Below are positions 1-64,000 of a stretch of 64,000 nt of DNA, one piece after another. The stretch is from Nonomuraea angiospora (lineage in GTDB: Bacteria > Actinomycetota > Actinomycetes > Streptosporangiales > Streptosporangiaceae). The stretch covers positions 10,354,001-10,418,000 of the forward strand of contig NZ_JADBEK010000001.1 in NCBI RefSeq assembly GCF_014873145.1, given 5' to 3'. Under the pieces are notes generated by a model. It did not search any database, was not told the origin of the DNA, and saw only the letters and a list, made by a program, of their open reading frames with translations. Every line of letters starts with the position of its first letter. Positions within the stretch are counted from its first letter, which is position 1. The position numbers and the translations under genes are program-made.

Positions 1-1
1 C

Positions 2-535
2 ACCCTGAACGGCGACAGCAACGTGGCCTTCTTCAAGCAGCTCAAGAGCGCGGGCTCGTCCGCCGACAGCATGCCGGTGCTGTCGGTGAGCATCGCCGAG
101 GAGGAGGTCACCGGCATCGGCGTGGACAACATCGCAGGCCAGCCGGTCGCCTGGAACTACTACCAGACCACCGACACCCCGGCCAACGACGCGTTCGTCA
201 AGGCGTACAAGGCCAAGTACGGGCAGAACAAGGTCACCTCCGACCCCATGGAAGCCGGCTACAACGCGGTCTACCTGTGGGCCGAGGCGGTCAAGAAGGC
301 GGGCAGCACCGAGGTCGAGGCGGTCAAGAAGGCCGCGCCCGGCATCTCGCTCGAACGCCCCGAGGGCCTGGTCACCATCGACGGCGAGAACCAGCACATG
401 TACAAGACCGCCCGCATCGGCATCATCCAGCCCGACGGCCTGATCAAGCAGGTGTGGGACTCCGGCAAGCCGATCAAGCCGGACCCGTACCTCAAGGGCT
501 ACTCCTGGGCCTCCGGCCTGGCGGCGGGACAGTGA
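2..535 (+). CDS. urtA: Urea ABC transporter substrate-binding protein UrtA (C-terminal part)
   Basis: The 5' end lies outside the window; about 177 C-terminal residues are present, open from base 2 to TGA at 533-535. The segment has the type I periplasmic-binding fold typical of UrtA/AmiC proteins: a region of the form [15 protein letters not shown], then [21 protein letters not shown] and a terminal [17 protein letters not shown], a signature of urea-binding UrtA rather than of branched-chain amino acid LivJ. It should bind urea outside the membrane and deliver it to UrtBC. The stop overlaps the ATG of urtB by one base (TGATG), so the five urt genes form one translationally coupled operon. 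Assignment as urea-specific is by family resemblance and operon order; a short-chain amide is the alternative ligand. Confidence 0.9.
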
Positions 536-1383
536 TGCCGGCCTTCCTCAACCAGCTCCCCATCGGCCTGTCCATCGGGGCGGTGCTGCTGCTCATCGCG
601 CTCGGGCTGACGTTCACGTTCGGGCAGATGGGCGTGATCAACATGGCGCACGGCGAGTTCATCATGGCGGGCGCCTACACCGCGTTCCTGCTGCAGGACC
701 TGGTGCTCGCGCTGCCCGCGGCGTTCCTGGTGGCGGGGCTCATGGGGCTGATCCTGGAGCGGGCCGCCATCAGGCACTTCTACGGCCGCCCGCTGGACAC
801 GCTGCTGCTCACCTGGGGCGTCAGCCTGGTGCTGCAGCAGCTCGCCCGCGACCTGTTCGGCGCGCCGAACGTGCAGGTGCCCGCCCCCTCCTGGCTCGCG
901 GGCGGGGTGGGCATCCTGCCCTACAACCGGCTGTTCATCATGGGGCTCGCGATCGCCGGAGTGGTGGCGGTCTGGCTGTACCTCAACCGCACCGGGCTCG
1001 GCCGCCGGACCCAGGCCGTCGTGCAGAACCGGCAGCTCGCCGCGACCAGCGGCATCGACACCGGCCGGGTGGACATGCTGACGTTCTTCATCGGGTCCGG
1101 GCTGGCGGGCGTGGCCGGGGTGGCGCTGACGCTGATCGGGCCCGTCGGGCCGGCGCTCGGCACGTACTACATCGTGGACGCGTTCCTCGTGGTCGTGGCG
1201 GGCGGGCTCGGGCAGCTGCGCGGCGCCGTGCTGGCCGCGGTCGGGCTGGGGCTGCTGAACTCCTACGCCGAGTTCTGGTCGGACGCCTCCCTGGCGAAGG
1301 TCATCGTGTTCGCCGTGATCATCGCGTTCCTGCAGGTGCGCCCGCAGGGCATGTTCGTGCTGCGGTCGAGGGTGCTCACATGA
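535..1383 (+). CDS. urtB: Urea ABC transporter permease UrtB
   Basis: 282-residue membrane protein of the LivH/UrtB family. It starts at the ATG overlapping the urtA stop; a longer upstream reading in the same frame runs through urtA and was discarded. The N-terminus NQLPIGLSIGAVLLLIALGLTF followed by GQMGVINMAHGEFIMAGAY is the family's hallmark, with about eight hydrophobic helices following and an EAA-like cytoplasmic loop near NRTGLGRRTQAVVQNRQLA. It forms half of the channel with UrtC. The length is close to the core permease; the long N-terminal extension seen in some proteobacterial UrtB proteins is absent. Its stop overlaps the urtC start (ATGA at 1380-1383). Confidence 0.93.
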   Translation: MPAFLNQLPIGLSIGAVLLLIALGLTFTFGQMGVINMAHGEFIMAGAYTAFLLQDLVLALPAAFLVAGLMGLILERAAIRHFYGRPLDTLLLTWGVSLVLQQLARDLFGAPNVQVPAPSWLAGGVGILPYNRLFIMGLAIAGVVAVWLYLNRTGLGRRTQAVVQNRQLAATSGIDTGRVDMLTFFIGSGLAGVAGVALTLIGPVGPALGTYYIVDAFLVVVAGGLGQLRGAVLAAVGLGLLNSYAEFWSDASLAKVIVFAVIIAFLQVRPQGMFVLRSRVLT

Positions 1384-2417
1384 TCAAAATAAGGAGAAGC
1401 CTGCCTTTCGCGACCGTGTTCGCGATCGTGGCCGTGATCGCCCTGGTGGCGGCCCCGCTGCTGCTGGAGCCGTTCCGGCTGGGGCTGCTGGCGAAATACC
1501 TCTGCTACGCGATCGTCGCGCTCGGGATCGGGCTGGCCTGGGGGCAGGGCGGCATGCTCACCCTCGGCCAGGGCGTCTTCTTCGGGCTCGGCGGCTACGC
1601 CATGGCGATGTACCTCAAGCTCACCGAGGCCGGTGGCGGGCTGCCCGACTTCATGGTGTGGAGCGGGGTCGAGCGGCTGCCCGCGCTGTGGGCGCCGTTC
1701 GCCAACCCGATATTCGCCCTCGCCATGGCCGTGCTCGGGCCCGTGGTGATCGCGCTGCTCCTGGGCGCGCTGGTGTTCCGGCAGCGGGTACGGGGCGCGT
1801 ACTTCGCGATCCTCACCCAGGCGCTGGCCGCCGCCCTGGTCATCCTGCTCGTCGGCCAGCAGGGCCTGACCGGCGGCACCAACGGCATGACGAACTTCTT
1901 CGAGCTGTTCGGCCAGGACCTGGCCGAGGACTCCACGCAGCGGACGCTCTACCTCGTGGTGGCGGTCGTCCTCGGGATCCTCTACCTCGCCACCCGCCAG
2001 CTCGTGAACAGCCGCTACGGCCGGCTCCTCGTCGCGGTCAGGGACGGCGAGGACCGGGTGCGCTTCCTCGGCTACGACCCGGCGCTGGTCAAGACCGTCA
2101 CCTTCGCCGCCTCGGCGGGCATGGCGGGGCTGGCGGGCGCGCTGTTCGTGCCGGTGGTCGGCATCATCTCGCCCGCGCTGCTCGGCGTCGTGCCCTCGCT
2201 GGAGCTGGTCGTCGCGGTGGCGGTCGGCGGGCGGCACGCGCTGGCCGGCGCCGTGCTCGGCGCGGTCCTCATGGGCTACGCCAAGACGGTGTTCAGCGAG
2301 CAGTTCGCCGACGGCTGGCTCTACCTGCAGGGCGCGCTGTTCATCCTGGTCATGACGCTCGCCCCGAAGGGGATCGTGGGCCTGCTGGGGAGGTGGCGGC
2401 GTGCTCGAACTACGTGA
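1380..2417 (+). CDS. urtC: Urea ABC transporter permease UrtC
   Basis: 345 residues, LivM/UrtC family. The first helix is near residues 10-30, then the conserved GLAWGQGGMLTLGQGVFFGLGGYAMAMY region typical of UrtC. About nine further helices follow, with a cytoplasmic coupling loop around NSRYGRLLVAVRDGEDRVRFLGYDP. It pairs with UrtB to form the inner-membrane pore for urea. The ATG at 1380 overlaps the urtB stop, and its own stop overlaps the start of urtD by 17 bases, so expression is tightly coupled. The order permease-permease-ATPase-ATPase matches the urt operon rather than liv, which would place two different ATPases similarly but lacks the UrtDE signature residues. Confidence 0.92.
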   Translation: MIKIRRSLPFATVFAIVAVIALVAAPLLLEPFRLGLLAKYLCYAIVALGIGLAWGQGGMLTLGQGVFFGLGGYAMAMYLKLTEAGGGLPDFMVWSGVERLPALWAPFANPIFALAMAVLGPVVIALLLGALVFRQRVRGAYFAILTQALAAALVILLVGQQGLTGGTNGMTNFFELFGQDLAEDSTQRTLYLVVAVVLGILYLATRQLVNSRYGRLLVAVRDGEDRVRFLGYDPALVKTVTFAASAGMAGLAGALFVPVVGIISPALLGVVPSLELVVAVAVGGRHALAGAVLGAVLMGYAKTVFSEQFADGWLYLQGALFILVMTLAPKGIVGLLGRWRRARTT

Positions 2418-3150
2418 CGTCCAGGTCGTGTTCGACGGCTTCCGGGCGCTCGACGGCGTGGACCTGACCGTGCCCGAGGGCGAGCTGCGCTTCCTGATCG
2501 GACCCAACGGCGCGGGCAAGACCACGCTGATCGACGTGATCACCGGCCTCACCAGGCCGGCGGCGGGCAGCGTGCGGTTCGGTGAGCACGACCTGGTCGG
2601 CAGGAAGGAGCACCAGATCGTCCGCCTGGGCGTCGGCCGCACGTTCCAGACGTCGGTCGTGTTCGAGGAGCTGAGCGTGGTCGAGAACCTCGACCTCGCG
2701 GCCAGCTTCCGCATGCCGCTGTGGTCGCTGGCCAGGCGGCGCAAGGGCGTGTCGGAGGCCGTCGAGGAGGCGCTGGCCAGGACCGGACTCGAAGATCTCG
2801 CCGAACGTTCGGCCGGTGTTCTCTCGCACGGCCAGCGCCAGTGGCTGGAGATCGGCATGCTGCTGGCGCAGCGCCCCCGGCTGCTGCTCCTGGACGAGCC
2901 GGTGGCGGGCATGTCCAGGGACGAACGGGAGCGCACGGGAGAGCTGCTCACCCGGATCGCCGACGACCACACGGTGATCGTGGTGGAGCACGACATGGAG
3001 TTCCTTCGGCGGCACGCCTCGGCGGTGACCGTGCTGCACGAGGGCAGGGTGCTCGTGGAAGGGTCGGTCGACGAGGTCAGCGCCGACCCCCGCGTCCAGG
3101 AGGTCTACCTGGGGAGGAGGGCCAGCGATGCTGTCGGTGACCGGCCTTGA
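2401..3150 (+). CDS. urtD: Urea ABC transporter ATP-binding protein UrtD
   Basis: 249-residue LivG-type ATPase. The GTG at 2401 is used, with GGGAGG just upstream inside urtC. Walker A is GPNGAGKTT near residue 36; the Q-loop/fast-response region is RTFQTSVVFEELSVVENL; the signature is degenerate (LSHGQRQWLEIGM), which is characteristic of UrtD rather than LivG (LSYGQQRRLEIAR); Walker B is LLLLDEPVAGM followed by the switch His in VVEHDMEF. It hydrolyses ATP on the cytoplasmic face together with UrtE. The 3' end overlaps urtE by 23 bases. Confidence 0.92.
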   Translation: MLELRDVQVVFDGFRALDGVDLTVPEGELRFLIGPNGAGKTTLIDVITGLTRPAAGSVRFGEHDLVGRKEHQIVRLGVGRTFQTSVVFEELSVVENLDLAASFRMPLWSLARRRKGVSEAVEEALARTGLEDLAERSAGVLSHGQRQWLEIGMLLAQRPRLLLLDEPVAGMSRDERERTGELLTRIADDHTVIVVEHDMEFLRRHASAVTVLHEGRVLVEGSVDEVSADPRVQEVYLGRRASDAVGDRP

Positions 3151-3817
3151 GTCGGGCTACGGAAGGGCACGCGTACTGTTCGGGGTCTCGCTGGAGGTCG
3201 GGCCGGGACAGCTCGTGTGCGTCATGGGGCGCAACGGCGTCGGCAAGACGACGCTGCTCAACACCGTCATGGGCGTGCTCCCGGCGACTGCCGGCACGGT
3301 CACGTTCGACGGCCGCGACGTCACCAGGCTGAAACCGCACGAGCGGGTCAGGCTCGGCATGGGGTACGTCCCCCAGGGCCACCAGTGCTTCCCCCAGCTC
3401 TCGGTCCTGGGCAACCTGCTGGTCACCATGGAGGCCGCCAAGGTGACCAGGGAGGCCATCGACGAGGCCCTGGACGTGTTCCCCGCGCTCAAGCCGCTGC
3501 TCAAACGGAGTGCCGGTCACCTGTCGGGCGGCCAGCAGCAGCAGCTCGCCATGGCCCGCGCCCTGGTCACCAGGCCCAGGATGCTCATACTCGACGAGCC
3601 GACCGAGGGCATCCAGCCGTCGATCATCCTGGAGATCGAGGCGGCGATCGAGCGGCTGCACGCCTCCGGGCTGGCCGTGCTGCTCGTGGAGCAGTACCTG
3701 GACATCGCGCTGCGGCTGGCCGACACGTTCGTCATCCTCGACGGCGGGCACGTCGTGCGCACCGGGGCCGCCGAGGAGCTGCACCGGGAGGACGTCCGCC
3801 GCCTGCTCGCGGTCTAA
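3128..3817 (+). CDS. urtE: Urea ABC transporter ATP-binding protein UrtE
   Basis: 229-residue LivF-type ATPase and last gene of the urt operon. The ATG at 3128 follows a strong GGGGAGGAGG ribosome site within urtD. Walker A GRNGVGKTT lies near residue 36; the signature is LSGGQQQQLAMARAL; Walker B is MLILDEPTEGIQPSII, a UrtE-specific form; the H-loop is LLVEQY. The usual GYVPQGREIFP element reads GYVPQGHQCFP here. The gene ends in a TAA whose bases overlap the TAG of the opposing regulator (3814-3817), so the two convergent genes have no room for a dedicated terminator. No urease genes follow, in contrast to some urt loci. Confidence 0.93.
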   Translation: MLSVTGLESGYGRARVLFGVSLEVGPGQLVCVMGRNGVGKTTLLNTVMGVLPATAGTVTFDGRDVTRLKPHERVRLGMGYVPQGHQCFPQLSVLGNLLVTMEAAKVTREAIDEALDVFPALKPLLKRSAGHLSGGQQQQLAMARALVTRPRMLILDEPTEGIQPSIILEIEAAIERLHASGLAVLLVEQYLDIALRLADTFVILDGGHVVRTGAAEELHREDVRRLLAV

Positions 3818-6384
3818 CCCTGGGCCAGCAGCGCGCGGGCGTTGGCGGCGCCCTGGCGGTCGCCGGTCCGCTCGAACACCTCCAGCGCCGCCCCGGCCAG
3901 CTCCCGCGCCCGCCCCGCCGCGCCCTCGGCCCGGTTCACCCTGGCCAGGGCCAGCAGGGCGTGCGCGTCCAGCAGCCGGTCGCCCAGGCGTACGGCGATG
4001 CCCCTCGCCTGCTCGGCGGCGGCCCTGGCGTCCGATTTGGCGGCCTGCGCCAGGTGCGTCGCGGACAGGTCGAGCAGCGTGTCGGCCTGCCGGTGCCGGT
4101 CGCCCAGCTCCTCCAGGTGCCGGACGGCGGCCCTCAGACGTTCGGCGGCCTCGTCGAGCCGCCCCGCGCGGCGCAGCACGATGCCGAGCACGCGCTCGGC
4201 GTCGGCGGCGTCCCGCTGGTTGCCCGCGCCGTCCAAGCAGGTGCGCAGGGCCCGCTCGGCGTCCTCCAGCCGCCCCTGTTCCAGGTGGACGCGGCCGAGC
4301 CGGCGCCTGGTGTGGTTCACCTCGCGGGTCCGGCCCTGCCGCAGGAACATGCCCAGCGCCAGCCGCAGCCGCTGGTGCGCGAGATCCCACTCCCGCTCGG
4401 CCAGGTGGAGGTCGCCCTGGTCCAGCAGGACCAGCGCCTCGCCGCGGTCGTCGCCCGAGCGCCGCGCCGACTCCAGCGCCCGCGCGGCCACCGCCCGCCA
4501 GTCGTCCAGGAACCTGTGGCGCTCCAGGTAGGGGGCCAGCAGGTGCGCCAGCCGCCAGCAGCCGTCGTCGAGCCCCGCCGCGTGCAGGTCGGCGACCAGG
4601 CTCACCAGGAACGCCCGCTCGGCCGCCAGCCACTCGACCGACTCCCTGATGTCCCTGGTGGCCACGGCCGTGGCCGGATCGCCCGACACCAGCGAGAACC
4701 GCGAGGCCCGCACCCTGGCCAGCACCACCTCCGACAGTCGCCTCAGCACGCCCGGCACGGGCTGCTCGCGGGCGAAGAGCCTGGTCAGGTCGTGCAGCCG
4801 GTAGCGGACCTGGCCCGCCACGTCCACGCCGTGCGTCTCCAGCAGGCCCGCGTCCACCAGCGCCTCGGCCTGCCCGCCGAGCTGCTCGGTCACCCAGTCG
4901 GCGAAGTCGGGGGCCGACAGCGCGCCGAGCCCCCGCAGCGTCAGCCGGGCGGCCTCGGGCAGCCCGTCGAAGCCGATCGCGAACGCACTGCGCACCGCCT
5001 GGTCGCCCGCGTGCAGCCGGTCGAGCCGCTCGTGCTCGTCCTCCAGCAGGCCCACCAGGTAGTCGACCGTCCACTCCGGCCGGGCCGCCAGCCGGGAGCC
5101 GGCGATGCGCAGCGCGATCGGCAGGCCGCCGCAGAAGCGGGCCAGCCGGGTCATGGCGTCGTCGGCCGGCCGGCCCGAGCTGCTCACCAGCAGGTCGATC
5201 GACTCGCCGGCGCCGAGCACGCCCACCGACAGCCGCCGCGCTCCCGTCAGGCCGCCGAGCGAGGAGCGGCTGGTCACGATCGTCGGGCACGAGGTCAGCA
5301 GCGGCCGCACCTGCGCCTCGCCCGAGGCGTTGTCGAGCAGCACCAGCAGCCGGCGGTTGGCCGTGTAGGTGCGGAACAGCCTTTCCCGCTGCTCCGGCGA
5401 CGCCGGGATCGCCTGGGCCGGGCAGCCGAGCCAGCGCAGGAAGTCCTCCAGCACGGCCGACGGGGTCGTCGTCTCGCGCAGGTCGGCGTACAGGATGCCG
5501 TCGGGGAAGCTCTCCCGCTCCCGCCAGGCCGCGTGCACGGCCAGCGCCGACTTGCCCGCGCCCGCCTGCCCGTGCACCACGACGTGGCCGCCCACCACCT
5601 CGTCGAGCAGCTCGCCCCGGCCGGTGAAGCCGGTCACGTCGGGCGGCAGCAGCACCGGCGGGCCCGCCGAGACGTGCAGCGACACGTCGTCGTGCAGCAT
5701 GCGGTGGTAGAGCAGCTGCAGCTCGGAGTCGGGCTCGATCGCGTGCCCGCCGTCGAGCTGGTCACGCAGCACCGCGTACGCGGCCAGCGCGTCCACCCGG
5801 CGGCCGCTGCGGTAGAGGGCCAGCATGTACTGGCCGCGGAAGCGCTGCCACGTCGGATGCTGCCTGGTCAGCCGGCGCAGCTCGACGAGCAGTTCGCGGT
5901 GCCTGCCGGCGTCCAGGTCGGCCTGCACCCGGCGCTCCAGCGCCAGTAGTCGCAGCTCCTCCAGCTCCTCGCGCAGCCGGCGCGTCTCGACCCACCGCTC
6001 GCCCTCGGGGTCGACGTCCTCCAGGACCTCGCCCCGCCACAGGCTCAGCGCCTCCTCGTAGGCCCCCTTGTCCACCAGCAGCCTGAACCGGTCGACGTCG
6101 AGCTGCCCGTCGCCCAGCACCAGCGCGTACGAGCCCGCAACGGTCATGATCACGTCTTTCCCGACGAGCTGGCGGAGCTGGCCGACGTAGCCGCGCACCA
6201 GCGAGTCGGAGCGCTCGCCGTCCTCGCGCGGCCACAGCAGCCTGCGCAGCCGCTCGACCTTCAGCGGGCGCCCGGCGTTCAGCAGGAACATCGCCAGCAG
6301 GTCGCGGTGCTTCGGCACGGTGGGAGTGCGGTCCTGCCCGTCGCCGTCGAGCACCTCGAGCGGCCCCATGATGCGAAATTCCAC
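3814..6384 (-). CDS. AfsR/SARP-family regulator (winged helix, BTAD, NB-ARC ATPase, TPR)
   Basis: 856 residues from the GTG at 6384, chosen because AAGGAAGG lies 4-7 bases upstream and the protein then begins with the family's usual MEFRIMGPLEVLDG. Order of parts: OmpR-like winged helix (about 1-95), BTAD helical domain (about 100-245), NB-ARC/STAND ATPase with Walker A GQAGAGKS near residue 270 and LLVLLDNAS Walker B, a winged-helix arm, and a TPR superhelix from about residue 600 to the end. This is the architecture of Streptomyces AfsR, a global activator of secondary metabolism. It probably binds direct repeats near target promoters and responds to ATP. It is divergent, by only 34 bp, from a membrane Ser/Thr kinase, as expected for a kinase-regulator pair. 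Targets are unknown; urt may simply be a convergent neighbour. Confidence 0.88.
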   Translation of the reverse strand: MEFRIMGPLEVLDGDGQDRTPTVPKHRDLLAMFLLNAGRPLKVERLRRLLWPREDGERSDSLVRGYVGQLRQLVGKDVIMTVAGSYALVLGDGQLDVDRFRLLVDKGAYEEALSLWRGEVLEDVDPEGERWVETRRLREELEELRLLALERRVQADLDAGRHRELLVELRRLTRQHPTWQRFRGQYMLALYRSGRRVDALAAYAVLRDQLDGGHAIEPDSELQLLYHRMLHDDVSLHVSAGPPVLLPPDVTGFTGRGELLDEVVGGHVVVHGQAGAGKSALAVHAAWRERESFPDGILYADLRETTTPSAVLEDFLRWLGCPAQAIPASPEQRERLFRTYTANRRLLVLLDNASGEAQVRPLLTSCPTIVTSRSSLGGLTGARRLSVGVLGAGESIDLLVSSSGRPADDAMTRLARFCGGLPIALRIAGSRLAARPEWTVDYLVGLLEDEHERLDRLHAGDQAVRSAFAIGFDGLPEAARLTLRGLGALSAPDFADWVTEQLGGQAEALVDAGLLETHGVDVAGQVRYRLHDLTRLFAREQPVPGVLRRLSEVVLARVRASRFSLVSGDPATAVATRDIRESVEWLAAERAFLVSLVADLHAAGLDDGCWRLAHLLAPYLERHRFLDDWRAVAARALESARRSGDDRGEALVLLDQGDLHLAEREWDLAHQRLRLALGMFLRQGRTREVNHTRRRLGRVHLEQGRLEDAERALRTCLDGAGNQRDAADAERVLGIVLRRAGRLDEAAERLRAAVRHLEELGDRHRQADTLLDLSATHLAQAAKSDARAAAEQARGIAVRLGDRLLDAHALLALARVNRAEGAAGRARELAGAALEVFERTGDRQGAANARALLAQG

Positions 6385-6418
6385 GCGACCTTCCTTGGAG
6401 GAGGAGACGTCGATCAGA
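6385..6418. promoter_or_regulatory. 34-bp divergent start region between SARP regulator and Ser/Thr kinase
   Basis: Both ribosome-binding sites sit in this gap: CTCCAAGGAAGG (read on the minus strand) serves the regulator GTG at 6384, and TTGGAGGAGGAG on the plus strand serves the kinase ATG at 6419. There is no space for two promoters, so each promoter must lie within the other gene and the two mRNAs must overlap at their 5' ends. No promoter box was identified with confidence. Confidence 0.55.
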
Positions 6419-9400
6419 ATGACACAACTGATGACTGCTCTCACTCCCACCGACCCCCACCGGCTGGGCCGCTACTGGCTGGCCGGGCGGCTCGGCGCCG
6501 GTGGCCAGGGCGTGGTGTACGAGGCGTACGGGCAGGGTGGCGAGCGGGTCGCGGTCAAGGTGCCCAGGTTCGACAGCGCCGAGGCCAGGGCCAGGCTGGC
6601 CAAGGAGGCGGCGGCGGCCCGGCGGGTGGCCTCGTTCTGCACGGCCAGGGTGATCGAGGCGCAGGTGGACGTGCCGACCCCGTACATCGTGAGCGAGTTC
6701 GTCCCGGGGCCCAGCCTGCGGCAGGTGGTCGCGGAGTCGGGGCCGTACGAGGGCGACCGGCTGCGCCGGCTGGCCGTCGGGGTGGCGACCGCGCTGACGG
6801 CCATCCACCAGGTCGGGATCGTCCACCGGGACCTGAAGCCGGACAACATCATCCTCGGCCCCGACGGGCCACGCGTGATCGACTTCGGGGTGGCCCGCGA
6901 GGTCGGGCCGACCACCTCCGGGCCCATCATGGGGACGCCGCAGTACATGTCGCCCGAGGTGTTCCAGGGGCGCGCGGCGACGGCGGCGGCCGACCTGTGG
7001 GCGTGGGGGATGGTGGTGCTGTTCGCGGCCCGGGGGAGCGACGCCGTCGAGGCGGGCGATCCGGTGGCGGTCGTCACGCGAGTGCTGAGGTTCAGCCCGG
7101 ACCCGGGCGGGCTGCCCGAACCGCTCGGGTCGCTCGTCTTAGCGGCCCTGTCCCAGGCGCCCGCCGACCGCCCGTCGGCGAAGGCGGTGCTCCTGCGGCT
7201 GCTGGGCGAGCCGGACGGGGACGCGCCGGCCGAGGGCGGGGCGCCGGCCGCGGACGCGCTGGCCGCGGGAGGAGCGCTGGCCGGGGAGCTCAGAAGCGCC
7301 GCCGCGGAGCCCGATCTCGGGGCCGTCGCCGAGGAGCTCTACGCCGAGCTGACCGAGGCCGAGCGGGCGAGCGTCCCCGAGGTCCTGCTGCGGATGATCG
7401 ACGGCGAGGAGCTGCGGCCGGTCGGCCGCGACGAGCTCCCGGACACCGAGGCCGTGGACGCCCTGCTCGACGTCTTCGCCGCCGCGGGCCTCGTCACGAG
7501 GAGCGGCACCGTGTTCGAGCTGGCCCGGCCGGGGCTTGTCCAGGCCTGGCCCCGGCTGCGCGACTGGGTGGCCGCCAACAGCGAGGGCCTGCCCGTGCAC
7601 CGCCGCCTCGCCGACGCGGCCGCCCAGTGGGACAGCCAGGGCAGGAAGCCCGCCGACCTGCTGCACGGCTCCAATCTCGACCGGGCGCTGCGGTGGGCGG
7701 CCTCCGAGCGCAGGGACCTCACGCTGGCCAGACGGGAGAGCGAGTTCCTCGACGCGGCGGCCAGGCAGACCAGGCAGCAGTCCAGGAGGCGGGGCCTGCT
7801 GGCGGCGGCCCTGGCCGTGCTGCTGGCGGTCGCGCTCGGCGGGCTCGGGCTGGCCGAATATCTGCGCAGGCAGACCGTGCGCCAGCGCGACGACGCCCTG
7901 GCCAGGGAGCTCGCCCTGCGGGCCGCCGACCTGCGGCAGACCGAGCCGCCGCTGGCGCGGCTGCTCACCGTGGCGGCCTGGCGGCTGAGCCCGTCGCTGC
8001 CGGAGACGCGCGGGGCGCTCTACGACTCGCTCTCCCAGCCCGTGACCGACGTCTTCACCGACCCGTACCACGGCTCCGACTCCGTGTACGGGCTCGGCCA
8101 GGACGGGCGGGCGCTCGTCGCCGTACAGGCCGGTCTGGCCAGGATCTGGGACGTGCCGGCGCACCGGCTGCTCCGGGAGATCGCCGGGGTGGGCACCGGG
8201 GTGCGCAAGGCGGCGATCGACCCCGGCGGGCGCACCCTCGCCCTCCAGGACGACCGGGGAGTGCGGCTCTGGGACGCCGCCACGGGCCGTCCGCTCGGCG
8301 ACCGGTTCGGCGTGGCCGCGGGCGAGATGGGCGAGCTGGAGTTCGACGCGGCGGGACGGCTGCTGTCCGTGCCCGTGGGACCGGCCGCCGTCGAGCGCTG
8401 GTGGGACCTCGGCACCCGCAGGCCGCTCACCACGCCCGGGGGCGCGGGGCTGGACGCGGTGAGCCCGGACGGCCGCCTCGGCGTCGTGGCCAGCAGCGTC
8501 ACCGGCCGCGCCCAGCTCTGGGACCTGCGCGCCGGCAGGCGCCTGGCCGCCCCGCGGCTGCCGCGCCGGTCCGATCTCCTGGAGGCGGAGTTCAGCGCGG
8601 ACGGCCGGGCGCTGGCGGTCACCGCGAACCGGGCGTCCGGCGAGTCCGGCGTGACGGTCTACGGCCTCCCCGGGGGCGAGGTGCGGATGAGCGACGTGTC
8701 GGGGGACGCGGTCGAGTTCGCGTTCGGCGACAGGTTCGTCGCCACCTGGGCGTGGGGCAAGGAGCTGGTGATCCACCGGTGGCCCGGCGGAGACGTCGTG
8801 CTGCGGCGGCAGCCGCCCGCCCCCGTCCTCGACCTGCGCTTCGACGGCGACCGGCAGGCGCTGCGGCTGCTGGGCGACGGCGGGGCCGTCTACACGATGG
8901 ACGTCTCCATGCTGTTCGACCGGTCGATCAGCGGCGGCGGCGAACAGGGCCAGGTCCTGCTCGACCCGTCGGCGCGGATCCTGGCGGCCAAGGGCCACGA
9001 CGCCCTCACCCTGTGGGACACGGCGACGGGCCGCCCGCTGGCGGCCCCGATCAGGTGGCGGGGCACGGGCGCGGCCATGGCGTTCAGCGGCGACGGCCGC
9101 CGCCTGGCCTTCGTCGAGGACGACACCGTGCACGTCATCCAGGTGCCGCCGGAGGCCGCGGCCCAGGAGTTCCGGATCGCCACCAAGGGCGCGAACGGGG
9201 TCGACGCGGTCGCCTTCAGCCCGGACGGCCGCACGCTCGCGCTCTCGCCCTGGGGCGCCGGCGGCGGCCTGCCGGTGGAGCTGCACGACCTCGAACGCGG
9301 GACCTCCAGGACCGCGACGGTCCCGGGAGCGGGGCAGCTGGCCTTCCGGCCGGACGGGCGCCTGCTGCTGGCGGGCATGACACCGCGGCTCATCGACCCT

Positions 9401-9904
9401 CTCCGGGCCGCCGGACGGTCGCTCGCCCCCGGCGCCGGTCAGCTGGAGGGCGCCTTCGCCTTCAGCCCCGACGGCAGGCGGGTGGCGTTCTCCGGACCCG
9501 GCCGGATCACCGTCTGGGACGGGGACGTCACCACCCGGCTGGCGAGCTTCCCCGCCGTGCCGGACAGCGACGTCGCGCAGCTCGCCTGGTCGCCCGACGG
9601 GCGCACGCTGGCCGCGTACGAGGGGGGCGACCGCGTCCGCCTGTGGGACGTGCCGCACAACCACCCGCTGGGCGTGCTCTTCGACGGCCTCCAGTCGTTC
9701 CAGGCGGCAGGGAGCGGCCGGCTGGCGTTCTCGCCGGACGGCGGGAGGATCTACAGCGTCACGCCGGACGGCACGCTGCGCACGCACGAGCTCGACGGGG
9801 ACCGGGTGGCCGGCGCCGTCTGCCTGCGCGCCGGACGTGGCCTCACCGCCCAGGAATGGGCCCGCCACCTGCCCGGCGTCGAGCCCTTCGCCCTCTGCCC
9901 CTAG
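6419..9904 (+). CDS. Membrane Ser/Thr protein kinase with nSTAND1-like arm and WD40 propeller
   Basis: 1161 residues from the ATG at 6419 (GGAGGAGG about 12 bases upstream; ATG 6431 is a possible alternative). The kinase domain covers about 15-265: P-loop GAGGQGVVYEA, catalytic Lys47 in VAVKV, HRDLKPDN near 137, DFGVAR near 156, GTPQYMSPE. Residues about 300-455 match the winged-helix/helical arm that in actinobacterial nSTAND1 proteins lies between the NTPase and the beta-propeller (ELYAELTEAERASVPEVLLR, then QAWPRLRDWV and HRRLADAAAQWD). One membrane helix follows (about 457-480), then a WD40 propeller of about 650 residues with repeated FSPDGR motifs and WD endings. By its single helix the kinase is cytoplasmic; which face the propeller occupies depends on topology, most likely outside. 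It may phosphorylate the divergent AfsR-like protein. Confidence 0.88.
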   Translation: MTQLMTALTPTDPHRLGRYWLAGRLGAGGQGVVYEAYGQGGERVAVKVPRFDSAEARARLAKEAAAARRVASFCTARVIEAQVDVPTPYIVSEFVPGPSLRQVVAESGPYEGDRLRRLAVGVATALTAIHQVGIVHRDLKPDNIILGPDGPRVIDFGVAREVGPTTSGPIMGTPQYMSPEVFQGRAATAAADLWAWGMVVLFAARGSDAVEAGDPVAVVTRVLRFSPDPGGLPEPLGSLVLAALSQAPADRPSAKAVLLRLLGEPDGDAPAEGGAPAADALAAGGALAGELRSAAAEPDLGAVAEELYAELTEAERASVPEVLLRMIDGEELRPVGRDELPDTEAVDALLDVFAAAGLVTRSGTVFELARPGLVQAWPRLRDWVAANSEGLPVHRRLADAAAQWDSQGRKPADLLHGSNLDRALRWAASERRDLTLARRESEFLDAAARQTRQQSRRRGLLAAALAVLLAVALGGLGLAEYLRRQTVRQRDDALARELALRAADLRQTEPPLARLLTVAAWRLSPSLPETRGALYDSLSQPVTDVFTDPYHGSDSVYGLGQDGRALVAVQAGLARIWDVPAHRLLREIAGVGTGVRKAAIDPGGRTLALQDDRGVRLWDAATGRPLGDRFGVAAGEMGELEFDAAGRLLSVPVGPAAVERWWDLGTRRPLTTPGGAGLDAVSPDGRLGVVASSVTGRAQLWDLRAGRRLAAPRLPRRSDLLEAEFSADGRALAVTANRASGESGVTVYGLPGGEVRMSDVSGDAVEFAFGDRFVATWAWGKELVIHRWPGGDVVLRRQPPAPVLDLRFDGDRQALRLLGDGGAVYTMDVSMLFDRSISGGGEQGQVLLDPSARILAAKGHDALTLWDTATGRPLAAPIRWRGTGAAMAFSGDGRRLAFVEDDTVHVIQVPPEAAAQEFRIATKGANGVDAVAFSPDGRTLALSPWGAGGGLPVELHDLERGTSRTATVPGAGQLAFRPDGRLLLAGMTPRLIDPLRAAGRSLAPGAGQLEGAFAFSPDGRRVAFSGPGRITVWDGDVTTRLASFPAVPDSDVAQLAWSPDGRTLAAYEGGDRVRLWDVPHNHPLGVLFDGLQSFQAAGSGRLAFSPDGGRIYSVTPDGTLRTHELDGDRVAGAVCLRAGRGLTAQEWARHLPGVEPFALCP

Positions 9905-10621
9905 CTAGGCGGTCCAGGCGCGGGCCGACCTGACGATCTCCTCCAGGTGGTCGCTGTGCGCGCCGCGCCAGTAGACCTGGCCGCACTCGCCGCACCGCCC
10001 GTACGCGTCGTAGTTGCGCTCCGTGCCCGCCTCCAGCAGCGACGCGATCTCCTCCTTGGCGACCGGCCGCAGCTCGCCGTTGCACGCCGTGCACCGCGTC
10101 CACGGGCGCAGCGGCGGGGTGAAGCGTTCGAGCAGGTCGCGGAGCTGGTCGGCGGGGCGGGAGCCGCGTACGTACGCGCCCAGCCACAGCGCGCGGCGGC
10201 GCAGCAGGCCGCGGTCCTGCGTGAGCAGCACCCGGTGCTCCTCGTTGGCCTGCACCACCAGCGAGGGGTCGTCCATGTCGTTGTGGTAGGCCGTGTCGAT
10301 GCCGAGCAGCCGCAGCCGCCGCGCCAGCGTGCCCAGGTGCACGTCCAGCAGGAACCGCGGCTCCTCCGGCAGCGGCTGCGGGCGGGGCACCGGGTGGACC
10401 TCCACCACGTCGCCGGCCACGAGCTGGTACGACGGCGGCACCCCGCGGCCGCCGGCGACCATCGGCCCCACCTCGGTCAGCGGGATGCCGAGCGACTCGA
10501 CGTGGTGACCCAGCGTTGAGGTGCCGTCCAGCGTCACCCGCTGCCACTCCTGGCGCCTGCTCACCGGCAGGAACATCGTCAGCTCTGAGGCGATGAGTAG
10601 GCGTGCGTCCCGTTCGCTCAC
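9905..10621 (-). CDS. Mut7-C RNase-domain protein with ubiquitin-like N-terminus
   Basis: About 238 residues from GTG 10621. An upstream in-frame ATG at 10657 would add 12 residues and overlap the opposing gene's start codon, so I prefer the GTG. The N-terminal about 85 residues (ASELTMFLPVSRR ... VEVHPV) resemble the ubiquitin-like domain found before Mut7-C. Then comes the PIN-like Mut7-C domain (FLLDVHLGTLARRLRLLGID; LLTQDRGLLRRR) with conserved acidic residues, and a C-terminal zinc ribbon with CTAC and CGEC pairs. The family is thought to be an RNase, perhaps linked to RNA decay or toxin-like activity; the substrate is unknown. It is convergent with the kinase gene, with stop codons directly adjoining, and divergent from the TAXI gene. 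Confidence 0.8.
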   Translation of the reverse strand: MSERDARLLIASELTMFLPVSRRQEWQRVTLDGTSTLGHHVESLGIPLTEVGPMVAGGRGVPPSYQLVAGDVVEVHPVPRPQPLPEEPRFLLDVHLGTLARRLRLLGIDTAYHNDMDDPSLVVQANEEHRVLLTQDRGLLRRRALWLGAYVRGSRPADQLRDLLERFTPPLRPWTRCTACNGELRPVAKEEIASLLEAGTERNYDAYGRCGECGQVYWRGAHSDHLEEIVRSARAWTA

Positions 10622-10643
10622 ATGTCCATTCTGGTGGACCGGA

Positions 10644-10655
10644 TAACGTGATTTC
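10644..10655 (+). promoter_or_regulatory. Candidate -10 box for leaderless TAXI mRNA
   Basis: TAACGT at 10644-10649 is followed by six bases and then the ATG at 10656, the spacing expected for a leaderless actinobacterial transcript starting at the A of ATG. No Shine-Dalgarno sequence precedes this ATG, which agrees. A -35 element is not clear. Confidence 0.4.
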
Positions 10656-11561
10656 ATGCCGATATCTCGCCGCGCCTTCCTGGGGCTCGCCGCGCTGGCG
10701 GCCGGGTGCTCGGCGGCCGACGGCAGGCGGGCCGAGCTGCGGCTGGCGACCGGCGTGACGGGCGGGATCTACGAGCAGCTCGGCGACGGGCTCGCGCGGG
10801 AGCTGCGACAGGACGGGCTCATGGTGCGGGTGATGAAGACCGCGGCCAGTGTGCAGAACCTGACGATGATGACCGACGGGCGGGCCGACGTGGCGTTCGC
10901 GCTGGCCGACAGCGCCGACGACGCCGTCAGGGTGCGCCACCAGCCGGTCTCGGCGCTGGCCCGGGTTTACATGAACTACGTCCACCTGGTGGTGCGGCGG
11001 GGCTCCGGCATCGTGGCGGTCAAGGACCTGGCGGGGCGGGCGGTCTCCATCGGGCTGGAGGGCTCGGGCACGGCGGTGACCGCCACCCGCGTGCTGGCCG
11101 TGGCCGACCTGACCGAGCCCGCCGAGGTCGCCAGGCTGGGCCTGGACGAGTCGGTCAAGGCGCTGCGCGACGGGGGGATCGAGGCGTTCTTCTGGTCGGG
11201 CGGGGTGCCCACGCCGGTCCTGACCTCTCTGGAGGACATCGAGCTCGTGCCGCTGGAGCCGCTGGTGACGGTCCTGCGCCGCCGGTTCGGCCCGCTCTAC
11301 GAGCACGGGCTGGTGCCCGCCGGCGTGTACGGCAGCGGCCGGCCGGTGCCGACCATCGGCACCCCCAGCTACCTGATGTGCCGGACCACGCTCCCGGACG
11401 ATCTGGCGTACTCGATCACCGAGATCCTCTTCGGCGCCCGCGACCGCCTCCAGGCCCCGTCGGCGCCGGGCGGGCGGCTCGACATGCGCTACGCCATCGG
11501 CACCGGCGTCGTCCCGCTCCACCCGGGCGCCGCCCGCTACTACCGCTCCGCCTACGGCTGA
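10656..11561 (+). CDS. TAXI-family TRAP solute-binding lipoprotein
   Basis: 301 residues. The N-terminus SRRAFLGLAALAAGCS combines a twin-arginine motif with a lipobox ending at Cys18, so it is probably a Tat-exported, membrane-anchored lipoprotein. The body is a TAXI receptor: LRLATGVTGGIYEQLGDGLAREL, then VQNLTMMTDGRADVAFALADSA and LAGRAVSIGLEGSGTAVTATRVL, ending in a typical hinge-and-lobe pattern. Receptors of this class bind glutamate, 2-oxoglutarate or related acids. No DctM/DctQ or fused TRAP permease is in the window, so this receptor is orphaned. Its convergent neighbour is a two-component system and beyond it an MHS-type organic acid permease. The receptor may therefore feed sensing rather than TRAP transport, though this is inference. 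Confidence 0.85.
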   Translation: MPISRRAFLGLAALAAGCSAADGRRAELRLATGVTGGIYEQLGDGLARELRQDGLMVRVMKTAASVQNLTMMTDGRADVAFALADSADDAVRVRHQPVSALARVYMNYVHLVVRRGSGIVAVKDLAGRAVSIGLEGSGTAVTATRVLAVADLTEPAEVARLGLDESVKALRDGGIEAFFWSGGVPTPVLTSLEDIELVPLEPLVTVLRRRFGPLYEHGLVPAGVYGSGRPVPTIGTPSYLMCRTTLPDDLAYSITEILFGARDRLQAPSAPGGRLDMRYAIGTGVVPLHPGAARYYRSAYG

Positions 11562-12880
11562 GCCCTCAGGCGCAGCTCCACGACCAGACCGTGCGGTACG
11601 GCGGGCAGCAGCGCCAGCGTGGCCCCGCACGCCCTGGCCAGCTCGGCGGCGATGGCCAGGCCCAGTCCGCTGCCCGGCACGTTCGCGTGGGCCCCGGACC
11701 GCCAGAACCGCCCCAGAGCCTCCGCCCGCTCCTCCTCGCCGAGCCCGGGCCCGTCGTCCGCGACCCGCAGCACCCCGTCCTCCAGGGTGACCGTGACGGT
11801 GCCGCCCTCGGGCACGAACTTCTGGGCGTTGTCGAGCGCGATGTCCGCGACCCTGGCCGCCGCCTCCGGAACGACCGCCACTTCCGGAATTTCGGTTATG
11901 AGGTGGACGCCCTTGGCCGCGTACACCTCCCGCCACGCCCCCAGCCGGGGCGCCAGCGGGATCTCCTTGCCCTCGACGCCCGCGCCCGCCTCCACCTTCG
12001 CCAGCGCCAGCAGGTCCTCCACCAGCAGCGTCAGCCGGTCCAGCTCCGCCATCGCCTCCTCGAACTCGGCCGTGCCCTCGCCCCGCAGATGCGGCTCCAG
12101 GTTCTCCAGCCGCAGCCCCAGCACCGTGAGCGGGGTGCGCAGCTCGTGGGAGGCGTCCGCCACGAACGCCCGCTGCCGCTCCATCGCGCCGGAGACCGCG
12201 TCGGCCATGGTGTTGAAGCGCTCCTCCAGCCGCCGCAGCTCGGAGGGCCCCGCGCCGGGATGCGCCCGCGCGTCGAGCCTGCCCTGCGCGATGGCCCGCG
12301 TGGTGCGGTCGAGCTCGGTGACGGGCCGCAGGATCCAGCGGGCCAGCCGCCTGGCCGCCAGCGCCGAGTAGCCCAGCGCCACCAGCGCGCCGACCAGCAG
12401 CGCGCCCCACACCAGCGACACGTCCTGCCTGGCCCGGTCGGTGGGGGCCTCCAGCAGCACCACGCCGGACAGCTGCGCGTCCCGGCCCGCCGGTTCGGCC
12501 AGCAGCACCGTGGCCGGCCCGAACGGGCTGATCGTGGGCAGCTCCTCGGTCGTGCGGCCGGACAGCGCCAGGCGGGTGGCCTCCCGGTCGTCGGCCTCGA
12601 AGCGGCCCGCGGTGGCCAGGACGGAGCCGTCGCGGTCGCGTACGCGCACCGCCGCCCCGTAGAGCTCGGCGTAGCGGTCGATCTCGGCGATCAGCCCCGA
12701 GCGGTCGTCCTCCCTGGCCGCCTGGTCGGCCAGCTCCGCGAAGCGGGTGGCGTCGGCGCGGCGGTCGAGGAGCAGGCGGTTCGTACGGTGGGAGGCGTAG
12801 GCGAGGCCCAGCGGCACGGCCAGCGCCGCGATCAGGAAGACGATCAGCGTGGTGAACGTGACCACCAGGCGGGAGTTCAC
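11552..12880 (-). CDS. Sensor histidine kinase of a two-component system
   Basis: 442 residues from GTG 12880. Two membrane helices (about 5-28 and 150-172) flank an extracytoplasmic sensor loop of about 120 residues; a HAMP linker follows (RRLARWILRPVTELDRTTRAIA). The HisKA motif is DASHELRTPLTVL, the N box is ALDNAQKF, and the G boxes are DDGPGLG and GSGLGLAIAAELA. It should autophosphorylate at the H-box His and pass phosphate to the adjacent regulator. The GTG start overlaps the regulator's TGA (GTGA, 12877-12880), so the pair is translationally coupled. The 3' end overlaps the TAXI gene by 10 bases in convergent orientation. The loop has no recognised sensor fold; direct contact with the TAXI lipoprotein is possible but unproven. 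Confidence 0.93.
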   Translation of the reverse strand: MNSRLVVTFTTLIVFLIAALAVPLGLAYASHRTNRLLLDRRADATRFAELADQAAREDDRSGLIAEIDRYAELYGAAVRVRDRDGSVLATAGRFEADDREATRLALSGRTTEELPTISPFGPATVLLAEPAGRDAQLSGVVLLEAPTDRARQDVSLVWGALLVGALVALGYSALAARRLARWILRPVTELDRTTRAIAQGRLDARAHPGAGPSELRRLEERFNTMADAVSGAMERQRAFVADASHELRTPLTVLGLRLENLEPHLRGEGTAEFEEAMAELDRLTLLVEDLLALAKVEAGAGVEGKEIPLAPRLGAWREVYAAKGVHLITEIPEVAVVPEAAARVADIALDNAQKFVPEGGTVTVTLEDGVLRVADDGPGLGEEERAEALGRFWRSGAHANVPGSGLGLAIAAELARACGATLALLPAVPHGLVVELRLRAQP

Positions 12881-13542
12881 GCCGTCGAGCCCAGCCGGTA
12901 GCCGGTGCCGCGCAGCGTCTCCACCAGCCCAGGGCGGCCGGTCTTGGAGCGCAGGTTGGCCACGTGCACGTCGAGCGAGCGGGACGCCGACAGCAGCGGG
13001 TCGCCCCAGACCTCGTCGAGGATCTCCTCCCGGCCGCGCACCACGCCGGGCTCGCGCGCCAGCATCGCCAGCACGTCGAACTCCCGCCTCGTCAGCGTCA
13101 CCGGCTCGCCGGCCACCGTGACCTGCCGGGACTCAAGATCGATGCGGACGTCGCCGACGCTCACCACGTCGTCGCGGGCCGGCATCGGCCTGGTGCCGCG
13201 CCGGACCACCGCCTCCATACGGGCCATCAGCTCCACCGTGCGGAACGGCTTGACCAGGTAGTCGTCGGCCCCGGACCGCAGCCCGCGCAGCACCTCGCGC
13301 TCCTCCGTGCGGGCCGTGACCACGATGAGCGGCACCGCCGACACCCGGCGCAGGCGGCGCAGCACGTCGAGGCCGTCCATGTCGGGCAGACCGAGGTCGA
13401 GCAGGACGAAATCGACGCCCCCCGCCAGGCGGAGGGCGTCGACGGCCAGCCCGGCACGGGTGACCTGATGGCCGTGCCGGGCGAGGGCCGTGGTGAGCGC
13501 GGACGCGAGCCGATCGTCGTCCTCGACCAGGAGAACTCGCAT
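12877..13542 (-). CDS. OmpR/PhoB-family response regulator
   Basis: 221 residues. The receiver domain is 1-115, with the acidic pocket EDDD at 7-10, phosphoacceptor Asp49 in LLDLGLPD, the conserved Thr in VVTAR and Lys in VKPF near 101. The C-terminal winged helix includes LTRREFDVLAMLAREPG and ends SLDVHVANLRSKTG...VRGTGYRL-type sequence (here LRGTGYRLG), typical of PhoB/OmpR DNA-binding domains. It is the first gene of a two-gene unit with the kinase downstream. The neighbouring MHS permease (same strand, 9 bp upstream of the regulator start) could be transcribed together with it and be both its target and its operon partner. Confidence 0.94.
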   Translation of the reverse strand: MRVLLVEDDDRLASALTTALARHGHQVTRAGLAVDALRLAGGVDFVLLDLGLPDMDGLDVLRRLRRVSAVPLIVVTARTEEREVLRGLRSGADDYLVKPFRTVELMARMEAVVRRGTRPMPARDDVVSVGDVRIDLESRQVTVAGEPVTLTRREFDVLAMLAREPGVVRGREEILDEVWGDPLLSASRSLDVHVANLRSKTGRPGLVETLRGTGYRLGSTA

Positions 13543-13551
13543 GGCCCCAGG

Positions 13552-14865
13552 TTAGACGCGGGCCGTGACCACATCCTCCGAAGCCTGCTCGGCGCGGGAG
13601 AGGGCGGCGTCCCTGGTCTCGCGCATGGTGAGGTAGACCACGAGCGACACGGCGGCGCAGGCGGAGACGTACCAGAAGTAGCCGGACTCGATCTTGTTGT
13701 TCTTGAACCACAGCGCCACGTACTCGGCGGTGCCGCCGAACAGGGCGTTCGCGATGGCGTAGGGGAGGGCGACGCCGAGCGCGCGCACGTTCGTCGGGAA
13801 CAGCTCGGCCTTCACCACCGCGTTGATCGAGGTGTAGCCGGTGACGATGATCAGGCCGATCAGGGAGAGCACGAGCGCGCCCGCGAACCCCGTGACCCCG
13901 CCGAGCGCCGTCATCAGCGGCACCGTGCCCAGCATCGACCCGATCCCGAACGTGATCAGCAGCGGCCGGCGCCCGATCCGGTCCGACAGCCCACCGGCCA
14001 GCGGCTGCAGGCACATGAAGATGAACAGCGCGCAGAAGCTCACCAGCGTGGCCGTCTCCTTGGGCAGGCCGGCGCTGATGCTGAGGTATTTGGTGAGGTA
14101 CGTGGTGTAGGTGTAGTACGCGACCGTGCCGCCCATGGTCAGCGCGATGACCAGCAGCGCCTCCTTCTTGTGGGCGAGCAGCTGCTTGATCGTGCCGCGG
14201 CCCTGGTGCTCGACCTCGCGCTCCTCCTCGTCGTACGCCTCCGTCTCCAGGAGGTTGCGGCGCAGGTAGAACACCACCGCGGCGCCCAGGGCGCCGATCA
14301 CGAACGGGATGCGCCAGCCGTAGGAGTCGAGGGCCTCCGTGGACATCGTGTTCTGCAGGATGATCTGCAGGCCGAGGCCGACGAGCTGGCCGGCGGTCAT
14401 GGAGACGTACTGGAAGCTCGAGGCGAAGCCGCGCCGGCCGCGCGGGGTGGCCTCGGTGAGGTACGTGGCGCTGGCCGCGTACTCGCCGCCGACCGACAGC
14501 CCCTGCAGCAGGCGGGCCACCACCAGCACCACGGCGCCGAAGTAGCCGACCGTCTCGTACGTCGGTGCGATGGCGATCAGCAGCGCGCTGGCCGACATGA
14601 GGGTGACGGTGAGCGTGAGCGCCGCCTTGCGGCCCTTCCTGTCGGCGTAGCGGCCGAGCAGCCAGCCGCCGAGCGGGCGCATGAAGAAGCCGACGGCGAA
14701 GATGGCCGCGGTGTTGAGCAGCTTCGCCGTGTTATCGCCCTCGGGGAAGAAGGACGCGGCGAAATAGACGGCGAAGCTGGTGTAGACGAACCAGTCGTAC
14801 CACTCGACCAGATTGCCGACGGAGCCGCCGATCACTGCCTTCCACGGCACGCGTGCCTTGCTCAC
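13552..14865 (-). CDS. MHS-family MFS transporter, KgtP-like (organic acid:H+ symporter)
   Basis: 437 residues from GTG 14865 with GGAGG five bases upstream. Twelve membrane helices are predicted. Family marks are EWYDWFVYTSFAVYFAASFFP in helix 1, GYADRKGRKAALTLTVTLM-like text in loop 2-3 (here GRYADRKGRKAALT), LQGLSVGGEYAASATYLTEAT in helix 4 and RIPFVIGALGAAVVFYLRRN in helix 6. These fit the alpha-ketoglutarate/proline/shikimate symporters. Its location just upstream of a two-component system and near a TAXI receptor suggests a regulated dicarboxylate or 2-oxoglutarate uptake system. The exact substrate cannot be told from sequence. Confidence 0.88.
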   Translation of the reverse strand: MSKARVPWKAVIGGSVGNLVEWYDWFVYTSFAVYFAASFFPEGDNTAKLLNTAAIFAVGFFMRPLGGWLLGRYADRKGRKAALTLTVTLMSASALLIAIAPTYETVGYFGAVVLVVARLLQGLSVGGEYAASATYLTEATPRGRRGFASSFQYVSMTAGQLVGLGLQIILQNTMSTEALDSYGWRIPFVIGALGAAVVFYLRRNLLETEAYDEEEREVEHQGRGTIKQLLAHKKEALLVIALTMGGTVAYYTYTTYLTKYLSISAGLPKETATLVSFCALFIFMCLQPLAGGLSDRIGRRPLLITFGIGSMLGTVPLMTALGGVTGFAGALVLSLIGLIIVTGYTSINAVVKAELFPTNVRALGVALPYAIANALFGGTAEYVALWFKNNKIESGYFWYVSACAAVSLVVYLTMRETRDAALSRAEQASEDVVTARV

Positions 14866-15002
14866 GGAGACCTCCTGTGTGGTGCCTGGGGGGAGTAGGT
14901 GCAGGCCAGAGCCTCTCCGCAGAAGGATGTTCGGACAAGGGCAGGTGGCCGAGATCTAACGTCCGCTTAACATGGGCGCAACCTCGGGCCCACCCCGGCC
15001 CC

Positions 15003-17132
15003 TCACAATGGCGGGTTGGCCTTCTCGGCCCTCTCCAGCGCCAGATCCGGCCACCACTCGCCGGCCTCCGGGGACACCACGCCGCGCTCGGGGTCCTTCT
15101 CCCCGCCCTCCCCGCGCCTGCACCGGCCGCTGGACGAGCCCGCCCGCGCGATCCACAGGTAGGCGTCCACCAGCTCCTCGCCCGTGTCGGTCGTGGGCCG
15201 GTCGCCGGCGCCCCGGCCCGGCGGGTTGCACCACGTCTGCGGGTCCGGGTACTTCTTCGGCGGCGGGGTCCACGAGCCCTGGCCGTTCCTGGCGGTGTCG
15301 ACCACGAAGTGGGGCGTCGTCGCCGGGTCCACCTTCCCGTCCGACGGGCAGTCCTTGACGCCCGTGGCCCGCTGGACGCTGATGCAGGCCGACAGCGCCT
15401 TGCCGTACGCGACGCTCTTCTGCGTGGGCTGGTAGGCCGCCGTGTTGAGGAAGAAGCCGTCCGCCCGGTCGATGCCCGCTCTGATCAGCCGCTCGGCCAT
15501 GATCGCGGTGCCCGGGTAGTAGTCCTGGCTGCCGTCGAGGTAGACGGCCGTGTTCGGGTTGGCCTTGAGGGTCTGGACGGCCTGGCGGAGGTCCCTGTAG
15601 CGCTGGTCCACCGAGCCCTGCGGGTCGCACTCCTTGACGCCGGGGACCTTGACCGTGGCGCCCGGCTCCAGGATCACCACCGCCCTGGCCTGGCCTATCG
15701 TGCTCGCTATGCCCTTGATCCACTCCTGGTACGTCGCCAGCTCGGCGGCGGTCGCCGGGCGGCACTCGCTGCCCGGCAGGGAGTTGATCAGGAACACCGG
15801 GACGCCGCCCGCCTGCCCGGCCGCGGTGACGGTGGCGTCGACCTCCGGCCTGACCTCGGGTCCCTTGAGGCGGATGGCGTGGGGGACGGCGGCCAGCCTG
15901 CTCATGAGCTCGGCGTCCTTCGGGCGGTCCTTCTTCCACTGCTCGGCCTGGCGGCTGGCGGCCGGCTCAGGCGGGGAGTAGAACGTGATCTTGCCTGGGG
16001 CTCTGAGCGGGTTCTGGGGCCTGGCCTGCTGGTCCGAGTGGGCGGACTGGGCGGTGGTCGTCTGGGCCGGGGTGCGGGCGCTCGACGAGGTGCCCAGGGT
16101 GCGCCAGGCGACGGCCACGGACGCGCCTGCCACGGCCACGGCGACGGCCGCCGCCGCGGCGAGCACCCTCCTCCGCCTGCCCGCCACCTTCGGGCCGGGG
16201 AGTAAGGGGCTGCCGGGCGGTTGGGGGTCGTCAGACGGCGCCGTCGTCACGTCGGCGCGCGCCGGGTGACCGGTCGCGTCCGTGGATGCCGGGGTGCCGC
16301 TTGCGTCCGTTCCCGCGCCGAGGTTCGCGCCCGGGTCCACCAGGCTGAGGCGGTCCATCAGGTCCTGGGCCGTCGGGCGTTCACGCGGGTTCTTCGTCAG
16401 CGAGGCGAGCACCAGATCGCGCAGCGGGCCCGAGAGGCCGTGCAGCTCAGGGGCTTCGTTGACGATGCGCAGGAGGATCGTGGGGACCGAGCCCGAGCCG
16501 AACGGCGGTTTGCCGCTCGCGGCGTAGGCGACCGTGCAGCCCCACGAGAAGATGTCCGAGGCCGGGCCGATGGTCGCGCCCGACACCTGCTCGGGCGACA
16601 TGTACGACGGCGTCCCCACGATCGCGCTGCTCATCTCCGCGTCCATGAGCTGTGCGATGCCGAAGTCGATGACCTTGGGTCCCACCTGGGAGAGCAGCAC
16701 GTTGGACGGCTTGAGATCGCGGTGCACGACCCCCGCCCCGTGGATGGCGCGCAGGGCCATGGCCATGGCGGCGGCCAGGCCGTCCAGCGCCGAGCCCTTC
16801 AGCGGCCCCGACTCCCGGACGGCGTCCCCCAGGCTGGGCCCCTCGACGTACTCGGTGACCAGGTACGCCACGTCCCCCTCGACGTCGGCGTCCAGGACGG
16901 GAGCGGTGCAGAAGCGGGCGACCCGCTTGGCGGCGGCCACCTCGCGGGCGAAGCGGCGCCTGAAGTCCGCGTGCGCGTCCATCCTGGCGTGGATGAGCTT
17001 GACCGCCACCCGGGTGCCGTCCGGGGCCTGGCCCAGGTAGACGACGCCCATGCCGCCCTCGCCCAGGCGGACCAGGAGCGTGTACGGCCCCACCTGGCGC
17101 GGATCCCCGTCCCTCAACGCCTCCAAGGTCAT
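15003..17132 (-). CDS. Receptor-like Ser/Thr kinase with degenerate GH6 outer domain
   Basis: 709 residues. The kinase domain (1-265) is intact: GEGGMGVVYLG, Lys45 in VAVKL, HRDLKPSN near 138-145, DFGIAQ near 156, GTPSYMSPEQ. A Pro/Ala/Thr-rich juxtamembrane stretch precedes one helix at about 322-343. Residues about 380-709 follow the GH6 cellobiohydrolase/endoglucanase pattern: VFLINSLPGSEC, VVILEPGATV, AVYLDGSQDYYPG, GFFLNTAAYQ, FVVDTARNGQGSW, TWCNPPGRGAG, VDAYLWIARAGSSSG. In active GH6 enzymes three of these read LPDRDC, EPD and PGE.DG; here the catalytic-acid Asp is Gly and the other two Asp positions are Glu and Ser. The outer domain is therefore probably a non-hydrolytic glucan-binding receptor. 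No Shine-Dalgarno is present; TAACCT at 17141-17146 suggests a leaderless mRNA. Confidence 0.88.
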   Translation of the reverse strand: MTLEALRDGDPRQVGPYTLLVRLGEGGMGVVYLGQAPDGTRVAVKLIHARMDAHADFRRRFAREVAAAKRVARFCTAPVLDADVEGDVAYLVTEYVEGPSLGDAVRESGPLKGSALDGLAAAMAMALRAIHGAGVVHRDLKPSNVLLSQVGPKVIDFGIAQLMDAEMSSAIVGTPSYMSPEQVSGATIGPASDIFSWGCTVAYAASGKPPFGSGSVPTILLRIVNEAPELHGLSGPLRDLVLASLTKNPRERPTAQDLMDRLSLVDPGANLGAGTDASGTPASTDATGHPARADVTTAPSDDPQPPGSPLLPGPKVAGRRRRVLAAAAAVAVAVAGASVAVAWRTLGTSSSARTPAQTTTAQSAHSDQQARPQNPLRAPGKITFYSPPEPAASRQAEQWKKDRPKDAELMSRLAAVPHAIRLKGPEVRPEVDATVTAAGQAGGVPVFLINSLPGSECRPATAAELATYQEWIKGIASTIGQARAVVILEPGATVKVPGVKECDPQGSVDQRYRDLRQAVQTLKANPNTAVYLDGSQDYYPGTAIMAERLIRAGIDRADGFFLNTAAYQPTQKSVAYGKALSACISVQRATGVKDCPSDGKVDPATTPHFVVDTARNGQGSWTPPPKKYPDPQTWCNPPGRGAGDRPTTDTGEELVDAYLWIARAGSSSGRCRRGEGGEKDPERGVVSPEAGEWWPDLALERAEKANPPL

Positions 17133-17166
17133 AAAGGGTCAGGTTAGCCCCCCGCCCCCGAACGGC

Positions 17167-18141
17167 CTACAGTTCCAGCCGCCATTCGTTCCATTCGTCG
17201 AGCAGCTCGAAGCCCATGGCCTCGTTGATGGCCAGCATGTGGGCGTTGGAGGTGGCGTTCCAGGTGATGATCCGCTCCAGGTGGGGCTCCTGCTCGTGGA
17301 GCCAGAGCAGGTTGGCGAGCTTGAGCAGCAGCCCGAGGCGGTGGCCCCGGTGCCCGGCCAGCACGGTCGTGTCCGCCTGGTGCCCCCAGCCGTCGGAGCC
17401 GCCGGCGCTGAGGTAGACCCGCGTGTATCCGGCGGGAGCCCCGTCGGACTCGCGGCGTGCGATCATCGAATAGCTGGTGAACCCGCGCTTCTTGATGCCC
17501 TCCTCGCGGTCGAGGATGCGCTCGGAGCTGAAGTCGAAGTCCTCGATGCCGGCGTCGCGCGGGGCGTCGTTCATGCCGTTCATCAGGGTCGAGAGGTCGG
17601 GGATCAGGCCGGGGTCCGCCGGGCCGGTCCAGCGTTCGAGACGGTAGCCCTCGGCGGTGGGGAGCATGCGTTCCAGGGCGTGCCAGTCGGCCTTGCGGAG
17701 ATCCAGCACGCGGCGGGCCTCGGCGACCGCGACCGTCATGCCGTGGGCGAGCGCGAAGCGGGCGCCCACGCCGGTGGTCGGCGTCTCCGTGAGGAGCAGG
17801 CTTCTGCCGTGGTGGCGCAGCCTCTCCAGCGCGTGCTCGAACAGCGCCGAGCCCAGCCCCCGGCCGCGCCGCTCGGGGCGCACGACGAGGGGGAAGAGCC
17901 AGCCCATATGCGTGTTGTCGAGCTGGGAGAGCGACAGGCCGTAGCCGCCGACGACCTCCCCGTCCTCGACGACCGCCCACAGCTCGACCCGGTCGCCCGG
18001 CGAGTGCCTGGCGATGTCGTGGCGGAAGTGGGCGAGCGACATCAGGGGGCCCGGATCGTCGGAGTAGGCCACCGTGTACGCCTCGTGCAGGCCCGTGACC
18101 AGGTCGCCCGGCCGGTCGAGGTCGATGGGCTGGATCCACAT
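17167..18141 (-). CDS. Tandem-domain GNAT acetyltransferase
   Basis: About 324 residues from ATG 18141; a GTG at 18159 would add six residues and neither has a strong ribosome site. The first GNAT domain (about 1-160) carries the acetyl-CoA loop VVRPERRGRGLGSALFEHAL; the second (about 170-324) has the weaker TTVLAGHRGHRLGLLLKLANL and ends in NATSNAHMLAINEAMGFELLDEWNEWRLEL. The layout resembles mycothiol synthase-like tandem GNATs, but mycothiol synthase itself is not indicated because the conserved surroundings differ. The C-terminal half resembles the acetyltransferases of unknown substrate that are common in Streptosporangiaceae. It stands alone between the receptor kinase and DUF2630. Confidence 0.85.
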   Translation of the reverse strand: MWIQPIDLDRPGDLVTGLHEAYTVAYSDDPGPLMSLAHFRHDIARHSPGDRVELWAVVEDGEVVGGYGLSLSQLDNTHMGWLFPLVVRPERRGRGLGSALFEHALERLRHHGRSLLLTETPTTGVGARFALAHGMTVAVAEARRVLDLRKADWHALERMLPTAEGYRLERWTGPADPGLIPDLSTLMNGMNDAPRDAGIEDFDFSSERILDREEGIKKRGFTSYSMIARRESDGAPAGYTRVYLSAGGSDGWGHQADTTVLAGHRGHRLGLLLKLANLLWLHEQEPHLERIITWNATSNAHMLAINEAMGFELLDEWNEWRLEL

Positions 18142-18183
18142 GTGCCCAGCAAATCGCACGGACGACGGCCGGGGCGAGCGAAT

Positions 18184-18429
18184 TTATTGGCGGTAGTTCT
18201 CGACCTCGTTGGCCGGGCGGGCGGCGGCGTTGTCGGGGTCCTCGCCCGCGCTCCGCCTGGCCCGGCGCTGCCTGAGCAGGTCCCAGCACTGGTCTAGCGC
18301 CGTCTCCAGCTGCTTGATGCGCTCCTGCTCCTCGTCCGTGGTCACCTCGCCTTGGGTCAGCCTGTTGCGCAGCTCGTGCTCCTCGTCGACCAGAGCACTG
18401 ATCCTGGTGAGAATTTCGTCGTCCCGCAT
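18184..18429 (-). CDS. DUF2630 family small protein
   Basis: 81 residues. The sequence is almost entirely helical and charged: DEILTRISALVDEEHELR followed by EEQERIKQLETALDQCWDLLRQRRARR, with a terminal ENYRQ, which is the conserved pattern of the actinobacterial DUF2630 family. It probably forms a helical hairpin or short coiled coil; function is unknown. It ends 43 bases from the GNAT gene, on the same strand, so the two may share a transcript. The upstream 250 bases hold the right end of a TnpB element. Confidence 0.85.
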   Translation of the reverse strand: MRDDEILTRISALVDEEHELRNRLTQGEVTTDEEQERIKQLETALDQCWDLLRQRRARRSAGEDPDNAAARPANEVENYRQ

Positions 18430-18614
18430 GTCTGAACTCTAGTCACCGTCACCACCTTCCGCCCCGGGGGCCCGTTCCCCGCCGCACTTCGGCTGAGGTC
18501 CTTAGGGGACGAGGCACACCTCCGATGGCGGGAGGTCGGCGCGCACCAATGACGAGGGGATCGCGCAGCTCACGGGCCTGTGGATCTTCTGACCGGCGTG
18601 CTGCACGTCAGCTT

Positions 18615-18638
18615 CTCGGCCTAAACTAAACGACCGAG
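18615..18638 (-). ncRNA. Candidate right-end hairpin of TnpB element / omega RNA
   Basis: On the tnpB strand, downstream of its stop, CTCGGTC and GGCCGAG form a 7-bp stem (one G-U) around a ten-base loop GTTTAGTTTA. Hairpins of this kind close the right end of IS200/IS605-type elements, where the guide RNA scaffold of TnpB lies. The exact end of the element, hence the guide start, was not determined. Confidence 0.5.
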
Positions 18639-18652
18639 CTTGCAGCTCCTCG

Positions 18653-18671
18653 CCGTCGATGGCGTCGACGG
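18653..18671 (-). ncRNA. Second stem of candidate omega RNA
   Basis: CCGTCGA and TCGACGG give a perfect 7-bp stem with a five-base loop, 12 bases beyond the tnpB stop on the tnpB strand. Together with the next hairpin it could form the scaffold of the TnpB guide RNA. It could instead be a simple terminator, though no T-run follows. Confidence 0.4.
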
Positions 18672-18682
18672 TCCGGTCCGCG

Positions 18683-19816
18683 TCAGGCAGCGTGACTCAC
18701 TGCCCAGCCCGCCGCACCGCGTGAGGCGATGTTGCGGGCTGCGTTGACGTCGGCGTGCTCAGCGAAGCCGCACGACGTGCAGGAAAAGGTTTCCTGATCG
18801 AGCCGGTTGTTCTTGTCCACGTGCCCGCAGTGCGAGCATTGCTGGGAGGTGTAGGACGGGTCCACGTGGATCACAGCGACCCCGGCCCGGGCCGCCTTGT
18901 AGCCGATGAAGGCTCCCAGTTGCTGGAAGCTCCACGAATGCAGCGTGACCCGCTGGGGCTTGCGAAGCCGTACCCGGTCGCGGATGCCCTGGAGGTCCTC
19001 CAGAGCGATCCCTTGTCCGGTGCGTTCTGCCTCGGTCACGACTTGCTTGGCGATGACATGGTTGACGTTCGCGGCGAAGCGGGACTCCTTACGGTGGCGC
19101 CGTTTCAGCAGCCGCTTGGCCGACTCGGTGGCCTTGGTCTGCAGGCGGCGACGCAGCTCACGGTTGCGATGCCGGACCGCGTTCAGGCCCTTGCCGCTGT
19201 GCCGGACGCCGGTGCTGGTGGTGGCGATGTTGGCGATGCCCAGATCCACCCCGAGGAACCCGTCCGGCGCGATGATGGGGACGTCCGGCACGTCGACGGT
19301 GGCGTGCAGGAACCACATGTCCTCCCGCCACACCAGGTCGGACTCACCCTTGCGATGCTTGCTCAGCAGCGTGAGCTGCTGGTCGGAGCCGGTGAACGCG
19401 AGGCTGCGCAGCCGCCCGGCCGTCGTCCAGATTGACACTGTCCGATCCCCGTGCTGCCAGGACAGGCACCGGTCGTCGTATGGCTGGGCCGCCTGGGGGC
19501 GGAAGGAGATCGGTTTGCCCTCGGCTTTGACCCGCCGCGCCGATCCTGGCTTGCCCAGGTGTCCGGCGGCCAGGTTGGCATGCAGGGTGCGGTAGGCGTC
19601 GCAGACCTTCTTGATCACGTGCTGAGCGGCTTGCGCGGCCAGTCCGAAGGCGGCCTTGACGTGCTCGTAGGTGTGCTTACGCAGGTCGAAGTTACGGAAG
19701 CACTGCTGCTGGAAGGCGACCCGTGAGACGAGGTCGGCGGCCTTGTTGGCGGCGCGCAGCGTGGCCTCCAGGGCCGCCGCCTGCTCGGGTGTCGGCAGGA
19801 GCTTCACCTGCACCAT
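18683..19816 (-). mobile_element. tnpB: TnpB (IS200/IS605-type OrfB) RNA-guided nuclease gene
   Basis: 377 residues if started at ATG 19816; in-frame ATGs at 19837 and 19852 would lengthen it. The N-terminus MVQVKLLPTPEQAAALEATL is typical of actinobacterial OrfB. RuvC-like catalytic residues appear intact: Asp in GFLGVDLGIANIA, Glu in GIALEDLQGIRDR and Asp in EHADVNAARNIA. The zinc finger is CSHCGHVDKNNRLDQETFSCTSCG. No TnpA (Tyr transposase) gene is nearby, so the copy could move only with help in trans. TnpB uses an RNA derived from the element's right end to cut DNA and keep the element. The element sits between DUF2630 and leuA and may have inserted upstream of the leuA promoter. Confidence 0.9.
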
Positions 19817-20020
19817 CAGCCTCACAATCGAACACATTACCGTATAGCCCATGTCGCCGCGATCGGAACCGGACGTACATCGAGAACCAGAGGCGTCCCG
19901 ACTGACGTTCCGAATACAAGCCCAGGTCAGGGAAGCGTTCGAGCGGCTGGAAGGATGCGTGACCTGCCTCAGCGTCCTGGTACCGGACTGAGGGCGACGC
20001 GCCGCCTTCTCAGGATCTGA

Positions 20021-21889
<1,869 letters not shown>

Positions 21890-21968
21890 GCACAAGCGTC
21901 ACACCGGACCCCGCATTGACCTGCCTGGCCGGTGCTTGGCATGCGCCCACAAGGCCACGCCCGAATCA

Positions 21969-22006
21969 ACTCGACCGCGCCCCGATCAGGGAAAGCGCGG
22001 TCGAGT
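21969..22006 (+). terminator. Hairpin terminator after leuA
   Basis: ACTCGACCGCG (21969-21979) and CGCGGTCGAGT (21996-22006) form a perfect 11-bp stem with a 16-base loop, followed by CGTTTCTG. It lies 80 bases beyond the leuA stop. The stem is strong enough to end transcription in either direction. Confidence 0.75.
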
Positions 22007-22145
22007 CGTTTCTGCCAAGGAAGGGTTCGACCTTCTACGTGCCGGGAGTACACGCGTACGTCTCGCCGTAGCGCTTCTGGGCGATGCGCATGAGCTGATC
22101 ATGTCCGTGGATCCACGAACCCCGAGCGAGGTGCTCGGTAGGGCT

Positions 22146-22769
22146 TCAGAATTGCAGGTCCGCCCAGTCGATGGTGAGCGGCAGCGGGTTAGTGATCGCA
22201 GGGGCGGGATCGGCCTCTTTCATGAGTGTTCCCACATGTTTGTAGAGCATTGAGGCGAGGTCGAGCCGGTAGCGCTCGATGGTGGACACGCCGATCTGGT
22301 CGAGGCGCACGATCCAGTAGTGAGGAATACCGGCCTTGGCATACTCGCCAAGCTTGTCGGTTGTGTCCTGGGTTTCCGAGCCGGGTGACACGATCTCAAC
22401 GACCAGCAGGGCGTGCTGCGCACGGAGTTTCTCTCCGCGCTCCCGGTCCAGGCATCGATACATCACGACGTCGGGGCGGCGGTTGAGTAGCGGTACGTCT
22501 CGCAGCCGGAGGTCGACGTCGTTGTTGACGGTGAGGCACTCATGTCCACGGCTCATCGCGTCCCTGGCGTAGCGCTCCAGGAGGTTGGCCAGCCGCCTGC
22601 CTGCGCTCTGATGATCGGGAGCAGGGGCCTCGCAGTAGACCACGTAACCGTCCACGATCTCGATCGCCCTTGCGATCTCCTCCGGGAGCTCCTCGTACTC
22701 CTCGGCTGTGACCCTGCTGGGTTGAGGACGGATGCTGTGGAGCCAGCTGTCTTCCGGCAAGGCTGTCAT
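22146..22769 (-). CDS. Uma2-family (DUF820) restriction-fold protein
   Basis: 207 residues from ATG 22769, selected because GAGGAG stands six bases upstream; an earlier ATG at 22796 lacks one. The core matches Uma2/DUF820: AEEYEELPEEIARAIEIVDGYVVY, HQSAGRRLANLLERY, NNDVDLRLRDVPLLNRRPDVVMYR, ALLVVEIVSPGSETQDTTDKLGEYAKAGIPHYWIV. The PD-(D/E)XK nuclease residues (Asp in RRPDVV, Glu in VVEIVSPGS and downstream Lys in DKLGEY) are present. These proteins are abundant in multicellular bacteria and cyanobacteria; their biological role is not established. It is a lone gene facing leuA. Confidence 0.85.
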   Translation of the reverse strand: MTALPEDSWLHSIRPQPSRVTAEEYEELPEEIARAIEIVDGYVVYCEAPAPDHQSAGRRLANLLERYARDAMSRGHECLTVNNDVDLRLRDVPLLNRRPDVVMYRCLDRERGEKLRAQHALLVVEIVSPGSETQDTTDKLGEYAKAGIPHYWIVRLDQIGVSTIERYRLDLASMLYKHVGTLMKEADPAPAITNPLPLTIDWADLQF

Positions 22770-22867
22770 CGGCAACTCCTCGATCGCAGGCGGCAAGGCA
22801 AGCTTACGGAGTCCGGGGGTTGCGTGAGGCTGTTGCCCAGCAGCCTCGCCTTCGGCATTAGTGAACG

Positions 22868-22896
22868 TTGCGTTTCTTCAAGTTGAACCCTATGCT
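22868..22896 (+). promoter_or_regulatory. Promoter of the MFS/RPH-like/TetR operon
   Basis: TTGCGT (22868-22873) and TATGCT (22891-22896) are separated by 17 bases, a good match to a housekeeping promoter. The -10 box touches the left edge of the operator palindrome, so a bound repressor would block RNA polymerase. Confidence 0.6.
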
Positions 22897-22925
22897 CCTT
22901 AGAGAACGGCTCGTTCTCTAAGGAG
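22895..22925. promoter_or_regulatory. Perfect 31-bp operator palindrome (TetR-type)
   Basis: CTCCTTAGAGAAC at 22895-22907 and its exact reverse complement at 22913-22925 flank a five-base spacer. It overlaps both the -10 box and the AGGAG ribosome site of the MFS gene (ATG 22932). The likely ligand is the TetR protein encoded as the third gene of the operon (26675-27265), which would make the operon autoregulated and inducer-controlled. Confidence 0.75.
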
Positions 22926-22931
22926 GGCCTC

Positions 22932-24317
22932 ATGGGCGCCGTGCTGTCCGGCTTGATGCTGGCGATGCTGCTGGGCGCGCTCGATCAGACGATCATGGCG
23001 CCCGCGCTGCCGGCCGTGGCGGGCAGCCTGGGCGGGCTGGGCCAGATGCCCGCCGTCGTCAGCGCCTACCTCGCCGCCGCCACCGTGGTCATGCCCGTCT
23101 ACGGCAAGCTTGGCGACCGGTACGGCCGCAAGCCCACCATGCAGGCCGCCATCGTCGTGTTCGTGACCGGGGCCGTGCTGTGCGCGATGGCCACGTCGAT
23201 GCCCCAGTTCATCGCCTTCCGCGCCGTGCAGGGCCTGGGCGGCGGCGGGCTGATGATCGGGGCGCAGGCGATCATCGGCGAGGTGGTGAGCCCGCGCGAG
23301 CGGGGCCGCTACCTCGGGCTCATCGGGGCCATGTACGTGGTAGCCGCCGTGGGCGGGCCGCTGATCGGAGGGTTCTTCGTCGATCGGCTGAGCTGGCGGT
23401 GGATCTTCGCGATCTACCCGCCGCTCGGGGTGCTGGCGCTCGTCGTGCTGAGCGTCACCCTGCGGCTGCCGAGACCGCGCGGGCAGGCGGGTCGGGCGCC
23501 GCTCGACGTCGCCGGGGCCGTCACGCTGGCCGTCGCCGTGGTCGGGGTGGTCCTGCTGGGGCAGACCAGGAACCCCGTCTACCTCGGCGTGGCGGCCGCC
23601 GGGGCGCTGGCGTGGCTGGTCAGCGCCCGGTTCGCCAAGGACCCGATCCTGCCGCTGCGACTGTTCCGCGACCGGGCGTTCGCGGTGCCGGTGTCGATCA
23701 GCCTGCTCATCGGGTTCGCGTTGTTCGGGACGATCACGTACATGCCGGCCTACCTGCAGATCGCACTGCGCTCCAGCGCGACGGGGGCGGGGCTGCTGGT
23801 GACGGCGCTGATGGCGGGTGTGCTCGCCACGACCGTCGTGTCCGGGCGGCTGATCACGCGGACCGGGAGGTACCGGCCGTACCCGATCGTGGGCACGGCC
23901 GTGGCCGCCGCCGGGCTCGGGCTGATCGGCCTGACGGGCCGCGACCCGCTGGCGCTGGCCGGCGCGATGCTGGTGACCGGGCTGGGGGTCGGGCTCGTCA
24001 TGCAGACCATGGTGCTGGCCGCCCAGAACGCCGTGGAGTACGCCGACCTGGGCACCGCCACCTCGTCGGTGACTTTCCTGCGCCAGATCGGCGCGTCCGC
24101 CGGGGTGGCGCTGGTGGGCGCGCTGATCACGCTGAGGTCGGGGATCTCCGCCACGAACCCGTCCGACGTCCCCGACAGCATGCGGGACGCTTTCGCCGCG
24201 GCCGTGCCGCCGGTTTTCGCGGCCATGGCGCCGCTGCTGGCTGTGGCGTTCTTCCTCGCGCTGGCGCTGCCGGCGCGTCCGCTTCGTACCACCGCCTACG
24301 CCGAGGAGAGATCGTGA
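22932..24317 (+). CDS. MFS drug-efflux transporter (DHA2/EmrB-QacA type)
   Basis: 461 residues, about 13-14 hydrophobic helices. N-terminal [21 protein letters not shown] is the DHA2 motif in helix 1; motif A follows as [60 protein letters not shown] carries motif C-like glycines of drug/H+ antiporters. It probably exports a hydrophobic drug. It is the first gene behind a strong operator and its TGA overlaps the GTG of the next gene (24314-24317). The pairing with an enzyme that resembles rifamycin phosphotransferase suggests a common substrate, such as a rifamycin-type or other macrocycle, but the substrate cannot be read from the sequence. Confidence 0.88.
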
Positions 24318-26668
24318 AACTCGTCGCACCGCTGGACTCCTTCGGCCGGGGCGACCTGGCCATGGCCGGGGGCAAGGGCGCCAACCTGGGCGAGCTCGTC
24401 AGGAACGGCTTCCCCGTCCCCGGCGGCTTCGTCGTCACCACCCACGCCTACGACGTGATCGCCCAGGGGCACGGCACGCGGGCGTACTTCGAGCAGGTCG
24501 AGCTGCCCGACGAGCTGCGGGAGGCCGTCGCGGGCGCGTACGCCGCCCTCGGCGGCGGGCCCGTGGCCGTGCGCTCCAGCGCCACCGCCGAGGACCTGCC
24601 GGGGGCCGCGTTCGCCGGCCAGCAGGACACGTACCTGAACGTCGTGGGAGAGCAGGCGGTGCTCGACGCCGTACGCCGCTGCTGGGGCTCGCTCTGGACC
24701 GACCGCGCCGTCGCCTACCGCGCCCGGCTCGGCATCGACGACTCCGAGGTGCGGATCGCGGTCGTGGTGCAGAGCATGGTCGAGGCGGACCTGGCGGGCG
24801 TCATGTTCACCGCGAACCCGGTCACCGGCGACCGCGCGCAGCTCGTCGTCGACGCCAGCAGCGGGCTCGGCGAGGCAGTCGTGTCCGGCCTGGTCACGCC
24901 CGACCACTACGTGATCTCCGACGCCGGCACGGCCTTCACGCCGGGGCGCCGCGAGGTCGTCATCAGGGGCGCGGCGGACGGGGGAGTGACGCGAGAGACA
25001 GGCTCGGCCGCTCAGGAGCGCCTGCCCGACGCGGCGCTTGGGGAGCTGGTCAGGCTGGGGAAGGAGGTCGCCGCGCACTTCGGGCGGCCCCAGGACATCG
25101 AGTGGGCGTACGCGGGCGGTCGCGTCCACCTGCTGCAGGCCCGGCCCATGACCGCGCTGCCGCCGCCCCCGCTCGGGAGGCTCAACCCGGCCCAGCGTCG
25201 CGTCGCCAGCGTTCTGATGGAGTACCTCCCGGAACGGCCCTATCCGATCGACATGACGACCTGGATCCCGTACGGCCCCGTCGGGCTGATGGCCAGGGTG
25301 GCGGCCGGCTTCGGCATAGCCGGCGTGTTCGAGGGGTTCCTGCGGGAGGAGGACGGCGTCGTCTACCAGCTCGTTCCGCAGAGTCCGCGCCCCACCAGGA
25401 ACCTTCCGGCCGTCCCGTTCAGCCTGCTGGCCAGGGCCAGGAAATTCGACCCCGCCCGCTGGACCGAGGACCCGCGCTTCCGCGCCTACCTCGCCGGGGT
25501 CAGGGAGCTGGCCGCCCGCGACCTGGCGGAGCTGCCGTGGGCGGAGCTCGTCCGCATGCCCAGGCAGGCCCTGGACCTGGTGGGCCCGGTGACCGGCCTG
25601 CGCGCGGACTACCTGCCCGGCACCGGGCTCGCGCTGCTGCGGCTGCTGGTGGCGGTCAAGCTGCTCGGGCGCGGCCGCCTCTTCGGCGACCTGCTGCACG
25701 GGGCGCGTACCCGCACCACCGACGCCAACCAGGCGCTGGAACGGCTGGCCGAGCTGGCCAGGCGGACGGGCGCGCTCGACGGGGGCCCGAGGCCGGCCGA
25801 GTTCGAGGAGGAGCTGCGGGCCTTCCTGGCCGAGTACGGCCACCGCGAGACCTCCAGCCCGATCCTCGTCACCACGCCCACCTGGTCCGACGCCCCCGGG
25901 ACCGTCATCGACCTGATCAAGGCGCTGACCGCCGGGCCGCCCGCGCGGAAGGACGGCGACGACGCCCTCGACCGGCTGCTCCGCCACCCGTGGCTGACAG
26001 CCGGCGGCCGCGCCCGGATGCGGCGGCGGGTGGAGGCCGCCCGCGCGGGCGTCGCCTTCCGCGAGGACAGCCACTTCTACTTCATGATGCCGCAGCCCAT
26101 CCTGCGCAGGTCCCTCCTGGAGATCGGCCGCCGCCTGCGCGGGCAGGGCCTGCTCGACCGGCCGGAAGACGTCTTCCACCTGCGGCTGCCGGAGCTGGAG
26201 GCCATCCGCGACGTGACCGCGACGGCTGGCGCGGACCGGGAACGGCTGCGTGAGGCGGTCCGGGCGCGGGCGGCCAAGCGGGAGGAGCTGTCGGGCGTGC
26301 GGCTGATCGACCCCGCGGCCGTCTTCCCCGTCCGCGAGACGGGGGACGCGCTGGTCACCGGCTCGCCGGCCAGCGGCGGCGTGACGACCGGGCCGGTTAA
26401 GGTGATCAGGGAGCCGAGCGAGTTCGCCAAGCTGGAGAGCGGCGACGTGCTCGTCTGCCCGTACACGAACCCGTCGTGGACGCCCCTGTTCCAGCTGGCG
26501 TCGGCCGTGGTCGTGGACGCCGGCGGCGCGGCCTCGCACGCCGCGATCGTGGCCAGGGAGTACGGCATCCCGGCCGTCATGGGCACCGGCAGGGCCACCT
26601 CCGTGCTGGCGGACGGCCAGCCGGTAACCGTGAACGGCGACACCGGTCGCGTCACCCGGGCTCTCTAA
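24314..26668 (+). CDS. PEP-synthase-like phosphotransferase, rifampin phosphotransferase-like
   Basis: 784 residues from GTG 24314 (GAGGAG upstream). N-terminal ATP-grasp PPDK domain (about 1-280): [40 protein letters not shown] and LQARPMT. A helical central region without a PEP-binding barrel follows (about 300-680), as in rifampin phosphotransferases (RPH), where it binds the drug. The C-terminal swivelling domain has [13 protein letters not shown] and [25 protein letters not shown], with the phosphohistidine near residue 741. RPH enzymes transfer the beta-phosphate of ATP to the rifamycin ansa chain. Length is about 80 residues below usual RPH. No rifamycin-associated palindrome (GGGGCTTGC type) precedes it, so another inducer or substrate is possible. 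Confidence 0.85.
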
Positions 26669-26674
26669 GATGCC

Positions 26675-27265
26675 ATGGTGACCGACCACCGCAAGCTGCC
26701 GCGACGCCGGGGCGAGGCGCTGAACACCGCGATCTTCCAGGCGACGCTCGACGAGCTGGCCGAGGCCGGCTACGCCGGGCTGACCATGGAGCGCGTCGCC
26801 GAGCGGGCCAAGGCCAGCAAGGCGTCGCTCTACCGGCGCTGGCCCACCCGCATCGAGCTGGTGATGGACGCGGTCTACAACTCGCTGCCCGCCCCCGGGT
26901 CGGCGCCAGACACCGGCAACCTGCGCGACGACCTGGTAGCCATGCTCAGGATGACGTCGAAGGCGCTGTCGGGCCCGGCGGGCGAGGCCATGCGCGGGCT
27001 GCTCGGCGAGGCGCTGAGCAGCGGCTCCCCGCTGCGCGCCCTGCGCAAGGACTCCCAGAGCACCACCAGGAGGCTGATGGCGGAGGTCGTCGGCCGGGCG
27101 GTCGAGCGCGGTGAGGTCGCCCCCGAGGCCGTCACCCCGCGCCGCCTGGACGCCGGTCACGCCCTGCTGCGCCACCACTTCCTCTTCGAGGGCTCGCCCA
27201 TCCCCGACGAGCTCGTCGTCGCGATCGTGGACGAGGTGCTGGTGCCGCTGTTCACGCGGGGCTGA
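26675..27265 (+). CDS. TetR-family regulator of the MFS/RPH-like operon
   Basis: 196 residues. The HTH lies at about 20-60: ATLDELAEAGYAGLTMERVAERAKASKASLYRRWPTRIEL, typical TetR. The C-terminal ligand domain resembles TetR_C_16-like proteins (LLRHHFLFEGSPIPDELVVAIVDEVLVPLF). It starts six bases after the stop of the phosphotransferase gene and belongs to the same transcript. It most likely binds the palindrome at 22895-22925 and releases it when the exported or modified compound appears. Confidence 0.9.
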   Translation: MVTDHRKLPRRRGEALNTAIFQATLDELAEAGYAGLTMERVAERAKASKASLYRRWPTRIELVMDAVYNSLPAPGSAPDTGNLRDDLVAMLRMTSKALSGPAGEAMRGLLGEALSSGSPLRALRKDSQSTTRRLMAEVVGRAVERGEVAPEAVTPRRLDAGHALLRHHFLFEGSPIPDELVVAIVDEVLVPLFTRG

Positions 27266-28130
27266 GCTGGCCCATCACGGTCCTGCCACGCCTGATCGCG
27301 CTCCTCGCCACCAGCGCGGCCATCCACACACTCACCAGCGCGCTCGTCGTCACTGTCCCCACGAACGACCACCACACGTTCTCCCGGCCCATCACCAGCA
27401 GAATCGCGACAGGCACCCAGGCGAGCGTGTTGCAGATGGCCGCCGTCGCGAGGACCTGGCCCATGCGGCGCACCTCGGCGCCGAACGCGGTCGAGTCCGC
27501 CGCCGTCATGGGCAGCGCCAGCACCAGCGCCATGATGGGCGGGACCAGGAAACCGCCGACCATCGCCTCGCCCAGCGGTCCGGTGGGATAGCCCACGTCC
27601 AGGTACGCCATGCTGACGAAGCCGAGGCCGACCAGCCCGACAGGTATGACGAGCACCACGGCCGTCACGATCACCGTCCGCGCCGTCATCCGGGTGATCG
27701 GATCCTGTGCGGAACGCCGCCGGGCCGCGAAGCAGGCGGAGAGCAGCGGCGTCACCGAGAGCACGGCCATGGCGCCCGCCCCGGCGTGGAGCAGCCGCGC
27801 CAGGTCGTGCAACCGGCCGGCGATCGAGCCCGCGCCCGCCGCCCCGGCCCATGCGCCACGCATGCTGACCAGGTCGGCCGTGTCGCGCAGGCCAGGGTTC
27901 CACAGGAGCAGGAGCGCCGCCCCCATGCAGGCCAGGACCGCCGCGAGCGGAACCGCCAAGGTCCCGGCCCCCGGGACCCGCCGGTGGTGCAGCCACGCGT
28001 CGGCCGCGCCCGAGACCAGGTCGAGCACCGTGCGCACGCCTGCCGGGCGCGAGGCGACCAGATCGGCGACCTCCTCGCCGTAGCGCTCCCGCCACGCCTT
28101 CGGGTAGAGGCTGAGCATCGCCATTGCCAT
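27252..28130 (-). CDS. Multi-pass membrane protein of the PadR-linked LYP.WRERYGEE family
   Basis: 292 residues from ATG 28130; ATG 28118 gives the more typical start MLSLYPKAWRERYGEEV. After this short amphipathic N-terminus there are about six to seven hydrophobic helices (for example LAVPLAAVLACMGAALLLLW, VIVTAVVLVIPVGLVGLGFV, VGGFLVPPIMALVLALPM). Such proteins are usually encoded directly after a PadR repressor gene, and here the remains of one lie immediately upstream with its stop overlapping this region. Function is unknown. Its last 14 bases overlap the convergent TetR gene. Confidence 0.72.
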   Translation of the reverse strand: MAMAMLSLYPKAWRERYGEEVADLVASRPAGVRTVLDLVSGAADAWLHHRRVPGAGTLAVPLAAVLACMGAALLLLWNPGLRDTADLVSMRGAWAGAAGAGSIAGRLHDLARLLHAGAGAMAVLSVTPLLSACFAARRRSAQDPITRMTARTVIVTAVVLVIPVGLVGLGFVSMAYLDVGYPTGPLGEAMVGGFLVPPIMALVLALPMTAADSTAFGAEVRRMGQVLATAAICNTLAWVPVAILLVMGRENVWWSFVGTVTTSALVSVWMAALVARSAIRRGRTVMGQLSPA

Positions 28131-28136
28131 CGCGCA

Positions 28137-28292
28137 TCATGCGAGCCCCCAAACCGCTCCCGTGCGCCTGGCCCCTGCCTGCTCGATGCGGCGCAGGGTG
28201 GCGAGCTGCTCGCCCAGCGCCGAGCGGCCGCTCTCGTGATCCGGTACGGCTTGCGTCGCTCGGCCGACTCGACCGGCTCGATCCAGCCGCGT
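28137..28292 (-). pseudogene. Truncated, frameshifted PadR-family regulator remnant
   Basis: On the minus strand from about 28275, the frame reads GWIEPVESAERRKPYRIT, the wing of a PadR winged helix; one base later the frame continues as ESGRSALGEQLATLRRIEQAGARR and stops at TGA 28137-28139. Restoring one G in the ATCACGAG run rejoins the two pieces into normal PadR text. The N-terminal half of the gene, including the recognition helix, is gone and is replaced by the end of the neighbouring TetR gene. The partner membrane protein gene downstream is still intact. Confidence 0.75.
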
Positions 28293-28293
28293 C

Positions 28294-28986
28294 TTACTGA
28301 GCAAGCCCGAAGGTCGAGCCCGCCAGCCGCATCGAGTGCTCGAACGCCGCGCGCCTGTTCTCGATCGTGTTGTTGAACTGGCCGAACACCTCGAAGTTGA
28401 CCCACCCGTACAGTGCGGTCCACGCGGACAGGCCGCGCCAGAGCATGTCGTCGGGCACGCCGGGCATGAGCCCGCGGAACGCCTCCGCCTCCTGCGCCAG
28501 CTCGGGCGGGGCCTGGCCGGCAGGGGGCTGGAGCGCGCCCGCGGCCCAGGCGTCGGAGACGATCCGGCCCAGCACGGTGACGTCGCGCACCCGGGCCGCG
28601 ATCGTGTCCTGGGGCGCCTGGTAGCCGGGCACGGGGGAGCCGTAGAGCAGCGCGTACTCGTGCGGGTGCGCCACCGCCCAGTCGCGTACGGCGTGGCAGG
28701 CCGTCATCCACCGGCGCGGGTAGTCGTCCTGCCGGCACTCGGCGTCGGCGCGCTCAACGCTCTCGCCGAGCGCGTTGTAGCCGTCGATGATCAACGCGGT
28801 CAGCAGGTCGTCGCGGCTCGGGAAGTAGCGGTAGATGGCCGAGGAGACCATGCCCATCTCCCGGGCGACGGCCCGCAGCGACAGGCCGCCGGCGCCCTCG
28901 GTGGCGAGCTGGCGGCGCGCGATGTCGGTGATCTCCCTGGTGAGCTCGGCCCTGACGCGTTCTCTGGCGGTACGGCTGGCTGTCAT
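28294..28986 (-). CDS. TetR-family regulator, divergent to yrdB operon
   Basis: 230 residues. The HTH at about 12-60 reads LTREITDIARRQLATEGAGGLSLRAVAREMGMVSSAIYRYFPSRDDLLTALI. The C-terminal domain is the WHG/TetR_C_33 type (HPHEYALLYGSPVPGYQAPQDT; LWRGLSAWTALYGWVNFEVFGQF). It starts 113 bases from the divergent gene at 29100, and two near-identical palindromes stand between them, so it likely represses both itself and the yrdB-epimerase-oxidoreductase operon. Confidence 0.92.
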   Translation of the reverse strand: MTASRTARERVRAELTREITDIARRQLATEGAGGLSLRAVAREMGMVSSAIYRYFPSRDDLLTALIIDGYNALGESVERADAECRQDDYPRRWMTACHAVRDWAVAHPHEYALLYGSPVPGYQAPQDTIAARVRDVTVLGRIVSDAWAAGALQPPAGQAPPELAQEAEAFRGLMPGVPDDMLWRGLSAWTALYGWVNFEVFGQFNNTIENRRAAFEHSMRLAGSTFGLAQ

Positions 28987-29017
28987 GGGAGCAGGCTATC
29001 AGAGCGGTGCAAAAAAA

Positions 29018-29034
29018 CGAGAGCACTGCTCTTG
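29018..29034. promoter_or_regulatory. TetR-type operator copy 1
   Basis: CGAGAGCACTGCTCTTG is an inverted repeat (GAGAGCA / TGCTCTt around one base). It differs from copy 2 at the centre and one arm base only. It abuts a TTGACG -35-like box at 29032-29037. Confidence 0.65.
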
Positions 29035-29052
29035 ACGATCGCTGCTCTCTTG

Positions 29053-29069
29053 AGAGAGCATTGCTCTCG
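29053..29069. promoter_or_regulatory. TetR-type operator copy 2
   Basis: AGAGAGCATTGCTCTCG: GAGAGCA and TGCTCTC form perfect arms around one T. It is 35 bases (centre to centre) from copy 1 and 31 bases upstream of the ATG at 29100, where it would cover the -10 region used with the TTGACG box. Confidence 0.7.
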
Positions 29070-29099
29070 TAAGCGAATGACAGTTCACGGAGGACCGTA

Positions 29100-29453
29100 A
29101 TGCTCGGCACAGTCAAAGGCGCCAACGCCGTCCTGATGTTCTTCCTGGAGCTCGGCGTGCTGGCCTCCGTGGGCTACTGGGGCTTCACCCTGAGCGCCGC
29201 CTGGTGGATCAAGCTGCTGGCCGGAGTGGGCGCCCCGGCGCTGTTCATCGCCGCGTGGGCGCTGTTCGGGGCCGGCGGGGGCGCCAACGCCACGTTCCCC
29301 CTCACCGGCCTGGCCCGCGCCGCGCTGGAGATCCTCTGGTTCGGTGGGGGCGCCGCCGCGCTCTACGCCTCCGGCCTGGTGACCCCCGCGGTCGTCTTCT
29401 TCGCTGTGTTCGTCGTCAACGCGGTTCTCCGCATCGTCTGGAAGCAGGTCTGA
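29100..29453 (+). CDS. YrdB/DUF2568 family membrane protein
   Basis: 117 residues with four hydrophobic helices: FFLELGVLASVGYWGFTL, AGVGAPALFIAAWALFGA, ALEILWFGGGAAALYASG and AVVFFAVFVVNAVLRIVW. The ELG..ASVGYWG and WALFGAP-like pattern (here WALFGAGGG) defines YrdB/DUF2568, a family without an assigned role. A strong GGAGG (29090-29094) precedes the ATG. It leads a three-gene operon controlled by the divergent TetR. Confidence 0.88.
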   Translation: MLGTVKGANAVLMFFLELGVLASVGYWGFTLSAAWWIKLLAGVGAPALFIAAWALFGAGGGANATFPLTGLARAALEILWFGGGAAALYASGLVTPAVVFFAVFVVNAVLRIVWKQV

Positions 29454-29455
29454 TC

Positions 29456-30367
29456 ATGGGTAAGCACGTCGTCGTGGGCTCCGGCCAGGTCGGCACGCAT
29501 GTGGCGAACAAGCTTCTCGCGCAGGGACACGAGGTCACCGTCGTGACCCGCTCGGGCAGCGGTCCCGAAGGGGCCGTCAAGGTGGCCGCCGACATCTCCG
29601 ACAAGGCCCGGCTGATCGAGGCGGCCAAGGGGGCCGACGTCCTCTACAACTGCGTCAACCCCCAGTACCACCGCTGGCTCACCGACTGGCCGCCGATGGC
29701 CGAGTCGTTCCTGGCCGCCGCCGAGGCGAGCGGCGCCGTCTACGTGATGCTCGGCAACCTCTACCCGTATGGGCCCGTCGACGGCCCCATGACCGAGGAC
29801 CTGCCGCTCGCCTCCGCCAACCCCAAGTTCCGGGTGCGGGCGAAGATGTGGCGGGACGCGCTGGCCGCGCACGAGGCGGGCCGGATCAGGACGACCGAGG
29901 TGCGCGGCTCCGACTTCTTCGGCCCGGGCGCCAGCGACCAGTCCTACCTGGGCGACCGCTTCCTCGTGCCGCTCAGGGAGGGCAAGACCATCCAGCTCGT
30001 CTACCCCCCGGACATGCCGCACAGCTGGACCTACCTGCCCGACGTGGCGGACGCGCTGATCGTGGCCGGCGGCGACGAGCGGGCCTGGGGCCGGCCGTGG
30101 CACGTGCCCACCGGCGACCCGCTGAGCTTCCGCCAGCTGGGGGAGCGGATGGCCGCGCTGCTCGGGCGGCCCGCGCCCAAGTTCGCGCGGCTCCCGTGGC
30201 CGCTGGTCAGGGTGGCCGGCCTGTTCTCGCCCATGATCGGGGAGCTGGGCCACGTCAGATACCAGTTCACGCAGCCGTTCGTGCTCGACTCCTCGGCCTT
30301 CCAGACCACGTTCGGTGTCGCGCCTACGCCGATCGAAGTGGCGCTCAAGGCTACGCTCGAGGCGTGA
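29456..30367 (+). CDS. NAD-dependent epimerase/dehydratase family oxidoreductase
   Basis: 303 residues from the ATG two bases after the yrdB stop. The Rossmann motif is GSGQVGTHVANKLLAQGHEV; the atypical-SDR region ADVLYNCVNPQYHRWLTDWPPM replaces the usual YxxxK segment with NLYPYG near residue 100, as in many extended NAD-binding epimerase-like proteins. The C-terminal half includes HSWTYLPDVADALIVAG, frequent in isoflavone-reductase/NmrA-like reductases. The substrate is unknown. Its TGA overlaps the GTG of the downstream Gfo/Idh gene. Regulation by the TetR through the upstream operators is likely. Confidence 0.87.
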   Translation: MGKHVVVGSGQVGTHVANKLLAQGHEVTVVTRSGSGPEGAVKVAADISDKARLIEAAKGADVLYNCVNPQYHRWLTDWPPMAESFLAAAEASGAVYVMLGNLYPYGPVDGPMTEDLPLASANPKFRVRAKMWRDALAAHEAGRIRTTEVRGSDFFGPGASDQSYLGDRFLVPLREGKTIQLVYPPDMPHSWTYLPDVADALIVAGGDERAWGRPWHVPTGDPLSFRQLGERMAALLGRPAPKFARLPWPLVRVAGLFSPMIGELGHVRYQFTQPFVLDSSAFQTTFGVAPTPIEVALKATLEA

Positions 30368-31251
30368 AGATAGCCGTGATCGGCCTGGGTGACATCGCGG
30401 AGAAGGCCTACCTCCCCGTGCTCGCCGCCCAGCCCTCCCTCGACCTGCACCTCTGCACGCGCAACCAGGCCCGCCTGGACCGGCTCGGCGACACCTACCG
30501 GATCGCCGGGCGGTCCACGAGCGTGGACGAGGTGATCAAGGCGGGGGCCGACGCGGCGTTCGTCCACGCGGCCACCGAGGCGCACCCGCAGATCGTGGAG
30601 CCCCTGCTCAAAGCCGGGATCCACGTCTACGTCGACAAGCCGATCGCCTACACGCTCCAGGAGTCGGAGCGGCTCGTACGGCTCGCGGAGAGCGAGGGGA
30701 GGTCGCTGATGGTCGGCTTCAACCGCCGGTACGCGCCCGGATACGCCGGGCTCGCCGCCCATCCCCGGCACCTCGTCCTCATGGAGAAGAACCGCGACAA
30801 CCAGCCCGACGAGCCGCGACGGGTGATCTTCGACGACTTCATCCACGTGGTGGACACCCTCAGGTTCCTCGCCCCCGGCCCGGTGACCGGCACCAGGAGC
30901 CGGATCCGCGTGAAGGACGGCCTCCTCGAGCACGTCGTCCTGGAGCTGACGGGCGACGGCTTCACCGCCATCGGCGTCATGAACCGGGCGAGCGGGGCGA
31001 GCGAGGAGACCTGCGAGGCCATGGGCGACGGCGCCAAGCGCCGCGTGGCCAACCTCGGCGACGTCGTCGACTACCGGGGCGGCGAGACGCTCGCCCGTCG
31101 CCCCGACTGGGTGCCGGTCGCCAGGCAGCGCGGCATCGAGCAGATCTGCCTCGACTTCCTCGCCGCCGTGCGCGAGGGCCGCCGGATCGCCGCCGACGAC
31201 GCCCTGGCCACCCACGCCCTCTGCGAGGAGATCGTCAGCCGGGCAGCTTGA
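30364..31251 (+). CDS. Gfo/Idh/MocA-family oxidoreductase
   Basis: 295 residues from GTG 30364, which overlaps the previous stop (GTGA). The N-terminal Rossmann fold starts KIAVIGLGDIAEKAYLPVL; the conserved active-site motif is VYVDKPIAYTLQESERLV (the usual EKP is DKP here); the C-terminal alpha/beta domain follows with FDDFIHVVDTLRFL. The second reductase in a TetR-controlled operon suggests modification of a small, perhaps xenobiotic or sugar-like, molecule. Its 3' end overlaps the convergent protease gene by 17 bases. Confidence 0.88.
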   Translation: MKIAVIGLGDIAEKAYLPVLAAQPSLDLHLCTRNQARLDRLGDTYRIAGRSTSVDEVIKAGADAAFVHAATEAHPQIVEPLLKAGIHVYVDKPIAYTLQESERLVRLAESEGRSLMVGFNRRYAPGYAGLAAHPRHLVLMEKNRDNQPDEPRRVIFDDFIHVVDTLRFLAPGPVTGTRSRIRVKDGLLEHVVLELTGDGFTAIGVMNRASGASEETCEAMGDGAKRRVANLGDVVDYRGGETLARRPDWVPVARQRGIEQICLDFLAAVREGRRIAADDALATHALCEEIVSRAA

Positions 31252-32056
31252 GCATCTCCTTGTCGGCCCTGGCGAACATCCGCCCGAACACCGACTCGCC
31301 CAGCCTGGTCAGCACGGTGTACCCCTGGGTGTCGGTCATCGGGCTGGAGGAGGACACAACGCCGGCCAGCGCGTCGCCGTACAGGGCGGGACCGCCGCTC
31401 CCGCCGGCGGCGGCGTGGCAGTTGCGCGTGATCATCAGCCCGGGCCCCTCGGAGAGTCCCTCGGTCGCGTCGCCCACGCACCGGTACATCTTCGTGCCCG
31501 GATAGCCCTTGCCCGCCGGATAGCCGAGCAGTTCGAGCCCGCGCAGCTTCGTGCCCCTGGTGGTGGGCATCGGCCGCACGCCCTTGCCGGTGACGGCCTC
31601 CAGCGGGCGCTCGCGGCGCTCCACACCGACCAAGCCGACGTCGTACGGCAGCAGACTCGCCGAGTACGGCTCGGTGCGCCACTTGGCCGGCACCCACACG
31701 CGCACGGCGGGCCAGACCCCCAGCTTCGGTTGCCCCAGGTCGTAGCCGGGCAGGAAGGTCACCTGCTGGAGCGAGCGGCCGTGCTGGTAGAGGCAGTGCG
31801 CCGCGGTGACCACCAGGCTGCGGCTGCGCGAGCCGATCACCGTGCCCCCGCACAGCACGTTCGCCCGCGTCACGGCGTCACGGCCGAGCAGGACGCCCGT
31901 GAGCCGCCGCGCCCCCGTGTAGGGGCGCGGGACCGGCGCGTAGCCCAGGCGGTCGCCGTCGGGGGTCAGGACGCTCGGGACGGGGACGTTACGTTGCGGC
32001 ACCTCGGCGACGGCGGTGGGGTCGAGCAGGACCAGAGACAGCACCAACCTGAGCAC
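31235..32056 (-). CDS. Secreted trypsin/V8-like serine protease
   Basis: 273 residues with a short hydrophobic N-terminal signal (LRLVLSLVLLDPTAVA). Catalytic triad: His in VVTAAHCLY, Asp in PYDVGLVGV, Ser in AAAGGSGGPALYG. Four cysteines form the usual S1 pairs (CGG/AHC and RCVG/RNCH). The S1 family member is of the short actinobacterial type without a clear propeptide. It is probably released or surface-held and digests proteins or processes a partner. The gene stands alone on this strand, convergent with the oxidoreductase operon. Confidence 0.88.
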   Translation of the reverse strand: MLRLVLSLVLLDPTAVAEVPQRNVPVPSVLTPDGDRLGYAPVPRPYTGARRLTGVLLGRDAVTRANVLCGGTVIGSRSRSLVVTAAHCLYQHGRSLQQVTFLPGYDLGQPKLGVWPAVRVWVPAKWRTEPYSASLLPYDVGLVGVERRERPLEAVTGKGVRPMPTTRGTKLRGLELLGYPAGKGYPGTKMYRCVGDATEGLSEGPGLMITRNCHAAAGGSGGPALYGDALAGVVSSSSPMTDTQGYTVLTRLGESVFGRMFARADKEMLKLPG

Positions 32057-32113
32057 ACTCCCACCTTAAGGCGACGATGATCAGTGCTCTGACCTGCGAC
32101 ATCAATCTTTACC

Positions 32114-33118
32114 TCAACTTGTGTACCGAGAGCCCAGCGCGCGCAGCCGGGCGTGCGCCGACTCGTAGACGGCCGGCCGGCCCAGATACGCCTTGGGCAG
32201 TTTCGCGACCATCGTGTAGTTGGTGTCGCAGACGTTGCCGACGGGCGCCTGCCCGGCCTGGCTGACGAGCTGGTAGGCGTCCAGCGTGTCCAGGCCGGTC
32301 AGCTCCGACGTCCAGGTGACCAGATCGTGCTGGCTGATCCGGTACGCGTCCTCCAGCGGCCTGGCCGAACCGGTGGACATCAGGTGCAGATCGTCCTCCA
32401 GTCGCGGCCACGGCGTCGCCACCCCCTTGATCAGCTCGACCGCGACCACGGTGTTCATGGCCGACTCCACGGCGGTGCCGCAGACCTCACCGTGCCCCTG
32501 CAGCCCGTGGCCGTCGCCGATCGAGAACATCCCGCCCTCGACGTTGACGCCCAGGTAGACGGTGACGCCCGCGCGCAGCTCCGGGGTGTCCATGTTGCCG
32601 CCGTGCGCGTCCGGGGTGATCGTCATGCGGGCCTCGTTCGCGGCGGGGGCCACGCCGACCGTGCCGTGCATCGGGTCGAGCGGCAGCGCCACGCTGAAGT
32701 CGCTGTTGCGGGCGTGGTAGACGGCCACGCCCTGGTCGAGGTCGATGTCGTACCGCCAGACCCGCTCCTCCAGCGGCGGCTGCAGCATGGCCGTGGTGTG
32801 GGTGCCGGTCAGCGCGCCGAAGTGGGGGAACGTCGTCGACACCGCCCAGTCCCTGGCCGGGGTGATTCTCACGAAGTGCAGGGCCAGCGTGTCGCCGGGC
32901 TCGGCGCCCTCGACGTGAAAGGGGCCCGTCACCGGGTTCAGGTAGGGGAACTCGCACACCTGCGACGGCAGGTCGTCCACAGTCCGCACGCGGCCGCCGA
33001 AGCAGTCCTCGGTGTAGAGCTCCAGGATCGTGCCCGGCCGCACCTTGCCCACGGCCGAGCGTCCCCCGAAGGTGTAGCTCAGGTCCTCCGGGGAGGGGCG
33101 GTAGGAGACGACGTTCAT
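32114..33118 (-). CDS. Acetamidase/formamidase (FmdA/AmdA family)
   Basis: 334 residues. Family text is clear: SYTFGGRSAVGKVRPGTILELYTEDCFGG, VTGPFHVEGAEPGDTLALHFVRI, MHGTVGVAP, TPDAHGGNMDTPELRAGVTVYLGVNVEGGMFSIGDGHGLQGHGEVCGTAVE. It hydrolyses formamide, acetamide or related short amides to ammonia and the acid. It lies directly after an APC permease (start and stop overlap by one base, TGATG) and downstream of an AmiC-like binding protein, with a MarR gene divergent. The set parallels the inducible acetamidase locus of mycobacteria (AmiE belongs to the same family). Confidence 0.93.
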   Translation of the reverse strand: MNVVSYRPSPEDLSYTFGGRSAVGKVRPGTILELYTEDCFGGRVRTVDDLPSQVCEFPYLNPVTGPFHVEGAEPGDTLALHFVRITPARDWAVSTTFPHFGALTGTHTTAMLQPPLEERVWRYDIDLDQGVAVYHARNSDFSVALPLDPMHGTVGVAPAANEARMTITPDAHGGNMDTPELRAGVTVYLGVNVEGGMFSIGDGHGLQGHGEVCGTAVESAMNTVVAVELIKGVATPWPRLEDDLHLMSTGSARPLEDAYRISQHDLVTWTSELTGLDTLDAYQLVSQAGQAPVGNVCDTNYTMVAKLPKAYLGRPAVYESAHARLRALGSRYTS

Positions 33119-34482
33119 CAAACCTCCGAGGGGAGTGCGGGCCGGCGGCCGAGGGCGTACGAGATGCCGAGGACGAGGAGGCCGACGGCCAGCCAGATGC
33201 CGCCGGCCCACTGGGCGTAGACGCTCTGGTTGAGGACGACGGCCACCAGGACGACGATGCCGGCCACGGGCACGACCAGGTGCGCGAGCCAGTTGCGGCT
33301 GCGCCGCCTGATGACGTAGTGGACGACGACGGAGACGTGCAGCAGCAGGAACGCGGCCATGGCGCCGAAGTTGACCAGCGAGCTCAGCTCGCCGATGCCG
33401 GTCGGCCGCGTGCTCATGTAGACACCGATGATCAGCGAGAGCGCGGCCACCACGAGGGTCGCGTTGACCGGCACCTTGTGCCTGGGGTCCACCTTCGCGA
33501 GGAACGAGGGGAGCTGGCGGTCGCGGCCCATCGCGAACAGCAGGCGCGAGGTGGCCGCCTGCGCCACCAGCGAGTTGGCGAACCCCCACGCGACGGCGGT
33601 GGCCACGGCCGTCAGCACCGACAACCAGTGCCCGCCGGCGAACTCCGCGGTGGTGTAGAACGCGCTGCCCGCCGGGTCGTCCTTCGCGATCAGAACGTCC
33701 CGGCCGGGGGTGAGGAGCGCGGCGACCCAGGTCTGCGCCACGAACAGCACCGCGGCCAGCCCCAGCGCGGCCACCATGGAGCGGCCGAGCCGGCGGGCGT
33801 CCTCGCGGTTCTCCTCCGCCAGCGTGGAGATGCCGTCGAAGCCGAGGAACGACAGCACGGCCACGGACGCGGCGGCCAGGACCACGCTCCAGCTGAATCC
33901 GGCGGAGTCGAAGAACGGGGTCAGCGCGCCGGTCTGCGCCTTGCCCTGGGCCAGCGCGACGCCGCCGACCACCAGGAAGATCGCCAGCACCGCGAGCTCG
34001 GCCACCAGCATGATCCGAGTGATCCTGGCGGTCATCTGGATGCCGAGGTAGTTCACGACCGTGTTGAGCGCGACGAACGCCACCAGCCACAGCCAGACGG
34101 GCACGGCGGGCACGAACGAGTTCATGGCCACGCCGGCCACCAGGTAGAGCAGCGAGGGCACGAGCACGTAGTCGAGCAGGATCGACCACCCGGCGATGAA
34201 CCCGACGGGGGCGGCGATTCCCCGGCCCGCGTACGTGTAGACCGAGCCGGCCATGGGGAACGCGCGGGCCATCTGCGCGTACGACAGTGCCGTGAACGCC
34301 ATCGCGACCAGGCCGATGATGTACGCGAGCGCCACCATCCCGTGGGAGACGGCGAAGACGTGGCCGAAGATGCCGAACGGGGCGATCGGCACCATGAAGA
34401 TCAAGCCATAGATCATCAGGTCGGCGAAGCCTAAGGAACGCCGGAGTTCCTGGCGGTAGCCGAACTGCTCGACTGTGCTCAT
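33118..34482 (-). CDS. APC-family amino acid/amide permease
   Basis: 454 residues with about 12 helices. The N-terminus ELRRSLGFADLMIYGLIFMVPIAPFGIFG and AGSVYTYAGRGIAAPVGFIAGW are typical of the APC superfamily (putrescine/amino acid importers). The stop overlaps the amidase ATG, so permease and amidase are coupled and the permease probably imports an amide or a nitrogen-rich amine that feeds the enzyme. Mycobacterial acetamidase loci instead carry AmiS, a small six-helix amide channel; here an APC permease fills that place. Confidence 0.88.
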   Translation of the reverse strand: MSTVEQFGYRQELRRSLGFADLMIYGLIFMVPIAPFGIFGHVFAVSHGMVALAYIIGLVAMAFTALSYAQMARAFPMAGSVYTYAGRGIAAPVGFIAGWSILLDYVLVPSLLYLVAGVAMNSFVPAVPVWLWLVAFVALNTVVNYLGIQMTARITRIMLVAELAVLAIFLVVGGVALAQGKAQTGALTPFFDSAGFSWSVVLAAASVAVLSFLGFDGISTLAEENREDARRLGRSMVAALGLAAVLFVAQTWVAALLTPGRDVLIAKDDPAGSAFYTTAEFAGGHWLSVLTAVATAVAWGFANSLVAQAATSRLLFAMGRDRQLPSFLAKVDPRHKVPVNATLVVAALSLIIGVYMSTRPTGIGELSSLVNFGAMAAFLLLHVSVVVHYVIRRRSRNWLAHLVVPVAGIVVLVAVVLNQSVYAQWAGGIWLAVGLLVLGISYALGRRPALPSEV

Positions 34483-34530
34483 GCACGGCTCCTAGCTGCG
34501 TGGGGGGCGATTCGCACCCTAGGGCCAAAG

Positions 34531-34559
34531 CTTTCTACTGAAAAGGTTTCTCTAGAAAG
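34531..34559. promoter_or_regulatory. Inverted repeat upstream of permease-amidase genes
   Basis: CTTTCTA (34531-34537) and TAGAAAG (34553-34559) are perfect arms around a core GAAAAGGTTTC (34540-34550) that resembles the GAAAGG-CCTTTC palindrome at the MarR start. It overlaps the 3' end of the AmiC-like gene and lies 49 bases upstream of the permease ATG. It may be a second site for the MarR protein. Confidence 0.5.
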
Positions 34560-35614
34560 AATCCCAGGCCGTCCGCCCTGGCCAGGTGCACGGGATGGCG
34601 CACCTGGCGGCCGATCAGCGTGAGCGTGCCCCGGGCGCTGGTGATCTCGGTGCCGTCGGCGACCGCGTCGAGCGCCGGCACGGCCAGCGACCCCGCCCGC
34701 GCCGCCAGCGCGGCCAGCATCGCCACGGCCTCGTAGCAGCCGTGGCCGTGGGCGTTCAGCATGGGGGCGTCCGCGCCGAACCTGGCCGCGTACCGCTCGG
34801 CGAAGTCGAGACCGGCGTCGGTGGACAGGTCGCGGAAGTAGCCCATGGACGCGTACAGCTCGCCGGTGACGTCCCCGCCGGCGCCCAGCAGGCCGTGCTC
34901 CTCCAGCGCCCCGCACAGCCGGGCCGCGCCGAGCCCGGCGGCCGCGTACGCGCGGTTGAACGCCATGAGGTCGCTGCCGATCAGCGTCAGCAGGATGGCG
35001 TCGGGCCGCGCGTCCGCCACCCGGTCGAGGAGGCTGACGGCCCCGCCGTACGGGACGAAGCTCTCGCCCACCACGCTCGCGCCCCGGGCGCGCAGCCGCC
35101 TGCGGGCGCCGGCGTGCACCAGGCGCGGCCAGACGTAGTCGTTGCCCAGCAGGTACCAGCGGCGGGCCCGGCGCGTGCCGGCCAGCCACTCGATGCCCGG
35201 CGCGAGCTGCCTGCCGGGGGTCTCGCCGAGGAAGTAGACGCCCGGCGCGTGGCCGCCGCCCTCGTACGGGGGCGCGTAGACGAACGGCACCCGCCCGGCG
35301 ATCGCGGCCACGACCTTCACCCGCACGTCGCTCGCGTGGGCGCCCGCGACGGCCTGCACCGTCCGCGAGCCGACCAGCCCGGCCACCTCGGCCGCCACCT
35401 GGCGCGCGGGCCGGCCGCCGTCGATGAGCACCAGCTCGACCGGCCTGCCCAGCACGCCGCCCCCGGCGTTGACCTCCTCGGCGGCCAGCACCGCGCAGTT
35501 GATCGCGCACGGGCCCATCAGGCCGAGCACCCCCGACACGGGCACGACCAGGCCGATCCTGATCGACTCCGACGGTATGAGCCGCGCTTCCAACGGATCG
35601 ACGGTCGCCGCCAC
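34535..35614 (-). CDS. AmiC/UrtA-like ligand-binding protein without signal peptide
   Basis: 359 residues from GTG 35614 (GGAGG 12 bases upstream); an ATG at 35665 would add 17 residues but sits on the opposing gene's start codon. No signal peptide precedes IRIGLVVPVSGVLGLMGPCAINCAVLAAEEVNAGGGVLGRPVELV, so it should be cytoplasmic. It aligns throughout with Pseudomonas AmiC: PPYEGGGHAPGVYFLGETPGRQLAPGIEWL, LLGNDYVWPR, PYGGAVSLLDRVADARPDAILLTLIGSDLMAFNRAY. AmiC senses amides and restrains the antiterminator AmiR; no AmiR is visible here. Mycobacterium smegmatis has an amiC beside a MarR-type amiA in its acetamidase regulon, the better parallel. It may transmit amide binding to the MarR protein or act as an activator. 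Confidence 0.8.
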   Translation of the reverse strand: MAATVDPLEARLIPSESIRIGLVVPVSGVLGLMGPCAINCAVLAAEEVNAGGGVLGRPVELVLIDGGRPARQVAAEVAGLVGSRTVQAVAGAHASDVRVKVVAAIAGRVPFVYAPPYEGGGHAPGVYFLGETPGRQLAPGIEWLAGTRRARRWYLLGNDYVWPRLVHAGARRRLRARGASVVGESFVPYGGAVSLLDRVADARPDAILLTLIGSDLMAFNRAYAAAGLGAARLCGALEEHGLLGAGGDVTGELYASMGYFRDLSTDAGLDFAERYAARFGADAPMLNAHGHGCYEAVAMLAALAARAGSLAVPALDAVADGTEITSARGTLTLIGRQVRHPVHLARADGLGFFLEKPFQ

Positions 35615-35647
35615 GCCGACGAGTATCCTCCGTTCTAGCTCTCCGAT

Positions 35648-35660
35648 GAAAGGACCTTTC
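35648..35660. promoter_or_regulatory. MarR operator candidate at its own start
   Basis: GAAAGG and CCTTTC surround one A, a perfect 13-bp palindrome. It overlaps the ribosome site of marR (ATG 35664) and lies in the 49-bp gap to the divergent AmiC-like gene, so one bound dimer could repress both. Confidence 0.55.
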
Positions 35661-35663
35661 TCC

Positions 35664-36110
35664 ATGACCACCCCTGGGCTCGGGTCCTCACTCGCGTACC
35701 TCCTGAGTCGCGCGGAGCGCAGCGTCAACCGCGGGCTGGCCGCGGTGCTGGCCGGCGAGGACGTCACGGTCGAGCAGTGGCGCATCATGCGGGCGCTGGC
35801 CGACGGGCGCGGCGACTCGATGGGCGAGCTGGCGGAGGCGGTGCTGATGCCGCACCCGACGCTGACCAAGGCGATCGACCGGCTGATCGACCGGGCGCTG
35901 GTCTACCGCGGGCCGTCCAAGGGGGACCGGCGGCGGGTGGCGGTGTTCGTCTCGGACCGGGGGGCGGAGCTGCTCGCGCGGGTGGACGGGGCGGTGGCCG
36001 AGCATCACGGGCTGATCGCGGGGGCCTTCGGGAGGGAGCGTACGGAGCAGCTCATGCGCGACCTGGAGAGGCTGATGGAGGCCCTCGACTACGCCGAACT
36101 CCGCGTCTGA
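35664..36110 (+). CDS. MarR-family regulator of the amide locus
   Basis: 148 residues from ATG 35664 (AAAGGA about ten bases upstream); ATG 35646 is an alternative. Winged-helix core: VTVEQWRIMRALADGRGDSMGELAEAVLMPHPTLTKAIDRLIDRALVYRGPSKGDRRRVAVFVSDRGAELL, with the DRR wing motif of MarR. It divides from the AmiC-like gene by a palindrome-containing gap. By analogy with mycobacterial AmiA it should repress the amidase genes in the absence of amide. Confidence 0.9.
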   Translation: MTTPGLGSSLAYLLSRAERSVNRGLAAVLAGEDVTVEQWRIMRALADGRGDSMGELAEAVLMPHPTLTKAIDRLIDRALVYRGPSKGDRRRVAVFVSDRGAELLARVDGAVAEHHGLIAGAFGRERTEQLMRDLERLMEALDYAELRV

Positions 36111-36128
36111 CCCGCCTGCCGGCACTTT

Positions 36129-36376
36129 CCCCAAGGAGACCTCAGCCACGGTCGGCGGAGTCGTCTCGCCGTCGCGGGGCGCACCGCCGACGTGGGCTGG
36201 GGTCCCTTGGAGGAGAGAGGCGAGGGGCGAGTGATGGGGCGCGCCGCTGATGCGGGCGGGGTCCTTTGGAGGAGAGGGGCGGGGGTCGGGCGGCGAGCCG
36301 GTGCCGTCGTCGGCGGGCTGCTGGGCGATGCGCGCTTCCGCGCTTCCCCCAAAGGGACCTCAGCCACGGTCGGCGG
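36129..36376. repeat. Cluster of short direct and inverted repeats
   Basis: The 359 bases between marR and gdhA hold no gene that I can support. A 30-base unit beginning CCCCAAGGAGACCTCAGCC at 36129-36158 recurs at 36347-36376 as CCCCAAAGGGACCTCAGCC..., both followed by ACGGTCGGCGG. Inverted, shorter copies lie between: GGCTGGGGTCCCTTGG (36195-36210) and GGCGGGGTCCTTTGG (36255-36269). The pattern resembles an extragenic palindromic repeat cluster; each inverted pair could also fold as a terminator for marR and gdhA, which converge here. Confidence 0.7.
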
Positions 36377-36469
36377 GTCCCTCGCGGGTGGTGAGGTGCT
36401 TCGGGGGAGGGGTGGGCGCGCGGTGGTGGCGCGCCCACCGTTGGTTCAGCCGGTGGGACTGAGGTGTGG

Positions 36470-37747
36470 TTACGGGTAGAGGCCGCGGAGCTGGTGGGCC
36501 TCGACGACGCGGCCCACGCCGATGACGTGCGCCGCCTGCCGGAGCGTCAGGCCGCGTTCGGCCGCCACCGACTTCACCTCGGCGAACGCCTCCAGCATCA
36601 GCTCGCGCAGCTTGAGCTCGACCTCCTCGGCGCTCCACGAGTAGGCCTGCAGGTTCTGCACCCACTCGAGGTAGGACACGATCACCCCGCCCGCGTTGGC
36701 GAGGATGTCGGGCACCACCGTGGTGCCGTTGGCCGTCAGGATCTCGTCGGCCTCGGGCGTGGTGGGGCCGTTCGCGCCCTCCACGATCAGCCGGGCGCGG
36801 ATCCGGGGCGCGTTGGCCTCGGTGATCGCGCCTTCGAGGGCCGCCGGGACGAGGATGTCCACGTCCAGCTCCAGCAGCTCGTCATGGGTCAGCGCGTCGG
36901 CCTCGCGGAAGCCGCGCACGCCCCCGGCCTCGGCCGCGTACGCGACCAGGGCGGGGATGTCGAGGCCGCCGCGCGCGTACACGGCTCCCGTGGCGTCCGA
37001 GACGGCCACCACCTTGCAACCCGCGTCGGCCAGGAACTGCGCGGCCGGCGCGCCCACCTTGCCGAAGCCCTGCACGGCGACGGTGCTGCCGGCGGGCGAG
37101 CGGCCGAGCGCGGCCAGCGCCGCGATCTGCACGCCGCGCGAGGTGGCGGAGACGCGTCCGTGCGAGCCGCCCAGCGTCTTCGGCTTGCCGGTGACGACGC
37201 CGGGCACCGGGAAGCCGGTGTGGACGCTGTAGGTGTCCATGATCCAGGCCATGGTCTGCGCGTCGGTGCCGACGTCCGGAGCCGGGATGTCCTGCTCTGG
37301 GCCGATCAGCGGCATGACCTCGTTGACGTAGCGGCGGGTCATGCGCTCCCGCTCGCGCTCGGTGAGCGTGGACGGATCCACGGCCACGCCGCCCTTGGCG
37401 CCGCCGTACGGGATGCCGACCAGTGCGCACTTCCACGTCATCCACATCGCGAGCGCGGTGACCTCGTGGATGTCGGTGTCCGGATGAAACCGGAGCCCGC
37501 CCTTGGCGGGTCCCCGCGAGACGTTGTGCTGGACGCGGAAGCCCTGCACGACGTCCATGCGGCCGTTCTCGCGCCGGACCGGGACCGAGACGGTCAGCGA
37601 CCGCCGGGGCGTGGCCAGCATCGTGCGGAGCCCGTCGTCGAGTCCGAGCTGCTCGGCGGCCTGGTCGAGCTGGTGGAGTGCGGAATCGAGGGCCTGACGG
37701 CCCGGGGTGATCAGGGCCGGCGTCTTTGACGGCACCATGATGCTCAT
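36470..37747 (-). CDS. gdhA: Glutamate dehydrogenase (Glu/Leu/Phe/Val family)
   Basis: 425 residues from ATG 37747, with AGGAGG about nine bases upstream; an earlier ATG at 37807 lacks a site. The substrate domain has KGGLRFHPDTDIHEVTALAMWMTWKCALVGIPYGGAKGGV with the catalytic Lys in PYGGAKGG and the Asp in PAPDVGT. The NAD(P) domain has VAVQGFGKVGAPAAQFLAD. The length fits the hexameric small-subunit enzymes. It interconverts glutamate with 2-oxoglutarate and ammonia and would use the ammonia from amide, urea and arginine breakdown encoded elsewhere in this window. Coenzyme preference is not predictable with certainty. Confidence 0.95.
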   Translation of the reverse strand: MSIMVPSKTPALITPGRQALDSALHQLDQAAEQLGLDDGLRTMLATPRRSLTVSVPVRRENGRMDVVQGFRVQHNVSRGPAKGGLRFHPDTDIHEVTALAMWMTWKCALVGIPYGGAKGGVAVDPSTLTERERERMTRRYVNEVMPLIGPEQDIPAPDVGTDAQTMAWIMDTYSVHTGFPVPGVVTGKPKTLGGSHGRVSATSRGVQIAALAALGRSPAGSTVAVQGFGKVGAPAAQFLADAGCKVVAVSDATGAVYARGGLDIPALVAYAAEAGGVRGFREADALTHDELLELDVDILVPAALEGAITEANAPRIRARLIVEGANGPTTPEADEILTANGTTVVPDILANAGGVIVSYLEWVQNLQAYSWSAEEVELKLRELMLEAFAEVKSVAAERGLTLRQAAHVIGVGRVVEAHQLRGLYP

Positions 37748-37953
37748 GGAAGAGAATCCTCCTGCTATGACGCCCTTTTTAAAGCAGGAAGCGCCGTTGC
37801 CTCCCACTTTGGGCGTGTTGTCTCGATCATCCTAAGGCGGAGGGTTTGACCTTGCCTAGCAGTCGATGAAATCCCGAGGTGCTGTGGACCGTGCCACTCT
37901 GGCAGGCTTGCGTCCGGTCAGTGTGCCGAATCGTGAATATCTCGGGGAGTGAG

Positions 37954-39501
37954 ATGCCCGCACTCGTGATGGGGCCGATGCTGCGATACGTGGACTCGGT
38001 CAGCGCCTCGATCTGGGTGGAGACCGCCGAGCCCTGCACGGTCACCATCGAGGCGGACGGCAGGTCTTACCGGTCGCCTACCTTCACCGTGCACGGTCAC
38101 CACTACGCGATCGTGGATCTCGTTGAACTCTCCCAGGATATCGGGTCGTATTCGGTGAGGCTCGACGGGGAGCAGGTATGGCCTCTGGCGGGTCGCCCGC
38201 CGAGCCGGATCCGGCTGCTGCCCGCCGACGGGGTGCGCAAGCTGGCGTTCGGCTCGTGCCGCACCAGCGTCCCGCATGACATGGCGCACGTCCTCACCCA
38301 CGGCGACGACGTCCTGCGCGCGTACGGCGAGCACCTCCCCACGGCCGACGACGACGAGTGGCCCGACCTGCTGGTGCTCCTCGGCGACCAGGTCTACGCC
38401 GACAACCCCTCGCCCGCGATGCTCGAATACATCCGCGACCGCAGGAGCACGGAGCCGCAGGGGGAGATCGCCGACTTCGAGGAGTACGCCGAGCTCTACC
38501 GCCTGGCCTGGACCGACGAGGAGATCCGCTGGCTGCTGTCCACCGTCCCGTCCGCGATGATCTTCGACGACCACGACCTGCGTGACGACTGGAACACCTC
38601 CCAGCCGTGGCGCGAGCAGATGGCCGCCGTGCCGTGGTGGCAGCGGCGCGTCGTCGCGGGGCTGGGGGCGTACTGGATCTATCAGCACCTGGGCAACCTC
38701 TCGCCGGCCGAGCGCGCGGAGGACCCGCTGCTGCGCAAGCTGATGGACGGCGACGGCGGCGCGGCCCTGGACGAGTTCGCGGAGAAGGCCGACGCCGAGC
38801 CGAGCAGCAACCGCTGGAGCTACGCCCGCGACCTCGGCAGCGCCCGCCTGATCATGGTGGACACCAGGTGCGCCAGGCAGCTCACGCCCGGCGACCGCCG
38901 CATGCTCGACCCGGGGGAGTGGGCCTGGCTGGAGGAGCAGGTCGCCGCCCCGGCCGAGCGGCTGATCATCGGCTCGTCGATCCCGTTCCTCCTCCCCGAG
39001 GGCGTCCACGGCGTGCAGAACTGGAACGAGGCCCTGTGCGACGGCAAGTGGGGCCCTCTGGCGCGGCGGTGGTCGGAGAAGTTCCGGCAGGCCATCGACC
39101 TGGAGCACTGGGCGGCGTTCCGGCGTTCGTTCGAGGACCTGTCGAGGCTGCTGGTGAAGACCGGCAAGCCCGTGCTGATCCTCTCGGGCGACGTCCACTA
39201 CTCCTACCTGGCCAAGGCCGGCGCCGGGCAGATCTACCAGATCGTCTGCTCGCCGATCCGCAACCCGCTCAGCCGCATGCTGCGCTGGGCCAACGTGTTC
39301 ACCCAGTTCTCGATCGCCACGCTGGTCGGCGGCCTGCTGGCGCGGCTGGCGGGCATCCCGAAGCCGCCGTTCAGGTGGCGGGTCACGAACGGGCCCTGGT
39401 TCCAGAACGCGGTGGCCACGCTGACCCTGCCCGACGAGGTCACCTGGTACGAGTCCGTCGGCGATGCGGTCAGGCCGATCGACTCCGTCCGCCTACGCTG
39501 A
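37954..39501 (+). CDS. PhoD-like phosphodiesterase/phosphatase
   Basis: 515 residues from ATG 37954 (GGGGAGTGAG just upstream). It lacks the Tat signal and N-terminal domain of classical PhoD and is probably cytoplasmic. Metallophosphatase motifs: FGSCRTSVPHD, LLVLLGDQVYADNPSP, IFDDHDLRDDWNTS, and LILSGDVHYSYLAK. A short beta-rich N-terminal domain (about 1-95) precedes. This subgroup is annotated as alkaline phosphatase D-like; the natural substrate may be a phosphodiester or a nucleotide-linked compound. A methyltransferase gene begins six bases after its stop. Confidence 0.87.
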   Translation: MPALVMGPMLRYVDSVSASIWVETAEPCTVTIEADGRSYRSPTFTVHGHHYAIVDLVELSQDIGSYSVRLDGEQVWPLAGRPPSRIRLLPADGVRKLAFGSCRTSVPHDMAHVLTHGDDVLRAYGEHLPTADDDEWPDLLVLLGDQVYADNPSPAMLEYIRDRRSTEPQGEIADFEEYAELYRLAWTDEEIRWLLSTVPSAMIFDDHDLRDDWNTSQPWREQMAAVPWWQRRVVAGLGAYWIYQHLGNLSPAERAEDPLLRKLMDGDGGAALDEFAEKADAEPSSNRWSYARDLGSARLIMVDTRCARQLTPGDRRMLDPGEWAWLEEQVAAPAERLIIGSSIPFLLPEGVHGVQNWNEALCDGKWGPLARRWSEKFRQAIDLEHWAAFRRSFEDLSRLLVKTGKPVLILSGDVHYSYLAKAGAGQIYQIVCSPIRNPLSRMLRWANVFTQFSIATLVGGLLARLAGIPKPPFRWRVTNGPWFQNAVATLTLPDEVTWYESVGDAVRPIDSVRLR

Positions 39502-39506
39502 AGCGC

Positions 39507-40220
39507 ATGCACAAGGATGATTACGCCGCCGCCGTGCCGTTCTACGACCTCTGGCACGAGGACGGGCACGTCCCGATGGTGCGGGAGCTGCTTCCCCTGC
39601 TGCTGCAGGGGGTGCGGCGGAGCGTGCTCGAGATCGGCGCGGGCACCGGCCTGATCACCGAGCTGATCGCCAGGGAGACGCCGGCCGAGATCTACGCCCT
39701 GGAGCCGTCGCTGGGCATGCGCTCGGTCCTGCTCTCCCGCCTGGCGTCCGACCCCTCGACGCTGCGTCGGGTGACCGTGCTGCCCTATGGGGCGCTCGAC
39801 GTGGAGGTGGACGAACCGGTCGAGGCGATCGTGATGATCTCCGTCCTGCAGAGCTTCGACGCGGAGGAACGGGCCGCGCTGTGGGAGGTGCTGGCCAGGC
39901 AGCTGGAGCCGGGCGGGCGGCTGGTGTTCAACTGGCGGGAGCGGTCCGCGCCGGTGCCGGGCGATCTCGAGGTCATGGGGTCGTACCAGGTCGGCAGGCA
40001 CGCGTACGAGGTGGCCGGGCAGGTGCTGGAGGCCGAGGGGGAGAGCGTCACCACGCGCTTCGTCTACCGGGTCAGGCAGCACGGCGTGTCCATCAGCGAG
40101 GACGAGGTGGTCCTCACCAACCACTGGCCCGCCCGCGAACGGCTGGTCTCGGAGCTGGAGAGCGCGGGCTTCACCCCGGAGCCGGCTCCGGAGGGGATGG
40201 AGGTGTGGCGCCTGCCGTAG
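39507..40220 (+). CDS. Class I SAM-dependent methyltransferase
   Basis: 237 residues. SAM-binding motif I is VLEIGAGTGLITELIA near residue 42, the acidic end of strand 2 is YALEPS, and motif III-like text is LEPGGRLVFNWRE. The substrate is unrecognised. It directly follows the PhoD-like gene, with five bases between, and is presumably on the same mRNA. No domain beyond the Rossmann-like core is seen. Confidence 0.82.
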   Translation: MHKDDYAAAVPFYDLWHEDGHVPMVRELLPLLLQGVRRSVLEIGAGTGLITELIARETPAEIYALEPSLGMRSVLLSRLASDPSTLRRVTVLPYGALDVEVDEPVEAIVMISVLQSFDAEERAALWEVLARQLEPGGRLVFNWRERSAPVPGDLEVMGSYQVGRHAYEVAGQVLEAEGESVTTRFVYRVRQHGVSISEDEVVLTNHWPARERLVSELESAGFTPEPAPEGMEVWRLP

Positions 40221-40293
40221 CCGCGAGAAAGGTGGAACCGCCCTCCGGCGTGCGGTCAACAACAGGGTGACCGCATGAGAGAGGACCGGCAGA

Positions 40294-40890
40294 GTGGTGG
40301 GTGTTCAGGATGTGCCTGAGACGCTGGATGACTCGACGCTGATCGGGCATTCGCTGGCGGACCCGGAGAGCTTCGCGGCGCTGTTCGACCGGCACGCCGA
40401 CGAGATCCACAGGTACGCGGCCCGGCGTCTCGGGAGCGAGCTGGCCGACGACGTGACGGGGGAGGTGTTCCTCGTCGCGTTCCGCCGGCGGGCGCGTTAC
40501 GACCGCTCGTGGCCCGATGCCAGGCCATGGTTGTACGGCATCGCGACCAAGGTCGTCGCCCAGCACCGCAGGGCCGAACGGCGGCGCACCGCCGCCATGG
40601 CCAAGGTGAACGTGGAGCGCCCCGGCACCTTCGACGACCGCAGCGCGGATCGGGTGACCGCCGAGCAGCTCCAGCCCAAACTGGCCAGGGCGCTCACCCG
40701 GCTCAGCGCGGGCGAGCGCGACCTGCTGCTGCTCGTGGCGTGGGCGGACCTGACGTACGAGGACGCGGCGCTCGCGCTCGGCGTGCCGGTCGGCACCGTC
40801 AGGTCCAGGCTGCACCGGCTCCGCGTCAAGGTGCGCAGGGCTCTCGGCGGCACCGATCCCTTCGCAGCAGAGGAGCCCCAGCATGGATGA
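40294..40890 (+). CDS. ECF-type RNA polymerase sigma factor
   Basis: 198 residues from GTG 40294. Region 2 reads FAALFDRHADEIHRYAARRLGSELADDVTGEVFLVAFRRR with the WPDARPWLYGIATKVV segment; region 4 reads LSAGERDLLLLVAWADLTYEDAALALGVPVGTVRSRLHRLRVKVR. Typical of the ECF group that is paired with CU044_5270 proteins in actinomycetes. The gene overlaps the downstream CU044_5270 gene by 8 bases, so partner and sigma are made together. Activation conditions are unknown. Confidence 0.92.
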   Translation: MVGVQDVPETLDDSTLIGHSLADPESFAALFDRHADEIHRYAARRLGSELADDVTGEVFLVAFRRRARYDRSWPDARPWLYGIATKVVAQHRRAERRRTAAMAKVNVERPGTFDDRSADRVTAEQLQPKLARALTRLSAGERDLLLLVAWADLTYEDAALALGVPVGTVRSRLHRLRVKVRRALGGTDPFAAEEPQHG

Positions 40891-42199
40891 GGACGAGATC
40901 CGCATGTTCGCCGACGGCCGGCCCGCCGTGCCGCCGTACGGGGCCGAGGCGAGGGCCACGGCGCGGGAACGGCTGCTGGCGCAGGCGCGTGACGGGGGCC
41001 GCTTTCGCCTGCCCTGGTTCGGCTGGCAGGCCGCGGCCGCGTTCGGGGTCACGGTCGCCCTGGTCGGCGGGGTGGCCGTGGCCCTGTCGAACCAGGGCCA
41101 AGGGGGCACCGGCCCCGCCACTGCCGTGACCCAGTCGGCCGCCGTCTCGTCGTCCGACGAGCTGGCTCCCCGCCCCGGCCAGTTCATCCTGATCGAGTCC
41201 GACACCATGTACCGGTCGATGTCGGCCGACCAGAGCGGTAAGACCACCCGCCACCTCTACCGGACCCACAGGAAGATCTGGCAGTCGGTGGACGGGAGCG
41301 CGAACGGCCTGCTGCTGATCGAGGGTCGCGAGCCCCGGCCGTGGCCGGGCGAGCAACTGCCGGCGGACGCCAGGAACTGGCAGGGCTCCGACTGGCACGT
41401 GCTGCAGTCCTGCCCCTCCCAGCTGGGCGAGAACCGCACCGACTACACCTACCTGAGCACGCTGCCGACGGACGTCGCCGGGATGCGGGCGCGCCTCTAC
41501 AAGATGCCCGCGGCGGCGGCCGAGGCCAAGGGCGACGAGAGCGACCGGGCCGCCTTCGACCACCTGACGGACCTGGTCAGGGAGACGTACCTGCCGAAGG
41601 CGCAGCGCGACGCCCTCTTCGAGGCGGCCAGGTCGATCCCCGGCGTCGAGGTGGCCGAGGGGGTGGAGGACTCGGCGGGCCGCAAGGGGGTGGCGCTCGG
41701 ACGGGTCAACCCCCAGGGGATCCTCAGCCAGGCCATCTTCGACCCGGCGACGCACGTGTTCATGGGGGAGCGGGAGACGGTCGTGGACGACCGGCTCGCC
41801 CGGGCTCCCAAGGGCAGCGTGCTGGCGCTGACCGCCCAGTTGAAGGTGTCGGTGGTGGACGTGCTGCCGCAGGCGACGCCCTCCGGCAAGGCGCAGGCGG
41901 CGGCCTGCGCCCCGTCCAGCGCCGAGCCCAGCGCGGGAAGCTCGGCCGCGCCGGAGCAGAGCGACGGGACCGTCTCGGAGCCGGTGCCGACCCTGACGGT
42001 CTCACTGGAGGCGACGAGCGACCCGTCCGCGGGGGAGCCGGTGCAGACGATCACCGTGACGCCGACGCAGGCGCCGGCACCGAAGCCGACGGCCAGCGTG
42101 GAGCCGTCGCAGGGGGCGGTATCGAAGCCGACGGCCAGCGTTCAGCCGTCGAAGGGCCCGGAGCAGGCGACCGCGAAGGCGTCCCCGGCCGGCGAATGA
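40883..42199 (+). CDS. CU044_5270 family membrane protein (probable anti-sigma partner)
   Basis: 438 residues. A cytoplasmic N-terminus (MDEDEIRMFADGRPAVPPYGAEA ... RERLLA) precedes one helix at about 52-70 (AAAAFGVTVALVGGVAVAL). The outer domain runs to about 330 and ends in a Pro/Ser/Thr-rich tail with imperfect repeats of PKPTASVEPSQGAVS and PKPTASVQPSKGPE. The layout matches CU044_5270 proteins, which follow ECF sigma genes and probably restrain or sense for them. The tail may be a cell-wall-spanning stalk. Confidence 0.82.
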   Translation: MDEDEIRMFADGRPAVPPYGAEARATARERLLAQARDGGRFRLPWFGWQAAAAFGVTVALVGGVAVALSNQGQGGTGPATAVTQSAAVSSSDELAPRPGQFILIESDTMYRSMSADQSGKTTRHLYRTHRKIWQSVDGSANGLLLIEGREPRPWPGEQLPADARNWQGSDWHVLQSCPSQLGENRTDYTYLSTLPTDVAGMRARLYKMPAAAAEAKGDESDRAAFDHLTDLVRETYLPKAQRDALFEAARSIPGVEVAEGVEDSAGRKGVALGRVNPQGILSQAIFDPATHVFMGERETVVDDRLARAPKGSVLALTAQLKVSVVDVLPQATPSGKAQAAACAPSSAEPSAGSSAAPEQSDGTVSEPVPTLTVSLEATSDPSAGEPVQTITVTPTQAPAPKPTASVEPSQGAVSKPTASVQPSKGPEQATAKASPAGE

Positions 42200-42276
42200 C
42201 CACCCGGGCGGGTAACCGGGCGCCGTGACGGCGCCCGGCCCCGTGAACCGGAGAAGCGTCTCCCTGGACAGGGCCC

Positions 42277-42388
42277 GGCCACGTGCGGTGGTTGGGCCCT
42301 CCCGTGCTCCGCCGTAAAAGATCCTGAAAAGCAGGGCCACGTGCGGTGGCTGGGCCCTCCCGTGCTCCGCCGTAAAAGATCCTTGAAA
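42277..42388. repeat. Tandem direct repeat, two copies of about 53 bases, 58-base period
   Basis: GGCCACGTGCGGTGG, GGGCCCTCCCGTGCTCC and GCCGTAAAAGATCC occur in the same order at 42277-42329 and 42335-42388 with two or three differences. GCCAC/GTGGC makes a short stem in copy 2, and GGGCCC is palindromic. The pair lies between two convergent genes (CU044_5270 and rocD) and may be a double terminator or a duplicated small element. Confidence 0.75.
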
Positions 42389-42401
42389 CCCCGGACGGCG
42401 C

Positions 42402-43616
42402 TCAGGCGGTGTTCAGCTCGTAAAGGGCGTCGGCGAGCTGGTTGACGGCCCACACCAGGTCTTCCTCGGAGACCACGATCGGCGGGGCGAGGCGGATCGT
42501 GGAGCCGTGGGTGTCCTTGGCGAGGACGCTCCGCGCCATCAGCGCCTTCGACACCTCGCGCCCCGTCGCGAGCTCCGGGTCGATGTCCACGCCGGCCCAC
42601 AGCCCGCGCCCGCGCACCTCCACGACCCCCTTGCCGATCAGCTCGCGCAGCCGGGCGTGCAGCACCTCGCCGAGCTTGGCGGCCCTGGCCTGGAACTCGC
42701 CGGTGTTGAGCAGCTCGATGACCGCGATGCCCACCGCGCACGCCAGCGGGTTGCCGCCGAACGTGGACCCGTGCTGGCCGGGCTGGATGATCCCGAGCAC
42801 GTCGCGGTTGGCGGCGATGGCCGAGACCGGTACGACGCCGCCGCCGAGTGCCTTGCCCAGGACGTAGATGTCGGGCACGACCCCTTCGTAGTCGCACGCG
42901 AACGTCTGCCCGGTGCGCCCCAGCCCCGACTGCACCTCGTCGGCGATCATCAGGATGCCCTGCGCGGTGCAGAGCTCCCGGATCTCGCTCAGGTACCCGT
43001 CCGGCGGCACGAGCACCCCGGCCTCGCCCTGGATCGGCTCGACCAGCACCGCGACCGTGTTCGGGTCGACGGCCTGCCTGATCGCCTCGGCGGAGCCGTA
43101 CGGCACGAGCCGGAAGCCCGGCGTGTAAGGCCCGAAGTTGTCGTGTGCCTCCGGATCGGTGGAGAAGCTCACGATCGTGGTCGTGCGGCCGTGGAAGTTG
43201 CCTTCCATCACGATGATGTTCGCCTGGTCGGGTTCGACGCCCTTGACCTCGTAGCCCCATTTGCGGGCCACCTTGATGGCCGTCTCGACGGCCTCGGCGC
43301 CGGTGTTCATGGGCAGGATCAGGTCCTTGCCCGTCAGGTCGCCGAGCCCGGCGCAGAACTGCGCGAACTGGTCGTGGTAGAAAGCGCGGCTGGTCAGGGT
43401 CAGGTTGTCGAGCTGGTCGCGGGCGGCCTCGATGATCTTCGGGTGGCCGTGGCCGAAGTTGAGCGAGGAATAGCCGGACAGGCAGTCCAGATATCGCTTG
43501 CCCTCCACGTCGGTGACCCAGGCGCCGTGCGCCTCGTGGATCACGACGGGAAGCGGATGATAGTTGTGCGCGCTGCGGCGCTCGCTCATCTCGATGAGCT
43601 CTGCGCTGGTGGTCAT
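42402..43616 (-). CDS. rocD: Ornithine--oxo-acid aminotransferase
   Basis: 404 residues, fold type I PLP enzyme. Landmarks: NYHPLPVVIHEAHGAWVTDVEGKRYLDCLSGYSSLNFGHGHP at the N-terminus, NTGAEAVETAIKVARKWGY, VEPIQGEAGV, ADEVQSGLGRTG and the PLP Lys in LGKALGGGVVP. It converts ornithine and 2-oxoglutarate to glutamate-5-semialdehyde and glutamate. It starts two bases after the dimethylargininase-like gene and so completes a route from arginine to glutamate if the latter releases ornithine. Confidence 0.95.
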   Translation of the reverse strand: MTTSAELIEMSERRSAHNYHPLPVVIHEAHGAWVTDVEGKRYLDCLSGYSSLNFGHGHPKIIEAARDQLDNLTLTSRAFYHDQFAQFCAGLGDLTGKDLILPMNTGAEAVETAIKVARKWGYEVKGVEPDQANIIVMEGNFHGRTTTIVSFSTDPEAHDNFGPYTPGFRLVPYGSAEAIRQAVDPNTVAVLVEPIQGEAGVLVPPDGYLSEIRELCTAQGILMIADEVQSGLGRTGQTFACDYEGVVPDIYVLGKALGGGVVPVSAIAANRDVLGIIQPGQHGSTFGGNPLACAVGIAVIELLNTGEFQARAAKLGEVLHARLRELIGKGVVEVRGRGLWAGVDIDPELATGREVSKALMARSVLAKDTHGSTIRLAPPIVVSEEDLVWAVNQLADALYELNTA

Positions 43617-43618
43617 GG

Positions 43619-44416
43619 TCAGTTCTCCCCCCTGATCTCCAGTGTGCAGCACTTGGGTCCGCCGCCTGCCTTGCGCAGCTCTGACAGGTCCACGGGGATG
43701 ACCTCGTAGCCGCGCCGCTTGAGCTCCAGCTGCAGGTTCGACGCCTCGGCGTTGATGATGACGTTCCTGCCGTCGCTGACCGCGTTCAAACCGAGCACCT
43801 CGGCGTCGTCGGCGGTCGCGATCAACGCGTCCGGGAACATCTTGCGCAGCACCTTCCTGCTGCCCTCGGAGAACGCCTCCGGGTAGTACGCGACATTGCG
43901 CCCGTCGAGCGGGAACAGCGCCGTGTCCAGGTGGTAGAAGCGCGGGTCCACCAACGTCAGGGAGATCACCGGGCGGCCCAGGAACTCCTGTGCCTCCTGG
44001 TGCGCCACCACGTCCGTGCGGAAGCCCGTGCCGGCCAGGATGACGTCGTCGAGCGTGAGGAAGTCGCCCTCGCCCTCGTTGACGTGCAGCGGCTCGCGCG
44101 CCGGGTAGCCGCGCTCGGTGAACCACCGCAGGTAGGCGGGGCCCTCGGGGCCGCGCTCGGCGTGGGCGAACCGGGCGCCGTAGACGCGGCCGTCCACGAC
44201 CAGCGCGCCGTTGGCGGCGAAGACCATGTCGGGCAGCCCCTCGATCGGGTCGATCAGGCTGACCTGGTGCCCGAGCTCCTCGTACGCCGCCTTCAGGCCC
44301 TCCCACTGCCGGACCGCCAGGTCGCGGTCCGCACCGGCCTCGGGGTCCATCCACGGGTTGATCGCGTACTCGACCGTGAAGTAGTCCGGACGGCACATCA
44401 GGAAGTGTTTGGGCAT
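43619..44416 (-). CDS. Dimethylargininase / arginine dihydrolase-like amidinotransferase-fold enzyme
   Basis: 265 residues. The fold marks are MCRPDYFTVEYAINPWMDP, DMVFAANGALVVDGRVYGARF, NEGEGDFLTLDD, and the nucleophilic Cys in GGGPKCCTLE near the C-terminus; His is in FYHLDTALFPLD. The INPWM and VFAANGAL elements, and the link with rocD, are closer to ArgZ/AgrE arginine dihydrolases (arginine to ornithine plus ammonia and CO2) than to mammalian-type DDAH. It is usually annotated as dimethylargininase. Its ribosome site GGAG is six bases before the ATG and lies in one arm of a 9-bp inverted repeat. Confidence 0.85.
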   Translation of the reverse strand: MPKHFLMCRPDYFTVEYAINPWMDPEAGADRDLAVRQWEGLKAAYEELGHQVSLIDPIEGLPDMVFAANGALVVDGRVYGARFAHAERGPEGPAYLRWFTERGYPAREPLHVNEGEGDFLTLDDVILAGTGFRTDVVAHQEAQEFLGRPVISLTLVDPRFYHLDTALFPLDGRNVAYYPEAFSEGSRKVLRKMFPDALIATADDAEVLGLNAVSDGRNVIINAEASNLQLELKRRGYEVIPVDLSELRKAGGGPKCCTLEIRGEN

Positions 44417-44420
44417 GCAG

Positions 44421-44469
44421 GTCTCCGTCGAGGTTTATGGGTGGATGTCCTTTTCGAAGGGACGGAGAC
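44421..44469 (-). promoter_or_regulatory. Inverted repeat that can mask the ribosome site of the dihydrolase gene
   Basis: On the mRNA sense strand GTCTCCGTC (44469-44461) pairs perfectly with GACGGAGAC (44429-44421), which includes the GGAG of the following gene. The loop of 31 bases contains a nested CCTT/AAGG stem. A folded leader would hide the start region; the trigger for opening is unknown. It could instead be a DNA operator. Confidence 0.5.
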
Positions 44470-44539
44470 AGCCTAAGAATGCATGTTTATGCAGGCCAAG
44501 TGTTTGGCATTGCGTGTTCGCGCAGGTCTGTTGCGTCTT

Positions 44540-45025
44540 TCAGAGCTGGGCAGGCGATCCGTTGCGCGGCTCCGGAACGGTGGTGCCGGGAGGTGCGTCC
44601 ACGAGCCGCGAGAGCACGATGGAGCTCTTGGTCCGCACCACGAACGACTCCGCCGCGATGCGCTCGATCACCCGCTCCACGTGGCGCACGTCCGTGGCCC
44701 TGATGTGCAGCAGCGCGTCCGCCTCGCCCGTGATCGTGGCCGCCCCCACCACCTCGGGGAACTTCGCCACGGCCAGCGCGATGTCCGACGGCTTGGTCTT
44801 GCCCTGGCAGAACAGCTCCACGTACGCCTCGGTCGTCCAGCCGAGCGCCTGCGGCGCCACCCTCGCGCTGAACCCGGTGATCGCCCCCGTCTCGCGCAAC
44901 CGGTCCACCCGGCGCTTGACCGCCGACGCGCTCAGCCCCACCTGGTGTCCGATGTCCGCGAAGGTCGCGCGGGCGTCCTCAACGAGCGCCGCGATGATGT
45001 CACGATCGAGCCGGTCCAGTTCCAC
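44540..45025 (-). CDS. Lrp/AsnC-family regulator
   Basis: 161 residues. N-terminal HTH: LDRLDRDIIAALVEDARATFADIGHQVGLSASAVKRRVDRLRETGAITGF; the C-terminal RAM ligand domain follows (EAYVELFCQG, ADALLHIRATDVRHVERVIERI). It is directly upstream of the arginine dihydrolase-like gene and rocD on the same strand, so the likely effector is arginine or ornithine and the targets are these genes, by analogy with BkdR/ArgP-like Lrp regulators of catabolism. Confidence 0.92.
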   Translation of the reverse strand: MELDRLDRDIIAALVEDARATFADIGHQVGLSASAVKRRVDRLRETGAITGFSARVAPQALGWTTEAYVELFCQGKTKPSDIALAVAKFPEVVGAATITGEADALLHIRATDVRHVERVIERIAAESFVVRTKSSIVLSRLVDAPPGTTVPEPRNGSPAQL

Positions 45026-45116
45026 GGGCTCTGTATACCGCCTGGCCAGGCTGGCGCGCGACGAGCGGCACGCGGGAGACTAAGCGGGCAGACAGTCATC
45101 GGAGGGTTCCGCCAGA

Positions 45117-47462
45117 ATGAGCACCGCAAGCTTCCCCGAGGGTTTCGTGTGGGGAGTCTCTACCTCGGCCTTTCAAATCGAGGGCGCCACGTCCGCCGGC
45201 GGCCGGGGGCCGTCCATCTGGGACGTCTTCTCCGCCGACCGCGCCGAGGCCTGCGACCATTACCACCGCTATCCCGAAGACGTGCGGTTGATGAAAGACC
45301 TGGGAATGGCCGCCTACCGGTTCTCGGTGAGCTGGCCGCGGGTTTTCCCCGACGCCTCGGGAAAGGTGAACGAGGCCGGCCTCGACTTTTACGACCGGCT
45401 GACCGACGCGCTTCTCGCGGCCGGCATCACGCCTTATGCGACCCTTTATCACTGGGATCTGCCGCAGGCGGTGGAGGAGCTCGGCGGCTGGCCGTCCCGC
45501 GACACCGCCCGCCGTTTCGCCGACTACGCCGCCGCCGTGCACGGCCGGCTCGGCGACCGGGTCGACACCTGGTTCACGCTGAACGAGCCCTGGGTGGCGG
45601 CCTTCCTGGGATACGGCGACGGAAGCCACGCGCCGGGCCGCAAATCGCCCGCCGAGGCGTTCCAGAGCGCCCACCACATGATGCTGGCGCACGGGCTGGC
45701 CACGCAGGCCCTGCGCTCCGGTGGGGCGGCCCGGGTCGGGACGGTGCTCAACATCTCGCCCGTCCTGACGCCCGCCCAGGTCAGCGACTTCGACAGGCAG
45801 CTGTCGGAGGAGGACGCCGAGGCCGTGGCCAGGATCGACGCCCTGGCCAACCGGCAGTTTCTGGAGCCGATGCTGCGCGGCTCCTACCCCGCCGAGATCC
45901 TGCCCATCATCGAACGCAACGGCGGCCTCGGCCACATCCGCGACGGCGACCTCGACCTCATCGCCCAGCCCCTCGACCTGCTCGGCATCAATTACTACTC
46001 GCCTTCCGTGGTGCAGGCCCAGCCCAGCGAGCCCGCCGCCCCGGCCTATCCGGGAAGCGAGGGCGTGCTGTTCTGCACGATTCCGACGGCGGTCACCGCG
46101 ATGGGCTGGCCGATCGTGCCCAATTGCCTTTCGCTGGTGCTGCGGCGCCTTTCCGCGGAATATCCGGAGCTCGATCTGATGGTCACCGAGAATGGCGCCG
46201 ACTTCGTCGACGTGGTGACCGGGGACGGCATTCACGACGTCGAGCGCATCAGTTTCGTCGAGGAGCACCTGCGGGCCCTGCTGGCGGCCGTCGAGGACGG
46301 CGCCCGCGTTCGCGGATATCTCGTCTGGACCCTGCTCGACAATTTTGAGTGGACCGAGGGTTACCAGCGGAAGTTCGGCCTCGTGCACGTCGATTTCGCC
46401 ACCCAGAAACGGCGGCCCAAGGACAGCGCGCTGTGGTACCGCGACGTCATCCGGCGCAACGGCCTCACCGAGACCCGGCCCAAGCGGCCCACCCTGGAGA
46501 CCGTCGCCGCCCGCTCCGGCGTCTCCCGCGCCACCGTCTCGCGGGTGGTCAACGGCGAGGCGTCGGTGAGCCCCGAGGTTCGCACGGCGGTGATGCGGGC
46601 CGTCAAGGAGCTCGGCTACGTGCCCAACGCCGCCGCCCGCAGCCTGGTCACCCGGCGGACCAACGCCATCGCCCTCGTCCTGTCCGTCCCCAGGCAGGGG
46701 GACGCGCTGACGGCCGCCGTCGTCCAGTACGTCACCAGCATGCTGGAGGGTGCGGGCAAGCAGATCACGCTCATGCTGGCCGACACGGCCGAGAGCCACC
46801 GGCGCATCGTCCAGCAGGCGGAGGCCCGGCTGGTGGACGGCGTCGTCCTGCTGCCGCCCGACCGGGGCGACACGCTGGCCGAGCGGCTCTCGCGTACGGA
46901 CGTGCCGATCGTGCTCCTCGGCAAGCCGGCCGTCGCCTCGCTGGTGCCGTACGTGGACGTGGACAACGCCGGCGGCGCCGCCTCCGCCACCGAGCACCTC
47001 CTCGCGGGCGGGCGCCGTCGCATCGGCATGATCTGCGGCCCGATGGACCTGGTCGCCGTCCAGGACCGCCTGGCCGGGCACCGGGCGGCGCTGCAGCGGG
47101 CGGGCGCGCAGCCGTTACTGGCCCTGGCCGACCTCACCCGCGCCTCGGGCGCGGCGGCGGCCCGGCAGCTCCTCGGCGACGAGCCGGCGCTGGACGCCGT
47201 GTTCGCCGCCACCGACCAGCTCGCCATCGGGGCGCTGCAGGCCGCGCGGGAGCTGGGCCGCCGGGTGCCCGAGGACCTGGCGATCGTGGGCTTCGACGAC
47301 ATCGACGCCGCCTCGGCCACCACGCCGGGGCTGACCACCGTGCGGGTTCCGCTGGCGGAGCAGGCGCTGGCCGTCGCCCGGCTGCTGCTGTCGCGGCTGG
47401 AGGGCCGTCACACCACCTCCGTGGTGCTGCCGACCCGGCTCGTGGTCAGGGAGTCGAGCTGA
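45117..47462 (+). CDS. Fusion of GH1 beta-glucosidase and LacI-family repressor
   Basis: 781 residues in one frame, ATG 45117 with GGAGGG ten bases upstream. Residues 1-447 are a complete GH1 enzyme: FPEGFVWGVSTSAFQIEGA, acid/base Glu157 in TLNEPW, nucleophile Glu358 in VTENG, and LLDNFEWTEGYQRKFGLVHVDF. After a linker of about ten residues, 457-781 form a LacI repressor: PTLETVAARSGVSRATVSRVVNGEASVSPEVRTAVM, hinge VPNAAARSLVTRRT, and a periplasmic-binding-type domain ending GFDDIDAASATTPGLTTVRVP. No ATG or GTG lies between the parts that would let the repressor be made alone. In relatives bglC and celR-type genes are adjacent but separate. It would hydrolyse cello- or laminari-oligosaccharides in the cytoplasm and bind DNA. 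Confidence 0.9.
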   Translation: MSTASFPEGFVWGVSTSAFQIEGATSAGGRGPSIWDVFSADRAEACDHYHRYPEDVRLMKDLGMAAYRFSVSWPRVFPDASGKVNEAGLDFYDRLTDALLAAGITPYATLYHWDLPQAVEELGGWPSRDTARRFADYAAAVHGRLGDRVDTWFTLNEPWVAAFLGYGDGSHAPGRKSPAEAFQSAHHMMLAHGLATQALRSGGAARVGTVLNISPVLTPAQVSDFDRQLSEEDAEAVARIDALANRQFLEPMLRGSYPAEILPIIERNGGLGHIRDGDLDLIAQPLDLLGINYYSPSVVQAQPSEPAAPAYPGSEGVLFCTIPTAVTAMGWPIVPNCLSLVLRRLSAEYPELDLMVTENGADFVDVVTGDGIHDVERISFVEEHLRALLAAVEDGARVRGYLVWTLLDNFEWTEGYQRKFGLVHVDFATQKRRPKDSALWYRDVIRRNGLTETRPKRPTLETVAARSGVSRATVSRVVNGEASVSPEVRTAVMRAVKELGYVPNAAARSLVTRRTNAIALVLSVPRQGDALTAAVVQYVTSMLEGAGKQITLMLADTAESHRRIVQQAEARLVDGVVLLPPDRGDTLAERLSRTDVPIVLLGKPAVASLVPYVDVDNAGGAASATEHLLAGGRRRIGMICGPMDLVAVQDRLAGHRAALQRAGAQPLLALADLTRASGAAAARQLLGDEPALDAVFAATDQLAIGALQAARELGRRVPEDLAIVGFDDIDAASATTPGLTTVRVPLAEQALAVARLLLSRLEGRHTTSVVLPTRLVVRESS

Positions 47463-47537
47463 GCCGCGCGGGCTGAGGGCGCGTGGCCGGGGCGCTGGGA
47501 GCGGGTACGGGGAGAGGGCGGATGCCAAAATGACGGC

Positions 47538-48521
47538 GTGAGCGAATTGCCGGTGATCGACGTCTCGCCCCTCCTCACCTCCGGCCGGGCCGCCTCCGAC
47601 CGGGCCGCCGCTGACCGGGCCGCCGCTGACCTCGCCAAGCGCGTCGTGGCGGAGGCGATCGGCGAGGCGTGCCGGGACAGCGGCTTCTTCTACGTCTCCG
47701 GCCACGGCGTGCCGCCGGAGCTCCCGCGCCGGCTCGACGCCGCCGGCAGGCGCTTCTTCGCCCTGCCCGAAGCGGTGAAGGCCGAGATCTCCATGGAACG
47801 GGGAGGCAAGGCCTGGCGCGGCTTCTTCCCGGTCGGCGGGGAGCTGACCTCGGGGCGGCCCGACCTGAAGGAGGGCATCTACTTCGGCGCCGAGGAGCCG
47901 CCGGGCCCGCTGCCGCTGCACGGCCCGAACCTGTTCCCCGCCCAGGTGCCCGAGCTCCGCGACGCCGTGCTCGACTACCTCGGCACGATGACCGCGCTAG
48001 CCCAGGCCGTCATGTCGGGGATCGCCCTGAGCCTCGGCCTGGACGAGGACTACTTCCGTTCCGGCTACACGGCCCAGCCGACCGTGCTTTTCCGGATATT
48101 TCATTATCCGCCCGCCCCGCCGGACGACCCCGACACCTGGGGCGTCGGCGAGCACACCGACTACGGCCTGCTGACCCTCCTCCTCCAGGACGCCAACGGC
48201 GGCCTCCAGGTGCGCACCCCGCGCGGCTGGACCGAGGCCCCGCCCCTGGAGAACACCTTCGTCTGCAACATCGGCGACATGCTCGACAAGCTCACCGGCG
48301 GCCACTACCGCTCGACCCCGCACCGGGTGCGCAACCGCAGCGGCAACGAGCGCCTGAGCTTCCCGTTCTTCTTCGACCCCGGCTGGGACAGCGAGGTACC
48401 GCCGCTGCCGTACGCCTCCGGCCACCGCTGGGACGGCCAGGTCGACTTCACCGGCACCTATGGCGAGTACCTGCTGTCCAAGGTCTCCAAGGTCTTCCCA
48501 CGCCTCTTCGAGCGGCTCTGA
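47538..48521 (+). CDS. Fe(II)/2-oxoglutarate-dependent oxygenase (isopenicillin N synthase-like)
   Basis: 327 residues from GTG 47538. N-terminal DIOX_N region [12 protein letters not shown]; double-stranded beta-helix with iron ligands His and Asp in [14 protein letters not shown] and His in YRSTPHRV; the 2-oxoglutarate-binding Arg is in [11 protein letters not shown]. Residues about 19-32 contain an [14 protein letters not shown] duplication made by a 15-bp tandem repeat (47598-47627). The substrate is unknown. It is between the GH1-LacI gene and the GH16 gene; a link to glucan metabolism is not evident. Confidence 0.88.
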
Positions 48522-48526
48522 GCGCC

Positions 48527-49918
48527 TCAGCTGGTCGAGAACGTGAACCAGTTGACGTTGACGAAGTCCGCGGGCTGACCGCTGCTGAAGGTCAGATAGA
48601 CGGTGTGCGTGCCGGTCACGCCCGAGATGTTGGCCGGCACCGTACGCCAGCTCTGCCACCCGCCCGTGTTGGCGAGGGCGAAGTCCCCGATGGGAGCGGC
48701 GGTGGGGCTGTCCAGCCGGACCTGCACCAGCCCGCTCACCCCGGCCGCCGCCCCGGACGCCACCCTGGCCCTGAACTGGCGGGCGGCCTCCGTCCCGAAG
48801 TTCACGCCGTCGAACCGGAGCCAGTCGCCGTTGGCGATCGCTCCGACGTTCTGGCCGCCGCCGGTGTCCGTGGTGGTCTCGACGATGGTGCCCGACTGCG
48901 CCTGGTACTGCTCGGCCTGGATCGTCGAACGGGCGTCCACGCCTCCGGGCGGGTTGGTCGGAGGGGTGCCGCTGCCGCTCTGCCACACCGCCACGTAGTC
49001 GACCAGCATCGGCCGCCCCGGCACGGTCGCCGCCGTGGGCGTCTGGCCGCCGAGCGCGTTGGGGAACGCCCCGCCCATCGCCACGTTGAGCAGCAGGAAG
49101 TAGCCCGCGTGCCCCGTCATGTTGGACCAGGTCGCCGCGTCGAACTGCGACTGGCTCACGCTGTGGAACTGCTGCCCGTCCACGTACCACCGCAGCTGGT
49201 TGGGGCTCACGCTGCGGTCCCACTCGAAGCGGTAGGTGTGGAAGGCCGCCTGGCACGTCGAGCCGGGGCAGGCGCGGTTGGCGCCGAGGCCGGTGGTCTC
49301 CTGGCACGGCCCGCCCGGGTTGACGCCGCAGTGGAGCACGCCCCAGACGGCGTTGATGCCGTTGACGTTCTCCATGATGTCGAACTCGCCGATCCCCGGC
49401 CAGTTCCAGTAGTTGCCCCGGTACGGAGCGCCGAGCGCCCAGAACGCCGGCCAGTAGCCCAGCGCGGCGTCGCCGGTCACGTTCGGCATCTGGATGCGTC
49501 CCTCGATGCGCAGGATCCGGCCGTCGGCGGGCTTGAAGTCGGCCCGCCTGGTCTCGACGCGCGCCGAGGTCCACTCACCCGAGCCGCTGCGCTGCGGCGT
49601 GATGCGGAGGTTGCCCGTGCCGTCGAGGCTGAGGTTGGAGGTGCTGGACGTGTAGTTCTGGATCTCTCCGGTGCCCCAGTTGGCCGGGCCGCCGGGGTAG
49701 GAGTGCCCCGTGTCGACGATCCAGTTGGCCGACGAGGGCGGCGTGTTGGCGGCGCCGTCGAAGTCGTCCGACCAGACCAGCGACCAGCCGGAGGGGGTGG
49801 GCGGGACGGCGGCCGAGGCGCTGACGGCCACGTTGACGAGCAGGCCGCTGAGCGCCGCGAGCGCCACGGCCACCGCCGCCAGTCGGCGCCGGCGCCGGTG
49901 CCGGAGGGCTGTTGTCAT
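48527..49918 (-). CDS. Secreted GH16 endo-1,3(1,3;1,4)-beta-glucanase with C-terminal CBM6
   Basis: 463 residues from ATG 49918 (AGGGAG at 5-6 bases). Signal peptide: MTTALRHRRRRRLAAVAVAL followed by ALSGLLVNVAVSASA, cleavage likely near AxA. The GH16 domain spans about 37-310, with catalytic GEFDIMENVNG (the two Glu act as nucleophile and acid/base) and SDDFDGAAN, WYVDGQQFH. After a Pro/Gly linker, about 330-463 match CBM6 (IQAEQYQAQSGTIVETTTDTGGGQNVGAIANGDWLRF). The enzyme would attack laminarin or mixed-linkage glucan outside the cell. Two GAGCGCTC sites in its promoter indicate LacI/CelR-type control. Confidence 0.94.
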   Translation of the reverse strand: MTTALRHRRRRRLAAVAVALAALSGLLVNVAVSASAAVPPTPSGWSLVWSDDFDGAANTPPSSANWIVDTGHSYPGGPANWGTGEIQNYTSSTSNLSLDGTGNLRITPQRSGSGEWTSARVETRRADFKPADGRILRIEGRIQMPNVTGDAALGYWPAFWALGAPYRGNYWNWPGIGEFDIMENVNGINAVWGVLHCGVNPGGPCQETTGLGANRACPGSTCQAAFHTYRFEWDRSVSPNQLRWYVDGQQFHSVSQSQFDAATWSNMTGHAGYFLLLNVAMGGAFPNALGGQTPTAATVPGRPMLVDYVAVWQSGSGTPPTNPPGGVDARSTIQAEQYQAQSGTIVETTTDTGGGQNVGAIANGDWLRFDGVNFGTEAARQFRARVASGAAAGVSGLVQVRLDSPTAAPIGDFALANTGGWQSWRTVPANISGVTGTHTVYLTFSSGQPADFVNVNWFTFSTS

Positions 49919-49948
49919 CGTTGCTCCCTGGGGGGTGGGGGGCTTGAG

Positions 49949-49962
49949 AGAGAGCGCTCTCT
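49949..49962. promoter_or_regulatory. CelR-type LacI operator, proximal
   Basis: AGAGAGCGCTCTCT is a perfect 14-bp palindrome with the GAGCGCTC core of CelR/CebR operators (TGGGAGCGCTCCCA). It lies just downstream of the -10 box of the GH16 gene. Confidence 0.75.
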
Positions 49963-49968
49963 GGGCCG

Positions 49969-49997
49969 ATGTCAGCACAGTCCTTACCTGCTGTCAA
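49969..49997 (-). promoter_or_regulatory. Promoter of the GH16 gene
   Basis: On the minus strand TTGACA (49997-49992) is followed, after 17 bases, by TGACAT (49974-49969). The -35 box is a perfect match. The two operator sites bracket this promoter. Confidence 0.6.
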
Positions 49998-50010
49998 CGC
50001 CGAGTCCTTG

Positions 50011-50026
50011 TAGGGAGCGCTCTCCT
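50011..50026. promoter_or_regulatory. CelR-type LacI operator, distal
   Basis: TAGGGAGCGCTCTCCT, with the same GAGCGCTC core, lies 14 bases upstream of the -35 box. Its centre is about 63 bases from the proximal site, near six helical turns, so looping by a LacI tetramer or paired dimers is possible. Confidence 0.65.
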
Positions 50027-50062
50027 GTAGAAGTCCCACCGCGCTCGCGCCGCGGCCGGCGG

Positions 50063-50245
50063 ATGTGCAAGGCCCGCGCGTCGGGCGACAACGGTGGTGA
50101 CTGCGTCGAGGTGGCCCCGCTCTCCGGAGGCCGCGTCGCCATGCGGGACAGCAAGGACAAAGATGCGGGGCCCGTCCTCGTGTTCACCGGGTCGGAGTGG
50201 GCGGCCTTCAGGGACGGGATGAGCAAGGGCGAGTTCGACTTCTAG
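50063..50245 (+). CDS. DUF397 protein
   Basis: 60 residues from ATG 50063; the sequence ASGDNGGDCVEVAPLSGGRVAMRDSKDKDAGPVLVFTGSEWAAF then KGEFDF is unmistakable DUF397. The usual start WRKSS is replaced by MCKARASG, so the first residues may be altered or the true start may differ. DUF397 genes normally accompany an XRE-family (HTH_31) regulator; none is beside it here, although a decayed XRE remnant is 13 kb away. Its function is probably that of a small regulator partner. Confidence 0.75.
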   Translation: MCKARASGDNGGDCVEVAPLSGGRVAMRDSKDKDAGPVLVFTGSEWAAFRDGMSKGEFDF

Positions 50246-50343
50246 CCGGATCGACAAAGGGGGCGGGGCGCCTGCCGGTGGACCACGTCATCGACCCCAC
50301 GTGGGGTGGACGGCGAGGTAGTGAGCCTTGTCGGAACAGCCAC

Positions 50344-50372
50344 TTGCCCATACCGATACGTAGTCTTATGGT
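50344..50372 (+). promoter_or_regulatory. Promoter of the imiditide locus
   Basis: TTGCCC (50344-50349), 17 bases, TATGGT (50367-50372). Transcription would start about 30 bases before the precursor gene, leaving room for the GGGAGG ribosome site at 50398-50403. Confidence 0.6.
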
Positions 50373-50410
50373 CACGCTGAGAAGTCGCTTTGATGATGGG
50401 AGGCCCCGGC

Positions 50411-50527
50411 GTGGGCAAGCACGAAGGTGACAAGAAGAAGGACAAGCCCTTCAAACCGGAGCCGGTCAAGCCTCAGCAAGGTGACAAAAACCCAAGTGGC
50501 GGCCAGCACGGCGGCAGTAAGAAGTGA
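50411..50527 (+). CDS. Imiditide-type RiPP precursor peptide (Lys-rich)
   Basis: 38 residues from GTG 50411, chosen because GGGAGG ends seven bases before it; in-frame ATGs at 50393 and 50396 would give 44 or 43 residues without a good site. It begins MGKHEGDKKKDKPFKPEP and ends QHGGSKK. Ten Lys, three Asp (7, 11 and 25, all in DK pairs), no Cys, and many Pro and Gly. Its TGA overlaps the GTG of the PIMT-like methyltransferase gene (GTGA, 50524-50527). In imiditides a lone PIMT-like enzyme methylates one Asp of a linear, strongly positive precursor, and the ester closes to an aspartimide. Which Asp is used here is not known. Confidence 0.75.
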   Translation: MGKHEGDKKKDKPFKPEPVKPQQGDKNPSGGQHGGSKK

Positions 50528-51687
50528 CACCGCAGAACGTTGGGCAGCGGATCGAGCAGATGATCTCGGAAATTCCGCCGGCCGCTCAACGTACTGAACG
50601 CATCTTCGACGCGATGCGGGCTGTGCCCCGCCATCCCTTCATTCCCGGGTATGCGCAAGCTCTTCTCGGCGCCGCAGAGGTCGAGCAGATCATCGACCGT
50701 GACGCCGACCCGGAAACATGGTGGAACGCCGTCTACAGCGATTCCGTGATCGTCACCCAGGTCAGCGACGGGGCAGGCGAGATCATGCCGGGCTCGAACG
50801 ACCCCACCTCCTCGGCATCCGCGCCCAGCACGGTCGCGGACCTGCTGGGATGGCTGGATCCGGTGCCAGGACAGAGCGTGCTGGAGGTCGGCACCGGCAC
50901 CGGCTGGACCGCCGCGTTGCTGTCGCATCTCGTCGGCGAGCACGGGGCGGTGACGACGATCGAGGTGGACGAGGCCGTCGCCGAGCAGGCGGCCAAGAAC
51001 GTGGCCGCGGCCGGAGCCCAGCCACACATGATCATTGGTGACGGCGCGAAGGGCTGCCCGGACCGTGCGCCGTTCGACCGGGTTCACGTCACGTGTGGCG
51101 TCCGCATCGTGCCCTATGCCTGGCTCGAGCAGACCAGGCCTGGCGGCGTGATCGTGCTGCCGTACTGCCCGGGACTCGGAAACGGACACGGGCTGCGGCT
51201 CACCGTGATGCCGGACGGCATCGCCCATGGCCGGTTCCCGGGGTTCGCGGCGTACATGATGATGCGCTCCCAGCGCCCGCCCGATGCCATCCCGGACGAC
51301 GGTAACGGCCAGGACCTCACCACCCGGATCGACCCGCGCACGATCGCTTATGCTCCCGCAGGCGCGTTGCTCGCGATGGCCGCCCTCACGGGCTTGCAGG
51401 TCACCTTCAAGGAGGAGGGCGAGCAGCTCTTTCTATGGGTGATGGACCAGAGCGATCCTGGCGTCTGGACGCTGATCACCTACGCGCCCGGTCATCAGGA
51501 ATATGAGGTGTACCAGCTCGGCGACCGTCCCCTGTGGGACGAGGTCACAGACGCCTACTTCCGCTGGGTGAGCTGGGGAGAGCCAGGCCGCGACAGATTC
51601 GGCATGACCGTCACACCCGGCGGGCAGCGGATCTGGCTCGATTCCCCAGGGCGCGCGATTCAGCGCCCATTGCCACACGGAAGATAG
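50524..51687 (+). CDS. PIMT-like O-methyltransferase of an imiditide locus
   Basis: 387 residues from GTG 50524. The first about 220 residues match protein L-isoaspartate methyltransferases: QRIEQMISEIPPAAQRTERIFDAMRAVPRHPFIP, SAM motif VLEVGTGTGWTAALLSHLVG, EQTRPGGVIVLPY. The C-terminal 150 residues are an extension ending RDRFGMTVTPGGQRIWLDSPG, the kind of C-terminal region that marks PIMT homologues working on RiPPs in lanthipeptide, graspetide, lasso and imiditide clusters. No lanthionine, ATP-grasp or lasso cyclase gene is near, and the preceding gene encodes a Lys-rich peptide, so an imiditide methyltransferase is the best assignment. Confidence 0.85.
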   Translation: MTPQNVGQRIEQMISEIPPAAQRTERIFDAMRAVPRHPFIPGYAQALLGAAEVEQIIDRDADPETWWNAVYSDSVIVTQVSDGAGEIMPGSNDPTSSASAPSTVADLLGWLDPVPGQSVLEVGTGTGWTAALLSHLVGEHGAVTTIEVDEAVAEQAAKNVAAAGAQPHMIIGDGAKGCPDRAPFDRVHVTCGVRIVPYAWLEQTRPGGVIVLPYCPGLGNGHGLRLTVMPDGIAHGRFPGFAAYMMMRSQRPPDAIPDDGNGQDLTTRIDPRTIAYAPAGALLAMAALTGLQVTFKEEGEQLFLWVMDQSDPGVWTLITYAPGHQEYEVYQLGDRPLWDEVTDAYFRWVSWGEPGRDRFGMTVTPGGQRIWLDSPGRAIQRPLPHGR

Positions 51688-52180
51688 GTTGCCCCAAATC
51701 AGGCGCTGAGGCCGAGATCCAATCCGTCGTGCTCGCCCTGCCAAGCGCGACGTTGACCTGGTCGCCGGCCGAGCCGCTGTCGGTCGTCCAGATCATCGAG
51801 ATGCCTAAGCATGATCCAGCGGCTCGACCGTCAGCGGTCTTACGTCGTGGGCAGCACGAGGAACAAAAGCGTGCCGGACCCGACCAGCAGTTCTGGCCTG
51901 ATCGCGGAATGGGGCGGCAGCCTACGGCAGGTCGTCGGGTTGCCGTTCAGCGGTGTTGCGTCCTGGCCGATGGGTGGCCGGAGGCGGGTTGGTCTGGGTG
52001 GGTGTCAGCCAGCCCACCGCCTCGTCGGTCAAGGGGTGGGCTGCGCGATGGCGCCGCAGGCGCGGGGGTTGCGCCGGAAGGCGCCCCCATAAGAACGCCT
52101 GAGCCCCGAGCGCGAAGCGCTCCCTCAGGGAAGCCCTTCGTGCTCGGGGCGGGTGTCGGCAGGCCGGGCCGCGGGTGGGG
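51688..52180. other. 493-base gap without a recognised gene
   Basis: No frame on either strand has recognisable protein text. The only clear structure is the inverted repeat near 52103-52150, at the end of the DUF5941 gene. The composition is slightly less GC-rich at 51690-51900 than in the neighbours. Confidence 0.5.
52103..52150. terminator. Inverted repeat between convergent genes
   Basis: GCCCCGAGC (52103-52111) and GCTCGGGGC (52142-52150) pair perfectly; GAGCGC/GCGCTC and CCCT/AGGG make nested stems. It lies past the ends of the methyltransferase and DUF5941 genes and could serve both. Confidence 0.6.
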
Positions 52181-52903
52181 TCAGCCCTTCTCGGCCTCGC
52201 CGGTGGCCTGTTCGAGCTGGTCCTCGGGGGAGGCCTCGAGGTCCTGCTCGGCGTCGGCGCCCGCCTGGGCGGAGGCCTTGTCGAGGCGGACCCAGCTCGT
52301 CACGCTCTCCACCGCGAACAGCACGAAGAGGTACGCCGTCAGCACCGCCAGCACGGGCGTCAGGATGCCGAGCGCGGCGCCCAGGCCGATGACCAGCAGG
52401 CGCAGCTCCCAGCCCAGCCCCGCGTGGAACACCCAGGCGGGCGGCCAGATGCTCTGCCGGGTCCGGTAGACGGTGTCGTACGTGTGGTAGCCCACGACGT
52501 AGACGAGCACGAACAGCAGCCACTTGGGCGCGTCCGCGGCCAGGCCGATGGCGATCATGGCGAGGAACTCGGTGCCGCGCAGCAGCGGCGGGGTGAGCCA
52601 GTCGAAGCGGCCCAGGTGGTCGCGCGGCGTGGTCGGCAGCACGAGCAGCAGCGTGGTCGCGACGGGCAGGAGCAGGATCGGGCCGCCCTGGTCGAGCAGA
52701 CCGGTCACCAGGAAGGCGACGACGGCCAGGAGGGCCACGAGCGTGGCGGGGACGGGGGGCAGGCCCTTGCCGAGCTTGCCGGTGAGGGCGTGCGCGAGCG
52801 GGCCGTCGTCACGGTAGGCGAGCAGGCGGGCGGTCTGGATGCGACGGCGTTCCTCGTCGGGGTCCGGCGTGGGGGTGGCCATGGCCTGCGGTTGGGTGAT
52901 CAT
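52181..52903 (-). CDS. DUF5941-like membrane protein
   Basis: 240 residues from ATG 52903, which overlaps the upstream stop (ATGA). Four to five helices follow a charged N-terminus (PDPDEERRRIQTARLLAYRDDGPLAHALTG); recognisable text is GRFDWLTPPLLRGTEFLAMIAIGLAADAPKWLLFVLVYVVGYHTYDTVYRTRQSIWPPAWV. This segment occurs as the C-terminal DUF5941 domain fused to CDP-alcohol phosphatidyltransferases in other actinobacteria, where here it is a separate, coupled gene. A role in assembling or flipping the phospholipid product is likely. Confidence 0.8.
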   Translation of the reverse strand: MITQPQAMATPTPDPDEERRRIQTARLLAYRDDGPLAHALTGKLGKGLPPVPATLVALLAVVAFLVTGLLDQGGPILLLPVATTLLLVLPTTPRDHLGRFDWLTPPLLRGTEFLAMIAIGLAADAPKWLLFVLVYVVGYHTYDTVYRTRQSIWPPAWVFHAGLGWELRLLVIGLGAALGILTPVLAVLTAYLFVLFAVESVTSWVRLDKASAQAGADAEQDLEASPEDQLEQATGEAEKG

Positions 52904-54417
52904 ACGAGCGACCTCATGAGGCGTCCGGTGAGCGTGTAGGCGGCGGCGACGGAGCCCCAGATCACCAGGGTGATGAAGGTGATCCGGGCGTCGAAGAGGG
53001 CGGCGGTGATCGCGATGGCCGCGAACCGCTCGCCGATGGGGAAGACGATCATCTTGCGGGCCCAGTGGACGGCGCGGAACTTGCCGGCCTTGGTCCACAT
53101 CTTGAGCACGCCCCGCAGACCCTGGCTGCGCTCGACCTTGCGGCGCGTGAGGGCCTGACGCAGGTCGCGGTCGTCGGGCGCGTCCAGTGCCAGCGTGGGC
53201 AGCGGGGACGGGGGTTTGCGGCGGTTGGCGACGCCGAAGGAGAAGTCGAGCAGGTGGCGTACGGACTGCAGGCCGATCGCGGCCAGCGCCAGGATCCAGA
53301 TGTCGTCACTGTTGCCGGAGACGACCCAGCCGACGGCGAGCCCGGCGAAGACCACGTACTCCTTGAACCGGTCGAACGTGGCGTCCAGCCAGGCCCCCAG
53401 CACGCCGAACTTGCGCGCGTAGCGGGCCACCTGCCCGTCCACGCAGTCGAACACGAACGCGAAGTAGATCAGCACGCCGCCCAGCACCATCCACGGCCGG
53501 TCGCCGGTGGCGAAGCAGGCCGCGGCGGCCACGCCGAGCGCGATCGAGATCAGCGTCACCTGGTTGGGGGTCAGCCCGCGCCGGGCCGCCCAGCGGGCGA
53601 TGAAGCGGGAGTAGGTGGAGACGAAGTACGTGGTGAAGAAGCCGTCGGCGCCCTTGACCGCGTTGTTGAGCCTGGCCCGGTCCTCGTTCATGCCGGACAT
53701 CTCGGCGCCGGCCTCGTTGACCTCTTCCTGGGTCGTGACCCGGCGGTAGAACAGGTCGCGCCGGCCCCTGATGCCGACCGACACGCCGTTGCGCACCAGG
53801 CCGAACACGATCAGCTGCACCAGGTCGTCGTCCTCGCCGAACGTGCCGGCCATCGCGGCCAGCTCGCGGCAGGTCTGCGCCAGCACGGGCGCGTTGCGCG
53901 CGCTCACGTGCAGCGGGCCGAGCAGGATGGCGTTGGGCCTGGTCACGGCGTGGCGCGCGGTGCCCACCGAGACCACGCGCGACTTGCCGACGCGCGAGCG
54001 GATGGGCAGCCCCTCGAGGCGGCCGAGGCCGATCTCGGGCTCGGCCTCGTCGATGGGGACGGCGTCCTCCTGCGCCTCCTGCTCCTCCTCTGTCACCTCC
54101 GGCCGCGGCTCTTTGGCGACCAGCGCCAGCGCGCCGCGCTTGGCCTTGGTGATCTGGTAGATCAGCTCGTCGTGGACGACGGAGTTTTCCGGGATGATGA
54201 AGAGGTTCTCCGTCGCGGTCTCCGCGACGTCGGCCAGCGCGCGCAGGGCGGCGGCCACGTCGCCTGACTCGATCGTGGCGAGCCGCGGATCCAGGGAAGT
54301 GAGCTGGCTGCGCAGGCGTTCGGCCACGGTGGGATTGCCGGGCAGCGCGGCCAGCCTCAGGCCGGTCGGAGAGGTGTCGGGGCCGGGCGAGGCGCCCAGC
54401 AGGACCACGCGGGTCAT
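52900..54417 (-). CDS. CDP-alcohol phosphatidyltransferase with extra N-terminal domain
   Basis: 505 residues from ATG 54417 (AAAGGGAG upstream). About 1-260 form a soluble domain starting TRVVLLGASPGP and resembling a degenerate nucleotidyltransferase; the catalytic core lies at about 330-370: DCVDGQVARYARKFGVLGAWLDATFDRFKE, the DG-AR-G-D-D motif. Five to six membrane helices surround it. It likely joins a CDP-activated lipid or alcohol with a polyol (inositol phosphate type substrates are plausible). It is coupled by a 4-base overlap to the DUF5941 gene. Confidence 0.87.
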   Translation of the reverse strand: MTRVVLLGASPGPDTSPTGLRLAALPGNPTVAERLRSQLTSLDPRLATIESGDVAAALRALADVAETATENLFIIPENSVVHDELIYQITKAKRGALALVAKEPRPEVTEEEQEAQEDAVPIDEAEPEIGLGRLEGLPIRSRVGKSRVVSVGTARHAVTRPNAILLGPLHVSARNAPVLAQTCRELAAMAGTFGEDDDLVQLIVFGLVRNGVSVGIRGRRDLFYRRVTTQEEVNEAGAEMSGMNEDRARLNNAVKGADGFFTTYFVSTYSRFIARWAARRGLTPNQVTLISIALGVAAAACFATGDRPWMVLGGVLIYFAFVFDCVDGQVARYARKFGVLGAWLDATFDRFKEYVVFAGLAVGWVVSGNSDDIWILALAAIGLQSVRHLLDFSFGVANRRKPPSPLPTLALDAPDDRDLRQALTRRKVERSQGLRGVLKMWTKAGKFRAVHWARKMIVFPIGERFAAIAITAALFDARITFITLVIWGSVAAAYTLTGRLMRSLV

Positions 54418-54489
54418 GACTCCCTTTCGAGGCGGTAGCGGGGGGTTGAACAACGGGTAATCCGGGGACAGACGTCAAAGTCTAGTGAG

Positions 54490-54511
54490 GGTGACGTAAA
54501 GTCGCGTCACC
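54490..54511. promoter_or_regulatory. Inverted repeat in recO / phosphatidyltransferase divergent region
   Basis: GGTGACG and CGTCACC are perfect arms around eight bases, placed between the two divergent genes. It may be a regulator site; the partner is unknown. Confidence 0.4.
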
Positions 54512-54545
54512 AGAGCATGCCCGTAACGTCGCTTCGGTGCGGCCG

Positions 54546-54557
54546 TAAGATGTCCGA
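54546..54557 (+). promoter_or_regulatory. Candidate -10 box for leaderless recO mRNA
   Basis: TAAGAT at 54546-54551 is six bases from the GTG at 54558, and no ribosome site precedes the GTG. The spacing matches that before the TAXI gene (10644). Confidence 0.5.
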
Positions 54558-55292
54558 GTGAGTCTCTACCGTGACGAAGGCGTAGTTCTACGCACACAAA
54601 AGCTCGGTGAGGCCGACCGCATCGTCACCATCCTGGCCAAGCGTACGGGCAAGATCAGGGCAGTGGCGAGGGGCGTGCGCCGCACGAAGTCCCGCTTCGG
54701 CGCCAGGCTGGAGCCGTTCACGCACGTCGACCTGCAGCTCCACGTCGGCCGTACGCTCGACGTCGTCACGCAGGCGGAGACCCTCAGACCTTACGGCGAG
54801 GCGCTGACCGCCGACTATCCCCGCTACACCGCGGGCAGCGCGATGCTGGAGACCGCCGACCGGCTGACGCACGGGGAGAAGGAGCCGGCGCTGCGGCAGT
54901 TCCTGCTGCTGGTGGGCGGGCTGCGCACGCTGGCCGAGCGCGAGCACGAGGCCCGGCTGGTCCTGGACGCGTACTTCCTGCGCTCGCTGGCGGTGGCCGG
55001 CTACGCTCCCGCGCTCGACGCGTGCGCCAAGTGCCGGGCACCGGCGATCAGGGCGTTCGCCATCGTCGCGGGGGGCGTGGTGTGCGGGGCGTGCCGGCCG
55101 GCCGGCTCGGCCGTGCCCGCGGGGGAGACCATCGGGCTCATGACGGCGCTGCTGCGTGGCGACTGGGCCACCGCCGACGCCTCGGAGCAGCGCCACCGGA
55201 GTGAGTGCAGCGGGCTCGTTGCCGCATATCTGCAATGGCACCTCGAACACGGAATACGCTCTCTCCGACACGTCGAAAGGGAGCCTGTGTGA
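54558..55292 (+). CDS. recO: DNA repair protein RecO
   Basis: 244 residues. N-terminal OB fold: [59 protein letters not shown]. The helical C-terminal part has a zinc finger with CAKC and CGAC. RecO loads RecA on single-stranded DNA with RecR in gap repair. Its TGA overlaps the GTG of uppS, as is usual in actinobacteria, where recO and uppS form one operon. Confidence 0.96.
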
Positions 55293-56062
55293 ACGTACGA
55301 CCTCCGACCCCGCATCCGTCGGGCGCGACGCCCCCGCCGATCCCGCGCGACCTGGTGCCCAAGCACGTCGCGATCATCATGGACGGCAACGGCCGCTGGG
55401 CCAAGGCTCGCGGCCTGCCCCGCATCGAGGGGCACAAAGCGGGCGAGTCCTCGCTGTTCGACGTCATCGAAGGGGCGCTCGAGCTGGGCGTGCCCTATCT
55501 GAGCGCGTTCGCGTTCTCCACGGAGAACTGGCGGCGGTCGCCCGACGAGGTCCGCTTCCTCATGGGGTTCAACCGTGACGTGATCCGGCGGCGGCGCGAC
55601 GAGCTCAACGCCATGGGCGTGCGCGTCCGGTGGGCGGGCAAGCCGGGGCGGCTGTGGAAGAGCGTCATCTCGGAGCTGCAGGCGGCCGAGGAGATGACGG
55701 TCGGCAACAGCAAGCTGACGTTGCAGTTCTGCGTCAACTACGGCGGGCAGGCCGAGATCGTCGAGGCGGCGGTCAGGCTGGCCGAGGACATCGCGGCCGG
55801 GCGGGTCAAGCCGTCCAAGGTCAACGAGAAGGTGTTCGCGCGTTACCTGGACGAGCCGGAGATCCCCGAGGTGGATCTGTTCGTGCGCTCGTCGGGGGAG
55901 CAGCGCTTCTCGAACTTCCTGCTGTGGCAGTCCGCCTACGCCGAGATGGTCTTCCTCGACCGGCTGTGGCCCGACTTCGACCGCAGGGATCTGTGGGAGG
56001 CCTGCGAGGTCTTCGCCAAGCGCGACAGGCGCTACGGCGGGGCGCTTCCCAACCCGGTCTGA
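55289..56062 (+). CDS. uppS: Isoprenyl (undecaprenyl/decaprenyl) diphosphate synthase
   Basis: 257 residues from GTG 55289, overlapping the recO stop; AAAGGGAG lies upstream. Motifs: [27 protein letters not shown] (the Asp in MDGNGRWA is catalytic), [14 protein letters not shown], and [31 protein letters not shown]. It is a cis-prenyltransferase that makes the lipid carrier for cell-wall synthesis. The long N-terminal extension (about 25 residues) is common in actinomycetes. Confidence 0.96.
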
Positions 56063-56065
56063 CCT

Positions 56066-56087
56066 GCCCCGATCTCGGGATCGGGGC
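56066..56087. terminator. Hairpin terminator after uppS
   Basis: GCCCCGATC and GATCGGGGC are perfect 9-bp arms around a TCGG loop, beginning four bases after the uppS stop. No T-run follows, as is common in this genome. Confidence 0.75.
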
Positions 56088-56104
56088 CCAGGGCTGGCTG
56101 TCGC

Positions 56105-56140
56105 CTATACGCGGGTATAGCCTGCTGTTCACCGGAACAG
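56105..56140. promoter_or_regulatory. Two adjacent palindromes upstream of ABC permease gene
   Basis: CTATAC-GCGG-GTATAG (56105-56120) and CTGTTC-ACCG-GAACAG (56125-56140) each have perfect 6-bp arms and a 4-base spacer, with four bases between them. They lie 34-69 bases before the ATG of the permease gene and could be the binding sites of two regulators or one regulator plus -35/-10 elements. Confidence 0.55.
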
Positions 56141-56173
56141 TTGGCTGTACTTGTGAGTAGGAGCTGATGCCGG

Positions 56174-57799
56174 ATGGCTGACGCACGAAACGGCCGGCCG
56201 GGCGCCCTGGCGGGCACCGGCCACCTCGTCCGCCTGGCGCTGCGCCGCGAGCGGGGCATCGCGCCCTGGTGGATCCTCCTGATCGTGGCCCTGGCCCTGG
56301 CGCTGGTGTCCTACGTCAACCGGGCCATGGGCACGTACGAGCTGAAGCTCACCTACGTCGAACTCGCCGCCAGGAACGTCTTCCTGCGCGCGCTCGGCGG
56401 CGGCCTCATCGAGCCGCGGCTGGAGGTGATCGCGACGTGGCGCAGCGGCGGGTTCCTGTACGTGGCGAGCGCGCTCGCGGCCCTCATGTCGGTCGTGCGC
56501 CACACGCGCAGGGAGGAGGACGAGGGCAGGGCCGAGCTGGTCCGCGCCGGCATGGTGAGCCGCCACGCGCCGCTGACCGCCGCCCTGCTGGTGGCCGGCG
56601 GGATCAGCCTGGCCGGCGGGGTGCTGACCGGGGCCGTGCTCGTCGGCATGGGGTTCGAGCCCGTCGGGACCATCGCCTACGGGGCCGCGATCACGGTCGC
56701 GGGCTGGGTGTTCGGCGCCGTCGCCGCGGTGGCCGCGCAGCTCGCGCGCAGCGCCCGTACGGCCACCGCGATCAGCCTGGCCGCGCTCGGCGCCGCCTAC
56801 GTGATGCGGTACGCCGGTGACGCGACCGGACAGTACTGGCTGAAGGCGCTGTCGCCGATCGGCTGGAGCCACCTGGTGCGGGCGTACCAGGACGAGCGGT
56901 GGTGGCTGCTCGGGGTGTCGGTGCTGGTCAGCGTGGTCCTGTACGCGGTCGCGTACCGGCTGCTCGACCGCCGCGACCTCGGCGAGGGCCTGCTGCCCGA
57001 GCGCCTGGGCCGGGCGTCGGCGCCGGAGCTGCGCGGCCCGATCAGCCTGGCCTGGCGGCTGCACCGCGCCCTGCTGGCCAAGTGGGCGGCCGGGGTCGCG
57101 TGCTTCGCCGCGGCCGGAGCCGCGCTCAGCCCGCTCGCCCAGGACCTGCTCTCGCGGCCGAGCCTCGTGGTGCGGAGCATCACGAACCTCCTCGGAGTGT
57201 CCGACACCGGCATCGCGCTGGGCGCGTACTCGTGGTACCTGATCCTCGTCATCGCCTACGCCGTCGCGCTCTACCCGGTGCTCATGACGGTGCGGCTGCG
57301 TTCGGAGGAGACCTCGGGCCGCGCGGAGACCGTACAGTCCACTCCGCTGACCCGCCTGCGCTGGGCGGCCGGTCACCTGGTCGTGACCGGGCTCGGCACG
57401 GCGGCGCTGATGGCCGTCGCCGGGCTCGTGTTCGGCGCGCTGTACTCGCTGCTCGTCGGCGATCTCGCCCACGACCTGCCCCGCTTCCTGGCGGGGGCGC
57501 TGAGCGCCGTGCCGGCGGCCTGGTGCGTGGGGGCGGTCTGCGTGCTCGCGTACGGGCTGCTGCCGAGGGCGAGCGTGGCGATCTCCTGGACCGTCTGGCT
57601 GCTGACCGCCGGGCTCGGCAAGGTCGTCAGCCCCCTGTACGGGCTGTGGCACGGGACCCCGCTGGAGCCGTTCCACTACATCCCCAACCCGATGCTCGGA
57701 ACGCCCTTCGACGTGCGCCCCGCCCTCGCGCTGACGGCGCTCACCGCGCTGCTCGTCGGCGGCGCCCTCACGGCTCTGCGCCGCCGCGACTTCGGCTGA
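56174..57799 (+). CDS. ABC transporter permease (antibiotic-export type), no ATPase nearby
   Basis: 541 residues from ATG 56174, AGGAG 10 bases upstream. Twelve helices in two halves; opening text HLVRLALRRERGIAPWWILLIVALALALVSYVNRAM, then RSGGFLYVASALAALMSVVRHTRREEDEGRAELVRAGMVSRHAPLTAALLV, repeated in form in the second half (VLMTVRLRSEETSGRAETVQSTPLTRLRWAAGHLVV). This is the tandem ABC2-type permease of antibiotic/tetronasin exporters. Such genes normally follow an ATPase gene; none is within the window on this side. It would have to share an ATPase encoded elsewhere. Confidence 0.85.
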   Translation: MADARNGRPGALAGTGHLVRLALRRERGIAPWWILLIVALALALVSYVNRAMGTYELKLTYVELAARNVFLRALGGGLIEPRLEVIATWRSGGFLYVASALAALMSVVRHTRREEDEGRAELVRAGMVSRHAPLTAALLVAGGISLAGGVLTGAVLVGMGFEPVGTIAYGAAITVAGWVFGAVAAVAAQLARSARTATAISLAALGAAYVMRYAGDATGQYWLKALSPIGWSHLVRAYQDERWWLLGVSVLVSVVLYAVAYRLLDRRDLGEGLLPERLGRASAPELRGPISLAWRLHRALLAKWAAGVACFAAAGAALSPLAQDLLSRPSLVVRSITNLLGVSDTGIALGAYSWYLILVIAYAVALYPVLMTVRLRSEETSGRAETVQSTPLTRLRWAAGHLVVTGLGTAALMAVAGLVFGALYSLLVGDLAHDLPRFLAGALSAVPAAWCVGAVCVLAYGLLPRASVAISWTVWLLTAGLGKVVSPLYGLWHGTPLEPFHYIPNPMLGTPFDVRPALALTALTALLVGGALTALRRRDFG

Positions 57800-57841
57800 A
57801 TGGCCTAGCATGTCGTCCCACTCGACAAGATCGGAGAGCGC

Positions 57842-58603
57842 ATGGGCGGCCATTCCATCGAGTTGCGGTCCGACGTGGTGATCAAGCGATACCGGTCGTC
57901 GGGCTACGGCGAGCCCGAACGCGAATGGCGCGCCCTGGAGCTGCTGGGCGAGCACGATCCCGGCCTGGCCCCGGCGCCGGTGACCGCCGAGCTGGCGGCC
58001 GACCCGCCGACCGTGGTGATGTCGCGCCTGGACGGCACGACGGTGAGCGGCGAGATCGCGGGGAAACTCGTCGACGCCCTGGCCGAGGCCATCACCGGCG
58101 TCCAGCGCTCGATCCCGTCCGGGGTGCTCGACCGGGTGCCGGCGCGTGCCGGGCACCCGGTCCATCTCCTTTCGACCGTACGCGAATGGGCGGCGGCGGC
58201 CACCCCCGAACCCGCGACCGCCGAAGCCCTCCGCGCGGCCACGGACTGGGTGGCCGGGCCGGGCCTGGAGGCGAGGTTCGCGCAGCCGGGCACGCCGGTG
58301 TTCGGCACCGGTGACGGGAACCTGTCCAATTACCTGTGGGACGGCACCCGGGTCCGGGTCGTCGACTTCGAGTACTCCGGGCGCAGCGACCTCGCGTTCG
58401 AGCTGGCCGAGGTCACCGAGCACATCTCGGTCTGGGAGAACGATCCGGCCGGGTTGACCGCCGTGCTCGACCGGTTCGAGCTGACCGCCGAGGAGGCGGC
58501 CAGGCTCATGGAGTGCCGGCGCCTGCTCGCGCTCTACTGGCTGCTGCGCTGCCGCGGGGAGATCCGGCCCGCGCAGGCGGACCGGATGCTGGCCCTGCTG
58601 TAG
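57842..58603 (+). CDS. Aminoglycoside phosphotransferase-like (APH/choline kinase fold) protein
   Basis: 253 residues from ATG 57842 (GGAG upstream). N-terminal lobe: SDVVIKRYRSSGYGEPEREWRALELLGEHDPGLAPAPV; catalytic loop FGTGDGNLSNYLWDG (the usual HGD has Thr in the His place but keeps Asp and the downstream Asn); the metal motif is VVDFEYSGRSDLAFELAEV. The fold is APH; the substrate is unknown and may be any small alcohol. It is probably transcribed with the ABC permease gene (42-base gap). Confidence 0.85.
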   Translation: MGGHSIELRSDVVIKRYRSSGYGEPEREWRALELLGEHDPGLAPAPVTAELAADPPTVVMSRLDGTTVSGEIAGKLVDALAEAITGVQRSIPSGVLDRVPARAGHPVHLLSTVREWAAAATPEPATAEALRAATDWVAGPGLEARFAQPGTPVFGTGDGNLSNYLWDGTRVRVVDFEYSGRSDLAFELAEVTEHISVWENDPAGLTAVLDRFELTAEEAARLMECRRLLALYWLLRCRGEIRPAQADRMLALL

Positions 58604-58615
58604 GGCTTCTTTTGA

Positions 58616-59470
58616 TCAAAGGGCGCTGACCACGTCCGCCAGCCGGTCCACCTGGCCCGGGTCGCTGCCGTAGCAGTAGAGCATGACCTCCTCCACGCCG
58701 AGCTCCGCATACTGTGCGACGCACTCGCGGATCTGCCCGGGCGTGGTGAGCATCCCGGAGACCATCCGCTCCGCCATGCCGGTGAACTCGTAATAGGCGC
58801 CCATCGCCGTACGGGCGTCGGTGACGACGTCCTCGGAGCCGAGCGCGACGTTCACCTGGGCGACGATGCGGGGCTCGCCGGAGCGCCCGGCTTCCCGCCA
58901 GAACTGCCGGACCGTGTCGATGAGCCCGCCGGCCCACGACGGCGCGGCGGCGGCGAGGAACCCGTCGCCCCAGCGCGCGACCCGCGCCAGCGCGGCCGGC
59001 TGGAAGCCGCCGAAGAGCACCTCGGGCCCGCCCGGCCGGGCGGGGAGCGGCCCGATCATGCCGGCGCCGTCACCGTACGGCTCGCCGGACCACAGCCGCC
59101 GCATGACGGCCATCTGCTCGTCGAGCCGCCGTCCCCGGGTGCGGAGGTCGGTGCCCGCGACGAGGTGATCGTCCTCGCGGCCGCCCACGCCGAGCCCCAG
59201 CACCAGCCGCCCGCCGGACATCCGGTCCAGGGTCGCGGCCTGCTTGGCCAGCAGGGCGGGCTCGCGCAGGGGCGCGAGCAGGACTTCGGTCTGGACGCGT
59301 ACGCGGGTGGTGGCCCCGGCGACGAGGGCGAGGGCGATCAGCGGCTCGGGGTTGTCGTAGACGAGGCGGTCGAGGAGACCGAGGGTGGTGAAGGGGCCGG
59401 CATCAGCGCGCCGGGCCCAGTCGAGGAGCGCGGCGGGGTCGCTGATGGGCAGGCCAAGGCCGACGTTCAT
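58616..59470 (-). CDS. LLM-class flavin-dependent oxidoreductase
   Basis: 284 residues from ATG 59470 with GGAGG close by. Typical bacterial luciferase-like text: VGLGLPISDPAALLDWARRAD, LLAPLREPALLAKQAATLDRMSGGRLVLGLGVGGREDD, FGGFQPAALARVARWGDGFLAA. It likely uses F420 or FMN. The substrate is unknown. A palindrome at 59581-59597 stands 111 bases upstream of its start codon. Confidence 0.9.
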   Translation of the reverse strand: MNVGLGLPISDPAALLDWARRADAGPFTTLGLLDRLVYDNPEPLIALALVAGATTRVRVQTEVLLAPLREPALLAKQAATLDRMSGGRLVLGLGVGGREDDHLVAGTDLRTRGRRLDEQMAVMRRLWSGEPYGDGAGMIGPLPARPGGPEVLFGGFQPAALARVARWGDGFLAAAAPSWAGGLIDTVRQFWREAGRSGEPRIVAQVNVALGSEDVVTDARTAMGAYYEFTGMAERMVSGMLTTPGQIRECVAQYAELGVEEVMLYCYGSDPGQVDRLADVVSAL

Positions 59471-59580
59471 GAAGTACCTCCGTGAAGGGGCATGCGGAAT
59501 CGATGCCGCCCCTCCAGGACCTCCACGATGGGGGAGGCAGGGCTCCCGTTCTGCGGCGAACTTCTGGGGAGCTCCTGATC

Positions 59581-59597
59581 AGAGTGATCCTCACTCT
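59581..59597. promoter_or_regulatory. Palindromic operator upstream of the LLM gene
   Basis: AGAGTGA and TCACTCT are perfect 7-bp arms around TCC. It lies between the LLM gene and the HxlR gene, both on the minus strand; HxlR or a TetR protein is the likely ligand. Confidence 0.45.
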
Positions 59598-59629
59598 AGG
59601 GCAACCCCGCCGCTCGGGCAAAGCCGCGC

Positions 59630-60013
59630 TCACCCGCGATTGCTCTCGGCAGGATCCTGCTGGGCGCCCCAGTCCCAGAGCGCCTGGAGGACGGGCCCGA
59701 GGCGGCGCCCGTGCGGGGTGAGCCGATAGTGCGTACGGGGCGGCCACCCGGACCTCCGGCGGCGTTCGACCACCCCTGCCTCGGCGAGCTGCGCCAGCCG
59801 ATCGGACAGCACCTTGTCCGACAACTCCGGCAGCGCCCGGCGAAGCTCCGTGAACCCCCGCTCACCCCGCAGCAGCTCGCGGATCACGAGGGTCGTCCAC
59901 CGCCCGCGCAGCGCCGCGAGCGCGATCTCCACCGGACACGACGGATCCGGCTCGATGACCTCGGCCCGAGGATCGTCGGGCAGACCGGGGTGGCCAACCG
60001 TTTGGTGAGTCAC
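59630..60013 (-). CDS. HxlR-family winged-helix regulator
   Basis: 127 residues from GTG 60013; AGGAGG lies seven bases upstream, whereas the upstream in-frame codons lack a site. Core: CPVEIALAALRGRWTTLVIRELLRGERGFTELRRALPELSDKVLSDRLAQLAEAGVVERRRRSGWPPRTHYRLTPHGRRLGPVLQALWDWG, with the first Cys that HxlR proteins may use for redox sensing. It is divergent from a small NTF2-like gene by 61 bases. Confidence 0.92.
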   Translation of the reverse strand: MTHQTVGHPGLPDDPRAEVIEPDPSCPVEIALAALRGRWTTLVIRELLRGERGFTELRRALPELSDKVLSDRLAQLAEAGVVERRRRSGWPPRTHYRLTPHGRRLGPVLQALWDWGAQQDPAESNRG

Positions 60014-60074
60014 GAGGGCGCCTCCTAGCGTTTCCGCGTCCACCCGATTTCTACCTGCTGTTAGGACGTGCAGG

Positions 60075-60452
60075 ATGCGCCAACTCGCCGAACGCCCCGA
60101 GGACGTGCCCGCCGTGTTCGCCGACCGCTTCAACACCGGCGACCCGGCGGCCGTGGCCGAGGTCTACGAGGGTGGGGCGGTGTTCGTCCCCGAGCCCGGC
60201 TCCCCGCTGACCGGCCCGCAGGCCCAGGCCGCCAACGCCCGATTCATGGCCCTCGGGCTGCCGATCACCGTCCGGCCGCGGCATGTCTACACCGCGGACG
60301 ACACGGCCCTGCTGATCGTGGACTGGGTCATCGACGGCATGGACCGGGACGGGCAGCAGGTCCACATCGAGGGCACCGCCACCGACGTCGCCCGCCGCGG
60401 AAGGGACGGGCGCTGGCGGTACGTCATCGACAACCCTTTCGGCGTGGCATGA
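60075..60452 (+). CDS. SnoaL/NTF2-like protein (SgcJ/EcaC-type DUF4440)
   Basis: 125 residues. NTF2-like cone: DRFNTGDPAAVAEVYEGGAVFVPEPGSPLTGPQAQAAN, then DGQQVHIEGTATDVARRGRDGRWRYVIDNPFG. Probably a small isomerase or ligand carrier; the substrate is unknown. The divergent HxlR gene is a likely regulator. Confidence 0.82.
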   Translation: MRQLAERPEDVPAVFADRFNTGDPAAVAEVYEGGAVFVPEPGSPLTGPQAQAANARFMALGLPITVRPRHVYTADDTALLIVDWVIDGMDRDGQQVHIEGTATDVARRGRDGRWRYVIDNPFGVA

Positions 60453-60491
60453 CGGCGGCGATCTACTGGCCTTGGTCCCGGCGGTCGGGAA

Positions 60492-60956
60492 TCAAGGGGC
60501 CGGCTGCTCGGATCTGTGGTTCACGCACATCAGCGTCTGCTGGCCCGTCGCGACGAGCGTCCGGTGCTCGTCCTGGACGCCGAACACCTCCAGCGTGCAC
60601 ACGGTCAGCGTTCGTCCGGCTTTCAGGACCATCCCCACGGCCTCGAGATGATCGCCTTCGGCGGGCGCCAGGAGATTGATCTTGTACTCCACGGTGAGCA
60701 CCGAGGTGTTCTCCGGGAACAGCGTGAACGCCGCATACCCGCCTGCGCTGTCCGCGATGGCGCTGGTGGCTCCCGCGTGGATGTAGCCGTGCTGCTGGGT
60801 GACCTCCGGCCGGTTGGGGAGCACGATGTGCACACATCCTGGTGCGATGTGGACTATGCGGGCACCGAGATGGCGCATCAGCCCCTGCCGTTCAAAGCTG
60901 CTCCTGATGCGCGCCTGCACTTCGGGGCTTGCCTGCTGTTCCGTCTGGTCTCTCAT
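60492..60956 (-). CDS. PaaI-family hotdog thioesterase
   Basis: 154 residues from ATG 60956, AGGGAG upstream. Hotdog text: HLGARIVHIAPGCVHIVLPNRPEVTQQHGYIHAGATSAIADSAGGYAAFTLFPENTSVLTVEYKINLLAPAEGDHLEAVGMVLKAGRTLTVCTLEVF. The HAGA segment holds the usual active-site region. It hydrolyses an acyl-CoA of unknown nature. A longer reading in the same frame extends to 61169 but lacks family-like text. Confidence 0.9.
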   Translation of the reverse strand: MRDQTEQQASPEVQARIRSSFERQGLMRHLGARIVHIAPGCVHIVLPNRPEVTQQHGYIHAGATSAIADSAGGYAAFTLFPENTSVLTVEYKINLLAPAEGDHLEAVGMVLKAGRTLTVCTLEVFGVQDEHRTLVATGQQTLMCVNHRSEQPAP

Positions 60957-61457
60957 GTCTCCCTGCCGGTCGGTGTCATCGCGAATGTCGACCCGCGTAC
61001 CGGGCTGGATCTGGTCGAGGGTCGATCCGTGGCGGGTCTCAGCCGTAAGCCTGGATGCCAGTACGTCCGTACCGTGCTCGGCCCGGCGCCGTTCGGGCAG
61101 ATCGAACCCGTCAGGGGCGCTGAGCAGGCCCGAGAGGTGGCGGGGTGTCACCGCGTGGCCCGGAATCACACCGAGTCGTCCCGCCGTGCGCGGCGGGACC
61201 GGCGGACTGTCGCCGCCGCACCTTGGAATCGCACCAATTCACCTATATCACCCGACACCCGTCAAGATCAACGAGGTCGGCCAGCCCCGCAGAGCTCCCC
61301 CCTCGCCACAAGCCGCCTGATCCACTCCGCGCGCCGTTGGATCATATGTACGGGCCTGACGAAACGCCTGGAATCAGTCGAAAGTACGGCTGGGAAACAG
61401 CGGCCACTGTCCCTTCGGTCGATGCCCGCGCCGAGCCCAAGCCACAAGATCAACCCC
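60957..61457. other. 500-base gap, one hairpin
   Basis: No gene is supported between the thioesterase and the secreted hydrolase, which diverge. GTCCCGCCG and CGGCGGGAC form a perfect 9-bp stem with a TGCG loop at 61178-61199. The stretch 61220-61380 is less GC-rich and is likely to hold the hydrolase promoter, though no clear boxes were found. Confidence 0.5.
61178..61199. terminator. Strong hairpin in the divergent gap
   Basis: GTCCCGCCG-TGCG-CGGCGGGAC, 9 perfect pairs. No T-run. Its role between divergent genes is unclear; it may be a small-RNA or insulating terminator. Confidence 0.4.
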
Positions 61458-62639
61458 ATGCCACATGACAACACCTGCCCGGCACGGAGAAGACCGGCGC
61501 TTCTGGCCACTGTCGCAGGGCTGCTCGCCCTCGTGGCCTCCGCCTTCTCAGCGCCGGCCCCCGCCGCTGCAGCGGCGATCAGCACGCCGTTCCTGCCCAA
61601 GCCGACCGGCCCCCACCAGGTCGGCACGACATCCCTGCACCTGACCGACACCTCCCGCCCCGACCCGTGGATTCCCACGGCCAAGACGAGGGAGCTCATG
61701 ATCTCCCTGTGGTACCCGACGGCGGCACGCGACGGGCAGCGTGCGCCGTACGTCACACCCAAGGAGTCGGCGCTGCTCCTGAAAGGCTCGGGGATAAAGG
61801 AACTGGAGAACATACCGCCAGATGGGCTGAGCCGGACACGGACGAACGCCTTCGTCGACGCCGAGCCGGCGGGACGCCGCCACAGCTTGCCGCTCGTGGT
61901 GATGTCGCCCGGCTTCACCTGGCCTCGCAGTTCGCTCACGGGCCTGGGCGAGGATCTGGCGAGCAGAGGCTACGTGGTGGCGAGCATCGATCACACCTAC
62001 GAGAACTTCGCCACCACCTTCCCCGACGGGCGGGTCACCACCTGCGCCGCCTGCGAGAACGTCAACGCCGACGACTTCGGTCAAAAGGTGATCCGGAACC
62101 GGGCGGTCGACATCTCCTTCGTGCTCGACCAGCTGATCGGTTCACACCCCAAGTGGAAGGGCGCCTCCCTGATCAATCCCGCCCGGGTCGCGATGGCGGG
62201 CCAGTCCATCGGAGGGGCTGCCGCCCCGGAGACCATGCTGAAGGACTCCCGGGTGCGCGCCGGGATCAACATGGACGGCAGCATGTTCCTCCCGATCCCC
62301 AAGAGCGGACTCGCGCGACCGTTCATGCTGATGGGCGCCCCCGCAGGCGACAGCACGTGGAAACGTGACTGGGAGCACCTGACCGGGTGGAAACGCTGGC
62401 TGGTGGTGAAGGGGGCGGTGCACCCGTCCTTCACTGACTACGACATGCTGCTTCGGCAACTCGGCGTAGACCTCGGCGGCGACCTGAAGGGAACCCGCTC
62501 GTTGGACATCACTCGTAAGTTCGTCCGGGCCTTCCTCGACCTGCATTTGCGAGGCAGGCCACAACCTGTGCTCGACAAGCCCTCTCCGCGCTACCCCGAG
62601 GTCCAATTCTGCTCACCGCCGGCGAAGAGCTGTCAATGA
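61458..62639 (+). CDS. Secreted alpha/beta hydrolase (PAF-acetylhydrolase/dienelactone hydrolase-like)
   Basis: 393 residues from ATG 61458; ATG 61422 is another in-frame choice and neither has a good ribosome site. A signal peptide is clear (CPARRRPALLATVAGLLALV then AAAA near 40). Catalytic features: WYPTAARDGQRAPYVTPKE, PLVVMSPGFTWPRSS (oxyanion side), nucleophile Ser in VAMAGQSIGGAAA, Asp in INMDGSMF, and His in VKGAVHPSFTDYD. Cys pairs are present (TTCAACEN). It resembles platelet-activating-factor acetylhydrolases and polyester hydrolase-like secreted enzymes; substrate not known. Its stop overlaps the start of a TetR-like remnant. Confidence 0.87.
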   Translation: MPHDNTCPARRRPALLATVAGLLALVASAFSAPAPAAAAAISTPFLPKPTGPHQVGTTSLHLTDTSRPDPWIPTAKTRELMISLWYPTAARDGQRAPYVTPKESALLLKGSGIKELENIPPDGLSRTRTNAFVDAEPAGRRHSLPLVVMSPGFTWPRSSLTGLGEDLASRGYVVASIDHTYENFATTFPDGRVTTCAACENVNADDFGQKVIRNRAVDISFVLDQLIGSHPKWKGASLINPARVAMAGQSIGGAAAPETMLKDSRVRAGINMDGSMFLPIPKSGLARPFMLMGAPAGDSTWKRDWEHLTGWKRWLVVKGAVHPSFTDYDMLLRQLGVDLGGDLKGTRSLDITRKFVRAFLDLHLRGRPQPVLDKPSPRYPEVQFCSPPAKSCQ

Positions 62640-62990
62640 GAACGCGCCAAGCCTGTGGTTCTGTGGAGGTCTTCGCCCGCCACTATCGCCGCCTGTGCGA
62701 CGACCCGGACGCGTCGCGCCACCTGTCGTTCGAGGTCAGCCTGCAGGATTTGGCCCTGCGCGACCCCGAACTGGCGCCCAAACTCGCCGCCTCCGTCCGG
62801 GCCCACGAGGAACGCCTGACTACGCTGCTGCCCGGCAGAACGCACAAGGGGGCCGCCGTCACCCCGCGGTAGGCAGAGCGCCTGGCCACGGCGCTGCGCG
62901 CGCTTCCGGTCGGCCTCAGCCAGGGCGTCATCCTGGGCCTCTCCGACGCCGCCCCCGGGGTTATTTCGCCGCCGCCTGCGCACTGGTCAC
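62636..62990 (+). pseudogene. TetR C-terminal domain remnant, internal stop
   Basis: A 78-codon frame (62636-62872) reads VEVFARHYRRLCDDPDASRHLSFEVSLQDLALRDPELAPKLAASVRAHEERLTTLL, like the C-terminal ligand domain of a BetI-type TetR, and ends at TAG 62870-62872; the same frame resumes as AERLATALRALPVGLSQGVILGLSDAAPG. The N-terminal HTH is missing. The two pieces would form one domain if the TAG were a sense codon. It starts inside the stop of the hydrolase gene, which it may once have regulated. Confidence 0.65.
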
Positions 62991-63013
62991 CCCAGACGTG
63001 CTCGGACCGCCCT

Positions 63014-63174
63014 GTCGGCGACTCTGGCAAGATCCAGCGATGTTAATCTTCGGACACCCGACTACGACTTGAACATTTTGGAGCATCAAGCCCTGCCTTG
63101 ACGGCGAATTCGGCTTGGGTCAGGCCGCCTTCCGCTATCAGTTGACGTACTCGTGCTGGCGTGTCCCCGGCCAT
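63014..63174 (-). pseudogene. XRE-family regulator remnant, frameshift and stop
   Basis: From ATG 63174 the minus strand reads MAGDTPARVRQLIAEGGLTQ then AEFAVKAGLDAPK, the start of an XRE HTH. Loss of one A in an AAAA run shifts the frame; the other frame continues MFKS, TAG, SGVRRLTSLDLARVAD, which is the rest of the first HTH of this family (SLSGVRRFTSLDLARIA). Both a frameshift and a nonsense codon thus break the gene. The rest of the gene is absent. Confidence 0.75.
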
Positions 63175-63457
63175 GGATGAATCTCATGTTCTGGTTGCGG
63201 AAATCGCAATCCGATTCCTGCTGTGCCCGTCGGGGTGCCGTTGTCGAGGTTCGGTGAGCGGGGTCGCGTCCGAGGGGTGCGGGGACCGGCAGGTCCCCGC
63301 TTGGGGGTGTGGGGGCTTGCCCCCACAGGGCGCTGCCCGAGCGCTCCATCGCGCGTAGCGCGCCTCAGTGCGAGGACCGAGCCGTTCCCCCCAGGGTTAC
63401 CCGAGCTCCCCCCGGGACCCCCGAGCTTCCCCCGGGAGTCCCGGGCTTTCCGTGAGG
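63175..63457. other. Intergenic stretch with hairpins
   Basis: No gene seen. Two perfect hairpins occur: GCGGGGACC-GGCA-GGTCCCCGC (63279-63300) and GTGGGGGC-TT-GCCCCCAC (63309-63326). Downstream is a set of near repeats around CCGAGCTTCCCCC (63390-63440). These may serve as terminators for the CGNR gene on the minus strand. Confidence 0.5.
63279..63326. terminator. Pair of hairpins downstream of CGNR gene
   Basis: Stems of 9 bp (63279-63300) and 8 bp (63309-63326) lie in tandem eight bases apart, 130-180 bases past the CGNR stop. Similar double hairpins end many actinomycete genes. Confidence 0.5.
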
Positions 63458-63988
63458 TCAGGCGCGGCGGCGGGCGCGGTAGGCGGCTACGTGCATGCGG
63501 TTGCCGCACGTGCGGCTGTCGCAGTAGACGCGGGACCGGTTGCGGGACTCGTCGACGAAGACGCGGTCGCAGTCGGGGGCCGAGCAGGTGCGCAGGCGTT
63601 CGACCTCGCCCTCCACCAGCAAATGGGCCAGGGCGACGCCGCAGTCGGCCGCCACGTGCTCCGCCAGGGTGGAGTCCGCGGCGAAGTAGTGCACGTGCAG
63701 CGGGTGGCCGTCGTGCTCGGTCAGCCGGGGCGTGATGCGCGTCTCGGCGAGCAGGGCGTTCAGGGTGCGGACCGCCGTGGGCTGGTCGGGGGCGGTGAAG
63801 ACGCGGTGGAACGCCTCCCGTACGATCCGCACCTGGCCCAGGTCGCGGGGCGTCAGCTTGGTGACGCCGCTGATCTGGCGGGACTCCACGAACGCCTGCA
63901 ATTCGGCCAGGCCGGCCAGGCCCTCGTCGCCCCCGGTGGAGGGCGAGGTGTTGACCAGCTCGACAACGGTGGCCAAAGAATGCACCAT
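63458..63988 (-). CDS. CGNR zinc finger (ABATE) protein
   Basis: 176 residues. The N-terminal ABATE domain: VVELVNTSPSTGGDEGLAGLAELQAFVESRQISG; the C-terminal CGNR finger: LRTCSAPDCDRVFVDESRNRSRVYCDSRTCGNRMHVAAYRARRR with Cys pairs and the CGNR motif. The family is thought to regulate transcription in response to stress or to catabolites. The start ATG is inside the window, 12 bases from the edge, so no further gene is seen. Confidence 0.93.
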   Translation of the reverse strand: MVHSLATVVELVNTSPSTGGDEGLAGLAELQAFVESRQISGVTKLTPRDLGQVRIVREAFHRVFTAPDQPTAVRTLNALLAETRITPRLTEHDGHPLHVHYFAADSTLAEHVAADCGVALAHLLVEGEVERLRTCSAPDCDRVFVDESRNRSRVYCDSRTCGNRMHVAAYRARRRA

Positions 63989-64000
63989 GTCATGGCCAAA

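Follow-up and report, generated by a model that had tools for sequence, protein, structure and literature searches.

A probable two-gene imiditide locus in Nonomuraea angiospora with D25 as the predicted modified residue of its precursor

Among aspartimidylated RiPPs, the closest described relative of the locus reported here is the imiditide pair NmaA/NmaM of Nonomuraea maritima. According to the passages on NmaA in a 2026 review (PMC13001092), His comes after the modified Asp of this peptide, and aspartimidylation is still seen when its first 20 residues are removed. Other passages of the same review define the WXXXGXP motif of RiPP-associated PIMTs and state that the PIMT of Thermotoga maritima has an extra C-terminal domain, which E. 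coli Pcm and human PCMT1 are without. In NmaM, the sections dealing with the C-terminal domain describe an acidic loop, DEDGD. Type I pamtides, the group to which two-gene imiditide units belong, have been counted in print, and the passage giving the count puts them at 1414.

The window that we analyzed is a 64,000-nucleotide stretch of Nonomuraea angiospora, corresponding to positions 10354001-10418000 of a one-contig genome of 13.09 Mb. On its forward strand, a small ORF at 50411..50527 starts with GTG (50411-50413), stops with TGA (50525-50527) and encodes the 38-aa peptide MGKHEGDKKKDKPFKPEPVKPQQGDKNPSGGQHGGSKK, which we regard as a putative imiditide precursor with D25 (codon 50483-50485) as the predicted modified residue. 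It is preceded by a ribosome-binding site, GGGAGG (50398..50403, +), 7 bases 5' of the GTG, and by a promoter-like box read from the sequence, TTGCCC-N17-TATGGT (50344..50372, +). The peptide contains 10 Lys, 7 Gly, 5 Pro, 3 Asp and no Cys, and its computed net charge is +5, its pI 9.8 and its average mass 4112.6 in the unmodified form with Met. A preliminary description had pointed to a Lys-rich peptide gene with this start and this GGGAGG signal, and to Asp residues at 7, 11 and 25 with Lys next after each; the sequence and its translation bear out both statements. Lys-rich ORFs are rare in the window, and this one is more than a product of chance: among 424 stop-bounded frames containing an ORF of 25-80 aa, only two reach 20% Lys, namely the precursor (26%) and one other (21%). 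The precursor peptide showed no match in NCBIfam or Pfam, and a protein-database search with its 42-aa ortholog from N. cypriaca found no database protein with three words in common.

The pattern of the promoter-like box, which was drawn after viewing the sequences of a set of 48 upstream stretches, fits 17 of those 48 (0.2 expected in mononucleotide shuffles), while it fits 2 of 35 stretches fetched later (0.12 expected). It also misses L010 and L002, two loci whose boxes resemble it by eye. The idea of a family-wide conserved promoter was dropped because the pattern failed on the later set, and the promoter-like box is seen in near relatives only.

The stop codon of the peptide gene lies inside the start codon of a PIMT-like (PAMT) methyltransferase gene (50524..51687, +), as had been described, with a four-base overlap, GTGA, that begins at the enzyme GTG (50524). 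The enzyme has 387 aa, a computed net charge of -19 and a pI of 4.8, and it matches Pfam PCMT; its score for TIGR04364 (lanthipeptide FxLD methyltransferase) is 136 bits against a cut-off of 320, and it also falls below the cut-off of TIGR04188. The C-terminal extension named in the preliminary description, RFGMTVTPGGQRIWLDS, is present, but it is not the end of the enzyme, as PGRAIQRPLPHGR comes after it. The enzyme carries the WXXXGXP motif as WVSWGEP at residues 348-354 (51565..51585, +). The enzyme is 57% identical to P0083, a Nonomuraea maritima enzyme with the DEDGD loop, which we infer from its species and loop to be NmaM. The window enzyme has KEEGEQ at this place and EEGE aligns to the loop, which suggests that only part of the acidic loop is retained. 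A model of the enzyme, for which 59 of 120 listed homologues were aligned together with the window protein, aligns with the T. maritima PIMT (1DL5) over both domains (Foldseek TM 0.54 by query length, rmsd 7.7-8.2), although beyond residue 251 the model is barely tested by the alignment rows (VIA-align).

Pfam analysis of eight ORFs around the pair, located between 44540 and 55289, showed no primary enzyme of other RiPP classes, in agreement with the earlier statement that no other RiPP enzyme is present. Among the same eight ORFs, we found no ATP-grasp ligase, which would accompany the PIMT in a graspetide locus, and no protease or exporter. A lone DUF397 gene (window 50066-50245, +) lies directly upstream of the precursor gene; its end also occurs in N. 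jabiensis and is absent from the N. cypriaca stretch. At window 45117-47462 (+), a single 781-aa frame combines a GH1 beta-glucosidase (4-449) with a LacI-family repressor (459-781), and a match spans both parts without a stop in 46 of 53 genomes of Nonomuraea.

We propose, with a probability of about 0.86, that the two genes form an imiditide (type I pamtide) unit in which D25 of the peptide is methylated and converted to an aspartimide. This supports the reading given in the preliminary description. As in the described class, a small precursor gene adjoins a PIMT homologue in a two-gene cluster, and the linear precursor, rich in Gly, Pro, Asp and Lys and without a Cys motif, has 38 aa where about 45 aa is usual for the class. 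The enzyme carries the extra C-terminal domain in its predicted fold in addition to WXXXGXP, and a highly conserved Asp lies near Pro/Gly in the peptides. It is very probable, judging from these sequence features, that the enzyme turns one Asp of the precursor into a reactive ring. In a mechanism modeled on NmaM and SpaM, the precursor and enzyme genes are probably co-translated through the GTGA overlap, and the acidic enzyme, guided by charge, would bind the basic linear peptide, partly by its C-terminal domain. Using SAM, the enzyme would then convert the D25 side chain into a methyl ester, which would close on the K26 amide; the aspartimide so formed (-18 Da) may slowly open to isoAsp or Asp. 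The positive charge of such peptides has been suggested, in a passage of PMC13001092, to point to membranes.

The same genome contains a second complete pair (L002, 57%), which has a peptide of its own, again with the GTGA overlap, and an upstream box that is similar by eye. A third enzyme (L003, own genome 10462535) has 286 aa and is without most of the C-terminal domain; the motifs near its SAM site are altered, and it has no peptide gene. The same part of the domain is absent from L081, L083 and L084, and a PIMT-like enzyme of the L003 type is kept in four genomes looked at.

The locus is kept with both flanks in N. jabiensis, where the enzyme is 94% identical and about 1.4 kb is extra downstream. 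The N. cypriaca enzyme is 79% identical to that of the window, and the DNA similarity, within the 11 kb compared, runs from 50380 to 51641; what N. cypriaca shares is therefore limited to the two genes plus about 30 bases in front of them. Between these two species the peptide ORF shows 10 synonymous and 9 non-synonymous differences as well as an in-frame indel of 12 bases. The peptide dN/dS, which rests on small numbers of changes, is 0.15 for this pair and 0.27 for N. jabiensis versus N. cypriaca, and the corresponding enzyme values are 0.28 and 0.34. For the peptide of the window and N. jabiensis (4 non-synonymous differences), no ratio could be given because there are 0 synonymous changes, and this pair alone gives no sign of constraint. 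Eleven pairs were run, and the top peptide ratio was 0.88 (L032/L050). An enzyme relative was found in 37 of 54 genomes of a genus scan (E up to 1e-40) and in 119 of 250 genomes of a family scan (1e-60). The first locus set comprised 80 fetched loci, four of them duplicates, and 55 of the 76 distinct loci have a K/G-rich peptide-like ORF close to where the enzyme begins; of these, 46 were aligned, 3 were dropped and 6 were not entered. A later set of 43 processed loci, including two duplicates, gave such an ORF in 35 of 41 distinct new loci, and the filter used may have missed some in the other six. The small frame, on whose conservation in related genomes the preliminary reading had hinged, is thus kept among them.

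It could be argued that the enzyme repairs proteins as a PIMT or has a different protein substrate, and that the small ORF occurs by chance or serves as a translational leader. The PIMT fold and the Pfam PCMT match would fit such a role, as would the loci without the peptide (21 in the first set and 6, or fewer given the filter, in the later one). However, 11 of these 21 are other contexts of the enzyme clade, eight being preceded by a radical-SAM-like gene and three by an ATP-grasp-like end, as judged by eye; in another five the enzyme is short, like the third copy described above, and five show nothing. A leader or chance ORF is also difficult to reconcile with the low dN/dS against N. cypriaca, the frame-preserving indel and the recurrence of same-design peptides in both locus sets, and canonical PIMTs lack the extra C-terminal domain, although the T. 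maritima PIMT has one. We consider this explanation very improbable.

In the eight loci with a radical-SAM/SPASM-like gene (by eye) before the PIMT (L015, L047, L067, L070, L072, L077, L079 and L080), this gene ends in a Cys/Pro/Gly-rich tail in which the Asp positions vary. A passage of PMC10787088 counts 249 rSAM-PAMT pairs for which no precursor was found; in such pairs, the rSAM may carry the substrate as its own tail. In L066 (=L124), the front half of a precursor is fused in frame to the enzyme N-terminus, a fusion that apparently arose by deletion (compare L065).

The preliminary description left the modified residue open among the three Asp. Comparison of the peptides points to D25, since it is the only one of the three at a conserved site. 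One internal column of a 46-peptide alignment is Asp in 41 peptides and Glu in 5. The peptides are of low complexity, and an alignment of 81 rows distributes the Asp among adjacent columns; the site was therefore scored by its distance to the conserved Gly (window G31). An Asp lies 5-8 residues before this Gly in 41 of the 46 peptides in which the site was first noticed (19.1 expected); among peptides fetched after that, it does so in 34 of 35 (15.2 expected). The expectation comes from shuffling residues 6 to the conserved Gly, and the counts are not probabilities because related loci are not independent. An earlier anchor rule, which picked wrong anchors and was replaced by this distance, gave 35/46 (22.7 expected) and 25/34 (16.4 expected). 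The 46-peptide alignment left out L041, L034 (short) and L043 (frame broken), and the peptide-like ORFs of L012, L016, L017, L026, L078 and L085 were not entered. Five of these nine rows have Asp before Gly-x-His/Arg (L012, L016, L017, L078 and, in a second frame, L043), and the other four (L026, L034, L041 and L085), which look shortened or degenerate, have neither Asp nor Asn-Gly at the site. Duplicates were excluded (L019, L020, L068, L087, L104-L106, L118 and L124), near-identical rows remain (e.g. L099/L102, L107/L108 and L125/L127), and L082 was entered from an internal Val (GTA) four residues after the beginning of its frame, which does not affect the scored site. Lys after the site Asp, as in D25-K26, is an uncommon pair, present in 5 of 75 peptides. 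In L040, which adjoins a 96% match of P0083, the site reads Asp28-His29, and a second Asp-His (39-40) occupies a non-conserved site.

We also considered the possibility that the locus encodes an imiditide in which D11 (in KKDKPF) or D7 is modified, the conservation of D25 serving recognition alone. In favour of this, 46 of 81 peptides have Asp in the D11 column, and the relatives L071 and L073-L076 keep KKDVP where the Asp of the D25 site is absent. However, D11 is replaced by His, Tyr or Leu in the close relatives L021, L023 and L002, all of which keep the D25-site Asp, and the D7 column is Asp in only 15 of 81 peptides. The dispensability of the first 20 residues of NmaA, as given in the passage of PMC13001092 cited above, also argues against either position. 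Modification at D11 or D7 therefore seems improbable to us, and D25 is the residue that we predict.

All six aligned peptides without the site Asp (L071, L073-L076 and L100 (=L118)) have Asn-Gly there. L116 and L117 have Asn-Gly where L123 has Asp-Gly, with another Asp two residues on. By eye, these Asn-Gly precursors represent at least three lineages, L100 showing the pair separately from L071 and L073-L076. The Glu seen in the Asp column for L071 and L073-L076 comes from the 46-row alignment; it was rejected as the modified residue, because an ungapped count from GGGR puts the Asn of Asn-Gly at the Asp place (compare L030, KDQQGGGRH). Imides form spontaneously at Asn-Gly, a classic site for this reaction. 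The passages of PMC13001092 and PMC10787088 on Asn and deamidation describe no precursors in which Asn occupies the site. We offer as a tentative and rather unlikely proposal that the window pair belongs to a larger family in which the imide or isoAsp itself is selected, being reached either via an enzyme-activated Asp, as D25, or, in the six aligned relatives, via an Asn-Gly that closes by itself and is then recycled by the enzyme. If this is true, the essential job of the enzyme would be keeping one residue cycling through the imide, beyond a single addition. Around the modified residue, the relatives vary like a natural set of substitutions, Asn-Gly among them, and this series could show whether selection keeps Asp methylation or the imide product.

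The class is already known, and the window locus is a new example of it to which a specific prediction of D25 is added. It adds a further imiditide that is compact and can be tested, has a clearly predicted site of modification and carries the uncommon Lys at n+1. Linking aspartimidylated RiPPs to biological function is called the bigger challenge in a passage of the 2026 review (PMC13001092), which agrees with the earlier statement that function is open, and the window locus alone does not solve this question. Among known proteins, the T. maritima PIMT (1DL5) is like the window enzyme in structure, aligned from residue 9 to 375, whereas the sequence match is confined to residues 93-214, and the passages on this protein in PMC13001092 and PMC10787088 do not describe it as RiPP-associated. 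Type II pamtides/cysimiditides share the two-gene unit and the enzyme clade, as far as the relevant passages of PMC10787088 describe them, but are characterized by two CXXCXGXG zinc motifs, which the window peptide does not have because it contains 0 Cys. SpaA/SpaM, a type I pamtide of Streptomyces sparsogenes, has the two-gene unit, the conserved Asp and the linear precursor in the description given in part of PMC10787088; it comes from another genus, and SpaA is likened by description only. NmaA/NmaM differs from the window pair in the length of its peptide (38 aa in the window versus 46 aa in L040, used as a stand-in for NmaA), in having His rather than Lys after the Asp, and in the DEDGD loop that KEEGEQ replaces. 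It nevertheless shares with the window two genes, a basic linear precursor, a PIMT with a C-terminal domain and WXXXGXP, the enzyme identity to P0083 noted above and, through the near-identical locus L040, an Asp at the matching site.
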